Below are positions 1 to 64,000 of a stretch of DNA of 64,000 nt, in pieces. Both the position numbers and the translations under genes were made by a program. The first letter of the stretch is position 1. Every line of letters starts with the position of its first letter. The stretch is taken from IMG/VR virus record IMGVR_UViG_3300020054_000866, positions 1 through 64,000 of that record, one strand, 5' to 3'. The notes under the pieces were generated by a model that made no database searches, was not told the origin of the DNA, and saw nothing but the letters and a program-made list of their open reading frames with translations. The stretch comes from a virus.

Positions 1-1166
1 TCGGCGGTGGCGCTGCTCTTACTCAGACCGTGACTGCCTCATCTGATTCTCAAGGCCGTTCACTTGCGGCTGACAACTGCGGCAACGTCGTTTCAGGTCA
101 CAAAGATGGCGCTGACCTGTACTTCCAGTACTCCACGGACTCTGGATCAACGTTCAGCGCTCAGGAACTGGTGGTCACTGCCGGTGATCGGGCGAACGCT
201 TCAATCAACGAAACCAACGGCGACGTCATGTTCTTGTATGAAAAAAGCGGCGACATCTTCCTTTCCACCTATGACGGTCTTCTTACCGGCGGCTCAAATT
301 GCTACGTCGCCTCATTCTCGTTGACCGCGATTGAGTTTGATGCTGCTGGTGAGACGAATGACATTGTGATTGAGAACACCAGTGGTTCTGACATTACGGT
401 GGACAGCATTTCGATCACTGGCACGGATTTCACGATCTCAGAGGATTGTGGTGCGACAATTCCTGCTGGTGCTTCTTGTACGATTTCAGTGACTGGTGAG
501 AATCAAGCGGACGAAACGTTGACGATTTCATTGAATGGTACGGCTCGTCAGGTGCCTGTGTCGATGGGCGCGATCGCTGAGTCAACCCCGGCCCCTTCTC
601 CCGCCCCCCCCCCCCCCCCCTCACCTGCCCCCGCTCCCGCCCCATCTGAGCCAGCGGCTCCTCGAGTGCCAGGGCCTGTACCGCCATGGCCATGGGCGAC
701 TGTGATCGGCGATTCCGTATTGCTCGAGTGGGATGTTCCTTGGCAGGACGGTAACGGTCCGATCACCAACTACAGAGTTCGCAGTATCCCAGACGGCGGA
801 ACGTGCACAACTACAGAGCTTTCCTGCACAATCACAGGGCTCGCTCCCGGTGTCGAGTACACGTTCGCCGTATCGGCGCAGAACAGTGAAGGCTGGGGTC
901 CCGAAGAGTTTAGTCAGGTTGCTGTCATGGTAGGCGAGACAACAGAAACTCTTCCAGAGACCCCTGTAACAGAGCCGGTACCAGCGCCGGAGACAGAAAC
1001 ACCACAGCCAGACGAGACAGTCTCTGCACCGACGCCTGAGGCCTCTGAGCCGGCAGTGGCGCCCACGCTGCCAGTAACTGGCGGTTCTCCTCTGGGATCA
1101 ATCGCGCTGTATTCTGCGTTTGTTATCGCTGGCGCTGCAACAGTGATCGCGACTAAGAGAAGATAA
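1..1166 (+). CDS. Surface protein with LPxTG wall anchor (5' partial)
   Basis: The reading frame is open to the left edge, so the N-terminus and any signal peptide are missing. Visible parts in order: a BNR-like Asp-box (STDSGSTF, near nt 135-160), an Ig-like region resembling HYDIN/choice-of-anchor-D domains (about nt 320-550), a Pro/Ala-rich linker containing a 17-nt poly-C run, a fibronectin type III-like domain (about nt 660-930), an acidic Pro/Glu/Thr-rich stalk, then LPVTG (nt 1068-1082), a hydrophobic segment and a KRR tail. That C-terminus is the classic sortase substrate signal of Gram-positive bacteria. It is unusual in a phage; the protein may decorate the infected cell or be a captured host gene. 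Function is not known. The domain calls come from reading the sequence; the sorting signal is the firmest part. Confidence 0.8.
   Translation, partial: GGGAALTQTVTASSDSQGRSLAADNCGNVVSGHKDGADLYFQYSTDSGSTFSAQELVVTAGDRANASINETNGDVMFLYEKSGDIFLSTYDGLLTGGSNCYVASFSLTAIEFDAAGETNDIVIENTSGSDITVDSISITGTDFTISEDCGATIPAGASCTISVTGENQADETLTISLNGTARQVPVSMGAIAESTPAPSPAPPPPPSPAPAPAPSEPAAPRVPGPVPPWPWATVIGDSVLLEWDVPWQDGNGPITNYRVRSIPDGGTCTTTELSCTITGLAPGVEYTFAVSAQNSEGWGPEEFSQVAVMVGETTETLPETPVTEPVPAPETETPQPDETVSAPTPEASEPAVAPTLPVTGGSPLGSIALYSAFVIAGAATVIATKRR
604..620. repeat. 17-nt poly-C homopolymer inside the surface-protein gene
   Basis: An uninterrupted run of 17 C sits in frame and codes for the proline linker. 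A change of one or two bases would shift the frame before the FnIII domain and LPVTG anchor. It could be a slipped-strand phase-variation tract or a length error in the assembly. Confidence 0.9.
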
Positions 1167-1190
1167 GTTTCAACTATTCTCGTCTAAGTC

Positions 1191-1219
1191 TTACATAGAT
1201 TTACACAAGCGTGTAATAA
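1191..1219 (+). promoter_or_regulatory. Promoter with near-leaderless start and overlapping inverted repeat
   Basis: A -35-like TTACAT (1191-1196) is separated by 17 nt from a -10 TAATAA (1214-1219). The ATG at 1228 lies only 8 nt after the -10, so transcription should start at or next to the start codon. An inverted repeat TTACAC-aagc-GTGTAA (1201-1216) overlaps the -10 and could be an operator for the HTH protein encoded next. Confidence 0.6.
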
Positions 1220-1227
1220 TACGTCTC

Positions 1228-1716
1228 ATGTCAAGCACAGACCAAGACCGACTAGTAGAAGAGTACGCCAAGCGTATTCAGCCGATTCTCGCTTCTGCGC
1301 AGAAAGCGTACGGAAGACGCGATCAGGATACACCTGCTCACGTGAACAGCAGACAGTACACGCAGCTTCTCGTTGAGTTTACTTCTAAGGGTGGAAGTCT
1401 TCAGCGTCTTGCTAGGCGTCTTAGTGTTTCGTACTCTGGCATGCGTCGTCGAGTAACTACGTCGGACGTTCCTCCTTTGAAGACCCCTCGAAAGAGCCAG
1501 GGACAAATTGAGTACTCAACTGTCTCGAGTGCCGCTGATCGCGTGCGTAACGCAAAGAGACAAGGCACTTCCGGATATCACGCGCAGCTCTACGAGGAGT
1601 TCAATAACGGTATCCCAATGAATCTGCTTGCTCGAGAGCTCGGGATTTCAAATGCTGCGCCCTTGTACTACGGAGTGCAGTCTCACTATAAGCGTTCTCT
1701 TCATTCTGCTTCATGA
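1228..1716 (+). CDS. Putative DNA-binding protein with two HTH-like repeats
   Basis: This 162-aa basic protein contains two similar segments, one around residues 47-75 (LLVEFTSKGG...LARRLSVSYSGMRRRV) and one around residues 121-150 (LYEEFNNGIP...LARELGIS). Both have the look of a helix-turn-helix, with LAR+L followed by a short turn. It has its own promoter with an inverted repeat over the -10, which would suit autoregulation, although that is inference. There is no Shine-Dalgarno sequence, consistent with a leaderless mRNA. The family is not recognised. The stop overlaps the ATG of the next small ORF (ATGA). Confidence 0.65.
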   Translation: MSSTDQDRLVEEYAKRIQPILASAQKAYGRRDQDTPAHVNSRQYTQLLVEFTSKGGSLQRLARRLSVSYSGMRRRVTTSDVPPLKTPRKSQGQIEYSTVSSAADRVRNAKRQGTSGYHAQLYEEFNNGIPMNLLARELGISNAAPLYYGVQSHYKRSLHSAS

Positions 1717-1871
1717 CCCCTGAGGAGCTCGAGGACGAAGACTGCCCCTATGAGGATTCGTTAGAGTTTTTCGCTGACATCATCGATCAGGGCGCTTTTC
1801 ACGTCACGCTCACGTCACAATACCTTCGGGATCTGGCAGAGGAGATAAGATCTCTTCGGGAGAATAACTGA
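1713..1871 (+). CDS. Small acidic hypothetical protein (52 aa)
   Basis: A short ORF starts with an ATG that overlaps the previous stop (ATGA), which suggests translational coupling. The protein is rich in Glu and Asp at the N-terminus and ends in a probable helix (YLRDLAEEIRSLRENN). No family is recognised. Confidence 0.5.
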   Translation: MTPEELEDEDCPYEDSLEFFADIIDQGAFHVTLTSQYLRDLAEEIRSLRENN

Positions 1872-1883
1872 AAGAGATCACGA

Positions 1884-2093
1884 ATGCGACACGAACGCTC
1901 GCTGTACACAACCGTCTATGGTGCCGTGTATGACAGAATCAGCGACAAGTACCCAGCGGATAAGAAAGTTGTAGCTGCGAAAAAGATCACAGACACCCTG
2001 TGGGAGCTTTCATACGACTGCCACAGCACGCTTGAGTCTGTGTCAATTGAAGAAGACTTTTACACTATTGCTAGCGACGTGTTGAATCTTTAG
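1884..2093 (+). CDS. Small hypothetical protein (69 aa)
   Basis: An ATG start follows a weak AGAGA ribosome site about 8 nt upstream. The protein begins MRHERSLYTTVYGAVYDRI and looks like a compact alpha/beta fold with charged helices. It follows the 52-aa ORF by 12 nt, so the three genes from 1228 probably form one transcript. It converges with the WhiB gene on the other strand and overlaps it by 23 nt. No function is recognised. Confidence 0.5.
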   Translation: MRHERSLYTTVYGAVYDRISDKYPADKKVVAAKKITDTLWELSYDCHSTLESVSIEEDFYTIASDVLNL

Positions 2094-2406
2094 TCTTCTC
2101 GAGAAGCTTCTGCTCCTCAATCCCAAAGCGCCGATGAGGCTTGCTTTGTCGAATGTAGATCGCGTTTTGTCGCATGTACCCGGCTAGAAACCGATCGTCT
2201 TCGTTTTCTCCACCCCAGACACCGATTTCAGCGTTCTCTCTCGCGTACTCACGACATGGTTCAATGACGGGGCATTGGCTGCATATTTGTTTTGCAATTG
2301 TCTCGCGCTTTACTTTAGAGCGAGGTACTTCTTTTTTCGATCCCTGAGAATAGAAGTACTCTGTCATGCCGCGACATGCGGCGTCATTTATCCATTCAAA
2401 TGACAA
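2071..2406 (-). CDS. whiB: WhiB-family iron-sulfur transcription regulator
   Basis: This 111-aa protein carries the WhiB signature: Cys11, then Cys42-x2-Cys45-x5-Cys51 as [4Fe-4S] ligands, followed by GVWGG and a basic C-terminal part for DNA binding. WhiB proteins are restricted to Actinobacteria and their phages and act with the primary sigma factor to tune transcription in response to redox or NO; phage versions can interfere with host WhiB2. The start is TTG at 2406 with a good GGGGAG ribosome site 6 nt upstream. It lies downstream of the small membrane protein gene on the same strand. It strongly supports an actinobacterial host. Confidence 0.93.
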   Translation of the reverse strand: MSFEWINDAACRGMTEYFYSQGSKKEVPRSKVKRETIAKQICSQCPVIEPCREYARENAEIGVWGGENEDDRFLAGYMRQNAIYIRQSKPHRRFGIEEQKLLEKTKDSTRR

Positions 2407-2421
2407 TGTTTCTCCCCGAAA

Positions 2422-2442
2422 GTTGTCAGTTGTCAGTTGTCA
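2422..2442. repeat. Three tandem 7-nt repeats between WhiB and the membrane protein gene
   Basis: GTTGTCA is repeated three times perfectly, followed by a partial GTT. The array overlaps the stop codon of the minus-strand gene at 2440 and lies just upstream of the WhiB ribosome site, so copy-number change would alter intergenic spacing and not coding sequence. Confidence 0.85.
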
Positions 2443-2679
2443 GTTATTCTTTTTGTCGACCTTTTGGAAGACTTCGTTGATTTCCTCAGTCGTGAGAACG
2501 CCGTCGTCCATGTAGGCTCTTGCGAGTCCCTCAACAACAAACGCGACTCCACCAATTCCGGCCATAAGCACGGCCTTGACGAGAGGGACGTCAACAATAG
2601 CTCCTGCACCGACGACACTCAATCCTGTTGCTGCAAACGTTGCGACGATTCTGAAGCTGATTTGTTTCATCATTTCCAT
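2440..2679 (-). CDS. Small membrane protein, possible holin-like
   Basis: This 79-aa protein has two likely membrane segments (about residues 8-27 and 33-52) joined by a short polar turn, then a charged tail with an LTTEEINEVF helix. Size and topology fit class II holins, but it sits with WhiB and ribonucleotide reductase instead of the lysin, and a better-placed holin candidate exists at 6055. A GGGAG ribosome site lies 8 nt before the ATG. A non-lytic membrane role is equally possible. Confidence 0.55.
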   Translation of the reverse strand: MEMMKQISFRIVATFAATGLSVVGAGAIVDVPLVKAVLMAGIGGVAFVVEGLARAYMDDGVLTTEEINEVFQKVDKKNN

Positions 2680-2736
2680 GGAAGAGTCTCCCTGTTATAG
2701 CCCTCTCCCAAGGACATGATTATTCTAAACCATGTT

Positions 2737-4788
2737 TCAGGCGTTCTCCTTGACAAACTTGATTTCACACGAATCTGTTGTACAGTAGCTTTCACCAATT
2801 GCGTCTGCTGCCATTCCTCCGTACACTCCCGTGAAGTCAATCGGGAACAGCGCCTTTGACGCCTCGAGATACTCGTTCTCGTCAATCTGCGTGTATGGCA
2901 TCTGCGGATACACGAAGTTCCCCTGTGGGAGGAATGAGACGGTCTTGAGTTGTCCGTCATACATGTGAAGCACTGTTCCGATTTGGTCCTTTTCTTCTTC
3001 GGCGTCGAATGAAATTGTCACTGACACCGAGTTATCCGACCAGTATCTTTGAGCAGTCGACGCGAGAGACATCTTCTCGAAGATCGTGACGTCCTTCTCT
3101 GATCTCGTGGCATCTGATTTGATCGGAAAGAACACAACCGATGTCGTGTCTGGTGATTCTGACGCCGGCTCGACTCTGTAGTTCGCCATGCGAAACAGTG
3201 GGAGCATCGGATCGTCGTTTGAGAAGCGAATCGCTCTCAAGAAGAATTTGCCACCCGGCGTCCAGTGAACACCGGGTGACTCGCCGGCGAGAATTGACAC
3301 AGTCCCAGACGGCTTAACAGTCGTTGTCTTAATCGACTCACGAACACCAAGCCATTCGGAATAGATGTTGTCGTAATTCTTCACCGTGGCGTATCCTTGG
3401 TCCATCCAGTCACGTAGAACTGGCAGACCATGCACGTCTGCGAAGTTTGCAACGCCAGACATCGATGTTCCGATCCGTCTGTTTCGTTGCATGATTGCGT
3501 TTGTCTCCTCCCAGTGAGTCGGAAGAAGAGTAACGGTCTTAGCGTACAGGTACGCGAACTTGAGAGTGCGTCGGTAGTCCTCGAGTGACTCGTGACGGTT
3601 GAGATATGTCTCGACGAGCGTGCACATCTCGTATGACTCAAGTGACTGCTCGGCGCACGGATTGTAACCAGCGACCCTGTGATCCTTATTGTTCGGCGGG
3701 TCAATGAGACGCCCATACTTGCGGCTCATATCCAGCCAGATCACGCCAGGCTCGCCGTTCAGTGAGATGCCGTCTACAATACTTGACAGGTCTTCTCCAA
3801 CGGACGTAGCGACGGAGTTGTTAGACATCCAGCCCCAGCCTGGCGCCTTCGGATCATACGAGTTTCTTTCTGGATACACCTCAGAGTTCTTCAGGTTAAG
3901 GAAGTTCTCATCATCAAGTCGACCAAGAAGAAGCTCAGCAGAGCGACGAACGTTTCCAGAGACAACGCAAACTCCAATGAGATTTCCGATGTCGGCGATA
4001 TCGGTCCGTGTTAGTGACTCTCCATCACGACCGTCGAAGAGCTTACGAATATGATCGTGAAGCTTCTCGAGAGGCTGATGCCCAGCGGCTGTTCCACCGA
4101 ATGTGCGAATTGGCTCGCCTGCGGGGCGAACGAGCGAGTAGTCAAACGTGATCGTGTTTTGATCAGCCTTGAGGTACGAGTTGAGCAGAAGCGTCATTGA
4201 CTCGACCCAACCTTCACGAGTGTCTGGCACCTCGTACTCGTAGTAGTTGTCGCTTGGCTTGTAGATCGTGAATTCCTTGTCAGCGCCTAGGTCATCGAAT
4301 CCGACGCCAACGCCGAGCATCGATGCCTCCATAAGAAACGCAAAAGGCTTCGCTGGATTGTTCTTGCTCATCTCAGCAGTCGAGACAAACGCGCAGTTCT
4401 GAAGCGCGGCCGAGTTACGATGCTCGTTGACAAGTGGCGTGCCCATGACCCAAAGCCCACGACCAGGTGGCGTCCACTTTAGATTGAAAAGACGATCGTA
4501 CGCTTCCTTAGCACTTGCCTGCGCCTTGCTGTCGTTCCACGGCAGACGGTTTGTCTTGCAATGGTCTTTTTGAAGCGAGTACATCCCGTTGATGCAGCGT
4601 TCGCAGACGTCAGCCCATGTCTCCTTCGTGCCGTCTTCCTTAAGACGCGAATATGTGCGAAGGAATGTGATTTCTCCGACGGAATTTCCCGCGGCGTCGG
4701 TGTACCCAAACGGCGGCTTCTTATCTCTGTACTCAGCTACAAAGTCGTCAGAAAGATGAAAAGAGAGATAAGAAGACACAGCGATCAC
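2737..4788 (-). CDS. nrdJ: Adenosylcobalamin-dependent ribonucleoside-triphosphate reductase (class II)
   Basis: The 683-aa length and features match monomeric class II reductases of the Lactobacillus leichmannii type, which reduce NTPs to dNTPs using coenzyme B12. Visible landmarks are LSDDFVAEYRDKKPPFG at the N-terminus, the active-site cysteine in QNCAF (Cys132), NPCAEQ with Cys378 plus Cys389 (thiyl radical and second active-site cysteine), and a C-terminal Cys669-x4-Cys674 pair that would relay electrons from thioredoxin. The GTG start at 4788 has no strong ribosome site; a TATAAT-like -10 lies 29-34 nt upstream. The enzyme would supply dNTPs for phage replication without oxygen dependence. 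Confidence 0.93.
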   Translation of the reverse strand: MIAVSSYLSFHLSDDFVAEYRDKKPPFGYTDAAGNSVGEITFLRTYSRLKEDGTKETWADVCERCINGMYSLQKDHCKTNRLPWNDSKAQASAKEAYDRLFNLKWTPPGRGLWVMGTPLVNEHRNSAALQNCAFVSTAEMSKNNPAKPFAFLMEASMLGVGVGFDDLGADKEFTIYKPSDNYYEYEVPDTREGWVESMTLLLNSYLKADQNTITFDYSLVRPAGEPIRTFGGTAAGHQPLEKLHDHIRKLFDGRDGESLTRTDIADIGNLIGVCVVSGNVRRSAELLLGRLDDENFLNLKNSEVYPERNSYDPKAPGWGWMSNNSVATSVGEDLSSIVDGISLNGEPGVIWLDMSRKYGRLIDPPNNKDHRVAGYNPCAEQSLESYEMCTLVETYLNRHESLEDYRRTLKFAYLYAKTVTLLPTHWEETNAIMQRNRRIGTSMSGVANFADVHGLPVLRDWMDQGYATVKNYDNIYSEWLGVRESIKTTTVKPSGTVSILAGESPGVHWTPGGKFFLRAIRFSNDDPMLPLFRMANYRVEPASESPDTTSVVFFPIKSDATRSEKDVTIFEKMSLASTAQRYWSDNSVSVTISFDAEEEKDQIGTVLHMYDGQLKTVSFLPQGNFVYPQMPYTQIDENEYLEASKALFPIDFTGVYGGMAADAIGESYCTTDSCEIKFVKENA

Positions 4789-4816
4789 CCCGCGGATGTA
4801 GTTGATTGGTATAGGA

Positions 4817-4822
4817 ATTATA
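4817..4822 (-). promoter_or_regulatory. Candidate -10 element for the ribonucleotide reductase gene
   Basis: A perfect TATAAT on the minus strand would place the transcription start about 22 nt upstream of the GTG at 4788. No convincing -35 is visible, which is common for actinobacterial promoters. Confidence 0.4.
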
Positions 4823-4842
4823 GCTCAAGTAGGCTGCTTCTA

Positions 4843-5085
4843 CTAAGACAGAAAAAGCGTCTTGTAGAGCTCGGCGCATCTCGGGCAGATCGGAAAGTTG
4901 TCGGGATCCCTGGACGGTACCCAGATCTTTCCACAGAGCGCTACAATCGGAAGACCATTCACAAGTGCTTCTGTGATTTGATCCTTCTGAGCGTAGTGCG
5001 CGAACTTATCGTGGTCGCCCTCTTCGTATTCGTATTCAACAATAGGGACGCTCTCTAATTCGACTTCTAGTTCTACTTCTGACAT
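4843..5085 (-). CDS. DUF3039 family protein
   Basis: The 80-aa product (MSEVELE start) matches the actinobacterial DUF3039 pattern: an acidic N-terminus, GDHDKFAHYAQKD, then ALCGKIWVPSRDP and a final CPRCAELY. The one-plus-two cysteine layout suggests a small zinc site. A longer frame exists upstream, but the conserved part begins after Met24 of that frame, and the chosen ATG overlaps the end of the Nei-like gene by 13 nt, as expected for a coupled pair. The function of the family is unknown; it is common in Actinobacteria and their phages. Confidence 0.82.
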   Translation of the reverse strand: MSEVELEVELESVPIVEYEYEEGDHDKFAHYAQKDQITEALVNGLPIVALCGKIWVPSRDPDNFPICPRCAELYKTLFLS

Positions 5086-5873
5086 GTCGAACACCAGTAC
5101 AGTTTGCGGCCGTCTACGTCGCCGATTTGCACCTCGCTGGAGCAGACCCTGCACGGTAGCCCATGTCTTTTGTAGACGTAAGAGTATTGAGTGTACTTAG
5201 AATCTGAAAGCTCTTCGTTGCTCAGATGATTGACGTGCACGGTGCGAATCATCCCGTCTGTCGCTCCGTCTCCCATCAGCACTGATGCTCTTTCCCAGAT
5301 GTTTTCAATCGTCTTCTCCGGCACATCGCATCCTCGAGTCTCTGGATTCAGATTCTCAAGAAAGAGAAGCTCGGCTCGGTAGACGTTTCCGATGCCAGCG
5401 ATGATCGACTGATTCATTAATAGTGACGCGATGCTTTTCTTGCTCGAGCGGATCTTATCGACAACCGCCTGAGACATCGGCTCGTCGTGAAGTGGATCGT
5501 CTCCAAGCTTTGCAGTTTTCTCCAACATCTGCTCCGTTGTCAGATACTCGCATTTCGTCGGGCCAACGAGCTCTGATACAAAGATTTCGTTTTCTAAGCG
5601 AAGTCTCGCAGACGGTCGCGGCTGCCCGCCTCGGTTTCTACGAATGTTGAACCACCCGTAGAGGCCGAGGTGAATGTGAACAATCTCGTCACGTTCTTCG
5701 AAGTGGAAGAACAGGTGCTTGCCGTGCGTCGTAGTACCGAGAAGTGTTCTTCCGTTGATGGACGCCGCGCCGTCTGCGAATCTGCCTTGCGGGCTCGTCG
5801 CTACCACCGGCAGTCCTTGAAAACAGTTTTCATGGACGTTGGCGAAATAGCGAATCGAGTGTCCCTCCGGCAT
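5073..5873 (-). CDS. nei: Fpg/Nei family DNA glycosylase (endonuclease VIII-like)
   Basis: The 266-aa protein begins with MPEGHSIRYFA; after Met removal Pro1 and Glu2 are the catalytic residues of this family. It continues with the beta-sandwich domain, a helix-two-turn-helix segment (LLMNQSIIAGIGNVYRAELLF) and a C-terminal zinc finger (CRVC...CSTC). The MPEGH form is typical of actinobacterial Nei proteins that remove oxidised pyrimidines and cut at abasic sites. It is the first gene of the minus-strand run toward DUF3039. A glycosylase that excises damaged bases in a phage with possibly modified cytosines is notable; substrate range cannot be judged here. Confidence 0.92.
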   Translation of the reverse strand: MPEGHSIRYFANVHENCFQGLPVVATSPQGRFADGAASINGRTLLGTTTHGKHLFFHFEERDEIVHIHLGLYGWFNIRRNRGGQPRPSARLRLENEIFVSELVGPTKCEYLTTEQMLEKTAKLGDDPLHDEPMSQAVVDKIRSSKKSIASLLMNQSIIAGIGNVYRAELLFLENLNPETRGCDVPEKTIENIWERASVLMGDGATDGMIRTVHVNHLSNEELSDSKYTQYSYVYKRHGLPCRVCSSEVQIGDVDGRKLYWCSTCQK

Positions 5874-5880
5874 TGATGCG

Positions 5881-5886
5881 ACTATA
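5881..5886 (-). promoter_or_regulatory. -10 element giving a leaderless Nei transcript
   Basis: TATAGT on the minus strand ends 7 nt before the ATG at 5873, so the mRNA would start at the start codon. No clear -35 is visible. Confidence 0.5.
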
Positions 5887-6011
5887 CACTAAGAACGCGC
5901 GAAAGTTACGACCGACCCGTACATCTTTAAGTATTTTTCACTCTCAGTAGCCACTCAGCCGAGTAGCTCTCAGATGTACTTATTTGGTGAATGACACCCA
6001 GAAGAATAGAC

Positions 6012-6017
6012 TATAAT
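6012..6017 (+). promoter_or_regulatory. -10 element for the lysis genes
   Basis: A perfect TATAAT lies in the divergent spacer 5874-6054. It overlaps an upstream in-frame ATG at 6016, which argues that the holin starts at the later ATG (6055), giving a leader of about 30 nt with an AGAGGTGA ribosome site. Confidence 0.55.
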
Positions 6018-6054
6018 GATATTTAGAGCTCTACGTCTGAGAGGTGACGCCCAC

Positions 6055-6291
6055 ATGGACAACTATAAAGACAAAACCATGTACATCCTTGCAATTGGCG
6101 TGATGTTGGCGATTCTTGTCGCCATCGTTGGAGATTACGCAGTTGCCGCGATCGAGACTCAAACAACCGAAGAAGCTGTTGAGGTTTCATCGGACGTTAT
6201 GACGCTTGTTCAAACCGCCCTAGGTGGCGTCATTGGTATCCTCGGAGGATACTTTGGTGCTAAGGGCTCGTCTAAGAAAGAAGAAGAGTGA
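6055..6291 (+). CDS. Putative holin
   Basis: The 78-aa product from the ATG at 6055 has a short charged N-terminus (MDNYKDK), a strong membrane segment (MYILAIGVMLAILVAIVGDY), a short periplasm-like loop, a second hydrophobic Gly-rich segment (LGGVIGILGGYFG) and a KKEEE tail. Two membrane spans, small size and direct overlap with the endolysin start are the usual context of a class II holin, which forms the pore that triggers lysis. The start is set by the ribosome site and by the -10 that overlaps the earlier ATG. Confidence 0.75.
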   Translation: MDNYKDKTMYILAIGVMLAILVAIVGDYAVAAIETQTTEEAVEVSSDVMTLVQTALGGVIGILGGYFGAKGSSKKEEE

Positions 6292-7334
6292 TGGCCCGCC
6301 CATACACAGGATTTGACGTAATTGCCGGTGGAAAGCGCGCTGGCATGGAGACACTTCTTAGTCTCTTAAGCGCGCACTTTGGTCTTTGGAATAACGGCAG
6401 TTTTGGTGTTCGTAAGAAGAGAGGCAAGTCCTCGTATTCAGTGCATGCGACTGGCCGCGCGGCCGATCTTTCTTGGAGAGGTGCTCCGTATCGCGGGCCC
6501 GGCAACTACGAGGCCGCCTGTAAGATGATGGACTTTGTTGTCGCCCACGCCGATGCTCTTCACATCGAGGCGGTGTTTGACTACTACCCAGCGCCCCACG
6601 GCCGCGGATGGAAGTGTGACCGTGCCGCGTGGCAGGTCTATGACAAGCCCGCGTTCAGCGGCGCTCCTGGCGGCGACTGGGTGCACATTGAAATCTCGAA
6701 TGACAAGGCAGATGACCCGGCCTATTACACTGAGATCATGCGGCAGCTTCTCGGCGAGCCACCTGTTGCTGTAAAGCCCGCCCCGGCGGCTAAGACACGT
6801 AAGGCGCCTCCCGGCAAGAAGCCGTGGCTCCAGGTTGGATCAAAGGGCAACGAGGTTAAGGCCATGCAGAAGATCGTTGGCGCTGAGCCAGTCGATGGTA
6901 GCTTCGGGGCGAAGACTGAGGCGAAGGTCAAGGAGTGGCAGGCCGAGCACGATCAACACGTTGACGGTATCTGGGGTCCCGGTTCTGACAAGCACGCTAA
7001 GAATTGCACCTGCAAGCCCGCTGACGCAAAGGCCGAAGACGCTACTCCCGCGAAGGTCACGACCAAGAAGGCTGCTACTAAGCCCGCTAAGAAGCCCGCG
7101 GCTACTGCTACTGCTACTGCCACAAAGGCCTCTCGACCATACCCGGGCGCCCCAATTCGCAAAGGCTCAACTGGTCCGAACGTGAAACTTGTTCAAGGAG
7201 TTGTTGGCACAGAGCTCGTCGACGGTCAGTTCGGTAGCAAGACGCTCGCGGCTGTTAAGAAATGGCAGAGCGAAAACGGGCAGTTGGCTGACGGAATCGT
7301 TGGTCCCAAGACTTGGGCGGCGATGTTCGGCTGA
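6291..7334 (+). CDS. Endolysin: M15-type peptidase with two peptidoglycan-binding domains
   Basis: The 347-aa protein begins with an M15/VanY-like peptidase domain (about residues 1-155) showing the metal-site pattern SVHATGRAADL (His52, Asp59) and WVHIE near residue 141. An Ala/Pro/Lys linker leads to a first PG_binding_1 domain (VGSKGNEVKAMQ, about 178-240), then a long Lys/Ala/Thr linker and a second PG_binding_1 domain (GSTGPNVKLVQ, about 285-347). Such enzymes cut peptide bonds in peptidoglycan to lyse the cell. The ATG overlaps the holin stop (TGATG); a GTG one codon earlier is the alternative. The two repeats share DG.(F/W)G motifs and probably arose by duplication. Confidence 0.93.
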   Translation: MARPYTGFDVIAGGKRAGMETLLSLLSAHFGLWNNGSFGVRKKRGKSSYSVHATGRAADLSWRGAPYRGPGNYEAACKMMDFVVAHADALHIEAVFDYYPAPHGRGWKCDRAAWQVYDKPAFSGAPGGDWVHIEISNDKADDPAYYTEIMRQLLGEPPVAVKPAPAAKTRKAPPGKKPWLQVGSKGNEVKAMQKIVGAEPVDGSFGAKTEAKVKEWQAEHDQHVDGIWGPGSDKHAKNCTCKPADAKAEDATPAKVTTKKAATKPAKKPAATATATATKASRPYPGAPIRKGSTGPNVKLVQGVVGTELVDGQFGSKTLAAVKKWQSENGQLADGIVGPKTWAAMFG

Positions 7335-7372
7335 CGCCAGCATCTTCTCTCCACAAAGATAAAGGTGCAGCC

Positions 7373-7573
7373 ATGGAAGCAGTTATTGTAGCCCTAATAA
7401 CAGTGGTTGGTGGAGTTCTTGTAGCTCTCATTCAAAAGACAAGAAATGAAAATACAAGAGATCACGCCATTGTAGCAAAGTCTTTGGATAGAATAGAAGA
7501 CAAGATCGACCATCACATAGTTGATCATGCGACAGGTAAGTTCTCCTCAAAAGGAAAAGAAAAGGCAACCTGA
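7373..7573 (+). CDS. Small membrane-anchored coiled-coil protein in the lysis region
   Basis: The 66-aa product starts with an N-terminal membrane segment (AVIVALITVVGGVLVALI) followed by a charged helical tail (RIEDKIDHHIVDH). An AAAGGTG ribosome site precedes the ATG at 7373; an upstream start in the same frame would run through the endolysin end and is less likely. Its position just after the endolysin suggests an accessory holin or antiholin, as seen in many actinophages, but this is from context only. Confidence 0.6.
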   Translation: MEAVIVALITVVGGVLVALIQKTRNENTRDHAIVAKSLDRIEDKIDHHIVDHATGKFSSKGKEKAT

Positions 7574-7575
7574 CA

Positions 7576-7779
7576 TTGGGCAAGCAGAAGAAGGCTAAGG
7601 CCGCTACTGGCACACGAACCCGAGTAAATCCGCTCACTGGTCAAGTCGAGCAGGTCACTGGCACTAAGGCCGGGAGAAAACGTCAACGACTCCCGCTAGA
7701 TCATCCCCTGCGTACACACGTTGTCGCCGAAAAGAAAGGCAAGAAACGGTCTAAGCCGTTGTTCGACGACGACGAGTAA
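7576..7779 (+). CDS. Small basic hypothetical protein (67 aa)
   Basis: A TTG start at 7576 follows the previous stop by 2 nt. The protein is Lys/Arg-rich (GKQKKAKAATGTRTR at the N-terminus) and ends FDDDE. It looks like an unstructured nucleic-acid-binding peptide; no family is recognised. Confidence 0.45.
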   Translation: MGKQKKAKAATGTRTRVNPLTGQVEQVTGTKAGRKRQRLPLDHPLRTHVVAEKKGKKRSKPLFDDDE

Positions 7780-7815
7780 GGTCTAGTGACGTACGACACA
7801 CTGTAACCCGCGTTA

Positions 7816-7869
7816 GAGAAGGAGGTTTCTTATCAAGCGACGAGGTAAGCAGAGTGAGCGTAGCGTCAC
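7816..7869 (+). other. Perfect Shine-Dalgarno without a standard start codon
   Basis: GAGAAGGAGG is an almost perfect anti-SD complement. Six bases later there is ATC, not ATG/GTG/TTG, opening a frame of 13 codons to TAA (KRRGKQSERSVT after the first codon). It may be a rare ATC-started leader peptide, a decayed start, or a ribosome-binding decoy. Confidence 0.35.
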
Positions 7870-7889
7870 CTAACAAGGCCTAACGCTAC
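7860..7889. promoter_or_regulatory. Inverted repeat upstream of the lysis terminator
   Basis: GTAGCGT (7860-7866) and ACGCTAC (7883-7889) are perfect 7-nt arms around a 16-nt loop. It lies between the leaderless SD site and the main hairpin; it may fold in the lysis-operon transcript. Confidence 0.4.
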
Positions 7890-7892
7890 CTT

Positions 7893-7939
7893 AGGGGGAT
7901 GGTCCCGCCGTTTCGGAGGTGAGCGGCGGGCATCTCCCT
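7893..7939. terminator. Strong hairpin between convergent lysis genes
   Basis: Arms AGGGGGAT (7893-7900) with ATCTCCCT (7932-7939), and CCCGCCG (7904-7910) with CGGCGGG (7924-7930), form a long stem of about 15 bp with one small bulge. It separates the plus-strand lysis genes from the minus-strand transglycosylase, so it likely acts as a bidirectional terminator, although no long T-run follows. Confidence 0.65.
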
Positions 7940-7952
7940 CTTTAGAGGCAGA

Positions 7953-8591
7953 TTACTTTGAAAAGCCCCACGGCGACCAGCCAGAGTTGTTGCGGATCGC
8001 CAATGCGGCGCGAAGATTTGTCTCGGCGTCATACAACTCGTCGCAATGATCAAGAACCCCTTGCGCTTGTAGCCAGCCGCCAGGCCAGTAGCGGGTTGGC
8101 TTGCACCAGAACTGGTTGATCTGCGTCAGCCCATTGCTACCGCCCATAGGGTCATCGGGGTTGTGCTGCTCGGGGCGGCAACGTGACTCGCGGTATATAG
8201 TATAAGACAGCTTGGGAAGCTGATCTTCTGACCACCCGACCTCTCGGGCCAGATCCATCCACTCGTCGCATCTCCAGTCTGGAGAATTTGATCTGTACGG
8301 CGGTAGAGGATCTGGCTCCCACGCTGGCATTTGCTGGCGACGTTCATCCCCATATGACATAGGTGGTCGAATCTCAACCGAGCGCACAGGTGTAGGCGCT
8401 TCCTCTTCCTCCGCCGCCTCATCATTCATAGGGACGCTCGGAAAATCGTGTCTCAGCAGCTTACGGTAGTCCTCGCTGTCGGCGAACTCTGCCGCCTCTC
8501 GTGCCTCGACGATTTCCTCGAGCGTAGAGATTCCGACCAGCGCGGCCGCCACTAAGCTTAGTAGAGGTAGTAGTGAACCGTTCTGTTTCAT
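7953..8591 (-). CDS. Lytic transglycosylase-like lysozyme with membrane anchor
   Basis: The 212-aa protein has an N-terminal hydrophobic stretch (LLPLLSLVAAALVGIST) fitting a signal peptide or anchor, an acidic Pro-rich spacer, and a C-terminal SLT/lysozyme-like domain (about residues 105-212). The catalytic glutamate is probably Glu135 in YRESRCRPEQHN, followed by NGLTQINQFW. Such enzymes cut the glycan strand. It faces the endolysin, so together they could attack both peptide and glycan bonds, or it may be virion-associated for DNA entry. A GAGGAG site lies 6 nt before the ATG. Confidence 0.82.
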   Translation of the reverse strand: MKQNGSLLPLLSLVAAALVGISTLEEIVEAREAAEFADSEDYRKLLRHDFPSVPMNDEAAEEEEAPTPVRSVEIRPPMSYGDERRQQMPAWEPDPLPPYRSNSPDWRCDEWMDLAREVGWSEDQLPKLSYTIYRESRCRPEQHNPDDPMGGSNGLTQINQFWCKPTRYWPGGWLQAQGVLDHCDELYDAETNLRAALAIRNNSGWSPWGFSK

Positions 8592-8637
8592 TTGGTGCTC
8601 CTCTCATCCCGGGAGAGTGTAGGGAGAAGTATGAGCT

Positions 8638-8643
8638 ACTATA
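8638..8643 (-). promoter_or_regulatory. -10 element for the transglycosylase gene
   Basis: TATAGT on the minus strand would start a transcript near 8631, leaving a 40-nt leader that contains the GAGGAG ribosome site. The -35 is weak. Confidence 0.4.
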
Positions 8644-8707
8644 CCACAAAGATTTCACTTAGATTACATCAACGACCACTTAGACGCAAAGTCCCTGGTC
8701 AGATGGC

Positions 8708-9514
8708 CTAAATCTTTTTGCGTTTGTCACGCCACATGCGGTACGTGTTCGCTCTGCGGTCTCCGTTCCATGGTTTCCATGGCCCACAGTAGTGAACGAT
8801 TACCGGTTTGATCTCAGCCGGGTCCCAGTCATAAGATTTCGTGTTCTTCACGTACGGATTGTCTGGCATGAGGTAGAAGTTGTAAATCAGAGGCAGCTCG
8901 TCCCAGTCGTAGTGAAGAGCGAGAAACAGCGCGTCCTGCGCGCCGTTAAGAAGCTCATCCGACCTCTCTTTGACGATCTTCTTCAATTTTGCTGTCACGC
9001 CGGTTTTTCTCCAGCGCTCGAGGTTCACAATCATCACGCCAGTGCTGAAGTATCTGCCTGGTGTTCCGAGAAGCCTCTCTGCCTCGTTTGGCTGATTCTG
9101 ATCTACCACGGCGATCGTCTGCTCTGGCTCGATACTCAAAAAGTCGGGAAACCGCCTCATGATCAAAATGTCAATATCTAGGTAGTACGCGTATTTGATG
9201 TGTTTTGGCAGAGCCTCGTTCAGAAGACACTTTGCGTACTGAAATGCAGAAATGTCAGGCTCGTCCGGGTCCTGCCAAAACCTCTTTAACTCATCTACGT
9301 GCTTCATAGGCAGAACTGACGTTCTCATGTCAATTCCGTATTTTTCTGCAACATCGCCGATCTTGTCGATGTTCTTTACCTTCGTCCCGCCCTCAAAGAT
9401 GACGTAGATTGGCACCTTGCCATCACAGGCCTCCCACGCATCAACAAGAGCGACAGGTAGGTAGTCAATGTACATATCGTCGGTGATAAAGACGATTGCT
9501 TTGTCATTTTTCAT
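8708..9514 (-). CDS. GT8-like glycosyltransferase
   Basis: The 268-aa product has the hallmarks of family 8 (GT-A fold) retaining glycosyltransferases: a Rossmann-like start (KAIVFITDDMY), the metal-binding DxD in YLDIDIL (Asp113, Asp115), FSTGVMIVNLERWR, a GAQDALF segment, and a C-terminal HYCGPWKPW, matching the HxGxxKPW motif. It transfers a sugar from a nucleotide sugar. The start is ATG 9514 with GAGGA 7 nt upstream; an ATG ten codons earlier lacks a ribosome site. Possible targets are modified DNA bases, phage tail or capsid proteins, or host wall glycans; there is no sequence evidence to choose. Confidence 0.85.
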   Translation of the reverse strand: MKNDKAIVFITDDMYIDYLPVALVDAWEACDGKVPIYVIFEGGTKVKNIDKIGDVAEKYGIDMRTSVLPMKHVDELKRFWQDPDEPDISAFQYAKCLLNEALPKHIKYAYYLDIDILIMRRFPDFLSIEPEQTIAVVDQNQPNEAERLLGTPGRYFSTGVMIVNLERWRKTGVTAKLKKIVKERSDELLNGAQDALFLALHYDWDELPLIYNFYLMPDNPYVKNTKSYDWDPAEIKPVIVHYCGPWKPWNGDRRANTYRMWRDKRKKI

Positions 9515-9721
9515 AGTTTCGTCCTCTTCTTCCTTTTCTATCATAAGGACGGCTGAAAATCGGCACTTTTGACCATTTTAGGCCATATCATTGGTATAAG
9601 TCCGTATGACCCTTGCTTTTCATGGCTTTGTGTTACACAGGCTCAGAAATCAAGGGTATGATAGGGTTAGAACATACACCTTTAACCAAAAAGGTTTACA
9701 TCTCACATTGTACAAAGTGCC
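9515..9721. other. Divergent spacer between GT8 and serine recombinase
   Basis: This spacer is AT-rich with no ORF. It contains AACC-aaaaa-GGTT (about 9685-9697) and an ATTGTAC element near 9707-9713 that recurs downstream of the recombinase. It presumably holds promoters for both genes, but no convincing -35/-10 pair was found. Confidence 0.4.
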
Positions 9722-10447
9722 GTGACTTCCATGAAAGATAAGGACCTCGCTTTACTATACGCTCGGGTCTCAACCAGCATCCAGGCGTCAGACGGTATCT
9801 CATTGGACGCGCAAGAGCGTGATCTTGTTCGAGCAGCGGAACTTGCCGGGTTCACACGATATGAGATCCTCCGCGAAGAGGGTCGCTCAGGCAAGTCGAT
9901 CTCCGGCCGGCCGGTTTTGAAAGAAGCTCTAGAGCGACTTGACGCTGGCACCGCCGGCGCACTCTTTGTCACTAGAATTGACAGACTTGCTCGATCAACA
10001 AAGGACTTTCTCAGCATAATCGACAGAGCCAGTAAATTTGACTGGAGAGTAGTTCTTCTCGACCTCAACCTTGACACGTCTACGTACCAGGGACGTTTTG
10101 TCGTCACGATAATGAGCGCGCTAGCAGAAATGGAACGCGCGATCATCGCCGAGCGCCAGAAGGACGTTCATCGTGATCGACGAGAGAAAGGTATCGTCTG
10201 GGGTGTTGACAAAGGTCCAAAGCGAATTATCTCAGATAGCACGCTTGAAACAATCGACCAACTTCGATCTACTGGCATGTCGTATCATAAGATTGCACAG
10301 AAGCTCAACACAGACGGTGTAGAAACTCCGTTTGAAAAGACCTGGCACGCATCATCTGTACGCCGAGCTTATCTTCTTGAAGAAAAAATATCGGGGCCGG
10401 GAGAGCTGCCCGTCAGCCAAGAGCAGCTCAATCCCGACCCCGAATGA
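9722..10447 (+). CDS. Small serine recombinase (resolvase/invertase family)
   Basis: The 241-aa protein has the N-terminal catalytic domain of serine recombinases with the nucleophile serine in YARVSTS (Ser17 from the GTG start), TRIDRLARS, and the long E-helix region (MSALAEMERAIIAERQKD). A helix-turn-helix follows (MSYHKIAQKLNTDG). It is far shorter than large serine integrases, so resolution or inversion of DNA is likelier than classic integration. GTG 9722 is used here; ATG 9731 is an alternative. It sits alone between GT8 and the primase, flanked by ATTGTAC-containing sites that are candidates for its recombination sites (inference). Confidence 0.9.
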   Translation: MTSMKDKDLALLYARVSTSIQASDGISLDAQERDLVRAAELAGFTRYEILREEGRSGKSISGRPVLKEALERLDAGTAGALFVTRIDRLARSTKDFLSIIDRASKFDWRVVLLDLNLDTSTYQGRFVVTIMSALAEMERAIIAERQKDVHRDRREKGIVWGVDKGPKRIISDSTLETIDQLRSTGMSYHKIAQKLNTDGVETPFEKTWHASSVRRAYLLEEKISGPGELPVSQEQLNPDPE

Positions 10448-10479
10448 CGTCGCTCTCTCCCAAAGCGTCGTCGATCTGT

Positions 10480-10496
10480 GTACAATTACATTGTAC
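10480..10496. repeat. Palindrome GTACAAT-tac-ATTGTAC next to the recombinase gene
   Basis: Perfect 7-nt arms lie in the 69-nt spacer between the convergent recombinase and primase genes. A half-site ATTGTAC also occurs just upstream of the recombinase start. It could be a recombinase-binding crossover site or a weak terminator. Confidence 0.5.
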
Positions 10497-10516
10497 CATA
10501 ATCCTATTGGTAAATG

Positions 10517-13138
10517 TTATCTCGCGAATCTTGTAGCAACGGACCAATCAACCTCAGTCGAGGCGACCGTTCGTGGCATTAGCATCATTCCAAGAATCTC
10601 GGCTCTAGAACCGAAGCCGTTGATCTCGATCCCACGCTCTGACAACTTACGTTGAAACGCGATCTGAGTCATCGGCTTCTCGCCTCGTTCCTCACTCCAG
10701 ACTCGGTAAATTGCGTACAGCGACTTAATTGGCACTGAACCGCCTTCGGTCTCCTTAGTCTCTTCAAGGAGAAAGAATCCGATACGATCTTCGTTCTTGC
10801 GGTAGATGTCAGCAGCTTCTGTGACAGCCTTACACCAACCAAGAGAGTCTCTTGCGCTCGACCCAAGAAGTTTGATCGCGCCTTCAACAGCCCACGACAG
10901 CACAGCCGGCAGCGCGCCTTCTGGGTCGAAGATGTAGTGCTTCAAATCAGGGTCCGGGTTCTCAGGGACTTTTGTCAGAGGCACTGGTCTGATGCGTCTC
11001 CACATCGCGTCATCGGTGATGACTGGTCTGTGGTTTGTAGTGACCCAAAGCTTTGCACGCGACTGGAACGTGAATGGCTTTTCTCCAGGAGAGCGAGCCG
11101 AGATCTCAGAAGAACCGGTGAGCTTCTTGACTGAGTTTTCTTTCATTCTCTCAGTTTCAGGGAGCTCGTCAACCCAAACAAGACGACGACCGCGAAGCTC
11201 TGCCCAGTGATACAGATCTGATCCGTGCGCCTGTCCGTCACCCTGCGCAAGAATGCTCGAGTCAAGTGGCCACGCGTATTGTGACGTTCCCATCGCTTTC
11301 ACAAGCGCTTCGACAAGAGTGTTCTTACCAGAGCCTGGAGGTCCGTACACTAAGAACATGATGTCGTGAGTACGAAGACCTGTCAACGAGTATCCGGCAG
11401 CTTTTTGCAACCACTCTTGAAGTTCCTTGTCGCCGCCTGTAGCAAAGTCAAGGAATTGCTCCCAGCGAATATTCCGAATCCCCGGGTTGTACGCAACTGG
11501 CGCACGTCTCGTGATGTAGAGATCTGGTCGACCGCGAAGAAGCTCGCCCGTTCTCAGGTCGATGACACCGTTCGCTACTCCAAGAAGAGTTTCGTCACTG
11601 TCCCATGACTCGACTGGGATGAGAATTCTTGGGTCGGAGTTGGCGCTTTCAATCGCGCCGCTGATACGAGCGTTTGACTTTGCCTGTTGCGCCCAGCGAA
11701 TTACCTCAGACTGTTTGTCAGCATCGTCGAGGTAGTGCGTCACCTCGCTAGCGATGATCGGCGCAAGCTTCTTAGACAGCTCGCGCATCTCAAGATTTTC
11801 TGCGTCTGGCTTCCAGTATCCGCCGTCCCAGTGGAACCAGCCTAGTCCCGGAGTGTACCGAATAGCAGCACCAAACGAATCCACGAGACGTCGTCCATTG
11901 CCAGTATCTGAGAGGGTACGCTTTCCAGGCTCCCCGCCTTCCCCTGCCCCAAGCGCGTCAGGGTCTTGTGGTACGTCGATATTTGAGATGCTAGACGCGT
12001 CGGCAATCGAATCGCCGTCTTTAATGGCACTGTATACACTGCCAGAGATAGTGCCAGGTAGATGTACGTCATCAGCAGAGGGAGCACTCGAGCTTTTCTG
12101 CGTTGCCGATTCTTTCTTATCTCCAACGCTCGCACGACTCTCCTCCTGCGATTTATTTGCCCATTCCTGTAGACCCGGCCAAAGCTTTTCAGTCTTAGGG
12201 TTGTTGACAACAAAATCAATAGCGCGACGCACGTGCATAAGAAGTCCGCCGGAGCCCTCGAGCTCAAGTGGTGGCCGCACCTTCTCTGCGTTGAAACGAA
12301 TCATCATTGTTTCAACAGCCAAACGACCGGCTTCAGTATTTACTGGAAACTTGTTCGCAAGAGCGCACGCCATAGCGTAGATATCTACAGCGCGCGATCC
12401 TTCGTCGATACCTTCGTCAAGAAGGCGATCAACATCTACTCTCTCACCGGCAAACTCTAGCCCGTCAAGAAAACCCCACTCGCCCTCAGCAAGTGCTGTC
12501 TCCAATCTCTTCGACCTCTTGCGAAGAGATGCAAGTAGTTCTTCAGGCGCCTCTGCTATTTCAATTTCCCATGGAGCCTTGCCCGGCGCCCAGTCGTAGC
12601 ACACTCCAGAGAAGTGACGAGACGGTGCGATAAGCACATAGCCATTGTGCTTGATATCAATTCCACCAAGCCCAGACTTTTTTAGATTGCCAACAAGTCC
12701 TTCGGACTGATCGCACTTGTAGAAGAGATGTCGGCCACGAACTGAGCGCCCGTTCATAGAGTACTCGCCAGTGATCGCCTCTACCGTCGGAGGAAGCGCT
12801 CCATCGACCAGAGCTTCAAACTTCTCAAACGAGTCAGGTCCACCAGAGCGAGGGTCGATGTCGATAACAAAGAAACCGCTTGGCTTGCAAAAGACGCTGA
12901 CGTTATTCTGCGGTGACTTTGTCCACCACTCGTCTACTATGGAGACGTCGCTCGTCGCATGAAGATTCCACTCCGGAATGCTCGGATGCTTTCCGACGTC
13001 TTTTGGCTCAGGGTGTGTGCCGCCGCACGTGCATCGGCCGTTGTCAATGCCATAGCATGGCATGACGTGCCAACCCTGCGCGGCGTACCACGAGGCTGCC
13101 GGCCCAAGACGGCCCTCTGCGTCTGCCCACGTGCTCAC
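10517..13138 (-). CDS. Bifunctional primase-polymerase fused to a D5/P4-type helicase
   Basis: This 873-aa protein starts with a prim-pol domain (about residues 10-220): FFVIDIDPRSGG carries the catalytic Asp93 and Asp95, with a later NGRSVRGRHLFYK motif. A linker of low complexity (about 310-400, rich in Ser/Asp/Gly) leads to a D5-N region and a superfamily 3 ATPase with Walker A GPPGSGKNTL near residue 600, then Walker B-like RRLVWVDELPE and sensor motif WVTTNHRP. Such proteins make primers and unwind DNA at phage origins. The GTG start is the only standard start after an in-frame stop upstream. It is the main replication-initiation candidate of the window. Confidence 0.93.
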   Translation of the reverse strand: MSTWADAEGRLGPAASWYAAQGWHVMPCYGIDNGRCTCGGTHPEPKDVGKHPSIPEWNLHATSDVSIVDEWWTKSPQNNVSVFCKPSGFFVIDIDPRSGGPDSFEKFEALVDGALPPTVEAITGEYSMNGRSVRGRHLFYKCDQSEGLVGNLKKSGLGGIDIKHNGYVLIAPSRHFSGVCYDWAPGKAPWEIEIAEAPEELLASLRKRSKRLETALAEGEWGFLDGLEFAGERVDVDRLLDEGIDEGSRAVDIYAMACALANKFPVNTEAGRLAVETMMIRFNAEKVRPPLELEGSGGLLMHVRRAIDFVVNNPKTEKLWPGLQEWANKSQEESRASVGDKKESATQKSSSAPSADDVHLPGTISGSVYSAIKDGDSIADASSISNIDVPQDPDALGAGEGGEPGKRTLSDTGNGRRLVDSFGAAIRYTPGLGWFHWDGGYWKPDAENLEMRELSKKLAPIIASEVTHYLDDADKQSEVIRWAQQAKSNARISGAIESANSDPRILIPVESWDSDETLLGVANGVIDLRTGELLRGRPDLYITRRAPVAYNPGIRNIRWEQFLDFATGGDKELQEWLQKAAGYSLTGLRTHDIMFLVYGPPGSGKNTLVEALVKAMGTSQYAWPLDSSILAQGDGQAHGSDLYHWAELRGRRLVWVDELPETERMKENSVKKLTGSSEISARSPGEKPFTFQSRAKLWVTTNHRPVITDDAMWRRIRPVPLTKVPENPDPDLKHYIFDPEGALPAVLSWAVEGAIKLLGSSARDSLGWCKAVTEAADIYRKNEDRIGFFLLEETKETEGGSVPIKSLYAIYRVWSEERGEKPMTQIAFQRKLSERGIEINGFGSRAEILGMMLMPRTVASTEVDWSVATRFAR

Positions 13139-13400
13139 TGCGGGCGTACGATTCTGTTTAGTGAGAGATCAAATGACTTACACATTCCCTGCGACGACAA
13201 GATGTTGTTAGAAGACTGACGGTCTTCGGTGGCTGACTGCTTGGACACTATACACATTTCTTCGACTCAAGACCTGACGAACTCAAAAAAGTGGGAATAC
13301 TTCTAACTATATCACAGTGTGTGCAGAGAGATTGTGATATTGTTCTGTACATCATTTAGTACATAGTGCTAAATAGTCAGCACCTTCAGCGAGGTAGTAC
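13139..13400. promoter_or_regulatory. AT-rich divergent spacer with inverted repeats; origin or operator candidate
   Basis: The 262-nt spacer has no gene. It contains perfect arms ATATCACA (13309-13316) and TGTGATAT (13333-13340) around 16 nt, followed by repeated GTACAT motifs (13347-13352, 13365-13370, and again at the next gene start near 13396). Location beside the prim-pol/helicase gene makes it a reasonable replication-origin or repressor-operator candidate; neither is proven. Confidence 0.45.
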
Positions 13401-13649
13401 ATGGGAAAGCTTTTTGATGAGATACAGGAGTCTAACGTCGTGAAAGGAAGCAAGTCACGAATAGTAGAAATCCTAGATCATCTCGATAAGACAGACAGAA
13501 AAGATCTTATTGAGGCGCTAAATGATCATAGCATACCGGCATCAAACATTTCAAGAGCAATGGCAAAACGCGGGCACAAACTTGCTGTGCACGTCATTAC
13601 CCGCTATCGACGCGGAGAATTGGTGACAAAGATCGATGAGTCTCTCTGA
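13401..13649 (+). CDS. Small basic protein, possible DNA-binding
   Basis: The 82-aa protein contains two helical parts: VEILDHLDKTDRKDLIEAL and a segment with an HTH look (IPASNISRAMAKRGHKL). A GAGGTA ribosome site lies 6 nt before the ATG. It overlaps the metallophosphoesterase by 14 nt, which suggests a coupled pair. No family is recognised with certainty. Confidence 0.55.
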   Translation: MGKLFDEIQESNVVKGSKSRIVEILDHLDKTDRKDLIEALNDHSIPASNISRAMAKRGHKLAVHVITRYRRGELVTKIDESL

Positions 13650-14652
13650 CGATATCAACGCCGAAGACGAAATTATCGAGCTTCGAAAAGCTCTGAAAAG
13701 AGCGCAGCAAGCCGAGTACAAGGCAAAGCGAAAGAGCGAAGAGATCGTCGAGGCCGTGTACAGAGCCGCGAAGGACTCTGCAACTGCTGTAGGCCGCGGG
13801 TCTAAGTACGCTGTAAGCGCGCCACCAAAGGATAGTAGAAAGTCTCGAGCAGAGGTTGCACTTGTGCACGCGACAGACTGGCAAAACGGTAAGAAGACAG
13901 TGAGCTACGGAATGGCGACGTGCGCTCAAAGAATGGAGCAGTTCGCAGAAAAGGTCCTCGAGCTCACGACTCTACAAAGAACTCATCACCCAGTGAAGGA
14001 ATGTGTTCTTATGTTTGGCGGCGACATGGTCGAAGGCATCACGATCTTCCCGGGCCAGGCCTGGGAGGTTGAAGCGCATCTTTTTGAGCAACTCTTCGAA
14101 ACAGTTGCAATTGAAGAATCATTAGTAAGAACTTTAGCGGGTTTCTTTGAGAAGGTTCACGTTGTCTGCGAATACGGAAACCACGGGCGTCTAGGCCGCC
14201 GCGGCGAGCTGCCGGCCGGCGACAATATTGACGCTATGACGTATCGGATCGCCCAAGACAGAACTAAGGATCTGAAAAATGTGACATGGCAGATGTCTGG
14301 TGACTGGTTTCAGATCGTCGAGATTGGTAACTATCGCGCGCTTCTAGTGCATGGCGACGAGATCAAATCATTCGGTGGCAATACACCAGCCTTCGGTATT
14401 CTGAGAAAGGCCAACGCGTGGGCAACTGGCGTCATCGACGAATTCCAAGATGTCTACATGGGCCACTGGCATACTCCAATGTCGTTGACAATGTCAAATG
14501 GTGGACGGGTATTCGTGTCAGGTTCACCAGAATCTCACAACGAGTACGCCAGAGAATTTGTCGCAGCAGTTGGAAAGCCGTCTCAGCGGCTTCATTTTGT
14601 TGACCCAGACAAGGCTAGGGTTACCGCAGAATACGTTGTGTGGCTTGATTGA
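13636..14652 (+). CDS. Calcineurin-like metallophosphoesterase
   Basis: The 338-aa protein starts with a coiled-coil-like charged region (residues 1-50) and continues with the metallophosphoesterase motifs in order: ATDWQNGK, GGDMVEG, YGNHGRLG, VHGDE and GHWHTP. These residues bind two metals for phosphodiester hydrolysis. Related phage proteins are often annotated as Mre11/SbcD-like nucleases, but no partner SMC-like ATPase is visible here. It is preceded by a small DNA-binding candidate and followed by the tail-fibre array. First-motif His is replaced by Gln, a known variation that can change activity. Confidence 0.87.
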   Translation: MSLSDDINAEDEIIELRKALKRAQQAEYKAKRKSEEIVEAVYRAAKDSATAVGRGSKYAVSAPPKDSRKSRAEVALVHATDWQNGKKTVSYGMATCAQRMEQFAEKVLELTTLQRTHHPVKECVLMFGGDMVEGITIFPGQAWEVEAHLFEQLFETVAIEESLVRTLAGFFEKVHVVCEYGNHGRLGRRGELPAGDNIDAMTYRIAQDRTKDLKNVTWQMSGDWFQIVEIGNYRALLVHGDEIKSFGGNTPAFGILRKANAWATGVIDEFQDVYMGHWHTPMSLTMSNGGRVFVSGSPESHNEYAREFVAAVGKPSQRLHFVDPDKARVTAEYVVWLD

Positions 14653-14726
14653 TAAGCAGTTTTTCTTTCTCGCAGCTTGACGCCTTTGATAGGATATCTA
14701 AGGACACCTAGACCTGGAGAAACGAT

Positions 14727-15470
14727 GTGGCCTGGCCAGCAGACGTACTTACTAGAACTGTCACAGGCACGTATCTAACTGGTGTCGGGTCTGCGGCACG
14801 CGGGCGCGTGACATTCACGCCGACGACACGAGTTGTCGATATTGAAGATTCTATAGTTATAGAAGACTCTCTAACTGCCGTACTAAACTCAAATGGCTCC
14901 TTTAGCATAGATCTTCCGACCACAGACAATGATGCATTAGTACCTAGCAACTGGACTTACGAAGTTCAGGTTCGTCTTTTTGGTGTAAAGCCAAGAAAAT
15001 TCTATGCGTATCTGCCATATGGCGACGGATCTTCTGTTGATCTAAACACAGATATAAGTGGCGACGAAGGTTACACTCCAGGTGGATCAAGTTCTACTTC
15101 AGGTCTTAGAGGCCCGGTGGGGCCAAGAGGCCCAGGGATAGTCACGGGCTCTGGCGCTCCATCAAATCTTGTAGGTTTCGACGACGATATCTACATTGAC
15201 ACAACTACGGGAGATCTGTACGGCCCTAAGGCGGACGGATCTTGGCCCCCTACGCCGCTGTACAGTCCCGGGGATACGAGAAGGCACATTCATTCGCAGA
15301 TATCTCCATCTTCTACTTGGACAATTACACACGATCTTAGCGGCTACCCTGCTGTAAGTGTAGTGGACACTGCCGGCACACTCGTTTATGGCGAAATAAG
15401 TTATAGTAGTACTACAGAAGTGGTCGTTTCTTTTAGCGCACCATTTGCCGGTTACGCGTACCTCACATAG
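14727..15470 (+). CDS. Minor tail protein with collagen-like segment
   Basis: The 247-aa protein has an N-terminal beta domain (RTVTGTYLTGVGSAARGRVTFTP), a middle beta-rich part, a short collagen-like GLRGPVGPRGPGI, then a C-terminal domain beginning HIHSQISPSSTWTITHDL and ending in VSFSAPFAGYAYLT, a combination common in tail proteins of actinophages. The GTG start at 14727 follows GGAG by about 9 nt. It opens the 26-kb tail-fibre array and is likely the adaptor between tail tip and fibres, which is inference from position. Confidence 0.8.
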   Translation: MAWPADVLTRTVTGTYLTGVGSAARGRVTFTPTTRVVDIEDSIVIEDSLTAVLNSNGSFSIDLPTTDNDALVPSNWTYEVQVRLFGVKPRKFYAYLPYGDGSSVDLNTDISGDEGYTPGGSSSTSGLRGPVGPRGPGIVTGSGAPSNLVGFDDDIYIDTTTGDLYGPKADGSWPPTPLYSPGDTRRHIHSQISPSSTWTITHDLSGYPAVSVVDTAGTLVYGEISYSSTTEVVVSFSAPFAGYAYLT

Positions 15471-15486
15471 CCAATAGGAGCCTGGA

Positions 15487-17028
15487 ATGGCTAATCAATT
15501 CCTTACAAGTATTGACCTCAATCAGAATCAGATTATTGATGGTCGTTTTGAGGTTCTTGCTTCTGCGCCAGGCGCTGGTGTATCCTACGAGGGTAGAATC
15601 TACTACGATTCCACGCTAGACGCCCTTCGAGTCTACGCAGACGGCGCCTGGGTGTCGTTGATTCATAACGTATCTTCCACTACAACGCAGCTCAATGCTT
15701 CGACAAGTGGAAATACAATAGATCTCAGCCTAGACGCTTCTTCTTCAAATATTGCCGACTACTTAGTACTTCGCGACGGGTCAGGTAACTTTGCCGCCGG
15801 AACAATCACCGCGACGTTCAGCGGCAACCTCACTGGAAATGTCACCGGTCAAGTATCGGATATCAGCAATCACGATACCGGCGATCTTACTGAAGGATCC
15901 AATCTTTACTTTACAGACGCTAGAGTAATTGCCGCAATTGCAGCAAACACTGGCGATCTTGACGTCAACAATCAGAAAATAACAAATCTTGCAACACCGA
16001 CAAACGCGTCGGATGCTGCAACAAAAGGATACGTTGACGGTGTAAGCCAGGGGCTAGACGTTAAGCAGTCTGTACGTGTAGCTACAACCGGCGCTCTTAG
16101 CATCACAACAGATCTCGAGGCTGGAGATTCTGTCGACAACATTACTCTTGTCGCTGGCGACAGAGTTCTTGTTAAGAACCAGGCATCAGGCGCAGAAAAC
16201 GGTATCTACGTTGTTCAGGCCTCAGGCGCTGCCGTCCGCGCAGATGACGCGAACTCAAACGATGACGTAACCGCTGGGATGTTCACCTTCGTTGAAGAAG
16301 GCGATACGTACGCTGACACCGGCTGGGTTCTTACAACTAACGAGACAATCACTCTTGGGACTACCGCTCTTGCGTTTGCTCAATTCTCAGGAGCTGGCAC
16401 ATACACTGCTGGTCCTGGTCTTGATCTTACGGGCGGCGACTTCAGTGTCAACGTTGATGACTCGACTATCGAGATTGTCACTGACACGCTTCAAGTCAAG
16501 GCAGCCGGCATTGACGAGAGTCATCTCAACGCTTCAGTCGCCGGCGACGGTCTAACTGGCGGCGGCGGCTCGGCTCTTGCTGTTGGTGGAACGGCGAACA
16601 GAATCACTGTCACAGCTGATGCCGTAGACATTGCATCTACGTATGTTGGACAGTCGAGCATTACGACACTCGGAACTATTGCGACCGGTACCTGGGAGGC
16701 CACAGACGTTGCCGTTGCTCACGGCGGTACCGGAGCAAGTACTGCCGCAGATGCTCGCGACAATTTAGCTGACACCTCGACGAGCGGGCTAACAACAAGT
16801 ACTCCAACTCTTGCCAGAATTTCTGCGCAGACAATTGGAGACGGTTCAAACGTTTCGTACACAGTCCAGCACAACTTCGGAACAAAAGACGTCGTAGTGC
16901 AAGTGTACGAGATTGCAAATGACCAAACAGTCTTTGCCGACGTTGATAGAAACTCAATCAACGACGTTGTTATTACATTTGCTTCAGCACCGGCTACTAA
17001 CACGTACCGCGTAGTTGTAACTGGCTAA
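15487..17028 (+). CDS. Tail fibre protein
   Basis: The 513-aa protein shows typical fibre features: an N-terminal GGxxVLASAPG-like head with YYDSTLDALRVYADGAWV, low-complexity beta repeats (FSGNLTGNVTGQVSDI), NQKITNLATPTNASDAATKGYVD, a region GDRVLVKNQ...ENGIYVV, then AHGGTGASTAADAR and a C-terminal beta domain (YTVQHNFGTKDVVVQVYE). The ATKGYVDG motif is widespread in phage fibres, including cyanophages. GGAG precedes the ATG by 6 nt. It is likely a trimeric shaft. Confidence 0.82.
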   Translation: MANQFLTSIDLNQNQIIDGRFEVLASAPGAGVSYEGRIYYDSTLDALRVYADGAWVSLIHNVSSTTTQLNASTSGNTIDLSLDASSSNIADYLVLRDGSGNFAAGTITATFSGNLTGNVTGQVSDISNHDTGDLTEGSNLYFTDARVIAAIAANTGDLDVNNQKITNLATPTNASDAATKGYVDGVSQGLDVKQSVRVATTGALSITTDLEAGDSVDNITLVAGDRVLVKNQASGAENGIYVVQASGAAVRADDANSNDDVTAGMFTFVEEGDTYADTGWVLTTNETITLGTTALAFAQFSGAGTYTAGPGLDLTGGDFSVNVDDSTIEIVTDTLQVKAAGIDESHLNASVAGDGLTGGGGSALAVGGTANRITVTADAVDIASTYVGQSSITTLGTIATGTWEATDVAVAHGGTGASTAADARDNLADTSTSGLTTSTPTLARISAQTIGDGSNVSYTVQHNFGTKDVVVQVYEIANDQTVFADVDRNSINDVVITFASAPATNTYRVVVTG

Positions 17029-17032
17029 CATA

Positions 17033-17050
17033 TAAGGGTCGAGGCCCTTA
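17033..17050. promoter_or_regulatory. Hairpin in front of the large fibre gene
   Basis: TAAGGG-tcgagg-CCCTTA is a perfect 6-nt stem directly upstream of the GGAGG ribosome site of the gene at 17066. It may modulate coupling between the two fibre genes or act as a weak terminator. Confidence 0.4.
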
Positions 17051-17065
17051 CGGAGGAACTGAGTC

Positions 17066-20000
17066 GTGGCTCAGAAATTTACCACCCCTATCACGATACG
17101 TGATTTATCTTCAGCGTCCTCCGACTCAATAGCGGTATCTCTTAGTGGCGACACAAACGATCGTTTTAAGATCGAAGCCGGTGGTAGAATTGTCTGGGGC
17201 ACTGGATCTTCTGCCGGAGATGTAAACCTCTACAGAGACGCATCAAACGCTCTAAAGACTGACGACACGTTCGAAGCTGCGGCTGGCGTAATTACTCTTA
17301 CTACAGCCGGAACTCCAACAGCGACAATTGCAGATGGCGCACTTGCTGTTGACACGACAAACGACATCCTGTACTTTAGATCTGGCAGCTCGTGGGTTCA
17401 GGTGTCAGGAACTGGCACAGACCACGGAACATTAGCAGGTCTTGGCGACGACGATCACACAATTTATTTGCTGGCTGACGGCACAAGGACAGCCACAGAA
17501 TTAACAATTTCTGGCGATCTTACAGTAGACACTGACACTCTCTACGTAGACAGCGCGAACAACCGTGTCGGTATTGGAACAACAACACCAACAGTCGCAT
17601 TAGACGTAACTGGCAATGCGTTTATCTCACAAGACGCAGAAGTTGACGGTATACTAACTGCGAATCACATCCATGGCAATATCGCCGGCTCAGTCTATAT
17701 ACACGTCAAGAATACGTCGGGTTCGACTATAGCTGCTGGAACACCTGTCTATGCTACAGGTTCTGTTGGTGCATCCGGAGCAACTGAGGTTTCACCTTCG
17801 GATGCTTCAACGTCTTCAACAATGCCAGCACTTGGCATCACACAAGTAGCCCTTGCAAACAACGCTGAAGGACATGCTACTGTTCTGGGTGTAGTTGGAG
17901 GCCTGAACACCAGCGCATACGCGGTGAATACCACACTGTACGTAGCGCCAGGCGGCGGACTAACATCCACACGTCCAACGTCTTCTTCCGATCTGGTTCA
18001 GGCGATTGCAAGAGTAGTCAGAACAGATTCTTCAACGGGTGAGCTACTTGTTCTTGGTGCAGGTAGAACAAACGACATCCCGAACGATATCACTTTGGGT
18101 ACGGACACAATCGGCGACTATGTTGAGTCTCTTGTAGCCGGCACTGGAATAACTCTCAGCAACAACAGCGGCGAAGGCGCAACTCCAACCATAGAAATAG
18201 GTCAAGCCGTCGGCACGACTGATAGTGTCACATTTAGCGACGTCACTGTTAGCGGCAACCTTACTGTCAGCGGCAGCACCACGACAGTAGACACCGCTAC
18301 TCTTTCTGTAGAAGATCCACTGATTATCTTAGCGAGCGGAAACAACACCGCTGACGTTGTAGACATCGGTTTTTATGGTCTCTACGACACAAGCGGATCA
18401 CAAGATCTCTACGCCGGTCTTTTCCGAGACGCAACCGACGGAAAGTTCAAACTATTTAAAGATTCACAGAGCGCGCCGACGAGTACAGTCGACACTGGAG
18501 CTTCCGGCTACTCCGTGGCAGATCTTGTAGCGAATGTTGAAGGAAATCTTACAGGAACCGCAGACTCTGCGAACACTCTTTCCACATCAAGAACTATCAG
18601 TCTATCTGGCGATGTCGTCGGGTCGGTGTCATTTGACGGTTCGGCAAACGTTTCAATATCAACAACTATTCAGGCAGACTCCGTAGCCTTAGGTACTGAC
18701 ACCACAGGCGATTACGTGGAGTCGCTGGTTGCCGGGACCGGAGTGTCGCTACTCAACAACACTGGAGAGGGCGCGACACCAACGATCTACATCGGTCAGG
18801 ATGTTGGGACGGGTGCGAGTGTCACCTTCGGACATGTTTCCGCAGATCTAACTGGAAGCATCACTGGTGATGTTTACGCAAGCAACGGAACATCCAAAGT
18901 TTTAGACAACGGAACCAACGGCACTGACGCAACGTTTATCGGTGCAGTAACCGGAACTGTATCGGACATTTCTAACCACGACCTCGGCGATCTCGGCGAC
19001 GTTAACTTCACAATCGTCACCCCAGCACAAGGCGATGTCGTTTATTACGACGGCGCAGAATGGGTCAACTTCCCGTTGTCCATCGGGGATGTTGGTGGCG
19101 TCAACTTCACAACCAGTCCGACAACCGGCGACTTCCTAAAGTTCAATGGAACAGATTGGGTCCCGGACGCGATCGATCTCGGTACCGACACCACCGGTGA
19201 CTACGTAGAAAGCCTTGTCGCGGGCACGGGTGTCACTCTTTCAAATAACACTGGCGAAGGTGCGACGCCAACTGTGGCAATTGGGCAGGCTGTTGCAGCT
19301 TCGGACGACGTCACGTTCAACACAGTCACTGGCACAAATGGGGTAGTCACTCTCACTACAGCAGGCACTCCAACCGCGACAATTGCTGACGGCGCGATCG
19401 CAGTTGACACTACAAACGATCTTCTATACTTTAGATCTGGGTCGACCTGGCAGCAAGTTACCGGCGGCGGTGGCGCTTCTGTAACTGTCTCAGACGGAGC
19501 GCCATCGTCACCGTCTTCAGGCGATCTGTGGTACGAGTCCGACACCGGCTCCATGTTCGTCTACTACGACGACGGTGACACTCAGCAGTGGGTTGAGGTC
19601 GGTGGCTCAAGTGTTGTAGCGATGACAGTTTCAGACACTCCACCGTCTACGCCAAGCAATGGCGACATGTGGTTTGAGTCTGACACCGGAAAAACGTATG
19701 TTTACTACACTGACGGAACGTCAAGTCAATGGGTCGAGGTTGGCGCCGCCGCGAGCGCGGCAGCGTACGTAGAAGTCTCAGACACAGCACCCTCTGCTCC
19801 TGATAACGGCACGCTGTGGTACGACTCCACTACTAGCGCTCTTCTCGTCTACTACAACGACGGAAGTTCAGCGCAATGGATCGAGGTCATTGGCGACAGC
19901 GTTGTTGCGATGACAACATCTGATACGGCGCCTAGCAGCCCCACGAACGGCGATCTTTGGTTTGAATCAGACACCGGCAGAACGTATCTCTACTACGACG

Positions 20001-20362
20001 ACGGAACGTCGGGTCAGTGGGTCGAGGTTGGCGCCGCGGGTGGAGTTGCGTCGACCGTAGCAACATCGCAGCCAGCGACCGCGAATACTGGCGACATTTG
20101 GTACGACTCAGACGATGCCGAATTGTTTATCTACAACGGATCAACGTGGGTGTCTGCTGGAGGCGGCGCGTCGGTTACCGTTAGCGACACTGACCCGGCT
20201 GGACCGTCCGAAGGCGACATGTGGTTTGAGTCTGACACGGGTCGTCTTCTAGTGTATTATGATAGCTCTTGGGTCGAGGTTGGCGGCACTGGAAGCGTCA
20301 ATCCAACGATTACCAGTAGCAGCACAGATGCTGCGATTCTTTTGATGGAGATTGGACCGTAA
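17066..20362 (+). CDS. Large repetitive tail fibre protein
   Basis: At 1098 aa this is the longest protein of the window. It contains repeated shaft units (GTDTTGDYVESLVAGTGV followed by LNNTGEGATPTI...IGQ) about four times, a duplicated TLTTAGTPTATIADG block near residues 75 and 770, and from about residue 810 six tandem units of 40-45 aa built on SDTxPSxPxxGDxWxxSDTG...WVEVG. It is paralogous to the minus-strand fibre at 62199. The GTG start follows GGAGG. Its stop overlaps the next ATG (TAATG). It likely forms a long trimeric fibre with bead-like domains at the tip end. Confidence 0.82.
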   Translation: MAQKFTTPITIRDLSSASSDSIAVSLSGDTNDRFKIEAGGRIVWGTGSSAGDVNLYRDASNALKTDDTFEAAAGVITLTTAGTPTATIADGALAVDTTNDILYFRSGSSWVQVSGTGTDHGTLAGLGDDDHTIYLLADGTRTATELTISGDLTVDTDTLYVDSANNRVGIGTTTPTVALDVTGNAFISQDAEVDGILTANHIHGNIAGSVYIHVKNTSGSTIAAGTPVYATGSVGASGATEVSPSDASTSSTMPALGITQVALANNAEGHATVLGVVGGLNTSAYAVNTTLYVAPGGGLTSTRPTSSSDLVQAIARVVRTDSSTGELLVLGAGRTNDIPNDITLGTDTIGDYVESLVAGTGITLSNNSGEGATPTIEIGQAVGTTDSVTFSDVTVSGNLTVSGSTTTVDTATLSVEDPLIILASGNNTADVVDIGFYGLYDTSGSQDLYAGLFRDATDGKFKLFKDSQSAPTSTVDTGASGYSVADLVANVEGNLTGTADSANTLSTSRTISLSGDVVGSVSFDGSANVSISTTIQADSVALGTDTTGDYVESLVAGTGVSLLNNTGEGATPTIYIGQDVGTGASVTFGHVSADLTGSITGDVYASNGTSKVLDNGTNGTDATFIGAVTGTVSDISNHDLGDLGDVNFTIVTPAQGDVVYYDGAEWVNFPLSIGDVGGVNFTTSPTTGDFLKFNGTDWVPDAIDLGTDTTGDYVESLVAGTGVTLSNNTGEGATPTVAIGQAVAASDDVTFNTVTGTNGVVTLTTAGTPTATIADGAIAVDTTNDLLYFRSGSTWQQVTGGGGASVTVSDGAPSSPSSGDLWYESDTGSMFVYYDDGDTQQWVEVGGSSVVAMTVSDTPPSTPSNGDMWFESDTGKTYVYYTDGTSSQWVEVGAAASAAAYVEVSDTAPSAPDNGTLWYDSTTSALLVYYNDGSSAQWIEVIGDSVVAMTTSDTAPSSPTNGDLWFESDTGRTYLYYDDGTSGQWVEVGAAGGVASTVATSQPATANTGDIWYDSDDAELFIYNGSTWVSAGGGASVTVSDTDPAGPSEGDMWFESDTGRLLVYYDSSWVEVGGTGSVNPTITSSSTDAAILLMEIGP

Positions 20363-20694
20363 TGGCAGTAGGAGATCGCACCGAAGGTAGACTTATTGGT
20401 CCGTCAGCAGTAGGAACTTCTGACACCACTCTTGGTACTGTCCCAGCAAGTCGCCTTTGGGTAGTTAAGCAAATCATGATCACGAACACAAATGGTGTTG
20501 ACGCGTGGGTGACGATCGCTATTGGCTCCACTGGTACAGCGAGTAACGCGATTTTCTATCAACTACCTGTTGCTGCTAACGATACTGTTATTTTCGACAC
20601 TGCTTTAGTAATCACTGCCGCGGAAACTTTACGAGCTGTTGCTGATCGCACTGGTGTGAATATCACTGGTGTTGGCTGGGTGAAGGAAGTCTGA
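20362..20694 (+). CDS. Small fibre-associated beta protein
   Basis: The 110-aa protein (ASRLWVVKQIMITNTNG..., ending ITGVGWVKEV) looks like a small beta-barrel. It is similar in layout to the products at 27251 and 29848, so three paralogues occur in the array. It overlaps both neighbours by one nucleotide. It may be a tip domain or structural spacer encoded as a separate chain. Confidence 0.6.
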   Translation: MAVGDRTEGRLIGPSAVGTSDTTLGTVPASRLWVVKQIMITNTNGVDAWVTIAIGSTGTASNAIFYQLPVAANDTVIFDTALVITAAETLRAVADRTGVNITGVGWVKEV

Positions 20695-21581
20695 TGGCTA
20701 TTGACGCTGCTTTGGGGCGTCTTGGGATTAGGCCCGGGGTATGCACTAGTTCAACGCGCCCCGCGAACCCCTTTGAGGGTCAGGTTATTTACGAGACTGA
20801 TACGAATAACATTCGTTTCTGGTCTGGTTCTGCGTGGGAAAGCAATAAGGGCGGGATCGTTTCTTCTTCTGCTCCTACTGGGGCGGCTGCTGGGGATATT
20901 TGGTATGACTCTGATGACGGTCGTGCCTATATTTATTATGATGATGGTTCTTCTCAACAGTGGGTTGAGTTTGGTGCTCCTCCGTCTGGTTCTTCTATCA
21001 CTCTGGCCTCTTACGCTGATTCAGCGGCCAGAGATGCCGCAATAACTTCTCCGACAGAAGCAGATTTGGTCTACCTACAAGACACAAACGCTATTCAGTT
21101 CTACGATGGATCGTCTTGGAAAGGTATCAGCAAGATGACAAAAGTTGCAGCATTTACGAGTTCTGGTACTTGGACGGTGCCTGCTGGTGTGACGTATGCG
21201 GTCGCCCATATCCGTGGCGGAGGCGGCGGTACTACAAGCGGGACTACGGCGACGCAAGGTGACGGCGGCGACTCGTCGGTGGCGTTCGCCGGTGGCACCG
21301 TCACCGCCGAAGGCGGTGGTGGAATCCTCATCGTGGGCCAGAATACCTACTACGGACACGCTGCCGGACCGCCTAATAGTGGGCAAGGCGCAACAGGCAC
21401 AGCCGGAGCCAACGCCTACTCATCCGGCGGCAAGGGCGCAGACGGTGCCTACATCGTGGCCGGTGACACCGTGACACCTGCCGCCAGCATCGCCGTGACT
21501 GTGGGTGCTGGTGGCACCGCAGGGACCGTCGGAGCCGCTGGTGGTTCTGGCTACGTGTGGATCGAATATCAGGAGTCGTGA
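20694..21581 (+). CDS. Adhesin-like fibre protein, glycine-rich C-terminus
   Basis: The 295-aa protein is mosaic. Residues 10-45 hold a PGVCTSSTRPANPFEGQVIY cassette, residues 55-100 a GDIWYDSDDGRAYIYYDDG cassette also found in the 17066 gene, and the C-terminal half starts FTSSGTWTVPAGVTYAVAHI followed by a glycine-rich domain ending GGSGYVWIEYQES. Codon usage changes clearly near nt 21170, from T-rich third positions to G/C-rich ones, pointing to intragenic recombination. The glycine-rich part is likely a receptor-binding tip. Confidence 0.72.
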   Translation: MAIDAALGRLGIRPGVCTSSTRPANPFEGQVIYETDTNNIRFWSGSAWESNKGGIVSSSAPTGAAAGDIWYDSDDGRAYIYYDDGSSQQWVEFGAPPSGSSITLASYADSAARDAAITSPTEADLVYLQDTNAIQFYDGSSWKGISKMTKVAAFTSSGTWTVPAGVTYAVAHIRGGGGGTTSGTTATQGDGGDSSVAFAGGTVTAEGGGGILIVGQNTYYGHAAGPPNSGQGATGTAGANAYSSGGKGADGAYIVAGDTVTPAASIAVTVGAGGTAGTVGAAGGSGYVWIEYQES

Positions 21582-21868
21582 TGAGTGAACGTGTCGTAGC
21601 CGTGCTAGACGGCAGCGTCGTCGCGAACGTGGTCGTTGTTGGTGCCGACTGGGTGGCCCCTGCCGATGGGTCGATGGTCGAGTACACGACCGGCTACCCG
21701 GCTGCTATCGGCTGGGAGTACGACGGCACAGGGTTCATCCCACCTCAGCCGTACCCGTCGTGGGTGCTCACCGACTATGTGTGGGAAGCACCTGTCGCTT
21801 TGCCTGATGACGGCCAGTCGTATGTTTGGGATGAGACGACGGTTAGTTGGCAGGTGGTGAGTAACTAA
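21581..21868 (+). CDS. Tail-fibre chaperone-like small protein
   Basis: The true start is the ATG at 21581 that overlaps the previous stop (GTGATGA), giving 95 aa. The C-terminal half PPQPYPSWVLTDYVWEAP followed by PDDGQSYVWDETTVSW is shared with the products at 33893 and 35900. Proteins with this tail are found after fibre genes in many phages and are thought to assist or complete fibres. Role here is from context. Confidence 0.65.
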   Translation: MSERVVAVLDGSVVANVVVVGADWVAPADGSMVEYTTGYPAAIGWEYDGTGFIPPQPYPSWVLTDYVWEAPVALPDDGQSYVWDETTVSWQVVSN

Positions 21869-22803
21869 TGCCTTTATCTTTCCCTGACGCCCCCTCAGTA
21901 AACGATACCTATACCGTAGGTGATCTGACTTATACGTGGAACGGAACTGTCTGGCGTGTAAGTGCAAAGCAAATCTCTATTGACTATCTTGTTGTTGCTG
22001 GTGGGGGCGCTGGAGGTAAGGGTGCAGGCGCTCAGTCCACTGCTATTGGTGGTTCCGGTGGTGGCGGTGCAGGCGGTATGAAGACTGGGACAACGCCCTG
22101 TATTGTCGGCAGCAATTATCTTGTAACGGTTGGTGCTGGTGGAAGTATTGGTGCAGCATCTAGGGACAGCGGTAATAACGGGACTTCTAGTGTATTTAGT
22201 GTTGCTTACGTTTATGGCGGCGGTGGTGGTGGCGGAGGTCATATTCTGGCTGGCATTGACGGTGGTTCTGGAGGTGGCTCGGCCTGTGATAACGCTGGTG
22301 CAGGTAGTCCAGTATCTGGTCAAGGAAATAGCGGTGGCAATGGCGGCGGCACCAACGGCGGCGGAGCAGGTGGTGGCGGAGCGGGTGCTGTAGGAGGTAA
22401 CGGGGCATCTAGCGCTACTGGGACAGGTGGAGATGGCGGTAACGGTGTAGCGTCGTCCATAACAGGCTCTTCTGTTTACTATGCTGGCGGTGGTGGTGGC
22501 GGAGGTGGCCTGAACGGTTCTGTCGGAGGTTCTGGTGGACTTGGCGGCGGCGGTGATGCTCACGGTGGTGGGGGCGGATCTGCTACAGCCGGTACTGCCA
22601 ATACTGGTGGTGGCGGAGGCGCAGGTTCTGACGGCGCTGGCGGTGCTGTTGCCGGAGCAGGTGGTTCTGGTGTTGTGATTATCAGGTTCCCTACCGCGTC
22701 TGGCTCTCCAACCGTATCTGCTGGGCTAACTTCTTCTTCTACAACTGATGGTACTGATACCGTGGTGACGTTTACGGCGGGAACTGGGACGGTGACTTGG
22801 TAA
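21868..22803 (+). CDS. Glycine-rich adhesin-like protein with SFPDAPSVNDTYT head
   Basis: The 311-aa protein starts with the short cassette MPLSFPDAPSVNDTYT...YTWNGTVWRV and continues with a long glycine-rich domain (YLVVAGGGAGGKG through GGSGVVIIRF) and a small C-terminal beta part (VSAGLTSSSTTDGTDTVVTF). The glycine-rich pattern matches the phage Gly-rich domain family and recalls the polyglycine tip of T-even gp38 adhesins. It is one of seven glycine-rich proteins in the array. Its start overlaps the previous stop (TAATG), and its own stop overlaps the next gene in the same way. Confidence 0.75.
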   Translation: MPLSFPDAPSVNDTYTVGDLTYTWNGTVWRVSAKQISIDYLVVAGGGAGGKGAGAQSTAIGGSGGGGAGGMKTGTTPCIVGSNYLVTVGAGGSIGAASRDSGNNGTSSVFSVAYVYGGGGGGGGHILAGIDGGSGGGSACDNAGAGSPVSGQGNSGGNGGGTNGGGAGGGGAGAVGGNGASSATGTGGDGGNGVASSITGSSVYYAGGGGGGGGLNGSVGGSGGLGGGGDAHGGGGGSATAGTANTGGGGGAGSDGAGGAVAGAGGSGVVIIRFPTASGSPTVSAGLTSSSTTDGTDTVVTFTAGTGTVTW

Positions 22804-23957
22804 TGGCTGTTTCTTCTACTTCTTCAGGTTCTCTTAAAACAGGGGTATGTCTTTCAACAGACCGCCCAGATAACCCGTTCACCGGACAAGTCATCTTTGA
22901 AACCGATACCGGCAAAGTGTTTGTGTGGGCCGGATCAACATGGGTAAACATTGGTGATACGTCTGGTGAAGGTGTGCAGTTGCCTTCTGGTACTACTGCC
23001 GAGCGCCCCTCGTCTCCTACTGCCGGTCAGATGAGATTCAATGAGACGACCGGTGAACCCGAGTATTATCACTCCACTGCTGGATGGTTGAAGTTCAGGA
23101 ACTCTCCAGAATTTACTGTCGATTATCTGGTGATTGCTGGCGGTGGCGGTGGTGAAGAAAGGGCTTCCGGCACCAATACAAGATCTGGTGGTGGCGGTGG
23201 TGCCGGTGGTTACCGTTCCACGTGGAGTACAGAGCCTTCAGGAGGGGGTGCTTCAGCAGAGTCAACGCTCACTTTGGGGTATTCCAACAATTACACTGTG
23301 ACTGTCGGCGCGGGGGGAGCGGGAGGAATCCGCTTAACAAGTCGTGCATTTGAAGGTTCTGATTCCGAATTTTCCACAATAACGTCAGTAGGTGGAGGGT
23401 ACGGCGGTCTGTACTCGGTGTCAGTGGGTGGCAGAGAGGGCGGAGACGGTGGTTCTGGTGGTGGTGGTGGCCGCAACTCTGGAATAGAAGGAAGCGGCAC
23501 ATTAAATCAAGGTTATGATGGCGGAGCAGGTGGTGCTGAAACCGGTGGTGGTGGTGGCGGTGCTGGCGGCACTGGAGGCGCTGGAGGTGGTAGTTCGGCG
23601 GGCGCTAACGGCGGATCTGGGGTAGCAAGCACCATCACTGGGAGTTCAGTGAGCAGAGCGGGCGGTGGCGCTAACGCATATGGTTCTGCGTCATCCGGCG
23701 GGGGAACAGGAGCGGGAACAGATCAGAATGGAACTGACGGTACCGTCAACACCGGTGGCGGTGGTGCAGGTGCGTCAAGTGTGTCAACTGAAGGTGTCGG
23801 GAGGGGCGGCAACGGCGGGTCTGGGATTGTTATCATCCGTTACTCCAGCAATCTTACTGTAGATGTTTCTGCTGGCCTCACCTCAACAACCACGACAGTC
23901 GGCAACGATAAAGTTACCGTCTTTACTGCTGGAACAGGAACAGTATCATGGGTTTAA
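22803..23957 (+). CDS. Glycine-rich adhesin-like protein with CLSTDRP head
   Basis: The start ATG overlaps the previous TAA (TAATG). The 384-aa product has a GVCLSTDRPDNPFTGQVIFE cassette, a second TAERPSSPTAGQMRFNETTG cassette and then a glycine-rich domain (YLVIAGGGGGEERA to GGSGIVIIRY) followed by a short DVSAGLTSTTTTVGNDKV beta part. The same last two parts occur in the 21868, 30181 and 35082 genes, so tips and heads have been recombined. Probable receptor-binding protein. Confidence 0.75.
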   Translation: MAVSSTSSGSLKTGVCLSTDRPDNPFTGQVIFETDTGKVFVWAGSTWVNIGDTSGEGVQLPSGTTAERPSSPTAGQMRFNETTGEPEYYHSTAGWLKFRNSPEFTVDYLVIAGGGGGEERASGTNTRSGGGGGAGGYRSTWSTEPSGGGASAESTLTLGYSNNYTVTVGAGGAGGIRLTSRAFEGSDSEFSTITSVGGGYGGLYSVSVGGREGGDGGSGGGGGRNSGIEGSGTLNQGYDGGAGGAETGGGGGGAGGTGGAGGGSSAGANGGSGVASTITGSSVSRAGGGANAYGSASSGGGTGAGTDQNGTDGTVNTGGGGAGASSVSTEGVGRGGNGGSGIVIIRYSSNLTVDVSAGLTSTTTTVGNDKVTVFTAGTGTVSWV

Positions 23958-24259
23958 GTAACTCTGTACCGAACAGTATTCTCCAGCCGGGAGTCTGCAC
24001 CTCAACAACCCGTCCTGCTTTGCCATACGAGGGGCAGGTCATCTTTGAAACCGACACCAACTACACGTACGTCTATGATGGTAGTGCGTGGCGGATCTAC
24101 ATTGGTTCTGCGGGCACCCCGATCTTCCTGAACGGTCAAACGATCTCCACGGATTACACGATCCCGTCAGGATACAATGGTGTTTCTGCTGGCCCCATTA
24201 CTATTGCTGATGGAGTAACAGTAACCGTGTCTTCTGGTAGTGAGTGGAGTATCGTATGA
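23948..24259 (+). CDS. Short fibre head protein
   Basis: The 103-aa protein carries the PGVCTSTTRPALPYEGQVIF cassette and ends in a beta part (ADGVTVTVSSGSEWSIV). Its head cassette is the third copy in the array. It overlaps the previous gene by 10 nt and the next by 4 nt. It has no large tip, so it may be a plug, a minimal fibre, or a head separated from its tip by recombination. Confidence 0.6.
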   Translation: MGLSNSVPNSILQPGVCTSTTRPALPYEGQVIFETDTNYTYVYDGSAWRIYIGSAGTPIFLNGQTISTDYTIPSGYNGVSAGPITIADGVTVTVSSGSEWSIV

Positions 24260-24849
24260 GCAGGTTAACGGTCGGGTCTATTGAGGGTTTAACAGAGAAC
24301 AGTAATGTTATTTCTGTCCCTACCGGTCATAGTTTGAATGTTGCTGATGCTGGTGCGTTAATCGCTCCCGGCCACATTATTCAGGTCGTGTCCACCACCA
24401 AGACAGACACATTTTCCGCTTCCATAACTGGCGGCAGTACGGCATCCGTAACTGGTCTTTCTGCAACCATAACTCCATCATCTACAAGTTCAAAGATTCT
24501 TATTATGGTAAGTCTAAACGGAGCAAGAAATGATGGTGGGACCGGAGAAGCAGATATTGCATTTCAAATCAGCAGAGATGGAACTTCTGTCGGGTCTGGG
24601 GATGCTGCTGGTAGTCGCCCCGGCGTTGTTTCGATGTTTGATTTAGATCCTGCGTCTAATGCTTCAAGAGGGCAAATCTATGGGCAGTACTTAGACAGTC
24701 CTGCTTCAACTTCTGCTCTTACTTATCAAGTTGAATACTACGCAAGAGCGACTGACACCTATTATGTGAATCGGTCCCCAGTAGACTCTGACAACATAGT
24801 TCATGCTCGCTCTCAGTCAACCATCACTCTGATGGAGGTGGCAGGATGA
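24256..24849 (+). CDS. Fibre tip protein with STTKTDTFSAS domain
   Basis: The ATG at 24256 overlaps the previous stop. The 197-aa product contains IIQVVSTTKTDTFSAS and VTGLSATITPSSTSSKILI, a beta-sandwich domain common in marine phage fibres, and ends TITLMEVAG. The gene at 25914 encodes a second version of this domain. It is followed by an XkdW-like small protein in both cases, so the two form a duplicated gene pair. Confidence 0.68.
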   Translation: MSRLTVGSIEGLTENSNVISVPTGHSLNVADAGALIAPGHIIQVVSTTKTDTFSASITGGSTASVTGLSATITPSSTSSKILIMVSLNGARNDGGTGEADIAFQISRDGTSVGSGDAAGSRPGVVSMFDLDPASNASRGQIYGQYLDSPASTSALTYQVEYYARATDTYYVNRSPVDSDNIVHARSQSTITLMEVAG

Positions 24850-25118
24850 CCGACTATTCTGCTGTTCTGACTGTCAACTATCCCGATGCTGAGTGGACTC
24901 TTGACGGTGACACCTACGATGGTTTGACATGGCTTAGCGATACGCCGAAGCCCACGCAGGCTGAGTTGGATGCCGCGTGGCCCGCTGTTCAGCAGGCACG
25001 TATTGACGCTCAGGTCGCCAAGCAAGCCACAAAGCAGTCGGCTATAGATAAACTTGCTGCCCTTGGTTTAACTGTTGATGAGATTCGTGAAGCCTTTGGT
25101 TTGGAGGCCCCCCAGTGA
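24846..25118 (+). CDS. XkdW-like small fibre accessory protein
   Basis: The 90-aa protein has DYSAVLTVNYPDAEWTL, WLSDTPKPTQAELDAAWPAV and a C-terminal helical cassette KQSAIDKLAALGL plus DEIREAFGLE. The WLSDTPKPT part resembles the XkdW family seen beside tail fibres. The helical end is shared with the product at 25693, the front with the one at 26489. ATGA overlap with the previous gene. Confidence 0.65.
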   Translation: MTDYSAVLTVNYPDAEWTLDGDTYDGLTWLSDTPKPTQAELDAAWPAVQQARIDAQVAKQATKQSAIDKLAALGLTVDEIREAFGLEAPQ

Positions 25119-25696
25119 GTACCTTAAGGTTTAATACTTGGCAGAATACAGGGGGCACGGAAGCCGCTACCGCCAGCGAGGTTTCAGCATACTCGTTTAC
25201 TGAGCCGGGTTCCGTCCTTGTCGCAACTACTTCTTTCTCAGGTGCTATCAATGTTCAAATTGATAACTGCTTCACCAGCACATATTCGGTCTATAAAGTT
25301 TACGTTTACTTTGATCATGCCTCAGATGGGTTGTGGTTTATACGAATGACGACGGGCGGCACCCCAGAGACCAGTGTTTACGAGAGCGCCTATTGCAACA
25401 CTAGGGCTGGAAACGCTGTGTCGGGACAAGGCGGTAGCGGACAATCATATATGTACGGTGGAACGGGTAATTATGATCTGACTACTGAGATAACAATTCT
25501 TAACCCGTACCAAAGCCTGAATACGGCGTGCCACTGGCTATCGCACTCTAAGGCTGGTGCGTCGAATTACAACTATCAAACGTGGGGCGGGGCTAGTGTA
25601 AATAACACAAACTCTCACGATGGTATTCATCTCGCATCTGGTATTTCTCAGAACATATCTGGGAATATTTGGGTATACGGAGTTAAACAGTCATGA
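25115..25696 (+). CDS. Putative fibre tip protein
   Basis: The 193-aa protein begins STLRFNTWQNTGGT, a short head also seen at 25914 (SILRFDNWQNSDGT), then a beta-rich domain with YSVYKVYVYFDHASDG, a Gly/Ser-rich loop (GQGGSGQSYMYGG) and IWVYGVKQS at the end. It resembles structural tip domains of phage fibres but the tip family is not certain. It overlaps both neighbours by 4 nt. Confidence 0.6.
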   Translation: MSTLRFNTWQNTGGTEAATASEVSAYSFTEPGSVLVATTSFSGAINVQIDNCFTSTYSVYKVYVYFDHASDGLWFIRMTTGGTPETSVYESAYCNTRAGNAVSGQGGSGQSYMYGGTGNYDLTTEITILNPYQSLNTACHWLSHSKAGASNYNYQTWGGASVNNTNSHDGIHLASGISQNISGNIWVYGVKQS

Positions 25697-25914
25697 AAAC
25701 TCATCGCTTTGACGCTGCAACTGGGGAAGTTGTATTTAGAGATATGACCGCTGACGAGGTTGCCGTGGCTGAACTTGATCTTCAAGAGGAGACCGCCCGT
25801 CAGGATGCTGTTGTTGCCGAGGCTGCTGCTAAACAATCCGCTATCGACAAACTTGCGGCCCTCGGTCTTTCGGTAGATGAAATCCGGGCCGCGTTTGGTT
25901 TGGAGGGTAACTGA
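25693..25914 (+). CDS. Small helical fibre accessory protein
   Basis: The 73-aa protein combines a short N-terminal part (KTHRFDAATGEVVF) with the helical cassette AAKQSAIDKLAALGL and DEIRAAFGLE shared with the 24846 product. It is probably an assembly helper or capping protein for the preceding tip; this is inferred from position and repetition. Confidence 0.6.
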   Translation: MKTHRFDAATGEVVFRDMTADEVAVAELDLQEETARQDAVVAEAAAKQSAIDKLAALGLSVDEIRAAFGLEGN

Positions 25915-26492
25915 TGGCTTCTATTCTTCGTTTTGATAATTGGCAGAACTCTGATGGTACGTCTATTGCTACTACTGATGCTTCTGGGAATATCAGTTTT
26001 GCTGGTGCGGGGGCAGGCAAGATTTTGCAAGTTGTGTCAACTACCAAGACCGACACGTTTTCGGCCTCGCTGGCCGGATTTGCGAGCACCGCCGTAACTG
26101 GTCTCACGGCGACCATCACTCCGTCATCGACCGCTTCCAAGATCCTTGTTATCTCAACCGTTGTTGCCGCCGAGTCTTGGGGCCCTACCGGATCGTCCGC
26201 CTACAGTTTGACCCGCGACGGGACCCCGATTGCTCAGCCCGCGAGTCCGGGTTCACGGTTACCGCTCACGACCTTAAACTACTCTGTTACTGGCGCAACT
26301 GTGATCCAGGGCGGAACCGCCGTCTATCTCGATAGCCCAGCATCAACATCCAGCCTCATCTACGGCGTGTCCCTCTTTAACACCCTCTCAAGCACCGAGA
26401 CGGTGTATGTCAACCGCGCCGACAGCGACACCGACGCCGCCACGCGCCGCCGAACCGTGTCTACCATCACCGTCATGGAGGTGTCAGCGTGA
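25914..26492 (+). CDS. Fibre tip protein, second STTKTDTFSAS copy
   Basis: The 192-aa protein joins the RFDNWQNSDG head to the KILQVVSTTKTDTFSAS beta-sandwich found at 24256 and ends STITVMEVSA. Codon usage in the second half is more G/C-rich than in the 24256 gene, indicating separate origin. One-nucleotide overlap with the previous gene. Confidence 0.68.
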   Translation: MASILRFDNWQNSDGTSIATTDASGNISFAGAGAGKILQVVSTTKTDTFSASLAGFASTAVTGLTATITPSSTASKILVISTVVAAESWGPTGSSAYSLTRDGTPIAQPASPGSRLPLTTLNYSVTGATVIQGGTAVYLDSPASTSSLIYGVSLFNTLSSTETVYVNRADSDTDAATRRRTVSTITVMEVSA

Positions 26493-26800
26493 CCGATTAC
26501 GCTGCCGTACTGACCGCCAACTATCGGGATGCCGAGTGGACGTTAGAGGGCGACGACTACGCCGGTTTGACATGGCTGTCCGACACGCCGAAGCCGTCAC
26601 AGGCTGAGTTGGATGCCGCATGGCCCCAAGTCCAATACCAACAACAACGGGCCGAAATAGAAACCCAACGTAGAAACGCCTACACCCAAGAAGCCGACCC
26701 CCTCTTCTTCTCATATCAGAGAGGCGAAGCCACAGAACAAGACTGGCTAAGCGTGGTACAATCAATAAAAGAACGATATCCGTACCCTGAGGCACCGTAA
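26489..26800 (+). CDS. XkdW-like small fibre accessory protein
   Basis: The 103-aa protein begins TDYAAVLTANYRDAEWTL and has GLTWLSDTPKPSQAELD, clearly paralogous to the 24846 product, but with a different Gln/Arg-rich helical C-terminus (YQQQRAEIETQRRNAY). It follows the 25914 tip just as its paralogue follows the 24256 tip. Confidence 0.65.
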   Translation: MTDYAAVLTANYRDAEWTLEGDDYAGLTWLSDTPKPSQAELDAAWPQVQYQQQRAEIETQRRNAYTQEADPLFFSYQRGEATEQDWLSVVQSIKERYPYPEAP

Positions 26801-27249
26801 TGGCGATTGATTTTCCGAACTCTCCTAGCGTCAATGACATCTACTCAGTAGGCGATCGTTCATGGCTATGGAATGGCACGTATTGGGAGGTTCGCGCTAC
26901 TCCAACTCAGACGTTTAGCGTGTCTGACACGGCTCCAGGTTCTCCACAGTCGGGTGACATGTGGTATCGCTCTGATACCTCGCAAACGCTCATCTACTAC
27001 GATTCGACATGGGTGGAGATCGGTCACTCAGCTAACATTGCGAGCTTTGTGCAAGATGCTGATACCGATACAAAGATTCAAGTCGAAGAATCTGCCGACG
27101 AGGACACAATAAGATTTGACATCGCCGGGACTGAAAAGATGACGCTGGACTCAGCTGGGTTAGCGGTGACTGGCACAATCACTACGAACGGCGCATCGGT
27201 CGCCACGACAGGCAAGGCCATTGCAATGGCTATGGTTTTTGGAGGCTGA
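26800..27249 (+). CDS. Fibre head protein with MAIDFPNSP cassette
   Basis: The 149-aa protein contains three short cassettes: MAIDFPNSPSVNDIY...WNGTYWEV, SDTAPGSPQSGDMWYRSDT...WVEIG, and a DADTDTKIQVEESADEDTI...GTEKMTLDSAG block that recurs at 34276 and 36323. It ends after TTGKAIAMAMVFGG. It has no visible tip and may connect tips to the fibre shaft. Confidence 0.65.
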   Translation: MAIDFPNSPSVNDIYSVGDRSWLWNGTYWEVRATPTQTFSVSDTAPGSPQSGDMWYRSDTSQTLIYYDSTWVEIGHSANIASFVQDADTDTKIQVEESADEDTIRFDIAGTEKMTLDSAGLAVTGTITTNGASVATTGKAIAMAMVFGG

Positions 27250-27250
27250 C

Positions 27251-27628
27251 ATGGCTGCACCTAATATTGTAAACGTCGCAACAATCACCGCCAAAACCGC
27301 TCTAGTACGCCTCGCAGACACAAGTGAGAACACGCTCGTTTCTAACTCCGCGTCGTCTGGCAAGGTGTTCAAGATCAACAATATTATTGTTTCCAACGTT
27401 GATGGCACAGACGACGCCACAATTACTGTCGTTGTCTGGGACACCGCCACTGTCGGTTCTACAAACGGCACAAAGATTGCTCACACTATCAATGTTCCCG
27501 CCGATTCGACGCTTGTTCTTATTGATAAGTCATCGGCCATCTATCTCGAGGAGGATAGGTCTATCGGGGTCACCGCCTCGGCTGCTGACGATCTACACGT
27601 CATCTGCTCGTATGAAGAGATCTCGTAA
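27251..27628 (+). CDS. Small fibre-associated beta protein
   Basis: The ATG at 27251 has GGAGG 6 nt upstream and gives 125 aa; an upstream start in the same frame overlaps the previous gene and lacks a site. The protein (VFKINNIIVSNVDGTDD... YEEIS) has the same layout as the products at 20362 and 29848. It overlaps the first propeller protein by one nucleotide. Confidence 0.6.
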   Translation: MAAPNIVNVATITAKTALVRLADTSENTLVSNSASSGKVFKINNIIVSNVDGTDDATITVVVWDTATVGSTNGTKIAHTINVPADSTLVLIDKSSAIYLEEDRSIGVTASAADDLHVICSYEEIS

Positions 27629-29496
27629 TGCCTACCCGTAAGTTCATAGGCATTGATAAAAACCCGGTTGCTTCTGATGCTTCTGGTGTTTGGGTTTTAT
27701 CTGAACATTATGCTGCTGTTCTTGGTAACAGATGGCCAGGAGATGCCGTGTATGCGCTGTTCGCAGGCGGCGAAAGCGCCTCAGGGGAGGAGAACACCAT
27801 TGACTATGTGGAAGTTGTCTCCGCTGGTAATGCCACGGACTTCGGTGACCTAACTCGAACGGCGTACTACCTTGCGGGCCTCAGTTCCACGACTCGTGGA
27901 GTGTTCGGAGGCGGTTACGTTGGCGGAGGCTATTCCAATGTCATCGACTATGTGACCATCGCAACGACTGGGGACGCTTCCGACTTCGGGGATTTGACAG
28001 TCGCTAGGTGGGAACTCGGTGGTGCGTCGAACGAAACCCGTGGCCTGTGGGCCGGTGGTCTAGCGGCTGGCTCTAGGAATAACACAATCGACTACATCAC
28101 GATCGCTACAACTGGGAACGCCACCGACTTCGGTGATCTGACAGAAGCCGCCCAAGCGCTGGCAGGCCTCGCATCTCCGGTCCACGCCATCTTCGTCGGC
28201 GGACGTACAGCCGCATTCAACTATGACACCCGAATCGACCATGTGGCGATCGCCTCCACGGGTGACGCTATCGCATGGGGCGAACTGACTGTCGGACGGT
28301 GGAGACTGGCGGCGGCATCGAACAGCACTCGTGGACTAGCGGCAGGTGGAGTCGGCGCCTCCGGTAACCTAGATGTCATTGACTACATCACGCTGGCCTC
28401 CGCAGGTAACGCCACGGACTTTGGTGACCTGAGTTTTGCCCGTCGGTGGCTTGCTGGTGCGGCATCCTCCACTCGTGCCATCTTCGGTGGAGGTACCGAC
28501 GGTAGCGTAACGAATGTCATTGACTCCGTAGAGATCGACACGCTCGGGAACGCCGTTGACTTCGGTGACTTGACTGTCGCCCGTCAGTCTGTCGCCGCCT
28601 GCTCTAACGGTCACGGTGGACTTACTCCGGAATCGCAAGTTGCGTCAGGACGAGGCATCCTCGCAGGCGGTTACACGCCAAGCGTTGTCAGCACCATCGA
28701 TTACTTCACGATCTCAACGGGTGGTAACGCCCTTGTGTTCGGTGGCCTCACGACAGCCAGAAGGGGTGTCGGGTCGTGTTCTTCTACGACCAGAGGTCTG
28801 TTCGGTGGAGGCTACACGGGAGCGAACTCCAACGTGATCGACTACATCACGATGGCTACCGCAGGCAACGCCACCGACTTCGGTGACCTGACTATCACCC
28901 GGGAGTCGACATTCGGTTGCTCTGATCCGACGAGAGGCATCTTCGCAGGCGGTTACACAACGTCGGAAGTGAACGTCATCGACTATGTGACCATCGCCAC
29001 GACCGGCAACGCAACCGACTTCGCTGACCTGACGGTCGCTCGGCAAACATCAGGATCGCTCGCATCCCCGACGAGGGGCATCTTCGGAGGTGGCTGGACT
29101 GGGGCTAACTCCAACGTCATTGACTACATCACGATTCAGACCATCGGAAACGCCACCGACTTCGGCGATCTCACCGTGTCACGCCATTGGCTTAGCGGGG
29201 TGTCATCAGCGACTCGTGGCGTGTTTAGTGGCGGCAATAGTGGAACCTCAACTATCGACTATGTGACCATCGCCACGACTGGGAACGCAACATCGTTTGG
29301 CAACATGGCTACCGCAAGAGAGGGAAGTGGCGGCGTGTCTAACAGCACGACCGGAGTGTTCTGTGGTGGCCTTAGTACCGCAACCTGTGATGCGATCACT
29401 ATTGCGACCACCGGGAACGCCACGACCTACGGGTCTCTCACACAAGCCCGTTCACGGCTTGATGGTGTATCAGACAGTCACGGAGGACTCCAATGA
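27628..29496 (+). CDS. Adhesin-like protein: two tandem six-repeat propellers
   Basis: After an about 45-aa head, this 622-aa protein consists of 12 repeats of about 46 aa with the core NVIDYVTIATTGN-ATDFGDLTVAR followed by a TRGxFGGGY strand. Repeats 1-6 end with CSNGHGGL (nt about 28608) and repeats 7-12 with VSDSHGGL at the C-terminus. The six-plus-six layout and closing motif suggest two six-bladed beta-propellers of the kelch/RCC1 type, probably glycan- or protein-binding. The repeat family occurs in other phages; the hexad reading is my own count. Stop overlaps the ATG of a truncated remnant. Confidence 0.78.
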   Translation: MPTRKFIGIDKNPVASDASGVWVLSEHYAAVLGNRWPGDAVYALFAGGESASGEENTIDYVEVVSAGNATDFGDLTRTAYYLAGLSSTTRGVFGGGYVGGGYSNVIDYVTIATTGDASDFGDLTVARWELGGASNETRGLWAGGLAAGSRNNTIDYITIATTGNATDFGDLTEAAQALAGLASPVHAIFVGGRTAAFNYDTRIDHVAIASTGDAIAWGELTVGRWRLAAASNSTRGLAAGGVGASGNLDVIDYITLASAGNATDFGDLSFARRWLAGAASSTRAIFGGGTDGSVTNVIDSVEIDTLGNAVDFGDLTVARQSVAACSNGHGGLTPESQVASGRGILAGGYTPSVVSTIDYFTISTGGNALVFGGLTTARRGVGSCSSTTRGLFGGGYTGANSNVIDYITMATAGNATDFGDLTITRESTFGCSDPTRGIFAGGYTTSEVNVIDYVTIATTGNATDFADLTVARQTSGSLASPTRGIFGGGWTGANSNVIDYITIQTIGNATDFGDLTVSRHWLSGVSSATRGVFSGGNSGTSTIDYVTIATTGNATSFGNMATAREGSGGVSNSTTGVFCGGLSTATCDAITIATTGNATTYGSLTQARSRLDGVSDSHGGLQ

Positions 29497-29549
29497 CCGA
29501 ACTAGCACTCACCGCATCGCAGAAATTTATCATTGACATTGGAGACTGA
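29493..29549 (+). pseudogene. Truncated copy of the start of the 39821 gene
   Basis: An 18-codon ORF begins MTELALTASQ, identical to the first ten residues of the gene at 39821, with 28 identical nucleotides (29494-29521 and 39822-39849). It then diverges and stops just before the next MAIDFP cassette. In both places it directly follows a propeller gene. This is a deletion or recombination scar. Confidence 0.85.
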
Positions 29550-29552
29550 GCC

Positions 29553-29843
29553 GTGGCTATTGATTTTCCTAACTCCCCTTCAGTAAACGACACCTACACC
29601 ACCAACGGTAAAACCTACCTATGGGACGGAACCGCGTGGACTGTGTATGGAACATTCACTGTACGCTCCACTACCTCGGACACGGAGCCGACGGGCGTTT
29701 TAGATGGTCACATCTGGTATAGAAGTGATCAATCTCAGACTTTGATAAGATATGACGGTACGTGGATAGAAATCGGTGCGTCCACAGCGGCAAGCGGTGG
29801 TGACACGGGTTTCGCTAACAGTTTTATGACGATGGGAGCGTAA
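29553..29843 (+). CDS. Short fibre head protein with MAIDFPNSP cassette
   Basis: The 96-aa protein has the MAIDFPNSPSVNDTYT...LWDGTAWTVYG head and the GHIWYRSDQSQTLIRYDGTWIEIG cassette, then a short end. The start is GTG with GGAG upstream. It lacks a tip domain. Confidence 0.65.
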   Translation: MAIDFPNSPSVNDTYTTNGKTYLWDGTAWTVYGTFTVRSTTSDTEPTGVLDGHIWYRSDQSQTLIRYDGTWIEIGASTAASGGDTGFANSFMTMGA

Positions 29844-29847
29844 AGAC

Positions 29848-30177
29848 ATGGCGCAGGCTTACAAGGTGCTCGGACAGATCGCACCGTCCGCAACGACAGC
29901 GACGACTATCTACACGGTGCCGTCTGCTACCGAGGCGGTCGTGTCCAGCATCGTCGTCTGTAACCGGTCGTCATCTAGTGTTACATTCCGAATCTCCGTT
30001 AGGCCGAACGGTGCTTCGCTGGCGAATCAGCACTATCTGGTGTATGACGCACCTCTCGTTGGAAGCGACACGCTGATCTTCACCGTCGGCTTGACGTTAG
30101 ATGCGACCGATGTTCTTGAAGCCTACGCCTCGTCCGGGGACTTGACGTTTCAGGCTTACGGGTCGGAGATTTCGTAA
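29848..30177 (+). CDS. Small fibre-associated beta protein
   Basis: The 109-aa protein (YTVPSATEAVVSSIVVCNRSS..., ending FQAYGSEIS) is a beta-rich protein that matches the layout of the 20362 and 27251 products. It may be a virion-associated trimerising or spacer chain. It is separated by 3 nt from the next gene. Confidence 0.6.
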   Translation: MAQAYKVLGQIAPSATTATTIYTVPSATEAVVSSIVVCNRSSSSVTFRISVRPNGASLANQHYLVYDAPLVGSDTLIFTVGLTLDATDVLEAYASSGDLTFQAYGSEIS

Positions 30178-30180
30178 GTC

Positions 30181-31107
30181 ATGGCGATCTACTCTGTCAA
30201 ACAAGGAGGACCGAGTTTCCGCCTTCTTGATGCAACTGTTGGCAACTTTCTGTTGGACTATTTGGTTGTTGCTGGCGGCGGCGCAGGCGGCTACTCATAC
30301 GCCGGTGGTGGAGGTGCGGGTGGCTTGTTGACTAACACATCCGTGGAGCGTTCACTTAGCACTTCGTATCTCGTCACGGTAGGTGCTGGCGGAGCGGCAT
30401 CATCAACGGTGCCGAAACCTCTGACGATGAATGGTTCTAACTCCGTGTTCGATTCCTTCACGTCTGTTGGTGGCGGTGCTGGCGGGCGAGGCGCTCAAAG
30501 CGCACCAGATCGAGATGGCTATGACGGCGGTTCCGGTGGTGGCGGTGGCGGTTGGACCGCTGGCTCTGGCGGGTTAGGAACAGCAGGTCAAGGCAACGAC
30601 GGCGGCGACGGCGACCTCAACCCCGATAAGAAAGGTGGTGGAGGTGGTGGTGCTGGTGCCGCCGGTTCCAACGGAACAGCATCCTCTGGCGGCAACGGCG
30701 GTATCGGGTCGATCTCAACTATCGTCACGACGACTATTGCTTCCAGCGCATCCGTTGGAGAAGTCAGCGGAAGCGATGTCTACTTTGCTGGCGGCGGTGG
30801 CGGCGGTGTCCAAGACATCAGCAACTTCGGTGACGGTGGTCTAGGTGGTGGGGGAGATGGCGGCTCCAACTTGACTGGACCGGGGACAGGAAGCGCAGGT
30901 CAAGTTGGAACTGGTGGCGGTGGCGGCGGCGGTGACCAAACTCATCTCGGCGGCAACGGTGGCTCCGGTGCCGTGATCTTCCGATACCCGTCAACGCTGG
31001 CGATAACTGTTGGCGCTGGGCTGACCTCAACGACGAGCGTTGTCGGATCGGACAAGGTGACGGTGATTACGGCAGGTTCAGACAACGTCAGTTGGGAGGT
31101 TGCCTGA
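30181..31107 (+). CDS. Glycine-rich adhesin-like protein
   Basis: The 308-aa protein has a short head (AIYSVKQGGPSFRLLD) followed directly by the glycine-rich domain (YLVVAGGGAGGYSY to GGSGAVIFRY) and the terminal beta part TVGAGLTSTTSVVGSDKVTV. It is a probable receptor-binding tip; many Gly-Gly-X runs may form polyglycine II helices as in T-even adhesins. The stop overlaps a truncated chaperone-like remnant. Confidence 0.74.
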   Translation: MAIYSVKQGGPSFRLLDATVGNFLLDYLVVAGGGAGGYSYAGGGGAGGLLTNTSVERSLSTSYLVTVGAGGAASSTVPKPLTMNGSNSVFDSFTSVGGGAGGRGAQSAPDRDGYDGGSGGGGGGWTAGSGGLGTAGQGNDGGDGDLNPDKKGGGGGGAGAAGSNGTASSGGNGGIGSISTIVTTTIASSASVGEVSGSDVYFAGGGGGGVQDISNFGDGGLGGGGDGGSNLTGPGTGSAGQVGTGGGGGGGDQTHLGGNGGSGAVIFRYPSTLAITVGAGLTSTTSVVGSDKVTVITAGSDNVSWEVA

Positions 31108-31211
31108 TGGCTCACTACGCCTTCCTTGACGACGACGGGATCGTGACTGGCGTGATTGTCGGTCGTGACGAGAACCTGCTGAACTGGACCCCTGCTACTC
31201 TCGGAGACTGA
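31107..31211 (+). pseudogene. Truncated chaperone-like ORF
   Basis: The 34-codon ORF starts MAHYAFLDDDGIVTGVIVGRDE, matching the start of the 127-aa product at 33893, then diverges and stops immediately before the next MAIDFP cassette. It appears to be the front end of a chaperone-like gene cut off by insertion or recombination. Confidence 0.75.
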
Positions 31212-31214
31212 CCT

Positions 31215-32072
31215 ATGGCGATCGACTTTCCCGATTCCCCCTCTGTTGGCGACCAGTTCGTCGCGTCCGGCAAAACGTATCAATGGGACGGCACCGTCTG
31301 GACCATTTACGGGCCACAAACCAACCCTGACATCTTCAAAGTAGACACCACTAACAACAGGGTTGGTATCAACAGTGCGTCTCCCTCTGTCACTCTAGAT
31401 GTAACAGGAGACGCAGCAGTTTCTGGAGATCTAGATGTTACAGGAGAATTTACTTCTAGAGGTTACCGTTATGTCCAGACGCTGTATTTCACTTCGTCGG
31501 GGTCGTTCACGAAAGCGACGTATCCGTGGCTGAGGGCGATCCGTGTGAAGTGTCAGGGTGCTGGTGCGGGCGGCGCTAACCGGAACGTCGCCTACACTTC
31601 GTCGCCCGGTGGTGGTGGCGGTGCTATGGCGGAATCGTTCATTACCGATATCGCTAGCCTTGGAGCATCAGAAACCATTACGGTCGGTGCTGGTAGTGCT
31701 GGCGTTGCTTCCGGTGTTCAGGGTGATTCGTCCTCTGGTGGAAATTCGTCGTTTGGAGCGCTGGTTATCGGTGTCGGCGGTAGTGGCACTTCAGGGCTTG
31801 CTACTTATGGCGGGGTAGGCGGGTTGTCGTCGGCGTGTACCGGTGATTTTGCGGTAAGTGGAAACGACGGCGGCACTGGAAGCCTTGAGGACGACGGCCA
31901 CGGCGGTAACGGCGGCGGCTCGCATTTCGGTGGCGGCGGCTATGGAGGCCGACGTAACACAACTCCTGGCGCAAACGGAAGGGATTATGGCGGCGGCGGT
32001 GGTGGCGGAACCGAAACCGCCGCCGCTGGTGCTGGTGCTAACGGGATTGTGATCGTGGAGTTGTACGCATGA
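31215..32072 (+). CDS. Fibre protein: MAIDFP head with glycine-rich tip
   Basis: The 285-aa protein joins the MAIDFPDSPSVGDQF head, a shaft-like NRVGINSASPSVTLDVTGD block, and the FTSSGSFTKATYPWLRAIRV domain leading into a glycine-rich part that ends ANGIVIVELYA. The FTSSG...P(W/A)G entry is a recognised type of glycine-rich tip. It overlaps the next gene by 4 nt. Confidence 0.74.
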   Translation: MAIDFPDSPSVGDQFVASGKTYQWDGTVWTIYGPQTNPDIFKVDTTNNRVGINSASPSVTLDVTGDAAVSGDLDVTGEFTSRGYRYVQTLYFTSSGSFTKATYPWLRAIRVKCQGAGAGGANRNVAYTSSPGGGGGAMAESFITDIASLGASETITVGAGSAGVASGVQGDSSSGGNSSFGALVIGVGGSGTSGLATYGGVGGLSSACTGDFAVSGNDGGTGSLEDDGHGGNGGGSHFGGGGYGGRRNTTPGANGRDYGGGGGGGTETAAAGAGANGIVIVELYA

Positions 32073-32257
32073 AATACGCACTAATCAACGCTGACGGTTT
32101 GGTTGTGAACGCTATCGTGTGGGACGGTCAAACCGACTACACCGCACCCGATGGGCTGGCCGTTGTTGCTATTCCTGATGGTGTTGGCGCTGGTCCCGGC
32201 TGGACCTATGACGGCGCCAACTGGATCGCACCGCCGCCTGAAGAGCTCGAAGAATAG
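32069..32257 (+). CDS. Small fibre accessory protein
   Basis: The 62-aa protein begins KYALINADGLVVNAIVWDG and ends WIAPPPEELEE, resembling the front half of fibre chaperone-like proteins but lacking the PYPSW half. It is the last gene before a promoter-containing spacer. Confidence 0.6.
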   Translation: MKYALINADGLVVNAIVWDGQTDYTAPDGLAVVAIPDGVGAGPGWTYDGANWIAPPPEELEE

Positions 32258-32304
32258 CCAATTATTCTTCAACAGCTCGTAAAATCGCGGCTGCTCGTGT
32301 AGTG

Positions 32305-32310
32305 TATAAT
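32305..32310 (+). promoter_or_regulatory. Internal promoter of the fibre array
   Basis: A perfect TATAAT lies in the 86-nt spacer 32258-32343, the longest gap inside the array. Transcription would start near 32317, with GGAGG (32331-32335) before the ATG at 32344. It may allow separate expression of the distal adhesins. Confidence 0.5.
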
Positions 32311-32343
32311 TTGGTGAGATCTTGTGCGTTGGAGGCCGTCTAA

Positions 32344-33612
32344 ATGGCAATTGATTTTCCAAACTCCCCAACCACCGGTGACACGTACACTGCTGGCGGT
32401 AGGACGTGGCAGTGGGACGGTACCGTCTGGGCCGCATACGGCAACTATCCCGACCCCACCGTCCTGAAGATTGATACCGGTACCAACCGTGTCGGTATCA
32501 ACAACACGTCCCCCACGACCGCGTTAGACGTAACCGGTGACCTGACGGTCTCTGGCAAGGTCAATGCCACCGCCCCCACCTCTACCAAGACAGCAAGTTA
32601 CACACTCGCTGCCGGTGATGAGAACACTCGCATCGTAATGAATAACGCTGGGGCGACGACCATTACTGTTGATGATGGTGTGTTTGCGGCTGGTGACACG
32701 GTGTGGATTCACAACATTGGTGCTGGTACGACGACGGTTACGGCTGGTACTGCGACGGTTGATACTGCTGGTTCGTTGGACGTTGGACAGTGGGAGGGCG
32801 GAAGTCTTTACTTCACATCTGCGTCCTCTGCAATCTTTTTTCGTGGTGGCGGAGCAGGCGTAGCATACGGTGCCGCTACTGGCGGCACATCCTCCACGAT
32901 CACGGTTGATGGCGATTCGTACACTTTGTTGGAGTTCACTTCGTCCAGCACGTTGACCGTGACTAAGGCTGGCGTGTTTGACGTTCTTGTTGTTGGCGGT
33001 GGCGGTGGCGGCGGTACTGCTGGCTCCCTCATCTGTGGTGCTGGTGCTGCTGGTGGCTACCGCCAGTTCGACAAGGTATATTTCGACACGAACCAGACGG
33101 TCGTTGTCGGTGCTGGCGATTCGGTGAACGGCTACCGAGGCACCGGTTCACGATGCGGTCAACCGTTCGTCGGTGGAGGCGGTAGCACTAACCAATACCT
33201 GCAAGGTCGAAACGGTGCCTCCGGTGGTGGCGGTGGATACTCCACGGCTGTCGGCGGCAAGGGCGACGACGCAAGCGGCAATAACGGCGGCGGCGGTGCG
33301 TCTAGTGCTGGTGGCGGCGGCGGCGGTGCTGGGGCAGTTGGTGCTAACGCTACGTCGGGCGCAGGCGGCAACGGTGGCGACGGACTGGACGCATCGACGT
33401 TTCGCGGTGAGTCCGCAGGAACTACCTATTACGCAGGTGGAGGCGGCGGTGAAGGCGGCACGACCCGTGGCCTCGGCGGTCTTGGCGGTGGTGGAAACGG
33501 CAAAGACCCGGGCAACGCATCTACAGCAGGAGCCACCAACACAGGTGGTGGCGGTGGTGGCGACGGCTCCTCTGGTGGATCCGGCATTGTCCTAGTGAGG
33601 TTCAAGAACTAA
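32344..33612 (+). CDS. Fibre protein: MAIDFP head, beta shaft and glycine-rich tip
   Basis: The 422-aa protein has the MAIDFPNSPTTGDTYT head, the NRVGINNTSPTTALDVTGD block, a YTLAAGDENTRIVMNNAG beta module and a C-terminal glycine-rich domain (FDVLVVGGGGGGG to GGSGIVLVRF). It is the longest glycine-rich fibre of the array and the first gene behind the internal promoter. Likely receptor-binding. Confidence 0.76.
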   Translation: MAIDFPNSPTTGDTYTAGGRTWQWDGTVWAAYGNYPDPTVLKIDTGTNRVGINNTSPTTALDVTGDLTVSGKVNATAPTSTKTASYTLAAGDENTRIVMNNAGATTITVDDGVFAAGDTVWIHNIGAGTTTVTAGTATVDTAGSLDVGQWEGGSLYFTSASSAIFFRGGGAGVAYGAATGGTSSTITVDGDSYTLLEFTSSSTLTVTKAGVFDVLVVGGGGGGGTAGSLICGAGAAGGYRQFDKVYFDTNQTVVVGAGDSVNGYRGTGSRCGQPFVGGGGSTNQYLQGRNGASGGGGGYSTAVGGKGDDASGNNGGGGASSAGGGGGGAGAVGANATSGAGGNGGDGLDASTFRGESAGTTYYAGGGGGEGGTTRGLGGLGGGGNGKDPGNASTAGATNTGGGGGGDGSSGGSGIVLVRFKN

Positions 33613-33875
33613 TGGCACATTTCGCACGCATTGACAACAACACGGTCATTGAGGTCATTGTCATTTCCGACGACAACTGCCCTGATCCTGCCCCCAACAA
33701 CGAATCAGCAGGACAGACGTTCATCGCTGACGTTCTCGGACTCGCAGGCGAATGGAAGCAAACCTCATACAACGGGAACTTCCGTGGCACCTACGCCGGA
33801 ATCGGCTACACCTACGATCCTGCTATTGATGAGTTTGTGCCGCCCCCTGTAACTGAAGAACCGACCCCCGAGTAA
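33612..33875 (+). CDS. Small fibre accessory protein
   Basis: The 87-aa protein begins AHFARIDNNTVIEVIVISDD and has YNGNFRGTYAGIGYTYDP near the end, a pattern frequent in small proteins after fibre genes. It overlaps the previous stop by one nucleotide. It shares the AGIGYTYD strand with the 33893 product. Confidence 0.62.
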   Translation: MAHFARIDNNTVIEVIVISDDNCPDPAPNNESAGQTFIADVLGLAGEWKQTSYNGNFRGTYAGIGYTYDPAIDEFVPPPVTEEPTPE

Positions 33876-33879
33876 GAGG

Positions 33880-33885
33880 TATAAT
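33880..33885 (+). promoter_or_regulatory. -10 element giving a leaderless transcript
   Basis: TATAAT ends 7 nt before the ATG at 33893 and no Shine-Dalgarno is present, so a transcript from here would begin at the start codon. Confidence 0.5.
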
Positions 33886-33892
33886 CACACCT

Positions 33893-34276
33893 ATGGCACA
33901 TTACGCATTTCTTGACAACAACAACGTCGTCACTGAGGTCATCGTCGGACGTGATGAAGATGAAGTCGTTGACGGCGTTACGGACTGGGAGGCTTACTAC
34001 GGTGAGTTCCGGGGCCAGACCTGTAAGCGCACCTCGTACAACACGCAGGGCGGACAGCACACTGGTGACGGCACCCCGTACCGTAAGAACTACGCCGGTA
34101 TCGGATACACGTACGATGCCGACCGTGACGCCTTCATTCCGCCCCAGCCGTACGCTTCGTGGGTCCTGAACGAGGACACCTGCCTGTGGGACGCCCCCAC
34201 CCCGATGCCTGATGACGGACAGGAGTACACGTGGAACGAAGACACGACCTCATGGGAAGTAGTTGAGGCTGAGTAA
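33893..34276 (+). CDS. Tail-fibre chaperone-like protein
   Basis: The 127-aa protein is the full-length form of this family: MAHYAFLDNNNVVTEVIVG, DWEAYYGEFRGQTC, RKNYAGIGYTYD, then PPQPYASWVLNEDTCLW and PDDGQEYTWNEDT. Paralogues are at 21581 (back half), 31107 (front fragment) and 35900 (full length). Preceded by a probable leaderless promoter. Role in fibre assembly is inferred from its regular position after tip genes. Confidence 0.68.
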   Translation: MAHYAFLDNNNVVTEVIVGRDEDEVVDGVTDWEAYYGEFRGQTCKRTSYNTQGGQHTGDGTPYRKNYAGIGYTYDADRDAFIPPQPYASWVLNEDTCLWDAPTPMPDDGQEYTWNEDTTSWEVVEAE

Positions 34277-35082
34277 TGGCGATCAATTTCCCCGACTCTC
34301 CTTCTAACGGCGACACCGTCACCGTCGGTGACAAGACGTGGACGTGGAACGGATCGACGTGGGATGTTGTCGTATCGACCCCGATCTCTAATCAGATCGT
34401 TGATGCGGATGGCGATACCCGCGTCCACGTAGAAGAGTCCCCCGACGAAGATTACTTACGTTTCGATACTGCTGGTACCGAGCGTATGACGATCAACCCT
34501 TCAGGCAATGTCGCTATGACCGGCGATCTTACGGTTACGGGTACTATTGCTGGTGGGTCTACTACCTTTCCCACTACGTTGGATTCTGGAACGATGCCCG
34601 CAATCGAGGCGCTTCAGGCGAAGGTTGGTGTCAATAGTTCTGCTGTTGCGACTTCGCATGATTACATTCTGAATCAGCCGACCGCTTTCACGTTGAAGGC
34701 TCCGTTGGAGTTGTGGACCATTTCGGCTACAGCGGCCACAGGAACCGTGAACGTCGATCTGAAGTCGTCAGGCGCACATTATTTCACGGCGGATGCTACG
34801 GCGAACTGGACATACAATTTCCGTGGCGATGCGTCTACCAGTCTTGATTCTGTGTTGGCTGTCGGTGAATCGGTCACCGCTGTTCACGCAGTGACCAACG
34901 GCGCGACAGCTTACTATCCGACGGCGTTTCAGGTTGACGGTTCGGCGGTGACACCCAAGTGGTCGGGTGGTTCTGCACCCACTTCGGGTAATGCTAGTTC
35001 GGTTGATGCTTACCTGTTTACTGTTGTCAAGACTGCTAGCGCTACGTTTACGGTGTTGGCTCAGCAGGTTCAGTTTGCCTGA
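34276..35082 (+). CDS. Fibre protein with MAINFPDSP head
   Basis: The 268-aa protein carries MAINFPDSPSNGDTV...WTWNGSTWDV, the DADGDTRVHVEESPDEDYL...GTERMTINPSG block, a short shaft, and a C-terminal beta domain (VKTASATFTVLAQQVQFA) typical of phage tip modules that start with a YNFRGD-like segment. It overlaps both neighbours by one nucleotide. Confidence 0.7.
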   Translation: MAINFPDSPSNGDTVTVGDKTWTWNGSTWDVVVSTPISNQIVDADGDTRVHVEESPDEDYLRFDTAGTERMTINPSGNVAMTGDLTVTGTIAGGSTTFPTTLDSGTMPAIEALQAKVGVNSSAVATSHDYILNQPTAFTLKAPLELWTISATAATGTVNVDLKSSGAHYFTADATANWTYNFRGDASTSLDSVLAVGESVTAVHAVTNGATAYYPTAFQVDGSAVTPKWSGGSAPTSGNASSVDAYLFTVVKTASATFTVLAQQVQFA

Positions 35083-35897
35083 TGCCTATTTTAGGTGCGG
35101 TTTCTCAGCCTGCTGGGGCGATCAGGTATGGCCGTCCGCCGCTAGAGGTTGAATATCTGGTTGTCGCTGGCGGCGGGGGTGGCGGAGGAGGCGACGATGC
35201 CGACGGCGGAGGCGGTGGTGGAGGCGCAGGTGGCTTCCTGACCAGTACCGTGACTTTGACGGCTGGTTCTAATTACACTGTAACAGTTGGCGGTGCTGGC
35301 GGTGGATCGCCATCGCTCAGCGTTGGCTCTAGTGGCGGAAACTCAGTATTCGATTCGGCCACAGCAATTGGCGGTGGTCGTGCCGCTAGCCGTGGCGGTG
35401 GCGGTCAAAGCGGCGGTTCCGGCGGTGGATGTTTCCGAAACGCCAATCGGGGATTGGGAACGGCTGGTCAAGGAAACGCTGGCGCAAGTAGCACGACTTC
35501 GTGGGCTGGCGGTGGCGGTGGTGGTGCCGGTGCAGGTGGTAGCAACATGAACGGTGGTGCTGGTCTTGCGTTTTATGGCACCTATTACGCTGGCGGTGGT
35601 GGTGGCGGCAGAAACGGTGCTACCGCTACTGGTTCCGGTGGTGCTGGTGGTGGCGGGAACGGTGCTGCAAACGGTTCTGCTGGTACGCACGGTCTTGGCG
35701 GTGGTGGCGGCGGTGGTCAAGGAGGATGGAATACCAACTCCTTGGGTGCCCGTGGTGGTTCTGGTGTTGTTATTCTGCGCTATCCAGACGTATATACCTT
35801 GACAGTTGCGGCAGGTCATACTGCTTCTACCACCACAAGCGGATCAACCAAGATCACTACTATTACTGCCGGTTCTGGCTCTGTTTCTTGGAGTTGA
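35082..35897 (+). CDS. Glycine-rich adhesin-like protein
   Basis: The 271-aa protein has a minimal head (PILGAVSQPAGAIRYGRPP) and then the glycine-rich domain (YLVVAGGGGGGGG to GGSGVVILRY) with the terminal TVAAGHTASTTTSGSTKITT beta part. The domain is nearly the whole protein, making it a good candidate for a stand-alone tip like gp38. The chaperone-like gene at 35900 follows by 2 nt. Confidence 0.74.
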   Translation: MPILGAVSQPAGAIRYGRPPLEVEYLVVAGGGGGGGGDDADGGGGGGGAGGFLTSTVTLTAGSNYTVTVGGAGGGSPSLSVGSSGGNSVFDSATAIGGGRAASRGGGGQSGGSGGGCFRNANRGLGTAGQGNAGASSTTSWAGGGGGGAGAGGSNMNGGAGLAFYGTYYAGGGGGGRNGATATGSGGAGGGGNGAANGSAGTHGLGGGGGGGQGGWNTNSLGARGGSGVVILRYPDVYTLTVAAGHTASTTTSGSTKITTITAGSGSVSWS

Positions 35898-35899
35898 CG

Positions 35900-36286
35900 A
35901 TGTGGCATTATGCTTTACTTGACGAAAACAATGTTGTGACCGATATCATCACTGGTCAAAACCCCAATGTTGTCGTGGACGGTGTTGATAACTGGGAATC
36001 GTATTACGGTGAGTTTCACGGCTGTAGGGCTGTGGGGTCTGATTGCGACATGTTTGGTGGTCAACACTTGGATGGAGGTGTTCCATTCCGCAAAAACCAT
36101 GCGTCTATCGGCGGCACCTATGATGAAAGCCGCGATGCTTTTATTCCGTCACAGCCATACCCGTCATGGGTGCTAGACGAAGATACCTGCTTGTGGAACG
36201 CTCCGGCCCCTAAACCAAATGACGGCAATGCGTATGGCTGGGACGAGGACACTGTTAGTTGGGTTCAGATCGACGAAGGTGATTGA
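35900..36286 (+). CDS. Tail-fibre chaperone-like protein
   Basis: The start is the ATG at 35900, giving 128 aa; a longer frame reads back into the adhesin gene and is unlikely. It has MWHYALLDENNVVTDIITG, NWESYYGEFHGCRA, and PSQPYPSWVLDEDTCLW with a DEDTVSW end, so it is a full-length paralogue of the 33893 product. The mid region differs and could match the different preceding tip. Confidence 0.68.
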   Translation: MWHYALLDENNVVTDIITGQNPNVVVDGVDNWESYYGEFHGCRAVGSDCDMFGGQHLDGGVPFRKNHASIGGTYDESRDAFIPSQPYPSWVLDEDTCLWNAPAPKPNDGNAYGWDEDTVSWVQIDEGD

Positions 36287-36297
36287 TAATGTGTTAC

Positions 36298-36303
36298 TAT
36301 AGT
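36298..36303 (+). promoter_or_regulatory. -10 element before the last MAIDFP gene
   Basis: TATAGT lies in a 36-nt spacer, with GGAGGG 14 nt downstream acting as ribosome site for the ATG at 36323. The -35 is not clear. Confidence 0.4.
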
Positions 36304-36322
36304 TCTGACACTGGAGGGTGTA

Positions 36323-37093
36323 ATGGCAATTGATTTTCCGTCGTCCCCATCAGTAAATGACTCGTTTACCTCAGGGGGCAAAACTTGGGTATGGAACGGT
36401 ACGTACTGGAAGTTGTACGGCTCTGTTCTGCGCGGCCTGAGTCTTGAGATCTCCGACACGCCCCCTGCTTCTCCTGTATCAGGAGATATGTGGTATGAGT
36501 CAGATACGGGGCGCACGTTCACGTATTATGACGGCGCATGGGTGGAGTTAGGTAACACCGCCGCTGTTACAGCGTTCTTGACCGACGCAGATGGAGATAC
36601 CATCGTCCACGTCGAAGAGGGCACAGACGACGACACTATCCGCTTTGATACGGCAGGTAGTGAGCGTATGACCATTGACGCGAGTGGTGACGTCACCATT
36701 GGCGGCAACCTGGCAGTTGGCTCTAACACTGACGTCGAAGCCAGCATTGATGCAGTTGAAGCCGATGTTTCTAACATCAATGAACTTCAGCAGAACGAGC
36801 AGACTGGAACCACCTACACGCTGGTTCTTGCTGACGGTGGTAAGTTGGTGGAGATGAACAATGCTTCGGCAAATACGTTGACTGTTCCCCCGAACTCCTC
36901 AGTTGCTTTCCCTGTGGGTTCTCAGATTCTGGTTCTTCAGACTGGTGCTGGTCAGACGACGTTGGCCCCCGACACTGGCGTTACCATCAACTCTAAGGAC
37001 GGTAATTTGAAGTTGTCGGATCAGTGGTGTGGCGTGACGTTGATCAAGCGTGCCACTGATGTGTGGGTGGCTATTGGCGATCTGAGCGCCTGA
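36323..37093 (+). CDS. Fibre protein with MAIDFPSSP head
   Basis: The 256-aa protein combines MAIDFPSSPSVNDSF...WNGTYWKLYG, SGDMWYESDTGRTFTYYDG, the DADGDTIVHVEEGTDDDTI...GSERMTIDASG block, a helix (VEASIDAVEADVSNINELQ) and a beta end (YTLVLADGGKLVEMNNAS...VTLIKRATDVWVAIGDLSA). The same end module appears in the middle of the 32344 product, so modules have been moved between genes. Confidence 0.7.
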   Translation: MAIDFPSSPSVNDSFTSGGKTWVWNGTYWKLYGSVLRGLSLEISDTPPASPVSGDMWYESDTGRTFTYYDGAWVELGNTAAVTAFLTDADGDTIVHVEEGTDDDTIRFDTAGSERMTIDASGDVTIGGNLAVGSNTDVEASIDAVEADVSNINELQQNEQTGTTYTLVLADGGKLVEMNNASANTLTVPPNSSVAFPVGSQILVLQTGAGQTTLAPDTGVTINSKDGNLKLSDQWCGVTLIKRATDVWVAIGDLSA

Positions 37094-37103
37094 GGCTGAC
37101 AAC

Positions 37104-39824
37104 ATGAAGTTGTCTACCTTCTCCGGGTTTATTAGCGCAGTAATCGCCGGTACCCGTGCGTTGTTTTTTGGCGGTTATACGGGGTCTGCTCGTAGCGATG
37201 TAATCGACTATGTCAACATTGAGACTCTGGGTAATGCCACCGATTTTGGTGATCTAACCGTTGCTCGTAACGGTGGTGCGGCTGGGGCTTCTTCAACTCG
37301 CGCTTTATTTGCTGGCGGTTACTCCACCTCCAGAGAAAACACTATTGACTATGTAACTATCGCCACGCTGGGTAATGCAACAGACTTCGGTAATCTGACA
37401 CAGAACGCCTCCGGTCAGGCGGGTGCGTCTAACGAAACACGTTTCGTAATAGGCGGCGCAAACATTACGAGTGCGTACTACGCCTTTAGCAATCGCATCG
37501 AGTATGTGACTATTGCTTCCACGGGTAATGCTATAAACGTAGGAGGCTTGACAGTAACTAGGGCTGAGGCTGGTGGAGTTGAGTCACCTGTTCACGGTTT
37601 GTTTATGGGCGGTCAGTTCGTGAACTCAGCAGCGACCGTATTCAGCACATATAACACTATTGACTACGTTACATTTAGTTCTTTAGGTAACGCTCTGGAT
37701 TTTGGTGATCTAACACAAGCACGTTTCGTTGGCGGTCCCGCATCTAACTCTGTCAGAGGTCTGTACGCTGGCGGTGTAAGCCGAGTTGGTACGACTAGTG
37801 CTACCGTCCTAAGAGACACCATTGACTACTTGACCCTTGCGGCTAGAGGCAACTCCGCAGATTTCGGTAATCTTAGTGTCGCTTCTAGCAGTAACGCTGG
37901 GGCGGCTTCTTCATCGAGGGCACTATTCACCCTCGGTTATCCCAATTCTTACGGCAGTAACACCATTGAATATGTTGAGATTGCCACTACCGGCAACACT
38001 GTTGATTTTGGTGATCTCACCATTGCTCGTAATGCTGACGGCACCTCTGGCGGTCACGGTGGGCTGATCTTAGTTCTGCCTACTGCTGACGGTACTCGTG
38101 CGCTGTTCGGTGGCGGTCTCGTTGATGGCGGTTCTGTCAGAACGCAGATCGACACGGTACTGATCGCTTCGACTGGGAACGCCACCGACTTCGGTGACCT
38201 GACGCAGGCTCGAACTTATCTCAACGGGTTGTCTTCCTCTACAAGAGGCGTGTTTACCGGCGGCAATATCGGAAGCAGCACCCGTGTCAACACGATGGAT
38301 TATGTGACCATCGCTGAGGGTGGGACCGCCCTTGACTTCGGTGACCTGACGTTGGTTCACGACGATCATGGAACAGCATCTAATGAAACCCGAGGTCTGA
38401 ACTTCGGTGGTCAAACTCCAACTGTTCTGACTAACGTGATTGACTACATCACGATTGCTACGACTGGTAATGCTACGGACTTCGGTGACCTAAGTTGGGG
38501 TGCGAGCCGTAACCCGATGGCGGTCCAGTCTCCCATCCACGGCATCGTTCACGGCGGTTCCATCGACCAAGACGGCATCTACTACGTTGCGTTTGCGTCG
38601 ACCGGCAACACGGTGCAGTGGGGAACCCTGTATCAGACAAACTATTCGGTGAGCAACGGTGTGTCTAATGCCACCCGAGGCGTGTTCGCTGGTGGCGGCA
38701 CCGTAGCGAATGTGATCCAAGCCATTACGCTGGCATCTGCCGGAAACTCGATAGACTTTGGTGACCTGACGGTGGCAAGAGCAAAGGCGGCTGGTGCCGC
38801 TTCTCCGACCCGTGGCCTGTTTGCTTCGGGTGAGGGCTACTACAACGTGATCGACTACATCGACATCGCCACATTCGGTAATGTTGCCGACTTCGGTGAT
38901 CTCACGGAGACGATCTTGAAGCCGGGTGCCTGCTCTGACGGTCACGGTGGGCTTGGAGCGTCACCGTTGGAGTCAATCTCCAACATCGGCGTGTTCGACA
39001 ACGGGGACTACATCGAATACCTGAACATCGCTTCGACCGGTAACTCGCTGAACTTCGGCAAGTTGAGTACCGCAAGGTCACGGATGGATGCTGTCGGTTC
39101 CACTACTCGGGCCGTGTTCGGTCCCGGCTTGGGGGACGATGTTACCATTGACTATCTGACGTTCACGACCGGTGGCGACGCTACTGACTTCGGTGATACA
39201 ACGTCCGCTCGTTCAGCAATGGGCGGTTGTGGGAACTCTACCCGAGGACTGTTCGGCGGTGGCATCCCTAACTCGGACGTCATCGACTATGTGACCATCG
39301 CCACGACCGGCAACGCAACCGACTTCGGTGATCTGACGGTGAGCCGTGGTGATACGTCAGCAACATCCAACTCCACCCGAGGCTTGTTCTGCGGAGGTGC
39401 CACGACTCCCGGCCCGACAGTCCGAAACCAGATCGACTATGTGACCATCGCAACCACCGGAAACGCTACCGACTTTGGTGATCTCACGGTGGCTCGTCGT
39501 GATCTCGGTGCTTCTGCGTCCACTACTAGGGCTGTCATCGTCGGCGGTCGTGACGCTACGGCTTCCGGTTGGTACAACACGATGGATTACGTCACCATCG
39601 CTACGACAGGAAACGCTACGGACTTCGGTGACCTGACGGTTGCCCGAGGGAAATGTAAGTCTATGTCGAACACGACGAGAGGTATCTGTACCCCCGGCGA
39701 GGGTTACAACGTCATCGACTACTGGACGATCGCCACCACCGGGAACGCCACCGACTTTGGTGACGCATCGACCGCCTCCTATCACGGTGGCGCAACATCA
39801 AACTGTCATGGAGGACTGTCGTGA
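37104..39824 (+). CDS. Adhesin-like protein: three tandem six-repeat propellers
   Basis: The 906-aa protein has a short head and 18 repeats of about 46 aa with the IDYVTIATTGNATDFGDL core. An HGGL motif closes repeat 6 (GGHGGL, nt about 38050), repeat 12 (SDGHGGL, about 38938) and repeat 18 (SNCHGGL, at the end), giving three blocks of exactly six. It is paralogous to the 27628 product, which has two such blocks. This strongly suggests propeller number varies by whole units. Probable receptor or glycan binder at the fibre tip. Confidence 0.78.
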   Translation: MKLSTFSGFISAVIAGTRALFFGGYTGSARSDVIDYVNIETLGNATDFGDLTVARNGGAAGASSTRALFAGGYSTSRENTIDYVTIATLGNATDFGNLTQNASGQAGASNETRFVIGGANITSAYYAFSNRIEYVTIASTGNAINVGGLTVTRAEAGGVESPVHGLFMGGQFVNSAATVFSTYNTIDYVTFSSLGNALDFGDLTQARFVGGPASNSVRGLYAGGVSRVGTTSATVLRDTIDYLTLAARGNSADFGNLSVASSSNAGAASSSRALFTLGYPNSYGSNTIEYVEIATTGNTVDFGDLTIARNADGTSGGHGGLILVLPTADGTRALFGGGLVDGGSVRTQIDTVLIASTGNATDFGDLTQARTYLNGLSSSTRGVFTGGNIGSSTRVNTMDYVTIAEGGTALDFGDLTLVHDDHGTASNETRGLNFGGQTPTVLTNVIDYITIATTGNATDFGDLSWGASRNPMAVQSPIHGIVHGGSIDQDGIYYVAFASTGNTVQWGTLYQTNYSVSNGVSNATRGVFAGGGTVANVIQAITLASAGNSIDFGDLTVARAKAAGAASPTRGLFASGEGYYNVIDYIDIATFGNVADFGDLTETILKPGACSDGHGGLGASPLESISNIGVFDNGDYIEYLNIASTGNSLNFGKLSTARSRMDAVGSTTRAVFGPGLGDDVTIDYLTFTTGGDATDFGDTTSARSAMGGCGNSTRGLFGGGIPNSDVIDYVTIATTGNATDFGDLTVSRGDTSATSNSTRGLFCGGATTPGPTVRNQIDYVTIATTGNATDFGDLTVARRDLGASASTTRAVIVGGRDATASGWYNTMDYVTIATTGNATDFGDLTVARGKCKSMSNTTRGICTPGEGYNVIDYWTIATTGNATDFGDASTASYHGGATSNCHGGLS

Positions 39825-40618
39825 CCGAACTAGCACTCACCGCATCGCAACTACCGGAACGGTACGAGCAGATGATCGACAAGGTGACCGAACTGCTCCC
39901 AAGGATCGACGCATCGAACGAGTCGTTCTACAAGTCGGACTCACAACTCAAGACCGTCTCGCTGAACGTCACCGACCTGACCGATGTTGGTGCGGCGAAG
40001 CATATCCTCGCCCGTATCGAACGGAAGCGGGAAGCGTTGAAGGAGTCCGAGTTGGGGTTGCGCCGTAAGCGGATCGAACTCGCTCAGAAACAAGACGAAC
40101 TGGAATCAGCATCCGGGTACGCCGCCGAACTGTTAGAGATCGACATTCTGGAACTGTCGTCACAGATCGAATCGACGCAGAACTACCAGCGGGGTGCCGT
40201 CCGTGAGGTGACGTTCCTCGTTCACCAGTACGAAGCAATCTGCGACAAGTTAGGTGTCGAAGTCATCACCGAAGAAATGTACGAGGCGAACGAGTCGAAG
40301 GCTCAAGTGATGCGGGCGTTCTCGCAGGCGCTCGCCGCCGCCCGCTCACGGCAGGGCTTGATCGACGAAGGCAACTTCATCTTCTTCCAAGACCTCGGCA
40401 TCAACGGTGCCGCCGCCCAACGGGAACTCATCACCTACCTCGAAATGGAACAGCAGATGCTCAACGAGGGCAAGGTGCCGACGTTCGAGGTTCAGTACGG
40501 CTGGCTGGATGCGGTCAGCGACAAGTTCGCCCCACAAGTCGCCTTGTACGCCGAGCATCGTGGACTCATCCCGCAAGTCGAAGCCGCCCTCGCACAACCG
40601 AAGGAATTAACAGTATGA
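39821..40618 (+). CDS. Coiled-coil protein following the propeller adhesin
   Basis: The 265-aa protein starts with GTG overlapping the previous stop. It is mostly helical with a long coiled-coil (about residues 60-145, IERKREALKESELGLRRKRI) and a C-terminal alpha region with QYGWLDAVSDKFAPQ. The first ten residues recur as the remnant at 29493 after the other propeller gene, which implies a paired function, perhaps a chaperone or trimerisation partner for propeller adhesins. Family not recognised. Confidence 0.65.
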   Translation: MTELALTASQLPERYEQMIDKVTELLPRIDASNESFYKSDSQLKTVSLNVTDLTDVGAAKHILARIERKREALKESELGLRRKRIELAQKQDELESASGYAAELLEIDILELSSQIESTQNYQRGAVREVTFLVHQYEAICDKLGVEVITEEMYEANESKAQVMRAFSQALAAARSRQGLIDEGNFIFFQDLGINGAAAQRELITYLEMEQQMLNEGKVPTFEVQYGWLDAVSDKFAPQVALYAEHRGLIPQVEAALAQPKELTV

Positions 40619-40890
40619 AAGTAACAACGTATACCTTGAACGCCGACGGCACGATCCCCGGGTTCGTGACTAACGGCGGCTACTTCCCCGATGCCCGTGT
40701 CGGCGACTCTCCGCAAGACTGGACACTGGTCGGCGTCTGTGCTGATGACGCTCCCGGCGACGCGATGACCGAAGCCGAACTCGTCACCTACGTCGAAGCG
40801 TTCTCACCCGTGTTCACCAACGAGATTGACGGCACGGAGACTCCGGCGGCGGATGTTGTCGCCACATGGTGGGCAGTAAACGCCCAGTAA
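40615..40890 (+). CDS. Small fibre accessory protein
   Basis: The 91-aa protein begins KVTTYTLNADGTIPGFVTNGG and is the last gene of the array. It overlaps the coiled-coil gene by 4 nt. It is likely an assembly helper from position; no family is certain. Confidence 0.55.
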   Translation: MKVTTYTLNADGTIPGFVTNGGYFPDARVGDSPQDWTLVGVCADDAPGDAMTEAELVTYVEAFSPVFTNEIDGTETPAADVVATWWAVNAQ

Positions 40891-41016
40891 TTGCTCCCGC
40901 GCTATCGCAATAAGAACAACCATCAGGGCGCGAACTCGCTCTAATTGGGCTCTCTCACTGTGATAGAATGTTGCTGTGTCGGGTGACCGACGAAGGACGA
41001 GACATGGCGGCATAAG
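40891..41016 (+). promoter_or_regulatory. Spacer with promoter-like element and three-codon mini-ORF
   Basis: A -10-like TAGAAT is at 40964-40969. A good ribosome site (GAAGGACGAG) is followed by ATG GCG GCA TAA (41004-41015), and one base later by the ATG of the Dit-like gene. The mini-ORF could couple or tune translation of the tail-tip operon. Confidence 0.45.
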
Positions 41017-42000
41017 ATGACACTGTACACAGAAGACGGCGCGATTCTCTATTACGGAGAAGGTCTATACGGAGAAGGCTCGTACAACGATCCTGAAGGC
41101 CAAGACTTCGAAACCTCTGTAGTCAATAAGGCGCTAACACCGCTACCGCCGCCAGTCTTCTCAGGTCTCTTTCTACAGGAAGACGTTATTCTCGACACTT
41201 TAGTGTTGAACTCAATTGACTCAAATAATGTCATTTGGATCTGCACAGACATTGAAGGCTGGTGGGGTCTTCCAGACCCGGAGGTTCCAGACATTCCTCG
41301 CGGATGGGGAGACGGCTCTTATGAGGCAAACGGCCGCTGGGCCGCGCGACAGATAAATCTTACTGGAGTATTTTTTCCGCCAGGGCCGGAATACGTGTCT
41401 ACGGCAAGAGACACCCTAATTCGTGCAGCGTCTCTCGCTCGGCAAGGCGCGTGGCTGAAGACAAATGAATCGCCGACAAGAGCGTCATTCGTGAGACTCA
41501 GCGGCAGACCTGAGATACAAACAGTGAACTCTCGAGGGAAGACGGAGTTCTCGATCGGTCTACGCGCGTCCGACCCGATCAAATACTCTTGGGATGACTC
41601 AGACGCACTTGGTTACAGCTCAGTCACTATTCCGTGTAAAAATACGTCAACGGCAGAGACTGGCGCCGCGACAATCACCAACCTCGGAAACACTAACGTT
41701 ACGATGTTTCTTGAAATTGACGGCCCTGTAGTTGGAAACGCTACAATTAAAAACACTACAACAGACCAAACGCTTACAATCGTCGAGTCTGTTGCTTCCG
41801 GTGAGCTTCTCGAGATTGACACGTACAAGCACGAGGTCGCGCTTGACGGCGACGTTCTTGGCGCCCGCGTGTATCTCGACACTCTTACGGATTGGCTGGA
41901 GCTCACGCCAGGCAACAACTCGATAGTCTTTGAAGATCTTGGTGACGCAACATCGGACGCGGTACTCACTGTGTACTATCGCTCCGGTTGGATAGGCTAA
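41017..42000 (+). CDS. Distal tail (Dit)-like minor tail protein
   Basis: The 327-aa protein has features of siphovirus Dit proteins: an N-terminal beta domain with IEGWWGLPDPEVPDIPRGWGDGSY and GRWAARQINLTGVFF, and a C-terminal galectin-like beta part (TITNLGNTNVTMFLEIDGP, TPGNNSIVFEDLG). These proteins form the hexameric ring at the tail tip linking tube and baseplate. It precedes the hub-like gene by 6 nt, matching the usual Dit-Tal order, while the tape measure appears to be on the other strand at the window end. Confidence 0.83.
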   Translation: MTLYTEDGAILYYGEGLYGEGSYNDPEGQDFETSVVNKALTPLPPPVFSGLFLQEDVILDTLVLNSIDSNNVIWICTDIEGWWGLPDPEVPDIPRGWGDGSYEANGRWAARQINLTGVFFPPGPEYVSTARDTLIRAASLARQGAWLKTNESPTRASFVRLSGRPEIQTVNSRGKTEFSIGLRASDPIKYSWDDSDALGYSSVTIPCKNTSTAETGAATITNLGNTNVTMFLEIDGPVVGNATIKNTTTDQTLTIVESVASGELLEIDTYKHEVALDGDVLGARVYLDTLTDWLELTPGNNSIVFEDLGDATSDAVLTVYYRSGWIG

Positions 42001-42006
42001 ACTACA

Positions 42007-43986
42007 ATGACAACATTTGATCCAGCGCAGCCAGTGTACCGCTACTTTGTCGCGGACCTAATGACAAACTCGGTTCTTGCCGAGATACCTTTTACAGGCG
42101 TCACGTACGACAGAGCTCTTAAAGGCGCCGGAACATTTTCAGGGCAGGTCGCTGTTCTTGACGACACAGTAGCAGCAAACCTGTACGACTACACAGTCCC
42201 GGGAAAAACCTCGCTATACATTGTAAGAAACAATGTCTGCGTATGGGGAGGAATCATTTGGGGAAGATCGTACAGCATCACTGAAAAAGTTCTAAACGTC
42301 AGTGGGTCAGAGTTTACGAGCTACCTCTACCATCGCAACATTTGGAAGACGTACAGCCATGACTTTGCCGGAACCACTGTCGTTGATGTTCTTGGTAACG
42401 CAACAACTACGTTGACATTTGGTTCATTTAACTTTGTCCCTGGCTCAACAATCGCAGTCGAGTTCTACGAGGTTGGAAACTTTCAATACAGCGGCTACTA
42501 CACAGTCCTTTCACTCGGGCTGTCGTCAACAACCGTGGCGGTTAGCATTCCAGGAATGCCTGCCGGGACGTATGACAACACGACGGTAAGAGTTCGCGTA
42601 GATACATATGACTACGTTCGGCAGCTACTCGATCAGATGAACATTGACTTCTCTGGCATACAATTTCCAAACGGAGAAATTGAGCCGACGCTTACTCTCG
42701 ACTACGACATCACGACAAAGTCACTGACTTCTAATGTAGCGACATTGACGACGTCAACTGCACACAACATGATACCCGGTCAGTCAGTTCTGGTAAAGAA
42801 CGTTGACTCGACGTTCGACGGCACGCACACGGTTGTATCAAAGACTGACACGACATTTTCGTACGCTAAGACAGCATCAAACGTTGGCAGCACCGCGGTT
42901 TCAGTTGTGTCAAGAACAGTGTCTCAAAAAGAGATGTCTGAAAACGTTGCCACTCTTACTACAAGTGTTGCTCACGGTTTTTCAGTCGGACAAACCGTTG
43001 ACATTGAAAACGTCGATTCGCTTACCTCAGACTACGTAATATTCAACGGCACTCACACGATCACGAGTGTTCCATCCTCGACTACATTTACGTACTCGGT
43101 CTTTTCATTCGAACCGAACGTCGACGCGACCGCCGTGTCTGGAACCGCGACGTTGACGCCAAGAGCTCTTTCGAGCACATACGGACCGTATCCCGCGAAT
43201 GCGGACATCGGAATCGAGTACTCGACCGCGGCGTACAGCGGCGTCAATGTTCCAAACGTCACCTACCGCGGCTACGAACTTCGCTCGATTGGTGAAGAAC
43301 TCGACGAGTACTCAGACACTGTTGACGGCTTTGAGTATCGGATTGACTGCGAATACGATTCATTGACTGGCACGTTTACTCGAACGTTCGTGCTTCTTCC
43401 GATCAACTTCCCCAACCCGCCGCCTGCTGGAGAAGCCGCTCCTCTAAGTAGATACGGCGCTGATCAGTTCGTATTCGAGTATCCTGGAAACGTAAATGAA
43501 GTTTCTATCAGCGAATCTGCTGAAAACTCAGCGACTCGATTCTTTGTTGTTGGCAACATCGGCGATCTTGGCTCAGATGCGAGTCAACCATACGCCGTTG
43601 CCGCTGATACCGGGCTACTCGACGCTGGATGGCCACTGCTCGATATGGAGGAGACGCGTGGAGAAGCGTACGACGAAAACATTCTCTACAGCTACGCCTC
43701 GCGCTATTTGGCAGAGTTTCGTCCACCGCTCACCGACATGTCGATCACAGTCAACGGCTCACTCGACCCAACTGTTGGAACGTACTCTCCAGGAGACTGG
43801 TGCGCGCTCATTGTAGACGATCCGTTCATTCAACTTCGACTTTTGAGCAACCTTGAGCCGAGAGACGACATTATTGTTCGTAAGATCGAAGGTTTCTCAG
43901 TAACAGTGCCGGACGGCAACACGTTCCCTGAGACGGTGCAGCTACAACTTGTAGCCGAGTCGGAGGTAGATAAGATTGGCGAGTAA
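42007..43986 (+). CDS. Baseplate hub/Tal-like minor tail protein
   Basis: The 659-aa protein resembles the ReqiPepy6 Gp37-like minor tail proteins of actinophages, with VYRYFVADLMTNSVLAEIPF at the N-terminus and SLYIVRNNVCVWGGIIWGR. Two inserted beta modules near residues 240-300 and 310-385 share NVATLTTS.AH..(I/F)SVGQ(S/T)V.(V/I).NVDS and NGTHT, evidence of duplication. The C-terminal part (YSPGDWCALIVDDPFIQLRL) fits the hub fold. It starts the fibre-attachment platform with the Dit-like protein. Confidence 0.8.
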   Translation: MTTFDPAQPVYRYFVADLMTNSVLAEIPFTGVTYDRALKGAGTFSGQVAVLDDTVAANLYDYTVPGKTSLYIVRNNVCVWGGIIWGRSYSITEKVLNVSGSEFTSYLYHRNIWKTYSHDFAGTTVVDVLGNATTTLTFGSFNFVPGSTIAVEFYEVGNFQYSGYYTVLSLGLSSTTVAVSIPGMPAGTYDNTTVRVRVDTYDYVRQLLDQMNIDFSGIQFPNGEIEPTLTLDYDITTKSLTSNVATLTTSTAHNMIPGQSVLVKNVDSTFDGTHTVVSKTDTTFSYAKTASNVGSTAVSVVSRTVSQKEMSENVATLTTSVAHGFSVGQTVDIENVDSLTSDYVIFNGTHTITSVPSSTTFTYSVFSFEPNVDATAVSGTATLTPRALSSTYGPYPANADIGIEYSTAAYSGVNVPNVTYRGYELRSIGEELDEYSDTVDGFEYRIDCEYDSLTGTFTRTFVLLPINFPNPPPAGEAAPLSRYGADQFVFEYPGNVNEVSISESAENSATRFFVVGNIGDLGSDASQPYAVAADTGLLDAGWPLLDMEETRGEAYDENILYSYASRYLAEFRPPLTDMSITVNGSLDPTVGTYSPGDWCALIVDDPFIQLRLLSNLEPRDDIIVRKIEGFSVTVPDGNTFPETVQLQLVAESEVDKIGE

Positions 43987-45511
43987 TCTTAGAAGAAGCA
44001 AAAGAACGTTCGGTCAAAGATATCTAAGAACTGAGCAAAGAGCGTCTGCGTCCTCGCGCAACCCAGCGCCGCGAAGAATCGGTGCAAGAGTTATTACGAC
44101 AAACAATATTGCACCGAGATCTGTGACTACGGTCGTGCTAGCAAACGACGTTGTTCAAGACATCGAGTACGCTCAGGCCGCTGCAAACGGTAAAAATACG
44201 ATCTACTACAGCGCAACGGAGCCGTCTGGCGGCACGTACACTGAAGGCGATTTGTGGTTCGAGACAGACAACGACAACGCGCTAGCACGCTGGGACGGCG
44301 CAGCGTGGCAGTCGTTTGGTCTGGGCAACGCGGCGTTCTCAAACATTGACGCCGGTAAGATTACATCTGGCACGATCAGCACTGCTATTCTCTTCGCGGG
44401 AGAGCTCACCGCTGCTCGAGGAACGTTTGGTGGATTTATTTCCGCTGGAAACGTTCAAATTGGCGACGGCATCTACAGCAATGCAAATTATCGCGGAGTG
44501 ACACTCGATTCTGGGAACTCGAACAACGCCTGGTACGTAGACACGTCGACTGGAAATGTGTACTTCAAGGTCGGTAGTGCAACTCAATATATGACGTGGA
44601 ACGGCACTGCGCTGAACATCGTCGGTACCATCACTGGCTCAACAATTAGCGGTACTACTATCACCACGTCGACGTTTTCCGCAGGCAATCCAACTGGCGA
44701 TGGCGTATCAATCACTGGCACTCAGGTGCTTATTAACACGACTGGCACTACCTCGAGCGCGTCTCTTAAGTTTAATACAAACGCAGGCTCTGGCACAAAC
44801 TATATTACGGGGGATAAAGCATTAGAAATTACAACAGGCGGAAGCAGTAAAACTTTCATCAACATGGGTAACACAAGCGGCTCCGGCGTGGGCAGAGTAT
44901 ACGCTGGCGCATTGTACTTTGAGACGTACAATGCAGAGGTAACTAGGCTAACGGCTAGCGTTATAGGTCAAAATAGGCTTGGCAGTACTGTTCGAGTTAG
45001 CGATTACTACGGTGTAGATATTTCTCTTAGTGATGAACTTTATGCGGGAAGGGTTACGGTTACAGGTGCTTTGAATGTGTATGGCACGAAAAACTTTTCC
45101 ATTCAGCACCCACTGGACGAAGATCGCTATCTAGTACACGCTGCTGTTGAGGGCCCTACTGCTGATCTTATATATCGAGGTACCTCTAGCCTTGAAAACG
45201 GTTTAGTTGAGGTAGAACTTCCAAGATATTTTGAGGCAGCGTCAAAATTAGAAGGTAGAACGGTGTTTATTACGCCAAAAATTGCAGATGACGGCTCTCA
45301 GTGCAACATGGCAGCTTCGTCTGTAGAAAATGGTAAGTTCACAGTTTCCACTCAAGGGTGCATTGATAGCTGTTCTCATCAGTTTGATTGGCTGGTACTT
45401 GCAATTCGTGGAGATGTTGAAACAGTCGTTGAGCCACTAAAGTCGGAGTACAATGTTAGAAAAGAAAAAGAAGTTCTGCCAGAGATAGATCCAAATCTCA
45501 CAGCGGGCTAG
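43976..45511 (+). CDS. Tail fibre/tip protein with conserved C-terminal domain
   Basis: The 511-aa protein overlaps the hub gene by 11 nt with a TTG start and GGAGG site. It begins with a basic attachment part, contains the YTEGDLWFETDNDNALARWDG cassette of the array, long beta-repeat shaft (ITSGTISTAILFAGELTAARG), and a C-terminal domain with FSIQHPLDEDRYLVHAAVEGP and LIYRGTSSLENGLVEVELP, a conserved ending of phage fibres that may act in trimer folding. The last third (from about nt 44780) is noticeably more A/T-rich than the front, suggesting a swapped tip. Confidence 0.78.
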   Translation: MASNLRRSKRTFGQRYLRTEQRASASSRNPAPRRIGARVITTNNIAPRSVTTVVLANDVVQDIEYAQAAANGKNTIYYSATEPSGGTYTEGDLWFETDNDNALARWDGAAWQSFGLGNAAFSNIDAGKITSGTISTAILFAGELTAARGTFGGFISAGNVQIGDGIYSNANYRGVTLDSGNSNNAWYVDTSTGNVYFKVGSATQYMTWNGTALNIVGTITGSTISGTTITTSTFSAGNPTGDGVSITGTQVLINTTGTTSSASLKFNTNAGSGTNYITGDKALEITTGGSSKTFINMGNTSGSGVGRVYAGALYFETYNAEVTRLTASVIGQNRLGSTVRVSDYYGVDISLSDELYAGRVTVTGALNVYGTKNFSIQHPLDEDRYLVHAAVEGPTADLIYRGTSSLENGLVEVELPRYFEAASKLEGRTVFITPKIADDGSQCNMAASSVENGKFTVSTQGCIDSCSHQFDWLVLAIRGDVETVVEPLKSEYNVRKEKEVLPEIDPNLTAG

Positions 45512-46075
45512 TTGACTAAGTCGATTTTGACGTCAATTTGTACACGAGATAAAAAAGAACGGGATAGAATTTCACTACACGTAGTGAAAGAGAATTCAAT
45601 GATACACATCAAAGACGGCGATAGAACTCTTCAGTTTAACGGAGAGCTACTGGGAAAATCATCATCGTGGCGAAGAGGATCTCTTCGCTGGATAGAATTC
45701 GAGCTTTACAAGACAGAAAATGGCTCGTATGTTCTATCAAGAGTCGGCGTGTCAGTAGTCTACCACGGCGCGGCCTGTCATCTTGTGAAGAGATACAATC
45801 TTCAAGATGCCCCAGTAGCGAATCTCCAAAGTAGAGAGAACATGGTCCCATGTGACTCATGCTCTCCATCATTCGCGGCAGAAATCGTGTTTCCGGAGAA
45901 GAATCGCCACTGGGCACAGGTAAGTGAGAATCCAGACGCCGTGCTCGAGGCGCTCTACAAATACGACGACAGCGGCGCACGCTACCTAACGCATGTAGCA
46001 CAGCGGCTTCTCGAGGAGGCGTCAAACGCCGATCGAGGCATCTCAGACGTCTACAGAGTAGAGATCATTCCATAA
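45512..46075 (+). CDS. Hypothetical protein after the tail tip genes
   Basis: The 187-aa frame begins with TTG immediately after the previous stop and has no ribosome site; an ATG at 45599 with AAGAG upstream would give 158 aa and is a real alternative, supported by a -10-like TAGAAT and palindrome just before it. The protein is beta-rich (HIKDGDRTLQFNGELLG) with a CDSC pair that could bind a metal, and a helical end. No family is recognised. Confidence 0.55.
   Translation: MTKSILTSICTRDKKERDRISLHVVKENSMIHIKDGDRTLQFNGELLGKSSSWRRGSLRWIEFELYKTENGSYVLSRVGVSVVYHGAACHLVKRYNLQDAPVANLQSRENMVPCDSCSPSFAAEIVFPEKNRHWAQVSENPDAVLEALYKYDDSGARYLTHVAQRLLEEASNADRGISDVYRVEIIP
45565..45588 (+). promoter_or_regulatory. 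-10 element followed by an 18-nt palindrome
   Basis: TAGAAT (45565-45570) is followed directly by TTCACTAC-ac-GTAGTGAA (45571-45588). A second palindrome TTGACGTCAA lies at 45527-45536. This is a typical operator layout and lies within the long version of the 45512 frame. Confidence 0.5.
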
Positions 46076-46089
46076 TCTTTCGCTCTGTC

Positions 46090-46105
46090 ACGAGATTTTT
46101 CTCGT
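46090..46105. terminator. Small hairpin between tail and nucleotide-metabolism genes
   Basis: ACGAGA-tttt-TCTCGT followed by TTTCC makes a 6-nt stem. It sits at the switch between the structural and replication gene blocks, but the stem is short, so terminator strength is doubtful. Confidence 0.4.
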
Positions 46106-46138
46106 TTCCGTGTAGTATCGAAAAGACGGAGGGATGGA

Positions 46139-47140
46139 ATGTTTATCGTCATCGAAGGCACTGACGCCTCGGGAAAGTCTACTCTTGTAGACGCTGTTGT
46201 CTCTGAACTCACCGGGCAGCGGTCAACTGCCGGCGCGATTCAGTACCACAAGGGCGCGCCGAAAGAGTTCACTCGCAAAGGCGTACTTTCAGAGTACGTA
46301 GAAGACATTCAAGACTTCAACTGGTTCTCAGCGACAGCAGTCGCTGATCGATGGCATTGGGGTGAGGTAACGTATGCTCCGATCAAGCGTCGTCATACTA
46401 ACATTGACGGCTTTGGTCTACTTGGCGTTGCTGGCTGGCGATGGACCGAGATGTTTCTTCGCGCTCGCGGCATTACTCAGTTTTGGCTGTATCAGCCGCT
46501 TGAGATTATTCAGCAAAGAATTAGAGAACGCGGAGACGACTTTGTAGAAGAGCATGAGCTCGAGCATATTTTAAGTCTCTACTCTTATGCGTTCGACAAC
46601 ACCATGTCGTGCATTAAGTTGCAGCCGTCAAACGGCGGATTAGATCAAGTAGCAAACCTGGCGCGTGACGTCATCAGCTACGCTAAGACATTGCAATCTG
46701 AAGTTCAGCATCTAGAAAGATTTACTTGGTACATCGGACCTCCAAAGCCAAAGGCGCTTCTCGTCGGTGACGAAAGAAACGACGAGACTGACACGATGTT
46801 GCCTTTCAAGCCTTCCGGTGCAAATTCAGCAGACTATTTGTTGAACGCCCTACCGTGCGAAACCTGGCGCGACTACGGAATCATAAATTCTGCCGATGTC
46901 TATGGAGAAGACATCATACGACTATATGAAGCTCTTAATCGGCCAAAAGTTATAGCCCTTGGTCGCATGGCAGAAAAGCGTCTTCGTCAATGCTCACTCT
47001 ACGAAAGTCTATACACAGTTCTTCCGCATCCTCAACATGTTAGACGATTTCACTACTCTGATCAAACAGAGTATGGTCGCGCAATTGATAGCTTCGCAAA
47101 CGGAAACACACAGGAGTATGCGTCATGGGTTCTTCGCTGA
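46139..47140 (+). CDS. Deoxynucleoside monophosphate kinase fused to a UDG-like domain
   Basis: The 333-aa protein starts with a thymidylate kinase-type P-loop domain (FIVIEGTDASGKST, residues 2-15; ADRWHWGEVTY; a helical lid with RIRERGDD) up to about residue 190. From about residue 195 a second domain follows: ALLVGDERN, LPFKPSGANSADYLLNAL, KVIALGRMA and VLPHPQH. This resembles the uracil-DNA glycosylase superfamily, where motif 1 is usually GEAPG and motif 2 contains HP. Motif 1 is altered (GDERN), so activity may differ. The kinase would phosphorylate dNMPs, perhaps including a modified dCMP made by the overlapping ThyA-like gene. Confidence 0.78.
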   Translation: MFIVIEGTDASGKSTLVDAVVSELTGQRSTAGAIQYHKGAPKEFTRKGVLSEYVEDIQDFNWFSATAVADRWHWGEVTYAPIKRRHTNIDGFGLLGVAGWRWTEMFLRARGITQFWLYQPLEIIQQRIRERGDDFVEEHELEHILSLYSYAFDNTMSCIKLQPSNGGLDQVANLARDVISYAKTLQSEVQHLERFTWYIGPPKPKALLVGDERNDETDTMLPFKPSGANSADYLLNALPCETWRDYGIINSADVYGEDIIRLYEALNRPKVIALGRMAEKRLRQCSLYESLYTVLPHPQHVRRFHYSDQTEYGRAIDSFANGNTQEYASWVLR

Positions 47141-47997
47141 CAGCAATTCACATCGAAGACGGAGTAAACGGCTACGTTGATCTTGTTCATCACGTGCTTG
47201 AGCACGGCCGCGAGGTGTCCCCACGCGGTGTGAAGACAAGAGAAATTGAAGACGCAACTGTATTCATAGACAACGTGTACGACGCAATGCCGATGGGCGT
47301 TGGTCGAGGTGTCGTCCCGGGCATTGGCGCCGTTGAGGCGTGCCAACTCGTCGCCGGTAGGAGCACGCCACGGACAGTGATTGCTATAGGTCCGCAGTTT
47401 ACGAATTACGCTGAGAACAACGGAGAATTTCACGGAGCGTACGGTCTACGTACAAATGGCCAGTACGCTCACGTTGTAGACAAAATCAAGAGTGACCCAG
47501 ACACGCGGCAAGCAGTCGTGACGATCTGGAACCCTGAGTTTGACAACATGCCACAGAAGCGTGACTACCCATGCACAGTTCTTCATCAGTTTAGAGTTCG
47601 TGACGGCAAACTAAATATGAGTGTCTACATGCGCTCAAACGACGTGTGGCTTGGTGCAGCGTACGACTTTTTCCAGTTCACGCGGGTGCAGTTAGCGATC
47701 TGCTCGATACTTGGAATAGAGCCAGGCACGTATGCGCATCACGTTGGGTCGCTTCACATCTACGAGTCAAATATAGATGCGGTGACTAAGTTGCGTAAGA
47801 CGAGCGCCCCTGTCGACCCAATTCCGTATTTTGCTGGCAACTCGTGGGCAGACGTCGCACTATCTGCGCAGAACTGTCTTCTCGCCGTTGACCCCGAAGC
47901 TTTGCACGTACCGGAGCTAAACGATACAGAGCTCTGGTACGTTAACGCAATGCGCTCCGCTATCGAGAGCAACGAGGCCAAACTCGGAAATGCCTAG
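47125..47997 (+). CDS. Thymidylate synthase-fold enzyme, predicted dCMP (hydroxy)methylase
   Basis: The 290-aa protein has the ThyA fold: FGxGRG-like beginning, RQAVVTIWNPEF, the nucleophile Cys150 in DYPCTVLHQF, RSNDVWLGAAYDFFQF (Arg170) and HHVGSLHIYE. Spacing equals E. coli ThyA (Cys146, Arg166). The residue matching ThyA Asn177 is Asp181 here. In known enzymes this Asn recognises dUMP, while Asp favours dCMP, as in T4 dCMP hydroxymethylase and in the Asn-to-Asp mutants of thymidylate synthase. It likely modifies C5 of dCMP with a folate one-carbon unit. The start overlaps the kinase gene by 16 nt. Methylation versus hydroxymethylation cannot be decided from the sequence. Confidence 0.82.
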   Translation: MGSSLTAIHIEDGVNGYVDLVHHVLEHGREVSPRGVKTREIEDATVFIDNVYDAMPMGVGRGVVPGIGAVEACQLVAGRSTPRTVIAIGPQFTNYAENNGEFHGAYGLRTNGQYAHVVDKIKSDPDTRQAVVTIWNPEFDNMPQKRDYPCTVLHQFRVRDGKLNMSVYMRSNDVWLGAAYDFFQFTRVQLAICSILGIEPGTYAHHVGSLHIYESNIDAVTKLRKTSAPVDPIPYFAGNSWADVALSAQNCLLAVDPEALHVPELNDTELWYVNAMRSAIESNEAKLGNA

Positions 47998-48202
47998 TGA
48001 TGAAAACGAAGAAGCTTTTGAGTATGCGTCTCCGATGCATGCCGCAGCGATTGGCATGCACGAGATGTACATCACGCTGAAGTCTGCCGGGTTTTCAAGA
48101 ACTGAAGCTCTCGAGTTGATAGCAAGAATGCTTTCATACGGAGTCACAGAGACTCTAATAATTGAGAGCGAGCTTGGTGACGATGACGACGACGACGACT
48201 AA
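47990..48202 (+). CDS. Small helical protein with poly-Asp tail
   Basis: The 70-aa protein is helical (HAAAIGMHEMYITLKSAGFS, EALELIARML) and ends with seven aspartates. Its start overlaps the ThyA-like stop and its end overlaps the deaminase start. It might bind an enzyme of the nucleotide complex; this is a guess from context. Confidence 0.6.
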   Translation: MPSDENEEAFEYASPMHAAAIGMHEMYITLKSAGFSRTEALELIARMLSYGVTETLIIESELGDDDDDDD

Positions 48203-48671
48203 CGCGCGGCCATCGTGGCAGTCGACATGGCTCACCGTTGCGACTGTTATTTCGCTGCGCTCACGGTGCTCAAGAGCGCAGATGGGCGCAGTTGTAGTGT
48301 CAAAAGACCAGCGTGTCTGCGCCACCGGCTATAACGGGCCGTCGGCGTCGTGGCCTGAAAGCGGCGACTGTATCGACTGGTGCCCAAGAGCGCGCGGCGA
48401 GTCACCACTAGACAACATCTATGACCAGTGCCCGTCAATTCACGCTGAAGCAAACGCGCTGCTGTACGTAGACAGATCAAGCGTTGAAGGCGGAACAATA
48501 TACATCACAAGTCCGCCGTGTATGCAGTGCGCAAAGCTAATTACAAATTCCGGGTTGTTGCACGTCGTATGTTATATTGGCGAGCACGACATGCACCGCA
48601 ATCCGTTGGATGTCGTCGAGTACATTAAAAAGTGTGGAATAAGCGTTACGCTTGTCGCGCACTCGGAGTGA
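48183..48671 (+). CDS. dCMP deaminase-like zinc enzyme
   Basis: The 162-aa protein (from ATG 48183; a TTG start at 48162 is an alternative) has the zinc-dependent deaminase motifs: SIHAEANAL with the catalytic Glu and SPPCMQCAKLI as Zn ligands. The ATGYNGP segment and CIDWCP region are typical of phage dCMP deaminases, which turn dCMP into dUMP. Together with the ThyA-like gene it controls the balance of the pyrimidine pools. GTGACG precedes the start. Confidence 0.88.
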   Translation: MTTTTTNARPSWQSTWLTVATVISLRSRCSRAQMGAVVVSKDQRVCATGYNGPSASWPESGDCIDWCPRARGESPLDNIYDQCPSIHAEANALLYVDRSSVEGGTIYITSPPCMQCAKLITNSGLLHVVCYIGEHDMHRNPLDVVEYIKKCGISVTLVAHSE

Positions 48672-48677
48672 CGTATA

Positions 48678-50495
48678 GTGGCTGATCTTTCTCAAGTACA
48701 ACTTCACCTTGTCAACAGCGTAGAGTCTGCGAATGACTTTCTTTCGTGGCTTAGCGAACGACGGCCACACAACGCCATCGCGATCGACACGGAGACGGGC
48801 GAGATACCTGGAAACCCGAGGCAGCATGCGCTGTCACCGTGGCACGGACGTCTTCGGCTAGTTCAGGTCGGTGATGGCATGCAGGGCTGGTCAATACCGT
48901 GGGACGAATGGTCGGGAGTGTTCTACCAGGCGATGGAGCGCTTTGACGGTCCGATCGTCTGCCACAACATCGCGTTCGAGGCACGCTGGTTTGAGACTCA
49001 GTCACGCTGGAAAATGCCATGGCATCGCGCGCATGACACGATGATTATGGCTCACATTGTCGACCCGCTTGGTTCAGGCGCACTGAAGCGTCTTGCCGCG
49101 CTGCACGTCGACGCGCGTGCAGTTGCATTACAAGACACTCTTGATCAAGAGCTATCAGCCAACGGTTGGACCTGGGGAACTGTTCCCACAAACTTTGAGC
49201 CGTACTGGTCGTATGGCGCGCTCGACTGCGTTCTTACAATGCGTCTCTGGGAAATGTTCTACGAAAAGTGCGGACCTAACGGCGCGTACCACAAACCGTA
49301 TGAGCTCGAGATGGCGACTCGTAAGATCGTCACGAGAATGGAGATCAACGGCGCTCGAGTTGATCTTGACTACTCGCAGAGAAAGTACAACGAGCTTAGC
49401 TCATACACCGAGTCTGTAAAGAACTGGGCTAAGAATACGTACAACGGAACTTCTATAACGAGCAACATACAACTTGTTCGGCTGTTTGAGAGTCTTGGCG
49501 CTGAGATCACTGAGTTTACTCCGACCGGTCAGAAGTCTTGCACAAAGGATCAATTGAGGCTGCTAGCACAGAGCCCGATAGCGGAGGTCGCTAATCTCGC
49601 GGACACTGTTCTCAAGCAGCGTAAGGCCGACAAACTTGCTGGAACGTACTTTCTAAACTTTCTCACTGAGTCAATTGACGGCATTGTTCACCCGTCTGTG
49701 AAGACTCTTGGCGCTCGAACGAGCAGAATGTCGATCACAAATCCGGCGCTACAGACATTGCCGAAAGGCGATGACGTTGTTCGCCGAGCGTTCATCCCAA
49801 AAGACGATGACCACGTGATTATCACTTCTGACCTCGACCAGGTTGAGTTCAGAATGTTCGCGTCTCTATCTAAAGATCCAAATCTAATTACGCTGTTCAA
49901 CAGGGCGGACGCAACTGGCTCTGACCCGTTCACGGAGATTGGCAGAGAGATCTACAACGATCCGACGATGCAGAAGTCCGATAAGCGCCGCGCGCTGATT
50001 AAAGGCACGGTGTACGGAAGACTCTATGGCGCCGGTGTCGCGAAGCAAGCCGTAACTGCCGGCGTTCCTGAGCCACAGATGCGACAAGTTTCTGATGCAT
50101 TTGATCGCAGATTTCCGGGCATGTCGTACTTTCAAAAGCAGATCGAGGACGCCGGCATGCGAAGGTTGCAGAGCGAGGGCCAAGGCTACGTATATACGTG
50201 GACAGGAAGAAGACTGCCGTGCGACGAAGACAGAGTTTACACGCTTGTGAACTACCTCATTCAGGGTGGAGCGGCAGAGGTCTTCAAAGCAAATCTTGTC
50301 AAACTCGATCAAGCCGATTTGACTGAACTTCTCATCGTCCCGGTTCACGACGAAATAGTTCTACAGGCGCCACGAAAAGACGCAGACGAGATCAAGCAGA
50401 TAGTGAAGCAATGCATGACCACGTCTGACGGCTGGGATGTGCCACTGACCGCTGACGTAGACGGCCCGCTAGAGACGTGGGGCGACAAGTACTAG
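48678..50495 (+). CDS. polA: Family A DNA polymerase with 3'-5' exonuclease
   Basis: The 605-aa protein has an N-terminal DEDD exonuclease domain (AIDTETG with Asp37 and Glu39, later CHNIAFEARW and HDTMIMAHIVDP) and a C-terminal polymerase domain: motif A SDLDQVEFR (about residue 385), motif B KRRALIKGTVYGRLYGAG (about 436-453), motif C VPVHDEIV (about 555). The residue at the position of E. coli Pol I Phe762 is Tyr, as in T7 polymerase, which in phage surveys goes with a virulent lifestyle. No 5' nuclease domain is present. The GTG start follows the deaminase by 6 nt. Confidence 0.95.
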   Translation: MADLSQVQLHLVNSVESANDFLSWLSERRPHNAIAIDTETGEIPGNPRQHALSPWHGRLRLVQVGDGMQGWSIPWDEWSGVFYQAMERFDGPIVCHNIAFEARWFETQSRWKMPWHRAHDTMIMAHIVDPLGSGALKRLAALHVDARAVALQDTLDQELSANGWTWGTVPTNFEPYWSYGALDCVLTMRLWEMFYEKCGPNGAYHKPYELEMATRKIVTRMEINGARVDLDYSQRKYNELSSYTESVKNWAKNTYNGTSITSNIQLVRLFESLGAEITEFTPTGQKSCTKDQLRLLAQSPIAEVANLADTVLKQRKADKLAGTYFLNFLTESIDGIVHPSVKTLGARTSRMSITNPALQTLPKGDDVVRRAFIPKDDDHVIITSDLDQVEFRMFASLSKDPNLITLFNRADATGSDPFTEIGREIYNDPTMQKSDKRRALIKGTVYGRLYGAGVAKQAVTAGVPEPQMRQVSDAFDRRFPGMSYFQKQIEDAGMRRLQSEGQGYVYTWTGRRLPCDEDRVYTLVNYLIQGGAAEVFKANLVKLDQADLTELLIVPVHDEIVLQAPRKDADEIKQIVKQCMTTSDGWDVPLTADVDGPLETWGDKY

Positions 50496-50812
50496 TGAAT
50501 AGGTACATGGAAAAAGCGATAGAGCTCGCTCACAGCAGCAAGTGCAGGCACAAGCACGGGTGCGTTGTAGTCAAAAACGGAAAGATCATTTCAAAAGCCA
50601 CAAACAAAAAAGTCGGAGACCCGTCCGTGGAGTTTCGTCTCGCGCTTCACGCGGAGTTTGCGGCTGTTGTAGCGGCAGGAACGCACGCCGCGGGTTCAAC
50701 AGTCTATGTAGCCAGAGTCCAAGCAGACGGCTCGACTGCGCTGTCTAAGCCTTGTAAGAAGTGTGAAAATATGATGAAAAGATCTGGAGTATCTAAGGTA
50801 GTGTGGACATGA
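50495..50812 (+). CDS. Second zinc-dependent cytidine/deoxycytidylate deaminase-like protein
   Basis: The 105-aa protein contains ALHAEFAAVVAAG and KPCKKCENMMKRSG, the HxE and PCxxC motifs of the cytidine deaminase superfamily. It is shorter than the dCMP deaminase at 48183 and clearly a different subfamily. GTG 50495 overlaps the polymerase stop; ATG 50507 is an alternative. Substrate is unknown; a modified cytidine nucleotide is possible in this context. Confidence 0.8.
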   Translation: MNRYMEKAIELAHSSKCRHKHGCVVVKNGKIISKATNKKVGDPSVEFRLALHAEFAAVVAAGTHAAGSTVYVARVQADGSTALSKPCKKCENMMKRSGVSKVVWT

Positions 50813-51273
50813 CAATTTATTTGTGCGTCGATCCAGGAAAAATGAGCGGTATAGCCGCCATAAGCTACGACCATCAAGAAGCGCCAGAGCTAGTCGCGTC
50901 AGGCGAGTACGACGCCAGAAACTATCATAAGCCGATCATAGAAACTATTGTAGCGTCTTATTACACTAAGACACCGATCAAGGTGATTTGTGAAAGGTTT
51001 ACGATCAACGCGCAGACTGTTAAGAACTCTCAAGCGCCGTACAGTCTAGAGCAGATCGGAGTTCTCAAGCACTTGATGCTTGTAAATGGGCTTGAACCCG
51101 ACGACATAGTGTTTCAGTCACCGTCAGACGCAAAGAGAATGTTTGACAACAGCGCACTGAAAAAGTTAGACTTTTGGCACAAAGGTGGAGACGGCCATGC
51201 GCTTGACGCGATACGTCACGGTTTGTTGGCAGTCACAAAGGATGGCTGGGTGCCTCGTGCTTTGTTACAATAG
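50809..51273 (+). CDS. RuvC-like Holliday junction resolvase
   Basis: The ATG at 50809 overlaps the previous stop (ATGA), giving 154 aa. The RNase H-like fold shows CVDPGKMSGIAA with the first Asp, ICERF with Glu, and GDGHALDAIRHGL with the last acidic pair. Such small RuvC-like enzymes in actinophages cut branched DNA before packaging. It belongs to the replication and recombination block. Confidence 0.83.
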   Translation: MTIYLCVDPGKMSGIAAISYDHQEAPELVASGEYDARNYHKPIIETIVASYYTKTPIKVICERFTINAQTVKNSQAPYSLEQIGVLKHLMLVNGLEPDDIVFQSPSDAKRMFDNSALKKLDFWHKGGDGHALDAIRHGLLAVTKDGWVPRALLQ

Positions 51274-51309
51274 ATACTGAAGAAAAAACTTCAACATGTG
51301 CATACTTTG

Positions 51310-51331
51310 CACTGTAATATGTGATACAGTG
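51310..51331. promoter_or_regulatory. Inverted repeat upstream of the helicase gene
   Basis: CACTGTA (51310-51316) and TACAGTG (51325-51331) are perfect arms around 8 nt. Just upstream GTGCA-tactt-TGCAC forms another. The 89-nt spacer is the only break in the replication block and likely holds a controlled promoter (TAATAT or TACAGT as -10 candidates). Confidence 0.45.
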
Positions 51332-51362
51332 ATGATTACTCAACGACGACAAGAGGTTTTTA

Positions 51363-53159
51363 GTGGCAGTTCAGGTAGAACTAAGTCAAGACGGCTCCTC
51401 AATTCACATTCATGCTGAGTGGCGATACAAAGAGCTATGTAAGAGCATCCCCGGCGCGTCGTGGGCTGCAAAAGATGGTGTTTGGAAGGTTCCTACAAGT
51501 TGGGCCTCGTGCTTGGCACTGCGATCTGTCTTTCGCGAAGAACTTGAGATCGGTAGCAGACTAACAGACTGGGCAGTCAATGAGCGCACGTCACGAGTAG
51601 ACCCGTGTAATTCACTCCGTGAGCTCGAGGCACTTCCAGACGGCGACGGCTACAATGAAGATCTGTTCCCGCACCAGCGCGCTGGAGTCGAGTTTCTCGC
51701 TGCTGCACGTCGCGCGCTTCTCGCCGATGAGCCGGGGCTAGGAAAAACAGCACAGGCTATTCGAGGATTAAAGAAAATCCAAGATCTCGGTGATGAGGTA
51801 TTCCCGGCTCTCATCGTTTGCCCGAACACCGTCAAGAAAACTTGGAAACGCGAGTTTTCTCTTTGGTGGCCAGAGGTAAACGTTCAGGTTATCGCCGGGT
51901 CTGCGGCTCAGAGACGCAAGCAGTTTGAAGAAGAAGCAGACGTCTACGTGATCAACTGGGAATCTCTTCGAGCGCACTCAAGGCTTGCGCCATACGGGTC
52001 TGTTGCGCTTGCTCGATGCGTTGAGTGCGGGGGTCACGACGACAAAGTCAGTGAGACTCGTTGCGAGGTCCACCAACGTGAGCTAAATCAGATTGATTTC
52101 AAGGCGGTTGTAGCCGACGAGATCCACAGATCGAAGGACCCAAAGAGCAAGCAGACGCGTGCGCTATGGTCTGCGACTGGCGAGGCCGACATTAGATTCG
52201 CGATGACTGGCACTCCAATCGCTAATGACGTTCTTGATTTTTGGCCGATTCTGCATTGGATTTCCCCCGAGGAGTGGCCGAGCAAGACTAGGTGGATCGA
52301 CAGAATGGTCGACATCATGCTCAACGCATTTGGTGGCATGATGGTTCTTGGCGTAAAGCCGCACATGCGCGATGAGTTCTACGCCGCAATCAACCCGAGG
52401 ATGCGTAGGATGCTTAAAGAGCGCGTGCTCCCATGGCTCCCGCCCGTAATCATGGACAGACGCGATGTCGAGATGTCGGCTAAGCAACGAAAAGCGTACA
52501 CTCAGATGCAGGAAGTAATGATCGCCGAACTGGAGCACGGCGATGCTATTACTGCGCCAAGTCCGTTGACACAGACACTTCGTCTACTTCAATTTGCAAG
52601 CTCTTTTGCGGAGATAGACGTAGACGAAATGACTGGAGAAATCCAAGTAAAGCTCGCTGAGCCATCGTGCAAGGTCGACGCGTTGATGGACGATATACAG
52701 AACGGAGACTTTGGAGATGACTCAGTTGCCGTCTGCGCTGTTTCTAGGCAGCTAATTGAACTGCTGAGCGCGCGCCTAGAAAAAGCCAAAATTCCTCACG
52801 GGCTAATCACAGGCGCACAGGACGAAGACGAGCGTCAGCAGGCAATTGATGATTTCCAAGAAGGAAGAATCAAGTGGATTCTCTTCACCGCGCAGGCGGG
52901 TGGCGTTGGAGTGACGTTGACTGCTGCTCGGCGGCTTATCATGCTTCAGCGCCCGTGGTCACTTGTCGACTACAAACAGGCACTAGACAGAGTTCATCGC
53001 ATCGGGTCAGAGATTCACGACTCTATTTTGATCACGGACTACGTTACCGAGGGCACTATTGAGGAGAGAGTCATTGACGTGCTGGACGTAAAATCTGAGA
53101 ACTTTGAAGAAGTCGTTCAAGATAAAGCAAAGCTTCTCAAGATGCTAAAGGGAGAGTGA
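51363..53159 (+). CDS. SNF2-like superfamily 2 helicase
   Basis: The 598-aa protein shows an N-terminal region, then LFPHQRAGVEFL (Q-like motif), Walker A DEPGLGKT (about residue 122), motif II ADEIHRSK (about 250), motif III SATG/MTGTPI, and C-terminal motifs with FTAQAGGVGVTLTAA and QALDRVHRIGS. A cysteine cluster (CVECGG...CEVH, about 219-236) between motifs I and II could bind zinc. These phage helicases act in replication restart or recombination. GTG start at 51363. Confidence 0.92.
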   Translation: MAVQVELSQDGSSIHIHAEWRYKELCKSIPGASWAAKDGVWKVPTSWASCLALRSVFREELEIGSRLTDWAVNERTSRVDPCNSLRELEALPDGDGYNEDLFPHQRAGVEFLAAARRALLADEPGLGKTAQAIRGLKKIQDLGDEVFPALIVCPNTVKKTWKREFSLWWPEVNVQVIAGSAAQRRKQFEEEADVYVINWESLRAHSRLAPYGSVALARCVECGGHDDKVSETRCEVHQRELNQIDFKAVVADEIHRSKDPKSKQTRALWSATGEADIRFAMTGTPIANDVLDFWPILHWISPEEWPSKTRWIDRMVDIMLNAFGGMMVLGVKPHMRDEFYAAINPRMRRMLKERVLPWLPPVIMDRRDVEMSAKQRKAYTQMQEVMIAELEHGDAITAPSPLTQTLRLLQFASSFAEIDVDEMTGEIQVKLAEPSCKVDALMDDIQNGDFGDDSVAVCAVSRQLIELLSARLEKAKIPHGLITGAQDEDERQQAIDDFQEGRIKWILFTAQAGGVGVTLTAARRLIMLQRPWSLVDYKQALDRVHRIGSEIHDSILITDYVTEGTIEERVIDVLDVKSENFEEVVQDKAKLLKMLKGE

Positions 53160-53160
53160 C

Positions 53161-54111
53161 ATGACAGTTCTAGAGACTCCGGTAGAAATCAAGCCAATAC
53201 GCATATCCAACTCCGAGATTCAAACGTTTAAAGACTGTAGAAGAAAGTGGTGGCTAAGCTACTATAGAAGACTTCAGCCACGTGCACAAAAATACACTGG
53301 CCCACTGGCGCTCGGCACCAGGGTCCATGCGGCTCTAGACGAGTACTACTCGCAAGGAGTACCGCTTCTTGAGTCGTACGCAAAGTACGTCGAGATCGAC
53401 AAGCAAGCGCTCATTGACTCGTTTAGGGACACAGTTGAACTTGACACTGAAGCCGAACTCGGCAGAATCATGCTTGAGGGCTACCTCGAGTGGGTAGAGG
53501 AAAACGGAATTGACGCAGAACTAGAGATGATCTCGACTGAGGAGATCATCAGCATGCCACTCTTCGATGGCAGAGTCGAGTTGCAGGGAAAACTTGACAT
53601 GCGAGTCCGCAGAAAGGCGGACGGTGTTCGACTGTTTAGAGACTTCAAGACAGTCGGTGGCTCGTTTGCAGAGTTCGCCAGTCTTGCTCACATGAATGAG
53701 CAGATTCTTACGTACATGCTTCTTGAAGCGTATCAGAACAAAGATGGCGAGCGCTGCGACGGTGGCATCTTTACGATGCTCAAGAAGGTGAAAAGAACTG
53801 CTAATGCAAAGCCTCCGTTCTACGATCAGATAGAGGTTCGGCATAATCAGTTTACGCTAAGAACTTTTTGGAATCGCATACACGGAGTAATTCAAGACAT
53901 GCTTCGAGTACGTGACGCTCTTGACGAAGGCTCTGACCCGCACTACGTTGCGTACCCGAGCCCCAGCCGAGATTGCAAGTGGAAATGTCAGTTTTTCGCT
54001 GTGTGCCCGCTGTTTGACGACGGTAGCGCAGCAGAGCAAGCACTTGAGGAGCTTTTCATTACAGATGACCCGTACAGCTATTATCAGACAAATGAGCCGA
54101 AAGGTAACTAA
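53161..54111 (+). CDS. Cas4/RecB-like PD-(D/E)XK nuclease with Fe-S type cysteines
   Basis: The 316-aa protein has SNSEIQTFKDCRRKWWL with Cys26, a PD-(D/E)XK core (ELQGKLDMRV then LFRDFKTVG, about residue 158) and a C-terminal cluster Cys272-x3-Cys276-x5-Cys282. One N-terminal plus three C-terminal cysteines is the [4Fe-4S] arrangement of Cas4 and AddB. No CRISPR repeats or Cas1 are present, so it is a recombination exonuclease, probably feeding ssDNA to the Sak4-like ATPase 3 nt downstream. Confidence 0.9.
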   Translation: MTVLETPVEIKPIRISNSEIQTFKDCRRKWWLSYYRRLQPRAQKYTGPLALGTRVHAALDEYYSQGVPLLESYAKYVEIDKQALIDSFRDTVELDTEAELGRIMLEGYLEWVEENGIDAELEMISTEEIISMPLFDGRVELQGKLDMRVRRKADGVRLFRDFKTVGGSFAEFASLAHMNEQILTYMLLEAYQNKDGERCDGGIFTMLKKVKRTANAKPPFYDQIEVRHNQFTLRTFWNRIHGVIQDMLRVRDALDEGSDPHYVAYPSPSRDCKWKCQFFAVCPLFDDGSAAEQALEELFITDDPYSYYQTNEPKGN

Positions 54112-54114
54112 CAC

Positions 54115-54864
54115 ATGAGTGGTATTCAACGGTCGTTGACCATTATGGTCTACGGCGAGTCAAAGGTCGGAAAGTCGACATTCGCAGTGACAGCACCGTA
54201 CCCGCGTCTCATGCTCGACGTGGAGGGCGGACACAGATTCCTCCCGATCAACGTAAAGTACTGGGACCCGATGCGCGAGGAGCCTCCTGTAGCAGATGGA
54301 AGCTGGGACACGTGCGTTGTCAACGTGACCGAGTACGACACTGTTCTCAAGGCGTACCAGTGGCTGCAGCTCGGTAAGCATCAGTTCAAGTCGCTGATCA
54401 TCGACTCGATCTCAGAGCTCCAGGTAAAGTGCGTCGACAGCATTGCTGGAAAGAATCAAATGCAGATGCAACAGTGGGGCGAGCTTCTTCGTCACATGGG
54501 CGGTCTGCTTCGAGATCTCCGCGATCTTACGATGCACCCAGTCGCGCCTCTGGAGGCGATCGTACTTACCGCGATGGCAAGAATGGGTCAAGACGGTCGC
54601 TATCGTCCGTACCTCCAGGGGCAGCTTGCCATTCAGGCACCGTACTTCTACGACATTCTCGGCGCGGTTACCGTCGAGACATTCCCAAATCCTGACCCAA
54701 CGCAGCCGCCAATCAAGGCGCGTCAAATGTACGTCGAGCGTACTAGCGACTACGAGGCAGGCGAGCGTGTTCAGGGACGACTTGGTAAAGTCGTCGATCA
54801 ACAGAATCTCAGCGTCGAGTCGATGCTGGACATTGTCTTCGGCCCTCGGCCGAGTGAAAGCTAA
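54115..54864 (+). CDS. Sak4-like RecA-fold ATPase
   Basis: The 249-aa protein has Walker A YGESKVGKST (residues 13-22) at the very N-terminus, LMLDVEGGHRFLP, and Walker B-like SLIIDSISEL. This is the layout of Sak4-type single-strand annealing ATPases and AAA_24 proteins of phages. It lies between the Cas4-like nuclease and a DUF669-like protein, the common phage recombination triad. Confidence 0.85.
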   Translation: MSGIQRSLTIMVYGESKVGKSTFAVTAPYPRLMLDVEGGHRFLPINVKYWDPMREEPPVADGSWDTCVVNVTEYDTVLKAYQWLQLGKHQFKSLIIDSISELQVKCVDSIAGKNQMQMQQWGELLRHMGGLLRDLRDLTMHPVAPLEAIVLTAMARMGQDGRYRPYLQGQLAIQAPYFYDILGAVTVETFPNPDPTQPPIKARQMYVERTSDYEAGERVQGRLGKVVDQQNLSVESMLDIVFGPRPSES

Positions 54865-54898
54865 CAACAACAACAACACCAAAGGATAGGTGATAGAC

Positions 54899-55495
54899 AT
54901 GACTAGCCTCAACTGGGGTGACCTCATCAGCGAAGCAGGGGATGTTGGCTACGAGCCACTTCCCGACGGCGACTACGATCTCAAGATCGTGGAGGCAAAC
55001 GCCAAGGTGACTCAGACTGGAAAGACGATGTTCGCAGTCAAGGCGCAGGTTACGACTGGCGCCCACGCGAAGCGTCTCGTCTGGGACAATCTCGTCGTTT
55101 CGACCGACAACCCGAACGCTCTCGCGATCTTCTTCAGGAAGATGGGAGCTCTCGGTCTCGGTCGTGACTTCTTCTCAACCAACCCGAGCAACGCTCAGAT
55201 CGAGCAGGCGCTTGTAGATCGCCCGTTCCGCGGGCAGGTTGGCAGCCGCACTTGGCAGGGCCAGAAGAAGAACGAGATCAAGGCGTACTACTCGGCCAAT
55301 CCGGCGAACGCCGTTGCCGCGTCTGCCCCTCCCGCCGCAGCTGCGGCCCCTCCCGCTGCTGCGCCAGCGCCGCCCACGGCGCCGGCTCCGGCTCCGGCCG
55401 CGCCGGTCGCTGCGCCAGAGGCCGCGCCTGTTGCGGAAGCAGCGCCCGCTGCTGCTGAGGCAGCCCCCTCAGCGCCGCCTGCTGCGCCGTTCTGA
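54899..55495 (+). CDS. DUF669-like ssDNA-binding candidate with Ala/Pro tail
   Basis: The 198-aa protein from the ATG at 54899 (AGGTG 6 nt upstream) has a folded part of about 130 aa (LPDGDYDLKIVEANAKVTQT, TGKTMFAVKAQV) as seen in DUF669 proteins next to Sak4, and a long Ala/Pro tail rich in APAPAAP repeats. The family is suspected to bind ssDNA. The tail is unusually long and lacks the acidic tip of classical SSB. A short CAA repeat lies in the spacer before the gene. Confidence 0.72.
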   Translation: MTSLNWGDLISEAGDVGYEPLPDGDYDLKIVEANAKVTQTGKTMFAVKAQVTTGAHAKRLVWDNLVVSTDNPNALAIFFRKMGALGLGRDFFSTNPSNAQIEQALVDRPFRGQVGSRTWQGQKKNEIKAYYSANPANAVAASAPPAAAAAPPAAAPAPPTAPAPAPAAPVAAPEAAPVAEAAPAAAEAAPSAPPAAPF

Positions 55496-55508
55496 TAGCT
55501 GTAGGTGA

Positions 55509-55539
55509 GTCGCCCGCTCCGTCTTCAGGGGCGGGCGGC
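55509..55539 (+). terminator. GC-rich terminator hairpin after the recombination block
   Basis: GTCGCCCGCTCC (55509-55520), loop gtcttca, GGGGCGGGCGGC (55528-55539) pair over 12 bp with two G-U, followed by a T-rich stretch (ATTTCTTTTC). It separates the recombination genes from the GT-B-like pair. Confidence 0.75.
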
Positions 55540-55569
55540 TAGCCTGCAATTTCTTTTCTAAGGACACAA

Positions 55570-56772
55570 ATGCGTATTCTAATGACAGGTTTTACCGCTC
55601 TGCAAATAAACACAGAGCGTAGAACGATCAAGAAGATCGACGTGCCAGCGTCTATTGCCGAAGCACTCGAGTCTCGAGGGCACTCTGTCGACTGGAGAAG
55701 AGTGACTCCCGGGGAAGATCTCTCATCATACGACGTCGCCTGGGTAAACCTTGCGCCGCTAAACTCGCTGAACGGTCGCCAGGGCGCGATGGGTGCGCTG
55801 TACACGCTCTCCTCTGGTCTGCCCGCCGTTGGATTCTTCGATGACTGGCAATTCGCCGCAGTGTTTAACGCGTCACGAGCGTTGAAGCGACATCCAGAGC
55901 TTCTGTATAAGTATCTATTGTCTGGGCCGAGAGGCGATGAGCCGGCGACGTACTACTCGTATGATGACGCGAAGGCAGCACTTGATCGCGTCGCGGCGAA
56001 GAACCCTGAGGACGCAGCGAAATGCGGTCTTGGGCGGTACTTCTTCAATGACACTGACGAGAACATCAAGCTTTACGAAAACCAACTTGTCGCTGCTGGA
56101 GAGTCTATGCTCGCTGAGCGCTGGGCAGCAGGCCTTGTTCCGGCGTGCCCAATGTACGCGTTTGGTGATAGGCAGCTCGTAAGAAAGCGAATGCCTAAGG
56201 AAATGAATGGCATAGAAGCGCTCGACCCGAGCTCGACTATCTATAACATCCTAGCGAGCAGCGAGCCGCTGCCACCGGAGAGCAAGCAGAGATCGTGGGT
56301 TCTCGGCGCGCTGATGCCGCACGATACGTGGCTAGAAAAGAAGAAGCCCGAGTGGCCGGTAGAAATCATCGGAAGCAGAAAGCTTATTAAGAAGTTCGGC
56401 GGGCAGCGTCTTGACACGGAAGAAGACGTTCTAGCGTTCTACAACAATCACTGGGGGATTCTGTCTCCGCCGTATCCACACGCTGGCAGCGGTTGGTGGA
56501 GAAGCAGATTTATGTACGCCGCTCGAGTTAGGTCTATTCTTGTAGTAGATAAAGGCGAAGGCGACCCTATCGGTGACGCGTACAAAATCACAATCAAACA
56601 AGTCGAGAGTATGAGCGACGCTGAGCTCGAGGAAACTGCCAGAGCGCAGGCCGAGTCTCTTCGCCCGTACATGCCAAGCTACGATTCTTTTGTAGATCAC
56701 TGCGAAAGAATTGTTCTTAGGGCGATCAACGAAGACAAAGGTTTGAAGATACACCCAGACGGAAGTAGATGA
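55570..56772 (+). CDS. GT-B-like glycosyltransferase, paralogue A
   Basis: The 400-aa protein begins MRILMTGFTALQIN, with a Rossmann-like first strand, and has VAWVNLAPL, a helical middle, WVLGALMPHDTWLEKK and VEIIGSRKLIKKFGG as a second Rossmann unit, and a C-terminal PPYPHAGSGWWRSRFMYA ... KQVESMS segment. The next gene shares T-G-[FM]-T-A-x-Q at the start and WWxxR...VESMS near the end. The overall order recalls T4 beta-glucosyltransferase. A role in glycosylating modified DNA bases is an inference supported by the ThyA-like Asp enzyme; other acceptors remain possible. Confidence 0.6.
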   Translation: MRILMTGFTALQINTERRTIKKIDVPASIAEALESRGHSVDWRRVTPGEDLSSYDVAWVNLAPLNSLNGRQGAMGALYTLSSGLPAVGFFDDWQFAAVFNASRALKRHPELLYKYLLSGPRGDEPATYYSYDDAKAALDRVAAKNPEDAAKCGLGRYFFNDTDENIKLYENQLVAAGESMLAERWAAGLVPACPMYAFGDRQLVRKRMPKEMNGIEALDPSSTIYNILASSEPLPPESKQRSWVLGALMPHDTWLEKKKPEWPVEIIGSRKLIKKFGGQRLDTEEDVLAFYNNHWGILSPPYPHAGSGWWRSRFMYAARVRSILVVDKGEGDPIGDAYKITIKQVESMSDAELEETARAQAESLRPYMPSYDSFVDHCERIVLRAINEDKGLKIHPDGSR

Positions 56773-57794
56773 TGAAAAACATCGCGGTGACTGGGATGAC
56801 AGCATCTCAGTACTCAAGATCGCGCAATTCATCGTCACTAAGCTTTGTCGCCTGTCTAAGCGACGCTGCTACCATGTATGGAGACGACGTCCGTGTTTCG
56901 TGGATAAAGCCGTCTGTCTCTCACGCGCAAAGCGACTTTGAAGAATACGATGCGATACTTGTCGGTCTTTCTCCTCTTCTAAGTCTTGCTTCTCACTGCG
57001 CGTACGGCGTTCTTAATGTCGTCGGCATGCTAAAGGGCGATCAACGACTGCACTTCTATATTGACGCTCCTGACCCGGCAAAGATACGTCAAAGTCTGAG
57101 CGCGATTGTAAAGACGCCAGAGTCGTTGAAAAAGCCGATCTATAAGAATAGAAACGAGTACTCTAAAGTTTCTGGCTCAAGTGAGATTGTAGACAGGCTC
57201 GCTGAGTCTGCTGAGTATCTGTATTCAGACAAAAACTACAGAGTGCTGTACCCAGCGTTCTCGTTCACAGACGACGTTCACGTATCAAGAAAGTTGTTCG
57301 GGGAGGACTCGCTGAGAATGGTTCCGTTCAACTTCGATGCTCTATACACGAGGCAGGAAGTTGACGCAGTAATTTCAGCGGAGAAAAGCAAGCTATGGCT
57401 TGTAGAAAATCACAAGACGCGCTGGTTTGAGAGAATGAAAAATCTTCTTTCATATGACTGGGAACCGGTCAAAATTAAAAGAATGCAGCCGGACACCGTG
57501 TCACTAGACAGAATTTGCAGATCCACGGGAACAATCATATGCCCGCAAAACGACTCAATTACGTGGTGGACGTACAGATTAGTGCAATCTTTAGCAGCTC
57601 TAGTCCCGGTTTGTACAGAATGGCGAGATACAATCTCTATCGGGCAGTCATGGTCTGCCATACCGCAGGCCGTCGAGTCGATGAGCATAGCGGAGAGATA
57701 CTCTCTAGCATTAGAACAACTGGAGCAATACTCTCTATCTATTAGAGACGCAGAGACAGAGACATCTAGACTATTTAAGGAGCTTTCACTCTAA
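56769..57794 (+). CDS. GT-B-like glycosyltransferase, paralogue B
   Basis: The 341-aa protein begins KNIAVTGMTASQYS and includes YDAILVGLSPLLS, HFYIDAPDP, SKLWLVENHKTRW and a C-terminal ITWWTYRLVQSLAALVPVC ... QAVESMS segment, matching paralogue A in order. The end is similar in form to the donor-binding half of GT-B enzymes. Its ATG overlaps the previous stop (ATGATGA). Two adjacent related but distinct transferases could add two sugars in sequence or act as a heterodimer; this is inference. Confidence 0.6.
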   Translation: MMKNIAVTGMTASQYSRSRNSSSLSFVACLSDAATMYGDDVRVSWIKPSVSHAQSDFEEYDAILVGLSPLLSLASHCAYGVLNVVGMLKGDQRLHFYIDAPDPAKIRQSLSAIVKTPESLKKPIYKNRNEYSKVSGSSEIVDRLAESAEYLYSDKNYRVLYPAFSFTDDVHVSRKLFGEDSLRMVPFNFDALYTRQEVDAVISAEKSKLWLVENHKTRWFERMKNLLSYDWEPVKIKRMQPDTVSLDRICRSTGTIICPQNDSITWWTYRLVQSLAALVPVCTEWRDTISIGQSWSAIPQAVESMSIAERYSLALEQLEQYSLSIRDAETETSRLFKELSL

Positions 57795-58267
57795 TGAACA
57801 TTCTATTTAATCAGTGGCTTGAAAAGACAAAGAAGCTTCAATCAGAAGTCTACGGTGTAGATTACTCCGTGTTTCATAGCGACAGCCCAGAAGATCTTCG
57901 AGCGCTTATCGAGTACATCCGCTGGAACATGCTTGCTATTGATGACGAGCTCTCGGAGGTTCGCAAGGCGATTTCTTGGAAGCCTTGGCAGCACGACGAG
58001 CCGTACGCTGATCGCCGCGAGATTCTCAAGGAATGCGTAGACGTTCTTCATTTTGTCGCTAACATTCTCTGCGCCGCTGGTGCACTTGATGAAGATCTTG
58101 ATTCTGAGTACATCGCAAAGATGCAAATCAACGCGAATAGACAGAAGGCCGGGTACAGAGTTCTTGATGACGGCATGAAGTGCAAACTGTGCGCGCGTGC
58201 CTTAGACGACTACGACACCTCCTCGTGTAAGGAAGACGGGTGCCCGCAGCGTCATGGAGTCGTCTGA
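57794..58267 (+). CDS. MazG/dUTPase-like all-alpha NTP pyrophosphohydrolase with zinc finger
   Basis: The 157-aa protein has the all-alpha NTP-PPase pattern: ELSEVRKAISWKPW, REILKECVDVLHFVAN, and NRQKAGYR at the end of the domain. A C-terminal CKLCARALDDYDTSSCKEDGC zinc-finger-like tail follows. It could remove unwanted dNTPs such as dCTP or dUTP, as done by T4 dCTPase in hmC phages. Overlaps paralogue B by one nucleotide. Confidence 0.75.
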   Translation: MNILFNQWLEKTKKLQSEVYGVDYSVFHSDSPEDLRALIEYIRWNMLAIDDELSEVRKAISWKPWQHDEPYADRREILKECVDVLHFVANILCAAGALDEDLDSEYIAKMQINANRQKAGYRVLDDGMKCKLCARALDDYDTSSCKEDGCPQRHGVV

Positions 58268-58499
58268 GTTCGCGTGGGTTGATGTTTCAGCCCAGACAAT
58301 CAAGCAAGGTGACGTACTGCGAGTAAAGCTCGATGCGTACACGACTTCTGCTGGAAAAATGCACAACGGGCGGCTAGTTCGAGTAAGAGAAGTAAAAGAC
58401 GGAGACGTAAGAGTACACACTATTGACTTAAAGACACCACATATCAACGACGCGAGGCACGCGCCTCATCGTCTTGAACGGAAGGTAAGCGTTTTATGA
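58254..58499 (+). CDS. Small hypothetical protein (81 aa)
   Basis: The protein (SSEFAWVDVSAQTIKQGD...) looks like a small SH3-like beta-barrel with GRLVRVREVKDGDVRVHTI. It overlaps the neighbours by 14 and 4 nt. No family is recognised. Confidence 0.55.
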   Translation: MESSEFAWVDVSAQTIKQGDVLRVKLDAYTTSAGKMHNGRLVRVREVKDGDVRVHTIDLKTPHINDARHAPHRLERKVSVL

Positions 58500-58690
58500 G
58501 AGCAATAGTAAGATTTACAGCCGTCGGTAGTGACATCGAAGAGCTGCTATCAAAACTTAGAGAAGAATGGGCGTCGCTGTCAAATGGAAAAGACTTCCCA
58601 AGAGACAGCTCGATTGACATAGACAAGTTAGAAGAAACTGACGAAAAATACAGGGCCGTGTGCACCGCTCGAGTTAATATAGAAACCTGA
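58496..58690 (+). CDS. Small hypothetical protein (64 aa)
   Basis: The protein begins MRAIVRFTAVGSDIEELLSK and appears to be a small alpha/beta protein with a mixed charge pattern. ATGA overlap with the previous gene. Function unknown. Confidence 0.5.
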   Translation: MRAIVRFTAVGSDIEELLSKLREEWASLSNGKDFPRDSSIDIDKLEETDEKYRAVCTARVNIET

Positions 58691-58695
58691 GGAAA

Positions 58696-59004
58696 ATGAC
58701 AAAAAAGATTGAAACCACGAGCGAGTCTCCAAGAGAGAAGATGCTTTCGGAGGCAGCAAAAATTATCTCTGGAGAGCGTGATCTTCAGTACGGCGGACCG
58801 GAAGACAATTTCCAAAGAATCGCGTCGCTATGGTCAGTCATTTTTGACAGAGACTTCAGCAAAGAAGATGTCGCAATGGCAATGATCGCAGTAAAACTCG
58901 CGCGATTTTCTTCCAACTACGGATTTCAACCAGACACCTGGACGGACATCGCGGGGTACGCGGCGTGCGGTTACGAGGTCGGGTTGATCGACTCAGGAGA
59001 GTGA
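58696..59004 (+). CDS. DUF6378-like protein
   Basis: The 102-aa protein matches a frequent phage family: REKMLSEAAKIISGERDLQYG, PEDNFQRIASLW, DVAMAMIAVKLAR and DIAGYAACGYE. The all-alpha layout resembles MazG-related folds, but the acidic metal sites are not the same. It lies 2 nt before the methyltransferase gene. Confidence 0.75.
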   Translation: MTKKIETTSESPREKMLSEAAKIISGERDLQYGGPEDNFQRIASLWSVIFDRDFSKEDVAMAMIAVKLARFSSNYGFQPDTWTDIAGYAACGYEVGLIDSGE

Positions 59005-59005
59005 C

Positions 59006-60253
59006 ATGAGCACGAAAAAGTTTATCGACTGCAACGGCCTCGCTGGCTTCATGAGCCTTGGCTTTGTAAACTCCGGAATGGAGATGCTGGCAAGGACTGG
59101 GACGTTGAACTTCGGTAATCCAGTTGCAGAAGTGAATAGACATCATCTCGGCAACTCGTGGAACTCGTCATTCTCCGATGATCCGAGCGACTGGCCTGAT
59201 ATGGAAGCAGACATTGTTCTCGGCTGCCCGCCGTGCTCTGGATGGTCTCTATGGTCTGGCCCGGCAAACCGCGGGCCTGATGCTAAGGCTCACGAGCATA
59301 CTCGCGCGTTCATGAGATACGCAGCTCGCATCAAGCCGAAGATGATTGTCTTTGAATGTGTGCAGCAAGCGTACACTCAAGGACGACCAATGATGAATCA
59401 GTATCGTCAAATGGTAGAGGATCTCTCAGGCAAGCAGTACGATCTCTATCACGTCAAGCACAACAATCTCCAGGTCGGCGGATTCTCATATCGCATGCGG
59501 TACTTCTGGGTTGCTGTTGAAAAAGGCATGCCGTTTGGCGCTCACGCTGAGACGCCTAGCGAGATGCCTAGAATGATAGACGTAATTGGTGACCTCGAGC
59601 ACTGCGAGATCACGTGGGACCGACAGGCGTACTCCAACGACGGGTCGAAGTACGTTGCCGATCTCAGAAACCAAGACGGTACTGTTGACGGTCACATGAA
59701 CAAGACAAATCTCGAGTCGCAGAGAATTCAAGAAATCTTTGACATCATCGGCAACGATGGTTGGAAGCCGATGAAGCAGATGAACGAGGCTCTTAAGCTC
59801 GCCGTCGAGATGAACGGAGGGTACTTTCCACAGAGCTGGAGCAACAAAGAAGACAAGATTCGCGCCAATGACTTCTACATGGGGTTCTCACTCCCAGCAA
59901 GATGGGACGCTGAATCTTTCTGCCACGTGCTCACCGGTAGCGCGCTCGATCACGTCGTGCACCCAACGCAGCCGAGAAGAATCACTCACAGGGAGGCGGC
60001 AAGAATTCAAGGCCTTCCCGATGATTGGGAAATCGTCGCCGCGAAGGACTACACCCCGCAGAGCGCGACTTGGGGCAAGGCAGTGGCGGTGCAGGCGGCT
60101 AACTGGATCGGAGAGGCCTGCTCAGCGGCCTTAGACGGCCAGCCAAACGGTCCACAGGGTGAATTGATTGGTGATCGCGAATACCTTCTCGACACTGACA
60201 AGGGCTTTAGTAGAAACTTCGTCAAGAAGAACTTCTACCAGCGAGAAGACTAA
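59006..60253 (+). CDS. C5-cytosine DNA methyltransferase-like protein
   Basis: The 415-aa protein shows m5C methyltransferase motifs: motif I-like IDCNGLAGFMSLGF, motif IV GCPPCSGWS with nucleophile Cys77, motif VI variant FECVQQAY (canonical ENV), motif VIII YRMRYFWVAV, a target-recognition region, then VVHPTQPRRITHREAARIQGLPDDW and GKAVAVQAANWI (motifs IX and X). It would methylate cytosine or act on a modified base; no partner restriction enzyme is visible. GGAGAG precedes the ATG. Many actinophages carry such solitary methylases as anti-restriction genes. Confidence 0.85.
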   Translation: MSTKKFIDCNGLAGFMSLGFVNSGMEMLARTGTLNFGNPVAEVNRHHLGNSWNSSFSDDPSDWPDMEADIVLGCPPCSGWSLWSGPANRGPDAKAHEHTRAFMRYAARIKPKMIVFECVQQAYTQGRPMMNQYRQMVEDLSGKQYDLYHVKHNNLQVGGFSYRMRYFWVAVEKGMPFGAHAETPSEMPRMIDVIGDLEHCEITWDRQAYSNDGSKYVADLRNQDGTVDGHMNKTNLESQRIQEIFDIIGNDGWKPMKQMNEALKLAVEMNGGYFPQSWSNKEDKIRANDFYMGFSLPARWDAESFCHVLTGSALDHVVHPTQPRRITHREAARIQGLPDDWEIVAAKDYTPQSATWGKAVAVQAANWIGEACSAALDGQPNGPQGELIGDREYLLDTDKGFSRNFVKKNFYQRED

Positions 60254-60269
60254 GTCGTTCTAAAGAAAG

Positions 60270-60289
60270 CGCCATTTGATATAGTGGCG
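60270..60289 (+). promoter_or_regulatory. Promoter -10 enclosed in an inverted repeat
   Basis: CGCCA (60270-60274) and TGGCG (60285-60289) enclose the -10 TATAGT (60280-60285). The layout suggests a repressor-controlled promoter for the dimer glycosylase, with a leader of about 33 nt and GGAG before the ATG. Confidence 0.5.
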
Positions 60290-60324
60290 GCAGACAGTAG
60301 CTGTCAACTAATACGGAGCGACGC

Positions 60325-60837
60325 ATGCAATCATTTCTAGTCTCGACTGACTCGTTTGAGACAACAGCAAAAGTACTAGACAACAAGCGCCTGCATAAGC
60401 AGACTCTTGAGGCATGGCAGTGCTTGCTAACAATCTCTGGCCTAGACCCAGAGGGCAACGACCGAAACCCTAAGGGCTGGGTGAATCACCCAGTTGTAAA
60501 AATGTGGCGCGGCTACGAGACAGTGTTTGTCTCATACATCTCGGCTACGTACTTCGAGTGGCGATCGCGCGGGTACAAATCAACTCTTCTTGAGAAAACG
60601 TACAGAACGTACGATCTAGCAGTCTCACTAGGCCGTGTCTCTTCCGAGTATCGACTCCCACCATGGATGCAAGACTCTACGTACTTTAGCAGCCTATGTT
60701 CTACTCATCGGACCGCACTCCTGTGCAAGAACTACGAGTGGTACCATCAGTTCGGCTGGCCAGAGGACTCGGGGACTGCACCAGAGACGTACGAGTACTT
60801 GTGGCCTCATCAAGACGGCTACGTCATCGCCGGCTAA
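60325..60837 (+). CDS. Pyrimidine dimer DNA glycosylase (Pyr_excise family)
   Basis: The 170-aa protein begins MQSFLVSTDSFETTAKVLDNKRLHKQTLEAW and has WVNHPVVKMWRGYE, HRTALLCKNYEWY and YEYLWPHQDGY. This matches the Pyr_excise family, related to T4 endonuclease V, which starts repair of UV dimers. With the Nei-like enzyme it gives the phage two base-excision enzymes and suggests a sunlit habitat. Confidence 0.83.
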   Translation: MQSFLVSTDSFETTAKVLDNKRLHKQTLEAWQCLLTISGLDPEGNDRNPKGWVNHPVVKMWRGYETVFVSYISATYFEWRSRGYKSTLLEKTYRTYDLAVSLGRVSSEYRLPPWMQDSTYFSSLCSTHRTALLCKNYEWYHQFGWPEDSGTAPETYEYLWPHQDGYVIAG

Positions 60838-60881
60838 TCGGCTGAGATGGCCCTAGAGTTCCGCACAATAAACTCTACGAT

Positions 60882-60899
60882 ATTGCTCCGATAAGCAAT
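60882..60899. promoter_or_regulatory. Inverted repeat before the 60924 gene
   Basis: ATTGCT-ccgata-AGCAAT is a perfect 6-nt arm pair, about 10 nt upstream of the -10 TAGAAT at 60910-60915. It is a candidate operator. Confidence 0.4.
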
Positions 60900-60909
60900 G
60901 GTCATAGTA

Positions 60910-60915
60910 TAGAAT
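60910..60915 (+). promoter_or_regulatory. -10 element giving a leaderless transcript
   Basis: TAGAAT ends 8 nt before the ATG at 60924 and there is no Shine-Dalgarno. This is the fourth example of this arrangement in the window. Confidence 0.5.
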
Positions 60916-60923
60916 TATTCGGT

Positions 60924-61265
60924 ATGAATGATTCACGCCCGGGCGAGACTCTATGGTCTGAGTGGTTAGGTGAAGACTACTCTTTATTCTCGAGCGGCGG
61001 AATTGTCTACTACACTATCGAGCACGTGGACATCGAGAATGAAGTTGTAAAGCGCGCTTTGGCATCGTCTCTTCAAAGAGATGGAGTAGCTCTCTCCTTA
61101 GGTGAAGGCTACAAATTTGTCGAGTCAGGTGTGCCGACACATGGATACGTCGGATACACAGACGGAGACGACGAGCCAACAGTTTGCGATTCCGACGGAG
61201 AGACATACTACGGTGACGAAATCGACGAGGTGCTAGAAGCTACCTGGGTCGAAATCGATGCCTAG
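60924..61265 (+). CDS. Acidic hypothetical protein (113 aa)
   Basis: The protein is strongly acidic (TDGDDEPTVCDSDGETYYGDE) with a beta-rich middle. It overlaps the WhiB fusion gene by 8 nt, so the two are co-expressed. A DNA-mimic or partner of the basic WhiB tail is possible, but there is no direct evidence. Confidence 0.55.
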   Translation: MNDSRPGETLWSEWLGEDYSLFSSGGIVYYTIEHVDIENEVVKRALASSLQRDGVALSLGEGYKFVESGVPTHGYVGYTDGDDEPTVCDSDGETYYGDEIDEVLEATWVEIDA

Positions 61266-61761
61266 CGGTCTAAGTAGATTCGACTGGCAAGACAACGCAG
61301 AGTGTAAGAAGCCAGAGAATAAGCATCTTGCCCCCAACTTCTTTTCTGCCGAGCTCAGGGACAGATACGACGCTAAGAATCTTTGCTACTCGTGTCCCGT
61401 AAGAAAAGACTGCCTCAAGTACGCTCTTGAAGAAAAAGAACTTTGGGGCGTGTGGGGTGGCAAGGACGAGTCTGAAATACGAAGAGCGTTGTCAGTTTCT
61501 CACGAGGGCAAGGAAATACGACGAACAAGATTCCCGAATTGCCCATATTGCGGAGCCCGTCCGGTCAAGCTTCAAGTTCTTGTGCGCCCATCACCTGAAG
61601 GCGGACGTTGGCCGACAATGCGATTAGTAAATTGCACAGAGTGCGACTTCACCTGGAGAAGTAGAACAAGCGCAAACGCTGTAAGCGCATATCATTCAGC
61701 GCGAGAGAAGTCTAAAAAGAAGGCCGAGTCTTCAAAAAAGAGAAAGCCTAAGAAGACGTAA
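61258..61761 (+). CDS. whiB: WhiB regulator fused to a zinc ribbon and basic tail
   Basis: The 167-aa protein has an N-terminal WhiB domain (AECKKPE with the first Cys, CYSCPVRKDCLKYA, LWGVWGGKDE) to about residue 80, then a zinc-ribbon-like CPYC...CTEC pair (about 98-131) and a lysine-rich tail ending KKRKPKKT. Ordinary WhiB proteins end soon after GVWGG with a short basic stretch, so the zinc ribbon is an extra part. It may redirect RNA polymerase to phage promoters. Confidence 0.9.
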   Translation: MPSGLSRFDWQDNAECKKPENKHLAPNFFSAELRDRYDAKNLCYSCPVRKDCLKYALEEKELWGVWGGKDESEIRRALSVSHEGKEIRRTRFPNCPYCGARPVKLQVLVRPSPEGGRWPTMRLVNCTECDFTWRSRTSANAVSAYHSAREKSKKKAESSKKRKPKKT

Positions 61762-61762
61762 G

Positions 61763-61918
61763 TCAGTCGTGGCTGTGATCTCTTGCCGCAGCAAGAGACT
61801 GAGAAAGCGACGACACAGTCGCTTCTAGCATCGCAATCTTCTGCGCCTGCTGCGCGATCTGCGCGGTGAGACTGTTAATCACCTGCTGGACATCAAGTTG
61901 CATGTCTGGGTTTTCCAT
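61763..61918 (-). CDS. Small coiled-coil protein (51 aa)
   Basis: The ORF starts with an ATG overlapping the stop of the gene upstream on the same strand (61918). The product is a Gln/Ala-rich helix (INSLTAQIAQQAQKIAMLEA) with a DHSHD end. It is typical of small helical proteins near tail genes. It converges with the WhiB fusion gene with 1 nt between. Confidence 0.6.
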   Translation of the reverse strand: MENPDMQLDVQQVINSLTAQIAQQAQKIAMLEATVSSLSQSLAAARDHSHD

Positions 61919-62184
61919 TACGTGTACCTCTGTCTTTTTACGAAGTCAATCAGCTCTTGATCGACCGCTACGTGATTCGGGGATAATTTTATACCGAGAT
62001 CGCTAGGAAAGTTTAGACCAACGTTAGTTTGAGCCGGAACCGCTAAGATTCTTCCCGCGGTCTCGCAAATAAAGCACGACTCGTCATCTACCCAACTTAC
62101 ACCGCAGTCTGAGCAACAGTAAAGTGTAGAGTTCTTGTCTAGTGCTGAGAAGACAATGTCAGACGCGAAGTCTTCTACCTTCAT
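61918..62184 (-). CDS. Small protein with zinc-finger-like cysteines (88 aa)
   Basis: The protein has YCCSDCGVSWVDDESCFIC, a possible rubredoxin-like CxxC pair set, in the N-terminal half and then a tail ending VDQELIDFVKRQRYT. It lies between the minus-strand fibre and the coiled-coil ORF. Function unknown; role in assembly is possible from position. Confidence 0.55.
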   Translation of the reverse strand: MKVEDFASDIVFSALDKNSTLYCCSDCGVSWVDDESCFICETAGRILAVPAQTNVGLNFPSDLGIKLSPNHVAVDQELIDFVKRQRYT

Positions 62185-62198
62185 GCGCGATATTCTAA

Positions 62199-63830
62199 CT
62201 ACCGAGCTTCCTTAGCACTGAACGAAGCGGCAGTATTGGCAAAGAACTGATTCATAGTGTTCGCGCTTCCGCCAAGAACAGTGGCAGTGTTGTTGATGAA
62301 TCGGTACATCACAGAAGTGCCAGATGACGCGCCGTGAGTGTCGACAACTCTAACAAAAATTGGCGCGTACTGTTGCTGAAGAGTTCCGCCAGAGTTTTCT
62401 TCAGTAGCGCCAACTTGAACGCTCTGAACGTCTGTCCATGAGCTTCCGCCGTTAGTGCTTCTTTGTAGAAGCAAATACGGCTCTTCGTCTGTCGCAGTCA
62501 CAGACTGAAAGACTCCACCCAGTTCTACAACGTTCTTCGTAAATCCACTAGTTACGGTCACTGTCACAGACGCAGCGGATCCGTTAGCATCCTGTATTGG
62601 CGAACCGTCCGTGATAGAAGCGTTTGCGTTAGACCCAGCGGCAGTGAGGTTGACGTCTGCCGTGTCTCCTTCGTATGTTGATAACGGGCTCGGTGAAAAG
62701 TTTGATCCGTCATAAACTAAGAAGTCTCCGGCTGCCGGTGGGGAAAATCCCATTGACACATCTGAAAGAGTGTCAAGATCGATTGGCCTGTTGATCCAAT
62801 CTGCTCCGTCAAAGTACAGATGATCTCCAGATGTAGGAGTGACTACTGTAAAGTCAGTGTCGCTAAGATCACCTAACGCGTGATTGGCGATGCTACTGAC
62901 AGTCCCAGTGAATGTCGCATCGGTGCCGTCAGTGCCATTGTCGAGAATCTTAGACGTTCCGTTTCCAGCATAGATGTCGCCAGTGACACTGCCTGTAACG
63001 TCACCAGTGACATTTCCAGAGAGACTGGCAGTAACACTATTGAACGTGACGTTGTCCGTGGTCCCGACGGCTTGGCCAATAGCGATTGACGGTATCGACC
63101 CTTCTCCAATTGTCCCGCTTAGAATTACACCGGTGCCAGCAGTCAATGACTCGACATAGTCGCCTGTGGTGTCAGTGCCGAGCGCAACTGCGCCGCTTTG
63201 CACAGTTGTTGAAACAGTTATCGTTCCATTAGCAAGATCAGTAAGCGTCGCGCTTGCTGAACCTGCCACGTCTCCAGTGAGGGTTACGGTGATCTCAGGG
63301 TCCGGCTTGTTGAGAACATTTGACCAGTCGACCTGCGCGTCGATCTCTCCGATTGTACCTGAGAACACCTCAGAGCTATTCGTCGCGTCTGGGACGAACG
63401 TGAATTTGCCGGTGGAATCGTCAAAGCCAAAGAAGCCGACTTTTGCTGCTGCACCATTATGCCAGCGGAACTCGACACCGCGATCTTTGTTGTCGTCAGA
63501 CGCTGGAGCAGTGTCTCCACCAAGAGTGAAGATCGGATCATCAACAGTAACAGTCGTCGAGTTTGTTGTCGTTGTTGTGCCGTTGACGGTTAAGTTCCCT
63601 GTCACCGTAAGGTTACCGCCAATTGATCCGGCGCCGCTCACAGTCAACGAAGTGAGCGTCCCGACGGACGTAAGACTTGAGCCAAGAACGGTTGAGGCAA
63701 GAGAATACGACGGCGAAGAGTACGTAAATCTCTCGTCAATTGCTTGAATAGCAGTATTTAACGTAGAACCCCAGCCGGTGTCTCCGTTTTCTGGGAGCGG
63801 CGTCGCTCCATCAATTAAATATGTAGCCAT
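62199..63830 (-). CDS. Tail fibre protein on the minus strand
   Basis: The 543-aa protein is a paralogue of the 17066 product: LTVTGNLTVNGTTTTTNS, VDDPIFTLGGDTAPASDDNKD with GVEFRWHNG, GTDTTGDYVESLTAGTGV, GNGTSKILDNGTDGTDATF and SSIANHALGDLSDTDFTVV. It begins with MATYLIDGATPLPENGDTGWG and ends with a different beta domain (YLLLQRSTNGGSSWTDVQS). It lies downstream of the probable tape-measure gene, so it may be the original tail-tip fibre. A GGAGACG site precedes the ATG. Confidence 0.82.
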   Translation of the reverse strand: MATYLIDGATPLPENGDTGWGSTLNTAIQAIDERFTYSSPSYSLASTVLGSSLTSVGTLTSLTVSGAGSIGGNLTVTGNLTVNGTTTTTNSTTVTVDDPIFTLGGDTAPASDDNKDRGVEFRWHNGAAAKVGFFGFDDSTGKFTFVPDATNSSEVFSGTIGEIDAQVDWSNVLNKPDPEITVTLTGDVAGSASATLTDLANGTITVSTTVQSGAVALGTDTTGDYVESLTAGTGVILSGTIGEGSIPSIAIGQAVGTTDNVTFNSVTASLSGNVTGDVTGSVTGDIYAGNGTSKILDNGTDGTDATFTGTVSSIANHALGDLSDTDFTVVTPTSGDHLYFDGADWINRPIDLDTLSDVSMGFSPPAAGDFLVYDGSNFSPSPLSTYEGDTADVNLTAAGSNANASITDGSPIQDANGSAASVTVTVTSGFTKNVVELGGVFQSVTATDEEPYLLLQRSTNGGSSWTDVQSVQVGATEENSGGTLQQQYAPIFVRVVDTHGASSGTSVMYRFINNTATVLGGSANTMNQFFANTAASFSAKEAR

Positions 63831-63864
63831 GTCGTCTCCGTTCTCAGACCTTATTCATAATATC

Positions 63865-64000
63865 TTAGACAAACGCGCCTTTGCGTAGTTGAAATGCTAG
63901 TTGACGTGAAACCATCGCCGCGAGTTCTGCTTCATCCATGCCAGCAGACGGGTATACGTTCAGCGTAATTCCGCCGCCAGAGAGCTGCTGAATGATTGCG
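63865..64000 (-). CDS. Probable tail tape-measure protein, C-terminal end (partial)
   Basis: Only about 44 codons are visible, reading AIIQQLSGGGITLNVYPSAG then MDEAELAAMVSRQLAF and ending RKGAFV. The ITLNV...AG(M).(D/E) plus helix ending is characteristic of the C-terminus of tape-measure proteins in actinophages. The gene runs off the right edge. The call rests on this short end and on the fibre gene that follows. Confidence 0.5.
   Translation of the reverse strand, partial: AIIQQLSGGGITLNVYPSAGMDEAELAAMVSRQLAFQLRKGAFV

Follow-up and report, generated by a model that had tools for sequence, protein, structure and literature searches.

An 18-codon open reading frame (ORF) located directly behind a kelch-like repeat propeller gene, referred to here as the scar, probably marks the right-hand junction of a replacement within a tail-fibre gene array, at which an imported propeller body overshot into the start of the gene following the second propeller (partner gene). 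Judged from its sequence, the ORF is best read as an in-frame chimera of partner codons 1–10 and roughly the final eight codons of a MAHYA-family gene, and it is probably devoid of a peptide function in its fused form. The analyzed window comprises 64,000 nt of the virus record IMGVR_UViG_3300020054_000866 (whole record 109,822 nt), which represents an uncultivated virus. Between approximately 20 and 41 kb, the window harbors a tail-fibre-type array composed of genes with MAIDFP heads, glycine-rich fibres, small MAHYA genes and two kelch-like repeat propellers, and this array leads into a Dit-like tail gene. Features of the array that are relevant to the scar are compiled in Table 1.

Table 1. 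Coordinates of the scar, its flanking genes and related features within the window.
Feature	Coordinates	Strand	Remarks
Propeller gene 1 (622 aa) with two tandem units ending in HGGL	27628..29496	+	ORF, phrog_19111
Left copy of the imperfect 53-nt direct repeat (perfect 28 nt: 29494-29521)	29469..29521	+	Last propeller codons, Shine-Dalgarno, stop, partner codons 1-10
Chimeric 18-codon ORF, MTELALTASQ/KFIIDIGD-stop	29493..29549	+	Seen in this virus only
Scar, 3' half: probably the final 8 codons of a MAHYA-family gene, and spacer; contains GGAGAC	29522..29552	+	GGAGACTGA leader signature
Right flank: MAIDFP-head gene behind the scar	29553..29843	+	L183 homology begins at 29554
Second scar, 34-codon MAHYA remnant	31107..31211	+	282 bp deleted in frame between 9-bp repeats GACGAGAAC
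Propeller gene 2 (906 aa) with three units ending in HGGL	37104..39824	+	
53-nt repeat, right copy, with the beginning of the intact partner	39797..39849	+	
Intact partner gene, 265 aa, single copy	39821..40618	+	Conserved behind propeller genes in dozens of phage contigs

The scar frame reads MTELALTASQKFIIDIGD and terminates with a stop codon at positions 29547-29549. Its start codon ATG (29493-29495) overlaps the stop codon TGA of propeller gene 1 (29494-29496) in the arrangement ATGA, and a Shine-Dalgarno sequence precedes the ORF within the 5' extension of the repeat. The scar stop codon is followed by GCC and then by the GTG start of the MAIDFP head at 29553, which confirms the earlier observation that the frame stops 3 nt before this head. 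The scar together with the intact partner 10.3 kb downstream recurs in two further IMG/VR contigs showing 99.96–100% identity; since the same structure was obtained in two other assemblies, the scar is regarded as a real feature of the virus and not as an assembly error.

The identity between 29494-29521 and 39822-39849, each located at the end of a propeller gene, had already been noticed by the sequence-only reading and is exact (28/28 nt). The identical stretch starts within the 4 nt in which the propeller stop and the partner start overlap. Three of its nucleotides are supplied by the propeller stop codon. The peptide common to scar and partner comprises 10 residues; codon 10 differs, being CAG (scar) or CAA (partner). 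Allowing for mismatches, the repeat reaches 53 nt at 87% identity on its 5' side, where it takes in the Shine-Dalgarno sequence and the final codons of the propeller; beyond its 3' end the match breaks off sharply, with one identical position within the next 10 nt. Searching the motif with up to three mismatches yielded two occurrences in the window and none in 100 shuffled sequences, and likewise only two places in the entire record, where none would be expected. A pattern search of IMG/VR for starts of the MTELALTA type or endings of the FIIDIGD type in this context returned none outside this virus. A conserved functional peptide, the finding that would have spoken against a scar, is rejected, since such coding patterns were found in this context in this virus only, and the comparison supports the interpretation of the scar as a remnant of the 5' end of the partner gene.

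Homologues of the partner (approximately 22–61% amino acid identity) were found in dozens of IMG/VR contigs, many of them directly following a propeller gene and often succeeded by a homologue of the gene at 40615. In its own record the partner is present intact once, and exactly one copy was counted in each of the 16 related contigs checked (one of which represents the same virus), most of these contigs featuring several propeller matches. Further copies of the partner start were not found in 37 related loci. The partner is therefore a conserved single-copy gene that commonly follows a propeller, and not a companion of every propeller. Conservation is among the lowest at its first ten residues, which read MSQLETISTH in a homologue of 58% identity. 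As this N-terminus is poorly conserved in relatives, purifying selection does not explain the 28/28 identity, and identity at all synonymous positions points to recent transfer rather than constraint.

The second half of the scar had been taken for unrelated sequence, a view that is not supported by the leaders of neighboring genes. Among 95 distinct leaders preceding MAIDFP-type heads, five contain GGAGACTGA; one is that of the scar, and all four others (window position 31215, L148, L175 and L250) represent 3' ends of MAHYA-family genes ending in GD-stop. Moreover, the 3-nt spacing behind the scar ending FIIDIGD-stop is identical to that of the gene preceding 31215. Based on this 9-nt signature, the ending and the position, nucleotides 29522-29549 are assigned to what is probably the end of a MAHYA-family gene. 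Genes of this type stand before four of the seven MAIDFP-type heads in the window. The GGAGAC motif within 29522-29552 can serve as ribosome site for the next gene. Neither IMG/VR (degenerate pattern) nor the related loci examined yielded an intact MAHYA gene with the ending KFIIDIGD. The idea that the KFIIDIGD tail (AAATTTATCATTGACATTGGAGACTGA) is a mere intergenic leader was abandoned after leaders before MAIDFP heads had been compared.

Relatives sharing the flanks, all of which are incomplete contigs, were also compared. The head of propeller gene 1 (27628 to approximately 27740, i.e., the first ~110 nt) and the preceding genes show 74–78% DNA identity to L183 and L099. A similar head (MPTRKFIGIDKN) is carried by glycine-rich bodies in three relatives (L183:673-1587, L099:3856-4770 and L110:3831-4727), and by a propeller body in the window. 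On the right, the MAIDFP gene at 29553 shows 94% amino acid identity in L096 and L183, with differing upstream DNA. L183 possesses both flanks (27061-27740 at 78% and 29554-29945 at 82%) around a different middle, indicating that the propeller body and the scar together constitute a replaced stretch extending from the head to the MAIDFP gene. In L183, itself an incomplete contig, the middle consists of the glycine-rich body and five other genes, the partner being absent. An intact partner at the scar position was sought in relatives, as proposed by the sequence-only reading, and none was found. One gene within the L183 fibre array (L183:1581-2078), starting with MADYEIIDNFMPEEYCSELVQLL, appears from its sequence to resemble a 2-oxoglutarate oxygenase.

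Gapped alignment of the two propellers of the window revealed 57–59% identity over the last 150–450 nt, directly beside the 28/28 repeat. This juxtaposition suggests that the partner start probably arrived recently together with a different propeller allele. Furthermore, both propellers share a 51-nt exact match (28973-29023 and 39277-39327), the longest exact repeat in the 5–45 kb region, which suggests a recent exchange of propeller DNA at the level of blades. Among annotated phages, propeller matches were only distant ones, namely to Synechococcus phage S-SKS1.

A second junction within the array, at 31107-31211, is better documented on the sequence level than the scar at 29.5 kb. Its 34 encoded residues fuse the N-terminal and C-terminal parts of a MAHYA protein, for which an intact homologue of 128 aa is available (L175:6245-6631); the two sides match this gene at 65/72 and 45/45 nt. 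In the L175 gene, the 9-mer GACGAGAAC is present at offsets 60 and 342, compared with a single occurrence in the window remnant, from which an in-frame loss of 282 bp between short repeats follows. In-frame clipping of neighboring genes thus occurred at least one more time in this array.

For the scar, the following course of events is proposed. The imported piece of DNA would have carried a propeller body together with its stop codon, followed by partner codons 1–10. On the left it would have been joined to the MPTRKFIGIDKN head already present in gene 27628, and on the right, in frame, to roughly the final eight codons of a MAHYA-family gene formerly located before the MAIDFP gene. The partner start would represent overshoot from a donor locus, i.e., a propeller-partner junction of this phage or a close relative, so that a complete second partner need never have existed at 29.5 kb, and none of the findings calls for one that was deleted later. 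No donor genome for the scar was found in IMG/VR. Both the direction of the event and its single-step nature are inferred here: a longer import followed by a deletion would also yield the same final sequence, and the 51-nt stretch leaves room for within-genome exchange; both points count against the proposal. Since the scar start overlaps the propeller stop and only 3 nt separate the scar stop from the next start, the mini-ORF may carry ribosomes on from the propeller gene into the MAIDFP gene.

The sequence-only reading had instead proposed that a propeller-plus-partner unit was duplicated and one partner subsequently lost. The remnant of the partner 5' end upholds part of this proposal; the single copy of the partner in 16/16 contigs and the divergence of the propellers speak against the remainder. 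In its more general form, a unit duplicated or imported as a whole would have suffered an internal deletion extending from partner codon 11 through most of the next gene. The in-frame deletion 1.6 kb away, at 31107, is comparable, relatives commonly contain the partner directly behind a propeller, and the 51-nt stretch common to both propellers would be compatible with such an origin. However, no relative with a partner at the scar position was found, and propeller 3' ends of 57–59% identity argue against one recent copy of the unit within this genome, because the propellers differ so much. This course of events is accordingly considered unlikely, and an imported propeller body overshooting into the partner start fits better than duplication of the unit with loss of a partner.

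Rather improbable is the insertion or exchange of a 10.3-kb block (29494-39821) via the 28-nt repeats, with propeller 1 and the partner having formerly been adjacent. Perfect repeats are present at either end, and if the block were removed, propeller 1 would be joined directly to the intact partner, as in the order of L022 (MANPNIVNV gene, propellers, partner). Only the long form was encountered, however, and no block-free contig was found; moreover, the contents of the block are shared piecewise with several relatives, so that the block itself is a mosaic. That this stretch, bounded by the 28-nt (53-nt imperfect) repeats, is a switchable fibre block is a very improbable extension of the same idea. 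If true, recombination between the repeats would delete 10.3 kb and set propeller 1 before the intact partner, and the population would possess two interchangeable receptor-binding configurations.

Selection of the 18-codon ORF, of whatever origin, as a coupling peptide or leader linking propeller and MAIDFP translation is similarly remote. The ATGA overlap, the upstream Shine-Dalgarno sequence and the stop 3 nt short of the next start would suit this function, and both junction ORFs of the array have kept an in-frame state. Nevertheless, the peptide is conserved nowhere outside this virus, the RNA fold is unremarkable (z = -0.96), and each fusion is in frame by chance in one of three cases. 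Repeat collapse during assembly, for which repetitive propeller genes in metagenome assemblies would be prone, has a negligible probability given the identical junction in two other assemblies (99.96–100%).

Other mechanisms were also considered. A structured RNA or a recombination-site palindrome was rejected in view of the fold value given above, a single 8-bp inverted repeat and no match to Rfam, and no promoter- or terminator-like site was present at the scar. A phage recombinase as the acting agent was likewise set aside, as RecA/UvsX (PF00154) and Rad52 (PF04098) had no match in the record. A diversity-generating retroelement is not supported, a reverse transcriptase (PF00078, RVT_1) being absent from the 109.8-kb record, which may be incomplete. 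Such retroelements act at the 3' ends of adhesin genes. As in such systems, a short, conserved sequence lies next to the 3' end of a variable gene of the receptor type, but variation here proceeds by whole bodies.

The replacement reading places the scar within ordinary, long-established phage tail-fibre mosaicism; it is a new example with readable junctions and no new mechanism. Swapping of fibre and adhesin modules between phages, with small gene pieces carried along, is described for lambda stf/tfa, P2, P1/p15B and T4 (cited as refs 71–74 in PMC3945230), and the scar is similar in this respect. Unlike those mosaics, it involves a kelch-like repeat propeller in a long MAIDFP/MAHYA/glycine-rich array of an uncultivated phage, its junctions are very short, and the account given here invokes no invertase. 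Exchange is reported to affect small gene fragments more frequently than complete functional modules, and it is debated whether limited-homology recombination or illegitimate joining gives rise to phage mosaics (PMC3945230). The remnant at 31107-31211 resembles slippage or microhomology deletion between short direct repeats (9-bp GACGAGAAC, 282 bp lost), whereas the 29.5-kb scar differs in having no nameable microhomology and no parental sequence found for its 3' half. Base-level junctions thereby become available for the rebuilding of tail-fibre arrays in uncultivated phages, in which heads are kept, bodies are swapped, neighbors are clipped in frame, and the ribosome site of each next gene is retained.

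Regarding the partner itself, no match was obtained in annotated phages, and nothing above the cut-off in Pfam and NCBIfam. Its AlphaFold2 model (pLDDT 83) is all helical, and fold searches gave no convincing match (best BFVD E = 0.006, PDB E = 0.2). As predicted by this model, the partner represents an orphan family with an all-helical fold; the family is conserved alongside propeller genes across dozens of uncultivated phages. Homologues of 41–43% identity were also observed on L277 and L278, two contigs whose records name a Pirellulales MAG and an Epulopiscium single cell; these contigs are probably viral and were binned with the named MAG and single cell.

Follow-up and report, generated by a model that had tools for sequence, protein, structure and literature searches.

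The open reading frame (ORF) of 34 codons at positions 31107-31211 of the window, by which we mean the whole stretch of 64,000 nucleotides that was analysed, was found to consist of the first 20 and the last 14 codons of a single gene, the middle of which was deleted between short direct repeats. With a probability of about 0.93, the ORF is what remains of a tail-fibre-chaperone-like gene of approximately 128 codons, from which 282 bp were removed in frame between two copies of GACGAGAAC. The intact gene is present at the syntenic position in a related contig (L089), and the comparison of the two demonstrates the exact joint, the preserved reading frame, and the retention of both native ends. 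Together, the intact relative and the exact joint show how a receptor-binding cassette of an uncultured phage lost a presumed helper gene. The ORF itself is an ordinary deletion remnant, though one that is unusually easy to read. The unnamed chaperone-like family and its array of cassettes are of most interest, and a testable function is proposed here for protein families that previously had none.

The ORF is located directly downstream of a Gly-rich fibre/adhesin-like gene at 30181-31107 (Gly_rich_2; PF21722, E = 3e-16; phrog_2295), and its start overlaps the stop codon of that gene in the sequence TGATG. The product of the upstream gene is presumed to be the client of the lost chaperone-like protein. 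The next gene, at 31215-32072, has a MAIDFP head and a Gly-rich C-terminus (PF21722, E = 8.5e-11; phrog_863, E = 5.3e-31). The first-pass annotation had placed the end of the ORF just ahead of this gene, and 3 bases were found to separate the end of the ORF from the ATG at 31215. These two genes, the ORF with its parts, and the paralogues described below are all on the plus strand. The ORF had also been matched to the start of the product of the gene at 33893, and both products do match phrog_7759. Residues 1-27 of the 34-residue product, MAHYAFLDDDGIVTGVIVGRDENLLNWTPATLGD, align with positions 1-27 of the 125 positions of phrog_7759 (E = 1.8e-5), and a match over the whole length of this family is absent for the ORF. 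The 33893 product aligns with positions 1-122 (E = 4.8e-42), which is nearly the whole length.

Viral contigs were scanned for the encoded end WTPATLGD-stop, and four stretches were found. Two of these (L082 and L088) are from the same phage as the window, and the other two are L089 and L090. A complete copy of the gene, for which the first-pass annotation had proposed looking in relatives, is present in L089 (14069-14455, 128 codons), at the corresponding position in the gene order. L090 contains only the 3' part of the intact gene, from about residue 24, with the rest cut off by the end of the contig, and it provides a second copy of the L089-type 3' end. In the L089 gene, GACGAGAAC is found at offset 60 and, 282 bp further on and in the same frame, again at offset 342; the ORF of the window has one copy and is 282 bp shorter. 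When the L089 gene is joined at the repeat, 101 of the 105 bases are identical to those of the ORF and the 4 that differ are all in the 5' part; the ORF therefore comprises both ends of the gene with the middle lost. The retained 5' end (31107-31166, codons 1-20) aligns with 14069-14128 of L089, and 65 of 69 bases are identical over 31107-31175. The joint at 31167-31175 is the sole remaining copy of GACGAGAAC, which encodes Asp-Glu-Asn (codons 21-23). The retained 3' end (31176-31211, LLNWTPATLGD-stop) is identical to those of L089 and L090 and closes with GGAGACTGA (31203-31211), the last two codons plus the stop (Gly-Asp-stop). The joint removes 94 of the 128 codons, and of the intact protein only the initial fifth and the final tenth remain in the 34-residue product. 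The earlier description of the ORF as a truncated chaperone-like gene is right in that the ORF is a defective remnant, but the 3' end is also kept, so that the lesion is an internal deletion. A comparison with the 33893 paralogue only would hide this, because the C-terminus of that protein differs (VVEAE).

The upstream gene order, consisting of a homologue of the gene at 29848 (12825 in L089), the Gly-rich gene, and the partner gene, is common to the window and L089. L089, a 14.7-kb fragment, is not the direct ancestor of the window locus, because the two Gly-rich genes are identical at 151 of 330 columns of the protein alignment and the next gene of L089 is unlike that of the window.

The 9-bp GACGAGAAC is the longest direct repeat within the L089 gene, and 10 of 74,691 breakpoint pairs lie inside a repeat of 9 bases or more. 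Both sites could be placed in 111 family genes, and in 2 of these, one being L089, they carry an exact repeat of at least 9 bases. The outcome resembles that of replication slippage between short direct repeats, in which one copy and the intervening DNA are likewise lost and one copy is kept, and we infer the mechanism for the present case from the product alone. Classic phage examples of such deletions exist. PMC4134008 presents a slippage model for deletions between direct repeats. During phage replication, slipped-strand mispairing or single-strand annealing at the two repeats would have excised the 94 codons. The deletion left the frame intact and spared both the TGATG coupling and the native ribosome site for the gene that follows. 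Ribosomes could still enter at the TGATG overlap and exit at the GGAG of the native end, which would keep the following gene expressed. The loss may have been tolerated for this reason and through the other family copies that remain in the array. Large in-gene deletions have been described for gp37 of phage PP01 in PMC6027323, likewise within a host-attachment gene cluster. The PP01 deletions are in the distal tail-fibre gene itself and arose in laboratory evolution, whereas the deletion in the window is in the presumed helper gene. No published tail-fibre deletions at short repeats were found in the literature.

A profile of the intact family (A1) matched five places in the record to which the window belongs, at 33893, 35900, 21701, 33612, and 31107. 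The intact paralogues are the 127-residue product of 33893-34276 (phrog_7759 and A1) and the 128-residue product of 35900-36286 (A1, E = 7.1e-48). A shorter paralogue of 87 residues is encoded at 33612-33875 (phrog_7759, E = 8.6e-26), and a further paralogue of 103 residues at 21557-21868 matches in its C-terminal part only (profile positions 65-122). The small relative at 32069-32257, which follows the Gly-rich gene at 31215, has 62 residues and belongs to phrog_14370. Both phrog_7759 and phrog_14370, the sequence families of these window genes, are families without an assigned function. The intact family has no relevant match in Pfam or NCBIfam. Pfam includes a model for Tfa, and no match to Tfa was obtained for P0001, P0002, the L089 protein, or the 73 A1 members at E values up to 1. 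A search of solved structures with the A1 profile gave no match at E values up to 10, and no sequence similarity of the family to either Mu Tfa or Pam3 gp25 was detected. No literature was found that ties phrog_7759 or Gly_rich_2 to chaperones. The gene context is similar to that of Tfa, the gene for which is directly 3' of the fibre gene. There were 158 distinct contexts of family members, 9 of them without a usable upstream frame, and the open frame upstream was Gly-rich (at least 18% Gly) in 122 of the remaining 149, compared with 228 of 1372 background frames from the same loci.

The AlphaFold2 model of the intact protein (73 rows, pLDDT 94.8) consists of an N-terminal hairpin, one helix, and then strands. 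The sole helix of this 128-residue model is formed by residues 32-40, and the remainder is strands and loops. In a comparison with 112 chains from the PDB using VIA-align, the model matched 7ypx_a (Z = 4.3, rmsd 2.7, 55 residues), and no other chain reached a Z of 2 or more. The 62-residue relative was also modelled (11 rows, pLDDT 89.5); its top two Foldseek matches were 5yvq_B (E = 0.22, probability 0.95) and 7ypx_a (E = 0.83, probability 0.54), with Z values of 3.6 and 6.1, respectively. By the yardstick of the tool itself, such Z values are low, and the Foldseek E values ranged from 0.22 to 1.9 overall. The chain 7ypx_a has 162 residues, the same length as that given for the Pam3 chaperone gp25 in PMC9608196. 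Entry 5YVQ is the complex of the Mu tail fibre with its chaperone, and we take chain B to be the chaperone because of its match, as the entry listing names the complex only. On the basis of these models, the N-terminal beta fold of the family would weakly resemble the N-domains of Mu Tfa (5YVQ) and Pam3 gp25 (7YPX). Pam3 gp25 also has a C-terminal alpha-helical trimerisation domain, as described in PMC9608196; this domain is absent from the 128-residue model, in which beta-hairpins are predicted to follow the N-domain instead.

A Tfa-like chaperone role for the intact family is likely but unproven. It is suggested by the predicted folds, since two solved tail-fibre chaperones head the list of matches, and by the mostly Gly-rich upstream gene, since Pam3 gp25 is reported in PMC9608196 to fold a fibre with a glycine-rich domain. 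The intact family would thus probably help to fold the Gly-rich fibre encoded just upstream. A more extended proposal is rather doubtful at this stage, namely, that phrog_7759 and phrog_14370 form an unnamed branch of Tfa-like tail-fibre chaperones with beta-hairpins rather than a helical trimerisation domain, that they accompany Gly-rich adhesins in tandem cassette arrays, and that conserved Asp-Glu codons located close to each end of the gene could serve as a built-in short repeat for the loss of the chaperone in one in-frame step that leaves the next adhesin unsilenced.

The same joint was found in three records: the window, L082, and L088. The contigs L082 and L088 differ from the record of the window by 17 mismatches in 55,779 aligned bases and by 1 in 74,256, respectively, and the three are near-clonal contigs of the same phage. 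The identity of the short ORF among them therefore tells us nothing about selection or about the age of the remnant. The A1 profile gave 189 hits in 164 sequences, and the hits of fewer than 80 residues at E below 1 were those in the window, L082, and L088, plus a match of 48 residues at the start of contig L050. The fusion signature VIVGxDE-x4-W was present in 92 stretches, and of the 80 that were examined, 71 were family-like and the sole deleted one was L082. By the profile and these 80 of the 92 stretches, the deleted version was not found outside of the three near-identical contigs; each of the two locus sets comprises the best 80 of 600 candidates, and rarer, distant short forms could be missed. 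When short MAHYA-type ORFs preceding a MAIDFP head were sought by pattern, one stretch was obtained, L082, of the same phage. A megablast search with window positions 20000-44000 against 50,697 phage records gave no match, and tblastn with the 34-residue product against phages gave 9 records (E = 0.1 to 2), none covering 80%. One other match, in the Microbacteriaceae MAG contig L206, was set aside as a likely chimeric contig. In that contig (5001-5686), residues 1-22 are matched, the family gene stops after GRDEE, and foreign-looking sequence follows. Members of the family are also found in MAG contigs labelled as Microbacteriaceae and Nanopelagicales (L165, L170, L171, and L175), among many other groups.

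These results bear on whether the remnant does anything. The 34-residue product could be a functional mini-protein, or its translation could act as a leader supplying the next head with ribosomes, and the in-frame structure, the coupling at the start, the ribosome site at the end, and the identical sequence in three records are all consistent with such a role. This explanation is nevertheless improbable, given that the three contigs are near-clonal, that the other phages examined contain no short form, and that what is left of the model is the first hairpin and one strand. The in-frame state requires no selection, because the 8- and 9-base repeats of the intact gene are already in phase. The 34-residue product retains the first hairpin together with a single strand of the last hairpin, and it is most likely non-functional. 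It is also barely conceivable that the joint was created by an assembler that collapsed the repeat. The records are metagenome contigs, but the same joint appears in three of them, and the k-mers used in assembly are usually far longer than a 9-bp repeat.

A different origin had been put forward in the first-pass annotation, in which GGAGACTGA was regarded as a preferred recombination joint upstream of MAIDFP genes. On this view, the chaperone-like gene would have been cut short by the insertion of a new head. The nonamer does close both scars, as had been noticed, and the window holds exactly two copies of it, at 29541 and 31203. This count is not beyond chance, because at least 2 copies were present in 15 of 100 shuffles. 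Seven head-like genes were compared, at 21868, 26800, 29553, 31215, 32344, 34276, and 36323; six fit the pattern [MV]A[IVL]xFPx[ST]P, and the gene at 21868, which starts with MPLSFP, was taken as the seventh. The nonamer precedes two of the seven. The earlier assignment of a ribosome site for the next head fared better: the distance from GGAG to the start is 8 bases at both 31215 and 29553, and the GGAG within GGAGACTGA is likely the Shine-Dalgarno site of the next gene, at normal spacing.

GGAGACTGA was found before a MAIDFP-type start in seven stretches: three with intact genes, two with copies of the scars of this phage, and two in another frame. In the intact group, the partner genes of L083, L084, and L087 (124-125 codons) end with TGGACCCCGGTCGGAGACTGAC and are followed directly by the MAIDFP gene. 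The partner genes of L089 and L090 end with CTCGGAGACTGACCTATGGCGATC, and the layout of the last two codons and the stop is the same in all five. In L085 and L086, the nonamer is read in another frame (GAG ACT GAA TAA) within different sequence. The protein ends with Gly-Asp in 9 of the 159 unique family sequences. Because intact relatives carry the same end, GGAGACTGA is a native gene end, with a second role as ribosome site for the gene that follows, and not a scar of recombination. The break is in the 9-bp repeat, which ends 27 bases before the nonamer. The proposed joint is therefore contradicted, as GGAGACTGA terminates the intact genes of L083, L084, L087, and L089 and the break lies upstream of it. 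An end shared by two remnants can be no more than the preserved end of a gene, with an additional function as a ribosome site.

Some evidence for exchange in this region does exist. The window and L089 have 57 identical bases that start with the repeat and continue up to codon 3 of the following gene, beyond which they encode different genes (MAIDFP and MAITFPTTLDTLTDP, respectively). Similarly, L020 and L027 (the contigs also designated L083 and L084) share a block that spans the 3' end of the partner gene and the head, with 46-50 of 50 bases identical per segment, and the flanks are less similar. However, among 141 contexts, the four pairs with a block of at least 88% identity across the stop all extend well past it, and none of the blocks ends at the joint. 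Swapping near the start of the head is possible, but a preference for that site was not shown, and recombination at GGAGACTGA is very improbable as the origin of the ORF, for which deletion between the copies of GACGAGAAC remains the preferred explanation. In L304-L319, heads of the MASNFPSSLDSFTNP type are combined with Gly-rich C-termini (GIVIVELYA) and a 62-residue partner close to those of the window, which suggests head swapping between cassettes.

The two scars differ in kind. The one at 31107 is the internal deletion of one gene, whereas the one at 29493-29549 opens with the start of another gene, that at 39821. The segment 29469-29521 resembles 39797-39849 (86.8% over 53 bases), and the match includes 28 identical bases at the start of the 39821 gene (VTELALTASQ...). 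The stretch 29469-29549 consists of the end of a kelch-like gene and the first 10 codons of a 39821-like gene, joined to KFIIDIGD-stop. As for the source of this ending, the pattern FIIDIGD-stop was found in L082, L088, and L164, and the match in L164 is not surrounded by such a gene. The whole 10-kb cassette array lies between the two copies of the 53-bp direct repeat (29469-29521 and 39797-39849), and this arrangement hints that the array was placed by duplication or insertion. Within the array, at 29553-36322, MAIDFP/Gly-rich genes stand in tandem, and after several of them comes a gene of phrog_7759 or phrog_14370, the start and stop codons overlapping. The genes at 27628-29496 and 37104-39824 are paralogues made of repeated units that we label kelch-like, with up to 97% identity over 64 bases.
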